DNA of 6,384 nucleotides from Anaerolineales bacterium (GTDB lineage: Bacteria > Chloroflexota > Anaerolineae > Anaerolineales > Villigracilaceae): NCBI GenBank assembly GCA_025938055.1, contig JAICQC010000271.1, positions 1 to 6,384 of the forward strand, in the 5' to 3' direction. The notes beneath the pieces are model-generated. The model was not told the origin of the DNA. It saw nothing but the letters and a program-made list of their open reading frames with translations, and did no database searches. Of this stretch, positions 1 to 6,384 are shown in pieces; the first letter of the stretch is position 1, and every line of letters begins with the position of its first letter. The position numbers were made by a program, and so were the translations under genes.

Positions 1-2
1 AC

Positions 3-1052
3 ACCTTCGCGGCGCTCACCACCCTCGAATGGATGCGAATCAACAATCCGGATGTCGTTCTCATCCCCAACGGTCTGATCCTCGAAATGGGGATCGTCTT
101 CCGCGTGGCGCGTTATCTTGGTATTCCTGCTGTGACCTTTGAATTCAACGACCAGCGCGAACAGATCTGGCTGGCGCAGAATACCTCCATTATGCGGCAG
201 GACACGGATTACCTTGTTCGAGAACGCTGCAGCCTGCCGATGACCGACGAAATGTATGAGCGCCTCGCTGACCTGGAGAATGCCCGGCGCGGGGCGCGTG
301 TCTGGGGCAAATCCAAGCGGCTGTGGCAATACGTCTCCGCGCAGGGCGCTGAGCAGACGCGCAAAGCGTTGGGTCTCGATGAGCGCCCCGTCGTCCTGCT
401 TGCTGCGAATGTCCTCGGCGACAGTCTCACGCTGGGACGTAATATCTTTGCCGGCTCGATGAGCGAATGGATCACGCGCACAGTCCAGTACTTTGCGAAA
501 CGAACCGATGTACAACTGGTAATCCGAATCCATCCGGGCGAGAAACTTGTGCCGCAGGCAAAATCGATGGGCACGGTGGTGCGCGATGCGTTGCCGGAAA
601 TTCCGAGCCACATCCATGTGATTGGTGCGCTCGACAACGTCAATACGTATGATCTGATCGAGATCGCGGATCTGGGTCTGGCGTACACAACGACCGTTGG
701 TGTAGAGACTGCGATGAACGGTATCCCTGTCATTTCGTGTGGGGATACACATTACCGCGGTCGCGGTTTCACCATCGATCCGAACTCATGGGACGAATAT
801 TTCTCAACGCTCGAGAAGGTTTTGAATGACCTACCTGCCCATCGCCTCACCGATGAACAGACTGCTAAAGCCTGGAATTACGCTTATCGTTTCTTCTTCG
901 AATACCCGCGCCCGTTCCCGTGGCGCCTGATGAACTTCTGGGATGACCTTGAAGTCTGGCCTGTTGAAAAAGTCTTGAGCGATGAAGGCATGGTGCAGTT
1001 CGGAGATACGTTCAAGTTTTTGGTAGGCGAACCGTTTACGTGGAGAGATTGA
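3..1052 (+). CDS. GT-B-like capsule/polysaccharide biosynthesis protein, 5' end missing
   Basis: The reading frame is already open at the first complete codon (position 3) and runs 349 codons to TGA at 1050-1052. The ATG at 33 is probably internal, because the ten codons before it read as normal protein, so the N-terminus lies outside the window. The visible part looks like the C-terminal two thirds of a two-domain GT-B-type protein related to capsular polysaccharide synthesis proteins and UDP-GlcNAc 2-epimerase-like folds. A linker rich in charged residues leads to a second Rossmann-like half that begins VVLLAANVLGDS. It carries IRIHPGE (nt 522-542) and a glycine-rich TTTVGVETAMNGIPVI segment (nt 687-734), the usual place of nucleotide-sugar contacts, followed by GDTHYRGRGFTIDP. 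The likely role is glycosyl transfer or processing in surface glycan assembly, probably cytosolic. The exact substrate cannot be read from the sequence. It is followed directly by a hairpin and the methyltransferase genes, which suggests one transcript. Confidence 0.75.
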   Translation, partial: TFAALTTLEWMRINNPDVVLIPNGLILEMGIVFRVARYLGIPAVTFEFNDQREQIWLAQNTSIMRQDTDYLVRERCSLPMTDEMYERLADLENARRGARVWGKSKRLWQYVSAQGAEQTRKALGLDERPVVLLAANVLGDSLTLGRNIFAGSMSEWITRTVQYFAKRTDVQLVIRIHPGEKLVPQAKSMGTVVRDALPEIPSHIHVIGALDNVNTYDLIEIADLGLAYTTTVGVETAMNGIPVISCGDTHYRGRGFTIDPNSWDEYFSTLEKVLNDLPAHRLTDEQTAKAWNYAYRFFFEYPRPFPWRLMNFWDDLEVWPVEKVLSDEGMVQFGDTFKFLVGEPFTWRD

Positions 1053-1053
1053 A

Positions 1054-1100
1054 CTTCTTTCTTCTTTTCTCTTTAATTTGGAAAAGAAAGACGAAAGAGG
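1054..1100 (+). promoter_or_regulatory. Pyrimidine/purine hairpin covering a Shine-Dalgarno
   Basis: A pure C/T run (1054-1074) is followed by a nearly pure purine run (1080-1106). They fold as an outer stem CTTCTTTC (1054-1061) with GAAAGAGG (1093-1100; one G-T wobble), a 4-nt bulge AGAC (1089-1092), an inner stem TTCTTTTC (1062-1069) with GAAAAGAA (1081-1088), and an 11-nt loop. The 3' arm contains GAGG of the ribosome-binding site for the ORF at 1109. The hairpin starts one base after the upstream stop codon, so a ribosome terminating there would melt it. This suggests translational coupling, which is inferred from sequence only. There is no T-tract after the stem, so it is not a classical terminator. 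Confidence 0.45.
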
Positions 1101-1108
1101 GAAGAACT

Positions 1109-1129
1109 ATGGTTGATAAACTAGTATGA
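1109..1129 (+). CDS. Six-codon leader ORF coupled to methyltransferase start
   Basis: A purine-rich Shine-Dalgarno (AGAGGGAAG, 1096-1104) stands at normal distance before ATG 1109, not before the methyltransferase ATG 1126. The ORF reads MVDKLV and stops at TGA 1127-1129, which overlaps the methyltransferase start as ATGA. The straightforward reading is a translational-coupling mini-ORF: ribosomes load at 1109, terminate at 1129 and restart at 1126. Alternatively the ATG at 1109 is incidental and the same Shine-Dalgarno serves 1126 from too far away. The peptide itself is unlikely to have a function. Confidence 0.4.
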   Translation: MVDKLV

Positions 1130-1950
1130 CCGAGAATACAAAACAACAAGTCCGCGAATTCTATGATCAGATCGGCTGGTCGCAGGTCGGAGATGGGCTA
1201 TACCAGAACGCTCGCTACGAAGACCTGCGTCCGGTTTCGCGGGAGTACATCCATAAATGTCATATGCGCGTGAAGCGGCATCTCGCGCCGAAGGGTGACA
1301 TTCTGCTCGACGCGGGTTCAGGTCCCGTGCAGTGGCCCGAATATCTGACATATTCCGAAAACTATCGCTACCGCCTGTGCGCGGACATCTCCATCACGGC
1401 GCTGAAGGAAGCGCGCACGAAACTTCGCGATAAGGGATTATTCGTCGTCGCGGATATTGCGAACCTCCCATTTCAGCCAGATTCATTCGATGGTGTAGTC
1501 TCCATGCATACGATCCATCATCTGCCATTGAGCGAGCATAAGCGCGCCTATCTGGAATTACACCGTGTGTTGAAACCAGGGAAGTCGGGAGTGGTGGTCA
1601 ATGGATGGCATAATCCATTGTTAATGCGCATGGCAGAACCGTTCATCGGTATTGCCCGCCTCCTGAGCGGACGCTCCGCCAAGAAGAAAAAGAACTGGAA
1701 TAGTGAGGAAGATCAGGCAGGCACTTTCGTTGAAAAGATGACGCCGCGCTGGCTAAAAGATGAGTTGAACGGTGAAGTGAAATTTCAGATCTTTCCGTGG
1801 CGCAGTTTGAGCCCGCGGTTTACGCGTTGGTTTGTGCGTCCGCAGTTTGGCGGGAAGATGTACCTGCGTCTGGTCTACTGGCTTGAAGAGCGCTTTCCGG
1901 GATTTTTTGGAGAGCATGGGCAGTATCCCCTGATCGTGATCAAGAAGTAG
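1126..1950 (+). CDS. Class I SAM-dependent methyltransferase (Methyltransf_11 type)
   Basis: This 274-residue protein has the class I methyltransferase order of motifs. Motif I is LLDAGSGP (residues 60-67), which binds SAM. An acidic residue at the end of strand 2 (D87 in LCADIS) would hold the ribose hydroxyls. ADIANLPF (109-116) fits the adenine-binding loop, SFDGVVS (120-126) is strand 4, and MHTIHHLP (127-134) with HRVLKPG (146-152) is typical of the Methyltransf_11 group. The C-terminal hundred residues are specific to the subgroup, with a lysine run at 186-189 and many aromatic residues, and probably form the acceptor site or a membrane-proximal surface. The substrate is unknown. The setting among polysaccharide genes suggests methylation of a sugar or glycan precursor in the cytosol. 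The start is supported by the N-terminal helix ahead of motif I and by the ATGA overlap with the leader ORF. Confidence 0.8.
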   Translation: MTENTKQQVREFYDQIGWSQVGDGLYQNARYEDLRPVSREYIHKCHMRVKRHLAPKGDILLDAGSGPVQWPEYLTYSENYRYRLCADISITALKEARTKLRDKGLFVVADIANLPFQPDSFDGVVSMHTIHHLPLSEHKRAYLELHRVLKPGKSGVVVNGWHNPLLMRMAEPFIGIARLLSGRSAKKKKNWNSEEDQAGTFVEKMTPRWLKDELNGEVKFQIFPWRSLSPRFTRWFVRPQFGGKMYLRLVYWLEERFPGFFGEHGQYPLIVIKK

Positions 1951-1983
1951 ACGATTTGCGTAAGAGACTGGAGAATAGAGATT

Positions 1984-2784
1984 GTGTCCAGGTTTACAGA
2001 TCAACAGTATTTAAAGAACGATCAATATAAGGATTCATCGAATTTGGATGCGCGGGTGGCGATCCATAAGCGGTTTAGTATGAATCCTTATGGTTGGATG
2101 AATTGGGTCTTCGATAGTCTTCTCAAATTGCCAGAAGACGCAAAAATCCTGGAACTCGGCTGTGGTCCTGGATGGCTGTGGAAGGAGAACGTAAACCGCA
2201 TCCCGACAGACTGGAATATCACCCTCAGCGATCTTTCGCCGGGGATGCTGGATGCCGCGTGGAGAAACCTGGTCGTCACCGGACGCGCCTTCCTGTTCAG
2301 GGAGATCGACGCGCAGTCCATTCCGTTTGAGGATGAAACGTTTGATGCGGTCATTGCAAATCACATGTTGTATCATGTGCCCGAAAGATCAAAGGCAATT
2401 ACAGAATTCAGACGAGTTTTGAAATCAGATGGCCGTTTGTTCGCTACAACCGTTGGGCAAAATCACCTCAAAGAGATCGCGAATTGGATTCGTCAGGTGA
2501 ATCCTGGGGCGGACTTTAGCTCATTTGGAAGTCCCTTCACGCTGGATAACGGTTTGGAACAGTTGAAACAATTCTTCCCGCAAGTAACGCTTTCTCGCTA
2601 TCCTGATAGTTTACATGTAACAGAAGTCAAACCGATCATTGCTTTTATGATGTCAACTAGTCATGCCAGGGAATTATCCGAAGAGAAATTGGCAGACCTT
2701 GAGAATGAACTTGAACAAGAATTAAAAGATAAGGGCAAGATTTTTATCTCAAAAGATTCTGGCTTGTTTGAAGCTATAAAATAA
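1984..2784 (+). CDS. Class I SAM-dependent methyltransferase, second and unrelated subgroup
   Basis: The protein has 266 residues and starts at GTG 1984, preceded by GGAG (1970-1973) and AGAG (1977-1980), neither at ideal spacing. The start is favoured because the segment YLKNDQYKDSSNLDARVAIH, characteristic of this subgroup as I recall it, begins within ten residues. Motif I is ILELGCGPG (55-63). LSDLSPGML (81-89) supplies the acidic ribose-binding residue, IDAQSIPF (108-115) fits the adenine-loop region, and FDAVIANHMLYHVPER (120-135) is strand 4 with the post-motif typical of Methyltransf_11/25 proteins. FRRVLKSDGRLFATTVG is strand 5. It shares little with the preceding methyltransferase beyond the SAM core, so the pair is not a recent duplication. 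The final part, from about 2640, is noticeably more A+T-rich than pseB. The acceptor is unknown; glycan or a small molecule are both possible. Confidence 0.8.
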   Translation: MSRFTDQQYLKNDQYKDSSNLDARVAIHKRFSMNPYGWMNWVFDSLLKLPEDAKILELGCGPGWLWKENVNRIPTDWNITLSDLSPGMLDAAWRNLVVTGRAFLFREIDAQSIPFEDETFDAVIANHMLYHVPERSKAITEFRRVLKSDGRLFATTVGQNHLKEIANWIRQVNPGADFSSFGSPFTLDNGLEQLKQFFPQVTLSRYPDSLHVTEVKPIIAFMMSTSHARELSEEKLADLENELEQELKDKGKIFISKDSGLFEAIK

Positions 2785-2793
2785 TTTGCCTAC

Positions 2794-2841
2794 GGTGGTC
2801 GAGTAGTCCTGAGTGCTCTTCGAGGGACGTATCGAGGCCAC
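2794..2841 (+). repeat. REP-like palindromic unit, left copy of a BIME-like pair
   Basis: A 48-bp unit is bounded by GGTGGTCGAGTAG (2794-2806) and GTATCGAGGCCAC (2829-2841). Its centre has a short stem GTCC/GGAC (2806-2809 with 2825-2828). The end motifs match the inverted copy at 2871-2943 with few changes. Such paired-end palindromes are typical of dispersed REP-type repeats that accumulate between genes. No coding is seen in the unit. Confidence 0.6.
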
Positions 2842-2870
2842 TGATGATAGGTAAACAGGCAATTCATGGT

Positions 2871-2943
2871 GTGGTTTCGACACCTGCATTGGCGTGCGGT
2901 GCCAGTGTACGAGCAAGAAAAACGCTTGCTCTACTCAACCACC
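2871..2943 (-). repeat. REP-like palindromic unit, right inverted copy
   Basis: A 73-bp unit is bounded by GTGGTTTCGACAC (2871-2883) and CTACTCAACCACC (2931-2943). Read on the - strand it begins GGTGGTTGAGTAG and ends GTGTCGAAACCAC, so it is the left unit (2794-2841) in opposite orientation with a different, longer centre. The centre contains a perfect 7-bp hairpin GAGCAAG (2911-2917) with CTTGCTC (2925-2931) and a weaker TGGC/GCCA stem just before it. It ends 11 bp before the pseB Shine-Dalgarno. The two units plus the 29-bp linker account for most of the 180-bp gap upstream of pseB. Confidence 0.6.
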
Positions 2944-2964
2944 ATCTGAAACCAAGAGGTATTC

Positions 2965-3972
2965 ATGGACTGGAAAAATCAAACGATTCTCATCACCGGC
3001 GGGACCGGTTCTTTCGGCAAGAAATTTACAAAGATCGCGCTGGAGGAAAAGCAGCCGAAGAAGATCATCATCTTCAGCCGTGATGAATTGAAGCAGCACG
3101 AAATGCGAGTGCACGGATATGACCATCCGTCGATGCGTTATTTCATCGGCGATGTACGCGACCGCGAGCGGCTTGTGCGCGCCATGCATGGCGTGGACAT
3201 CGTCGTCCATGCCGCGGCGCTGAAGCAGGTCCCTGCCTGCGAGTACAACCCGATGGAAGCCATCAAGACTAATATTATGGGGACGGCGAACGTCGTCGAA
3301 GCCGCGCTGGATGCGGGGGTCAAGAAGGTCATGACCATCAGCACGGATAAAGCCGTCAACCCGGTTAACCTGTATGGCGCCACCAAGCTTGCCGCAGAGA
3401 AACTGACCGTCCAGAGCAACAACTACTCCGCGGGCAAAGCGACTCGCTATTCCTGCGTCCGCTACGGGAACGTAATTGGCAGCCGCGGATCTGTGGTGCC
3501 GCTCTTTCTCAAGCAGCGTGCTGGTGGAACCGTCACCATCACTGATGAGCGCATGACGCGCTTCTGGCTCTCCCTCGAGCAGGGCGTCCGTTTTGTGATG
3601 AATTGCATCGACCAGATGGAAGGTGGCGAAGTGTTCGTGCCGAAGATCCCCAGTACGAAGATTGTTGACCTTGCCAACGCGATCGTCCCCAACGCGAAGA
3701 TGAACATCATCGGCATCCGTCCGGGGGAAAAAGTCCATGAAGTGCTGATCTCGGAGGATGAAGCACGCAATACAGTGGAACGTGAGCATATGTTTATCGT
3801 CAAACCACCCGAAACTCTCTGGGAACGCGGGCTGGAGTATGAGGGCAAGGCGTTACCGGAAGGCTTCCGTTATTCCAGCGACGCGAATTCACAATGGCTG
3901 GATGTGGAAGGCATCAAAGAATTTGTCGCGCCGTTTGAACAATTGTTTGAAGAAGGAAATTTGGAGGGATAA
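2965..3972 (+). CDS. pseB: UDP-GlcNAc 4,6-dehydratase (inverting), PseB type
   Basis: This 335-residue extended short-chain dehydrogenase is close to the usual length of the PseB/FlaA1 family. PseB removes water from UDP-GlcNAc and inverts C5 to give the 4-keto-6-deoxy-L-arabino sugar, the first step to pseudaminic acid and related sugars, in the cytosol. The NADP-binding loop is TGGTGSFG (11-18). FSRDELKQHEM (37-47) and FIGDVRD (60-66) follow the family closely, as does HAAALKQVPACEYNP (82-96). The catalytic group is seen as Asp128 and Lys129 in STDKA and Tyr137 with Lys141 in YGATK. The Tyr argues for PseB over the CapE/WbjB branch, which has Met in that place as far as I recall. RYGNVIGSRGSV and IIGIRPGEKVHE complete the substrate half. 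Start ATG 2965 has AGAGG (2955-2959) at good spacing. No aminotransferase (PseC) follows; the next gene is a reductase. Confidence 0.92.
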   Translation: MDWKNQTILITGGTGSFGKKFTKIALEEKQPKKIIIFSRDELKQHEMRVHGYDHPSMRYFIGDVRDRERLVRAMHGVDIVVHAAALKQVPACEYNPMEAIKTNIMGTANVVEAALDAGVKKVMTISTDKAVNPVNLYGATKLAAEKLTVQSNNYSAGKATRYSCVRYGNVIGSRGSVVPLFLKQRAGGTVTITDERMTRFWLSLEQGVRFVMNCIDQMEGGEVFVPKIPSTKIVDLANAIVPNAKMNIIGIRPGEKVHEVLISEDEARNTVEREHMFIVKPPETLWERGLEYEGKALPEGFRYSSDANSQWLDVEGIKEFVAPFEQLFEEGNLEG

Positions 3973-3975
3973 GGG

Positions 3976-4077
3976 ATGTACATAAGTAGACAAGTATACA
4001 GGTATACAAGAAAACCAATCCTTCACATGCCTACATATTTACCTGTGTATTTGTATACCTGCTTGCTTACGCCATGA
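3976..4077 (+). CDS. 33-residue small ORF linking pseB to the reductase
   Basis: The ORF starts at ATG 3976, seven bases after a strong Shine-Dalgarno GGAGGG (3963-3968) that lies inside the last pseB codons. It runs 33 codons to TGA 4075-4077, which overlaps the reductase start as ATGA. The whole ORF consists of the TATAC-rich inverted repeat, giving a Tyr-, Leu- and Pro-rich peptide that begins MYISRQVYRYTRKP and ends YTCLLTP. It resembles no family I recognise. The reductase has no Shine-Dalgarno of its own, so this ORF offers a plausible way for ribosomes to reach it by termination and reinitiation. Whether the peptide itself matters is doubtful. The open frame across a repeat could also be chance. 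Confidence 0.4.
   Translation: MYISRQVYRYTRKPILHMPTYLPVYLYTCLLTP
3986..4070. repeat. TATAC-rich inverted repeat in the pseB-reductase gap
   Basis: CAGGTATACAA (3999-4009) is repeated exactly inverted as TTGTATACCTG (4051-4061). The arms extend imperfectly outward: GTAGACAAG (3986-3994) faces CTTGCTTAC (4062-4070), with four extra bases TATA in the left arm. Between the arms, TTACCTGTGTA (4039-4049) is a degenerate further copy of the same word. The palindrome ATGTACAT (3976-3983) precedes it. Base composition and word use differ sharply from the flanking genes. It looks like a dispersed or inserted repeat and could form a long hairpin in RNA just before the reductase start. Confidence 0.55.
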
Positions 4078-4988
4078 AACTCTTGATCACCGGTGCAAGC
4101 GGATTGCTTGGGATCAACCTCGCGATGGAAGCCCTGCGCGAGCATGAAGTCGTTGGGGTCGACCGCGGCAAGTTGAAGTCTGCTCCGTTTCAGGTGATCC
4201 AGGCTGATTTTCTTCAAAGGAACACCATTGACTCTATCCTCAGTACCATGCAACCCGATTGGCTGATCAACTGTGCTGCGCTGGCAAATCTCGAGAAGTG
4301 CGAGGTAAACCCGCAACAGGCAAAAGTACTCAACATAGACCTGGCTGGAGAACTGGCAGCCTCCTGTGCAAAAAGAAATATCCGCTTCGTCCATATCTCT
4401 ACCGATGCGGTCTTCGATGGCACAAAAGAAGGCTTTTACACGGAGGAGGATGAGTCGAGTCCACCCGGTGTATATTCACAAACCAAACTGGATGGCGAAT
4501 GCGCGGTTCAGGAAGTCGATCCGCAAGCCATTATTGCCCGCGTCAATTTTTATGGCTGGTCGTTAGGCGGACGACGAAGCCTCGCTGAGTTCTTTGTCAA
4601 CAATTTGAGCGAAGGCAAAAATGTTAACGGCTTTACCGACGTCATTTTTTGCCCGATGCTGGTCAACGACACTGCTCGCCTGCTGCTCGAAATGCTCCAG
4701 AAGGAGTTGAGCGGTTTGTATCATGTGGTCGGCGCGCAGCCGATGAGCAAGTACCAGTTCGGGATGGAGATTGCGCGTAGGTTCGGGTTGAGAGAAGACC
4801 TGATCTCGCCGCGCTCGGTCGAAGAGTCGGAGTTGACCGCCAAACGTTCCCACAATTTATGGCTGTCCATCCACAAACTATCCACAGATCTGGGACACGA
4901 AATCCCCGCCTTCTCCACAGGTTTGGCGGAGTTTTATACACAGTTCCAGCAGGGTTATCCACAGAAAATCAGGAGTTATCAACATTAA
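4074..4988 (+). CDS. RmlD-like NAD(P)-dependent sugar-nucleotide reductase
   Basis: This 304-residue extended SDR resembles dTDP-4-dehydrorhamnose reductase (RmlD/RfbD), which reduces the C4 ketone of a nucleotide-linked 4-keto-6-deoxy sugar. The cofactor loop is GASGLLG (7-13), beginning immediately after the start as usual. PDWLINCAALANLEKCE (61-77) matches the RmlD NAD(P)-side motif. STDAVFDG (109-116) and YSQTKLDGE (134-142) give the catalytic Thr110/Tyr134/Lys138 set. Length is normal for the family. Its substrate is uncertain. It may reduce the 4-keto product of the PseB-type neighbour, giving a 6-deoxy-HexNAc, rather than a dTDP sugar; no RmlA, B or C genes are visible here. There is no Shine-Dalgarno in the 20 bases before ATG 4074; the start overlaps the stop of the small ORF at 3976-4077. 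The last 120 bases of the gene carry several DnaA-box-like words in more than one reading frame. Confidence 0.82.
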   Translation: MKLLITGASGLLGINLAMEALREHEVVGVDRGKLKSAPFQVIQADFLQRNTIDSILSTMQPDWLINCAALANLEKCEVNPQQAKVLNIDLAGELAASCAKRNIRFVHISTDAVFDGTKEGFYTEEDESSPPGVYSQTKLDGECAVQEVDPQAIIARVNFYGWSLGGRRSLAEFFVNNLSEGKNVNGFTDVIFCPMLVNDTARLLLEMLQKELSGLYHVVGAQPMSKYQFGMEIARRFGLREDLISPRSVEESELTAKRSHNLWLSIHKLSTDLGHEIPAFSTGLAEFYTQFQQGYPQKIRSYQH

Positions 4989-5071
4989 ACGCCGCTTCAA
5001 AGGTGATTTGCTCACATATTCTCCCAAGCTTATCTCCAGAAGAGAGCGACTTATCCACAGGATTATCCCCA
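4867..5071 (+). promoter_or_regulatory. Cluster of DnaA-box-like direct repeats (TTATCCACA)
   Basis: The 9-mer TTATCCACA occurs exactly at 4955-4963 and 5051-5059, and TTATACACA, which fits the TTATNCACA consensus, at 4934-4942. Words with one mismatch are CTATCCACA (4878), TTCTCCACA (4911), TTATCAACA (4976) and TTATCCCCA (5063). Weaker ones are CCATCCACA (4867) and TTATCTCCA (5030). All lie on the + strand. Starts at 4934, 4955 and 4976 are exactly 21 bp apart, as are 5030 and 5051, and most other gaps are near multiples of the helical turn. The better sites share a G after the ninth base. The cluster spans the reductase 3' end, the 82-bp spacer and the DUF4260 start. Known DnaA binding to this word in other bacteria supports a DnaA site; function here is inference. 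Confidence 0.55.
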
Positions 5072-5439
5072 TGAAAAACCTTCTCCGGCTCGAAGAGCTC
5101 CTATTGTTTGGTCTTTCCCTGTTCCTTTTTTCTCAACTGGATTACGGATGGGGATGGTACGCGCTCTTGTTCCTGGCGCCCGATCTGAGCATGGTTGGCT
5201 ACCTGGCGAATCCACAGGTCGGCGCGTGGACCTATAACCTGGTCCATCACAAGGGACTTGCGGTGGCACTTTATGTGCTGGGCTACCTACTCTCAGTCCC
5301 GTGGCTGATGTTCGCAGGGACGATCCTGCTCGGACACTCCAGCCTCGATCGTGTCTTTGGGTATGGACTGAAATACGAGGACGCGTTCCAGAATACACAT
5401 TTGGGCAAAATTGGAAACAGAAGGAAGGATATTCAATGA
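5071..5439 (+). CDS. DUF4260 family small membrane protein
   Basis: The product is a 122-residue hydrophobic protein with the look of DUF4260 proteins: LLRLEELLLFGLSLFLFSQL at the start, LFLAPDLSMVGYLANPQVGA (33-52), YNLVHHKGLA (55-64), then a hydrophobic stretch and GHSSLDRVFGYGLKY (88-102) followed by FQNTHLGKIG. Three to four membrane segments are apparent, roughly residues 9-23, 29-45, 62-76 and 77-92. Conserved Asp, His and Arg residues (D38, H59, H89, D93, R94) could face a common site. The family has no function known to me. The ATG at 5071 is chosen over the in-frame TTG at 5008 because the family begins right at LLRLEE and because AGGA (5059-5062) stands eight bases upstream. That Shine-Dalgarno is fused to the DnaA-like word at 5051. 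The stop overlaps the next gene's start (ATGA), implying coupled translation. Confidence 0.8.
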   Translation: MKNLLRLEELLLFGLSLFLFSQLDYGWGWYALLFLAPDLSMVGYLANPQVGAWTYNLVHHKGLAVALYVLGYLLSVPWLMFAGTILLGHSSLDRVFGYGLKYEDAFQNTHLGKIGNRRKDIQ

Positions 5440-5963
5440 AACCAGAGCGATTAGCCAGAAACATCGTCTATCAAAGCCCGTGGGTAAATCTTTACCTGGA
5501 TACGGTGAAATTTCCAAATGGCCTTTTGATCGAGAAGTTCCATTTGCTGGATTTCCCCCGCGCAGCAGTGACCGCCATTGTGGAAGATGATTCAGGAAAT
5601 ATTCTGTTTACTCGTATTTGTCGTTACACCAGCAGTACGACGGAATGGGAATTGCCCGCCGGAGGAGTTGAGACAGGTGAGACTGAAATTGAGGCTGCCA
5701 AACGCGAGGTATTGGAAGAAACAGGTTATACCTCGGATCATTATGAATTGGTCTATTCTTATTACCCGATGAATGGAAGCGCTAACAAGGTTTTCCATGT
5801 TGTCTGCTGCATAGCAATTGACCATATACAGGATTTTGACAAAAATGAGGTCAGCGAGGCGCGATGGTTTACAAGGGATGAGGCGAAGCAGATGATTGAA
5901 GATAAAGTTATTACGGATGGCTTTACCTTGACTGCATTATTGTTATGGTTACGAGACAAATAA
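5436..5963 (+). CDS. NUDIX hydrolase, ADP-ribose pyrophosphatase-like
   Basis: This 175-residue protein carries a complete NUDIX box, G76-x5-E82-x7-R90-E91-V-x-E94-E95-x-G97-Y, which binds the catalytic Mg2+ and cleaves nucleoside diphosphates linked to another moiety. The preceding WELPAGGVE and the N-terminal strand region (YQSPWVNLYLDTVKFPNG) resemble ADP-ribose/ADP-sugar pyrophosphatases of the NudF type. This suggests hydrolysis of ADP-ribose or a nucleotide sugar in the cytosol, though substrate cannot be assigned from the box alone. ATG 5436 is chosen because AAGGAAGG (5421-5428) lies at ideal spacing, the NUDIX domain begins soon after, and the start overlaps the DUF4260 stop (ATGA). 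The frame is open further upstream to a GTG at 5301, but that stretch is only a shadow of DUF4260. Confidence 0.9.
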   Translation: MKPERLARNIVYQSPWVNLYLDTVKFPNGLLIEKFHLLDFPRAAVTAIVEDDSGNILFTRICRYTSSTTEWELPAGGVETGETEIEAAKREVLEETGYTSDHYELVYSYYPMNGSANKVFHVVCCIAIDHIQDFDKNEVSEARWFTRDEAKQMIEDKVITDGFTLTALLLWLRDK

Positions 5964-5997
5964 ATGTATAAGAAGTTTGTCCGTAAAAGGATAATTC

Positions 5998-6384
5998 ATG
6001 ACTCTTGAACTTCTCAAATCAAAAACAGGACGTACCCTCATCGAGTCGCATCGCGGAATGAAAGGTGAGGTTCCCGAAAACTCATGGGCTGCCATAAAAC
6101 TGGGGCATCAGTTGGGCGCGGACTTGGTTGAAGTGGATGTTCAATTGAGTCAGGATGGTGTTGCTTTCTTGCGCCACAACTATACACTTCAAGATGGGCG
6201 CTGGTGTAAGGATGTATGCTGGGATGAGCTGAAGAAGCTCGAGGTGGAAGGAGAACCGCTACCCAAGTTGGAAGACGTCCTTGCCTGGGCACGGGATGCA
6301 GGCGTACATTTATCTTTGGATATGAAGACGTTTTACAGAACAGAAGGAAGCTTAACAAAGGAAGTGCTTCGACTGCTTGAACTG
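5998..6384 (+). CDS. Glycerophosphodiester phosphodiesterase, 3' end missing
   Basis: The frame is open from ATG 5998 to the window edge, giving 129 codons of an unfinished protein; the family usually has about 230-250 residues. AAGGA (5987-5991) is a good Shine-Dalgarno six bases before the start. The N-terminus shows the GDPD TIM-barrel signature: ESHRGMKGEVPENS (16-29) with catalytic His18 and Arg19, LVEVDVQLSQDG (43-54) with metal ligands Glu45 and Asp47, and the second catalytic His60. That His is followed by Asn rather than the usual Asp. LPKLEDVLAWA and LSLDMK fit later barrel strands. The enzyme would hydrolyse glycerophosphodiesters to glycerol-3-phosphate and an alcohol. With no signal peptide visible it is likely cytosolic. 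It lies 34 bp after the NUDIX gene, probably on the same transcript. Confidence 0.85.
   Translation, partial: MTLELLKSKTGRTLIESHRGMKGEVPENSWAAIKLGHQLGADLVEVDVQLSQDGVAFLRHNYTLQDGRWCKDVCWDELKKLEVEGEPLPKLEDVLAWARDAGVHLSLDMKTFYRTEGSLTKEVLRLLEL

Follow-up and report, generated by a model that had tools for sequence, protein, structure and literature searches.

A profile search of eight proteins encoded in the window, which is the whole stretch of DNA analysed (6.4 kb), identified it as part of a surface-glycan locus. Its genes specify a Capsule_synth protein, two methyltransferases, a Polysacc_synt_2 protein, an RmlD-like (dTDP-4-dehydrorhamnose-reductase-like) SDR, and DUF4260, NUDIX and GDPD proteins. 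The nearest matches of the window SDR were proteins and loci from Anaerolineales MAGs, and the relatives used throughout this analysis are mostly MAGs.

The 3' end of the SDR gene and the DNA behind it carry an array of words resembling the DnaA box TTATCCACA (Table 1). The initial annotation had reported seven words within one mismatch of this sequence in about 200 bp, all in one orientation and two of them perfect. A recount gave seven within 4878-5071, every one on the plus strand, starting at 4878, 4911, 4934, 4955, 4976, 5051 and 5063 and separated by steps of 33, 23, 21, 21, 75 and 12 bp, with the perfect copies at 4955 and 5051. Also correct were the two weaker words in the cluster (4867 and 5030) and one outside it (GAATCCACA at 5208), each with two mismatches, the exact 21-bp steps 4934/4955/4976 and 5030/5051, and the placement of the words in different reading frames of the SDR gene (two by the recount) and then beyond its stop codon. 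The G said to follow the better 9-mers is found at that place in 294 of the 377 boxes at 71 loci described below. The proposed longer direct repeat, 4955-4984 against 5030-5059, stood only in part: 21 of 30 positions are identical, but the likeness is weak and lies mostly in the boxes at both ends, and the pair is absent from the output of a repeat search of the window, which reported no repeat. When the window was simulated 2000 times with a first-order model, the largest same-strand cluster per 205 bp was 2 words, compared to 7 in the window itself, and a chance origin of the cluster was rejected (0/2000 simulations with more than two words). In the window, the ribosome-binding and start region of the DUF4260 gene is overlapped by the last two boxes (5051-5073), and similar spacing is seen in the related loci L001 and L003. 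The word found 12 bp after the preceding box, as at window 5063, is TCATCCACA in L001 and TTATCCACA in L003.

Table 1. Features of the array, its neighbours and the candidate origin (window coordinates unless a locus or genome is named)
Feature	Position	Strand	Remarks
RmlD-like SDR gene (dTDP-4-dehydrorhamnose-reductase-like)	4074..4988	+	Pfam PF04321, E=7e-61; 3' end holds in-gene part of array
Weak DnaA-box-like word CCATCCACA	4867..4875	+	Two mismatches; L003, L008 and L043 carry CTATCCACA here
DnaA box CTATCCACA, in-gene, codons L-S-T	4878..4886	+	Codon bias at L269, S270, T271
DnaA box TTCTCCACA, in-gene, codons F-S-T	4911..4919	+	S281 TCC in 36/38
DnaA box TTATACACA, in-gene	4934..4942	+	T289 ACA in 28/30
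DnaA box TTATCCACA, in-gene, codons G-Y-P-Q	4955..4963	+	P296 CCA in 39/39 vs 16% background
DnaA box TTATCAACA, in-gene, last codons	4976..4984	+	S301 AGT in 27/27, Q303 CAA in 31/31
Weak word TTATCTCCA, intergenic	5030..5038	+	Two mismatches; 21 bp ahead of 5051
DnaA box TTATCCACA, intergenic	5051..5059	+	Counterparts in L001 and L003
DnaA box TTATCCCCA	5063..5071	+	Final base is the A of the DUF4260-gene ATG
DUF4260 gene, directly 3' of SDR	5071..5439	+	PF14079, E=7e-45; different genes at this place in many relatives
Candidate oriC, spoVS/dNK-like locus	L055 7900-8240; L057 8040-8420; L138-L153, L184-L203		DnaA boxes mostly in both directions
Array-spoVS distance (kb)	G179 228; G341 330; G117 237; G027 354; G235 155		
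Array-spoVS distance (kb)	G270 197; G001 359; G002 74; G003 418; G226 106		

Relatives found with the SDR as query carry in-gene words at the same places, and many have extra words after the stop codon. The 71 unique Anaerolineales loci together hold 377 words in the direction of the gene and 4 in the opposite direction (377/381 one way). Three or more words were present in 66 of the 71 loci, at least two within the gene in 69, and at least two behind the gene in 32; in some species boxes are found only within the gene. Among 20 loci of distant relatives, whose SDRs are 56-63% identical, L221 had no word, L206, L209 and L220 had two, and the other sixteen had three or more. Three of these 20 loci were already in the set. 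Six loci with identical gene ends were removed as duplicates in reaching 71. The 71-locus count and the 58-gene recoding described below were made without the truncated L034 and L036 and without the non-Anaerolineales loci L044-L047; the partial genes L040 and L048 are in the former and outside the latter, while L037 (three words) and L038 (none) are in both counts and outside the codon-column analysis. In L044-L047, from Acidobacteria and Nitrospira relatives, there were 1 to 5 words each per 16-21 kb, and nowhere in these segments did three words fall within 300 bp. Together with the bias in synonymous codons described next, the presence of at least three words in 66/71 loci indicates conservation beyond what coding demands. 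The array is old, and it is under selection at the level of DNA, not protein.

The initial annotation had held that codon use does not explain the cluster, and two analyses bear this out. In an alignment of 39 homologues, the eight codon columns with the strongest synonymous bias, out of 235, all lie within boxes, and mean bias was 1.30 bits in box columns (n=21) versus 0.33 elsewhere (n=214). Pro296 is encoded by CCA and Ser301 by AGT without exception (39/39 and 27/27), compared to gene averages of 16% and 11%. Random synonymous recoding, using each gene's own codon use in 2000 trials, gave a mean of 18.9 and a maximum of 33 words when applied to the final 48 codons in each of 58 genes; the number observed was 201, and 2 of the 58 gene ends had no word. 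The remainder of the same genes held 22 words versus 15.7 expected, which is close to expectation. Codon use was rejected as the source of the cluster on both the column bias and the recoding. Just upstream of the boxes, R258, S259 and L262 are biased too. The word GTTCCCACA, at window 4846-4854 and 32 bp before 4878, falls on the likewise biased codons R258 and S259; perhaps it is a further weak site in register.

Boxes behind the gene shift place between species, and their spacings keep a period of about 10.6 bp. At this period R was 0.89 for 86 spacings and 0.90 for 65 spacings representing 22 distinct patterns. Removal of the 20-24-bp steps left 26 spacings, for which R was still 0.90, a value reached by none of 2000 random sets. 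With this register the boxes occupy a single face of the helix, and nearly all of them point one way. The geometry of the array is under selection.

The position of the array upstream of, and aligned with, the genes that follow it would suit a role for DnaA as a transcription regulator, in which the boxes control downstream genes (DUF4260, NUDIX, NeuB-like and others) and thereby link the making of surface sugars with the cell cycle. The start-codon region of the DUF4260 gene is where the last box ends in the window and also in L001 and L003. Among relatives, however, the next gene differs: mechanically called ORFs behind the SDR include DUF4260, NUDIX, a 547-aa protein and a NeuB-like synthase, the last read from sequence. 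The next gene begins anywhere from about +10 to beyond +270 from the SDR stop codon, while the in-gene boxes stay where they are. In L017, L021, L035 and L043, three or four in-gene boxes are kept although the next ORF is less than 40 bp away. Since the downstream genes vary, promoter control is disfavoured, and we consider this reading unlikely. Some local control of the DUF4260 gene is possible, given that the last box ends at its start codon in the window, L001 and L003.

In the ten genomes counted there are 15 to 70 exact copies of TTATCCACA per genome, against 2 to 18 of the reversed word. In 1.6 Mb of sampled genome, with the array not included, no 300-bp stretch outside the candidate oriC (described below) held more than two same-strand words. 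Phased pairs of boxes are concentrated at two loci. With pairs sorted to loci by coordinates, the first 16 genomes searched (~66 Mb) contain 46 pairs, with 34 at the SDR gene, 7 at spoVS and 5 elsewhere; another 20 genomes, most of them chosen for their large contigs, contain 50, with 28, 14 and 8 in the same places. The reversed pattern was found 0 times in both genome sets. In these 36 genomes 83 of 96 phased pairs thus fall at the two loci and 13 at neither, so that the cluster is exceptional genome-wide and is not repeated at many unrelated sites. A dispersed repeat family was rejected on this distribution and on the maximum of two same-strand words per 300 bp in the sampled 1.6 Mb outside the candidate oriC. 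Across 400 genomes of the order, a triple pattern was present in 114 and its reverse in 0; by coordinates, the triple lies at the SDR gene in at least 52 of the 114 genomes, and others have the look of origin clusters belonging to different families.

Several of the remaining sites deserve separate mention. A similar phased pair lies elsewhere in three of the first 16 genomes (G008:C16:148082, G010:C78:47023 and G011:C3:36227), and the same three are without a box cluster at spoVS; this pair may be the oriC of that lineage, perhaps a relocated origin. At G345:C121:38712-38762 there are 21-bp units in tandem with TTATGCACA in each. On a 15-kb contig (L056, G002:C6), four boxes at 8726-8812 are arranged as two 12-bp pairs, and the ORFs of this contig look phage-like.

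The second of the two loci adjoins a deoxynucleoside-kinase-like (dNK-like) gene and spoVS in G001 and G003, where the cluster includes a CCCATATATGGGG / CCCCATATTTGGGG palindrome; in G001 it lies about 414 kb from dnaA. At least three boxes were found at spoVS in 13/16 and 14/20 genomes of the two sets and fewer than three in 9/36. Of these 27 clusters, 25 have boxes facing both ways and 2 have boxes facing one way. By its skew and box layout, the spoVS cluster is a candidate for, and likely is, the oriC of Anaerolineales. GC skew, to which the initial annotation had pointed as a guide to the origin, was informative in some genomes only: the array is not at the minimum in G001 and G179, and sampled skew is too weak or noisy in G341, G002 and G003 to place oriC. 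In 2.5-kb bins of G001, skew changes from mostly negative to positive at the spoVS cluster. As sampled, the cumulative minimum of this genome falls between 669 kb and 736 kb. The spoVS cluster is found at 746 kb, the array lies at 1105 kb, and the five 20-kb samples taken between the two are all positive. G179 is a single contig of 3.97 Mb. Here skew is negative in five 4-kb pieces from the interval between array and spoVS cluster, though one 20-kb piece from that interval is slightly positive (+0.015), and the contig start is positive; this is consistent with a switch at spoVS, less sharply than in G001.

The density of the boxes might suggest that the array itself serves as origin of the chromosome, or as a second one. 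The array of G003 contains 8 same-strand words, compared to at most 5 per 300 bp at spoVS, and the sampled skew of G341 is compatible with a minimum at the array. Against this stand the skew of G001 and, in the five 4-kb pieces, of G179, a local minus-to-plus flip at only 2 of 26 array loci, and the one-way boxes of the array as opposed to the two-way boxes of most spoVS clusters. Because the skew switch coincides with a different box cluster in G001 and, with less sharpness, in G179, the array is probably not oriC, and we regard a role as a second origin, too, as very improbable.

In ten of the 36 genomes, a single contig carries the boxes of both loci. The distance from array to spoVS in these is 74-418 kb, a range biased to short values since six of the ten distances come from incomplete contigs that carry both loci. 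On the near-whole-chromosome contigs of G179, G117, G341 and G027 it is 228, 237, 330 and 354 kb. None of the four exceeds about 16% of the half-chromosome; were places random and independent, which is not fully the case, this would happen with a chance of about 7e-4. Four further genomes have spoVS on one contig with a more distant SDR homologue that has no phased pair, and here the distances along the contig are ~184 (G137), 885 (G187), 1410 (G240) and 2765 kb (G318), which would be smaller if the contigs are circular. The array may lie near oriC because the synteny of the glycan locus was inherited. Judged from coordinates and the shorter arc, the SDR gene is co-directional with the replication fork in 8 of the 10 genomes and opposed to it in 2 (G235 and G226), so the boxes have no constant direction with respect to the fork.

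An ori-proximal, old array with a phased, filament-like layout could also serve as a DnaA-dependent anchor for chromosome organisation or segregation rather than as a regulator of initiation. We know of no cited case of a DnaA-dependent segregation anchor of this sort, and we give this reading very little weight. A DARS-like site, recharging DnaA with ATP, would likewise fit a cluster of DnaA boxes that lies apart from the candidate oriC; in the DARS core, as described in PMC5742627, box I is opposite to boxes II and III, whereas 377/381 words of the array point the same way, which makes this the most doubtful of the chromosomal roles considered. A plasmid iteron origin was rejected: the arrays of relatives are on chromosome-size contigs, there is no Rep domain among the eight window proteins, and a sequence search with window 4780-5460 gave no plasmid match.

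The reading that we prefer, at a probability of roughly two in three, is that the array is a chromosomal DnaA-binding site near but separate from oriC, working like datA or the DnaA-box clusters of B. subtilis. It is partly encoded in the 3' end of the RmlD-like SDR gene and in many species continues into intergenic DNA. Of the four roles offered by the initial annotation, the datA-like one is favoured, because the array is conserved beyond coding demand, exceptional genome-wide and near the candidate origin; those of origin, iteron array and promoter control are disfavoured. In our proposal, DnaA monomers would bind head to tail along the array and form a short ordered assembly. Being near the candidate oriC, the array would be copied early, and its doubling after initiation would soak up or inactivate DnaA. 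With less DnaA available, a second initiation would be restrained, as is the case with datA in E. coli and as has been proposed for the B. subtilis clusters. The DnaA proteins of six relatives contain the GGRDH(T/S)TV stretch, which we take to have a role in box recognition. More tentatively, an element controlling the initiator may be built into a protein, with the in-register boxes constraining the codons, and perhaps the residues, of the C-terminal tail of the reductase (STD, FSTG, YTQ, GYPQKIRSYQ); the array might support a DnaA filament, assembled head to tail along a single face of the helix without a bending protein, and transcription of the sugar gene across the array might strip or reload DnaA, coupling surface-glycan expression to replication timing.

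To our knowledge, little is known of initiation control beyond a few model bacteria. We found no open-licence paper joining Anaerolineae, oriC and DnaA box, nor one joining Chloroflexi, replication origin, DnaA boxes and GC skew, and Chloroflexota went unnamed among the matches listed. An ancient, helix-phased array under measurable DNA-level selection would offer a test of whether one-direction arrays near oriC generally prevent re-initiation. It would also exemplify how the coding end of an enzyme can be shaped by a regulatory element unrelated to it. Because the array is so regular in geometry, it would be a well-defined substrate for structural work on DnaA assembled on duplex DNA. What is unusual about the array is that a large part of it falls within the coding end of an RmlD-like reductase.

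Plasmid iterons are same-direction repeats about two helical turns apart, as in the array. Unlike them, the array is chromosomal, its unit is the canonical DnaA box, and no Rep gene is present in the window. Other parallels are found on bacterial chromosomes. In E. coli and Salmonella, DnaA boxes are enriched near the origin, which PMC12371093, in the part available, argues to favour titration; that enrichment is a broad shift in density over several centisomes, whereas the array is one phased stretch of 200-300 bp. Clusters near oriC similar to datA are reported in B. subtilis and Streptomyces in the accessible text of PMC4585315 and PMC5295017. According to the latter, a review, B. subtilis clusters with significant roles had not been identified, and it refers to Okumura 2012 for early initiation after deletion of all six DnaA-box clusters. 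These clusters resemble the array in having several boxes near oriC (the candidate oriC here); they differ in being six separate clusters, with a strong effect only if all are removed, while the array is the one main cluster per genome besides the oriC candidate. DnaA also binds in vitro inside B. subtilis genes, among them codV, rplB and yhcA (PMC4447404), and these regions are like the array in lying within coding sequence. Those listed bind DnaA more weakly than the intergenic clusters, and the available part of PMC4447404 mentions neither phased arrays nor codon constraint for them. There is also a likeness to datA of E. coli, a box cluster outside oriC (for the array, outside the candidate in G001 and G179) and near it. 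As set out in the accessible parts of PMC5742627 and PMC4585315, the essential boxes of datA share one direction, which is taken to reflect head-to-tail contacts of ATP-DnaA, datA is doubled early owing to its position near oriC (PMC5742627), and its relative distance from oriC is conserved in E. coli (PMC4585315). The locus for datA-dependent DnaA-ATP hydrolysis is non-coding and requires an IHF site, placed between key boxes, whereas the array lies partly within a protein gene, with at least two boxes inside the SDR gene at 69 of 71 loci, and has a regular 10.6-bp register. We do not class the array as datA, and propose that it acts in the manner of datA or a DnaA-box cluster.
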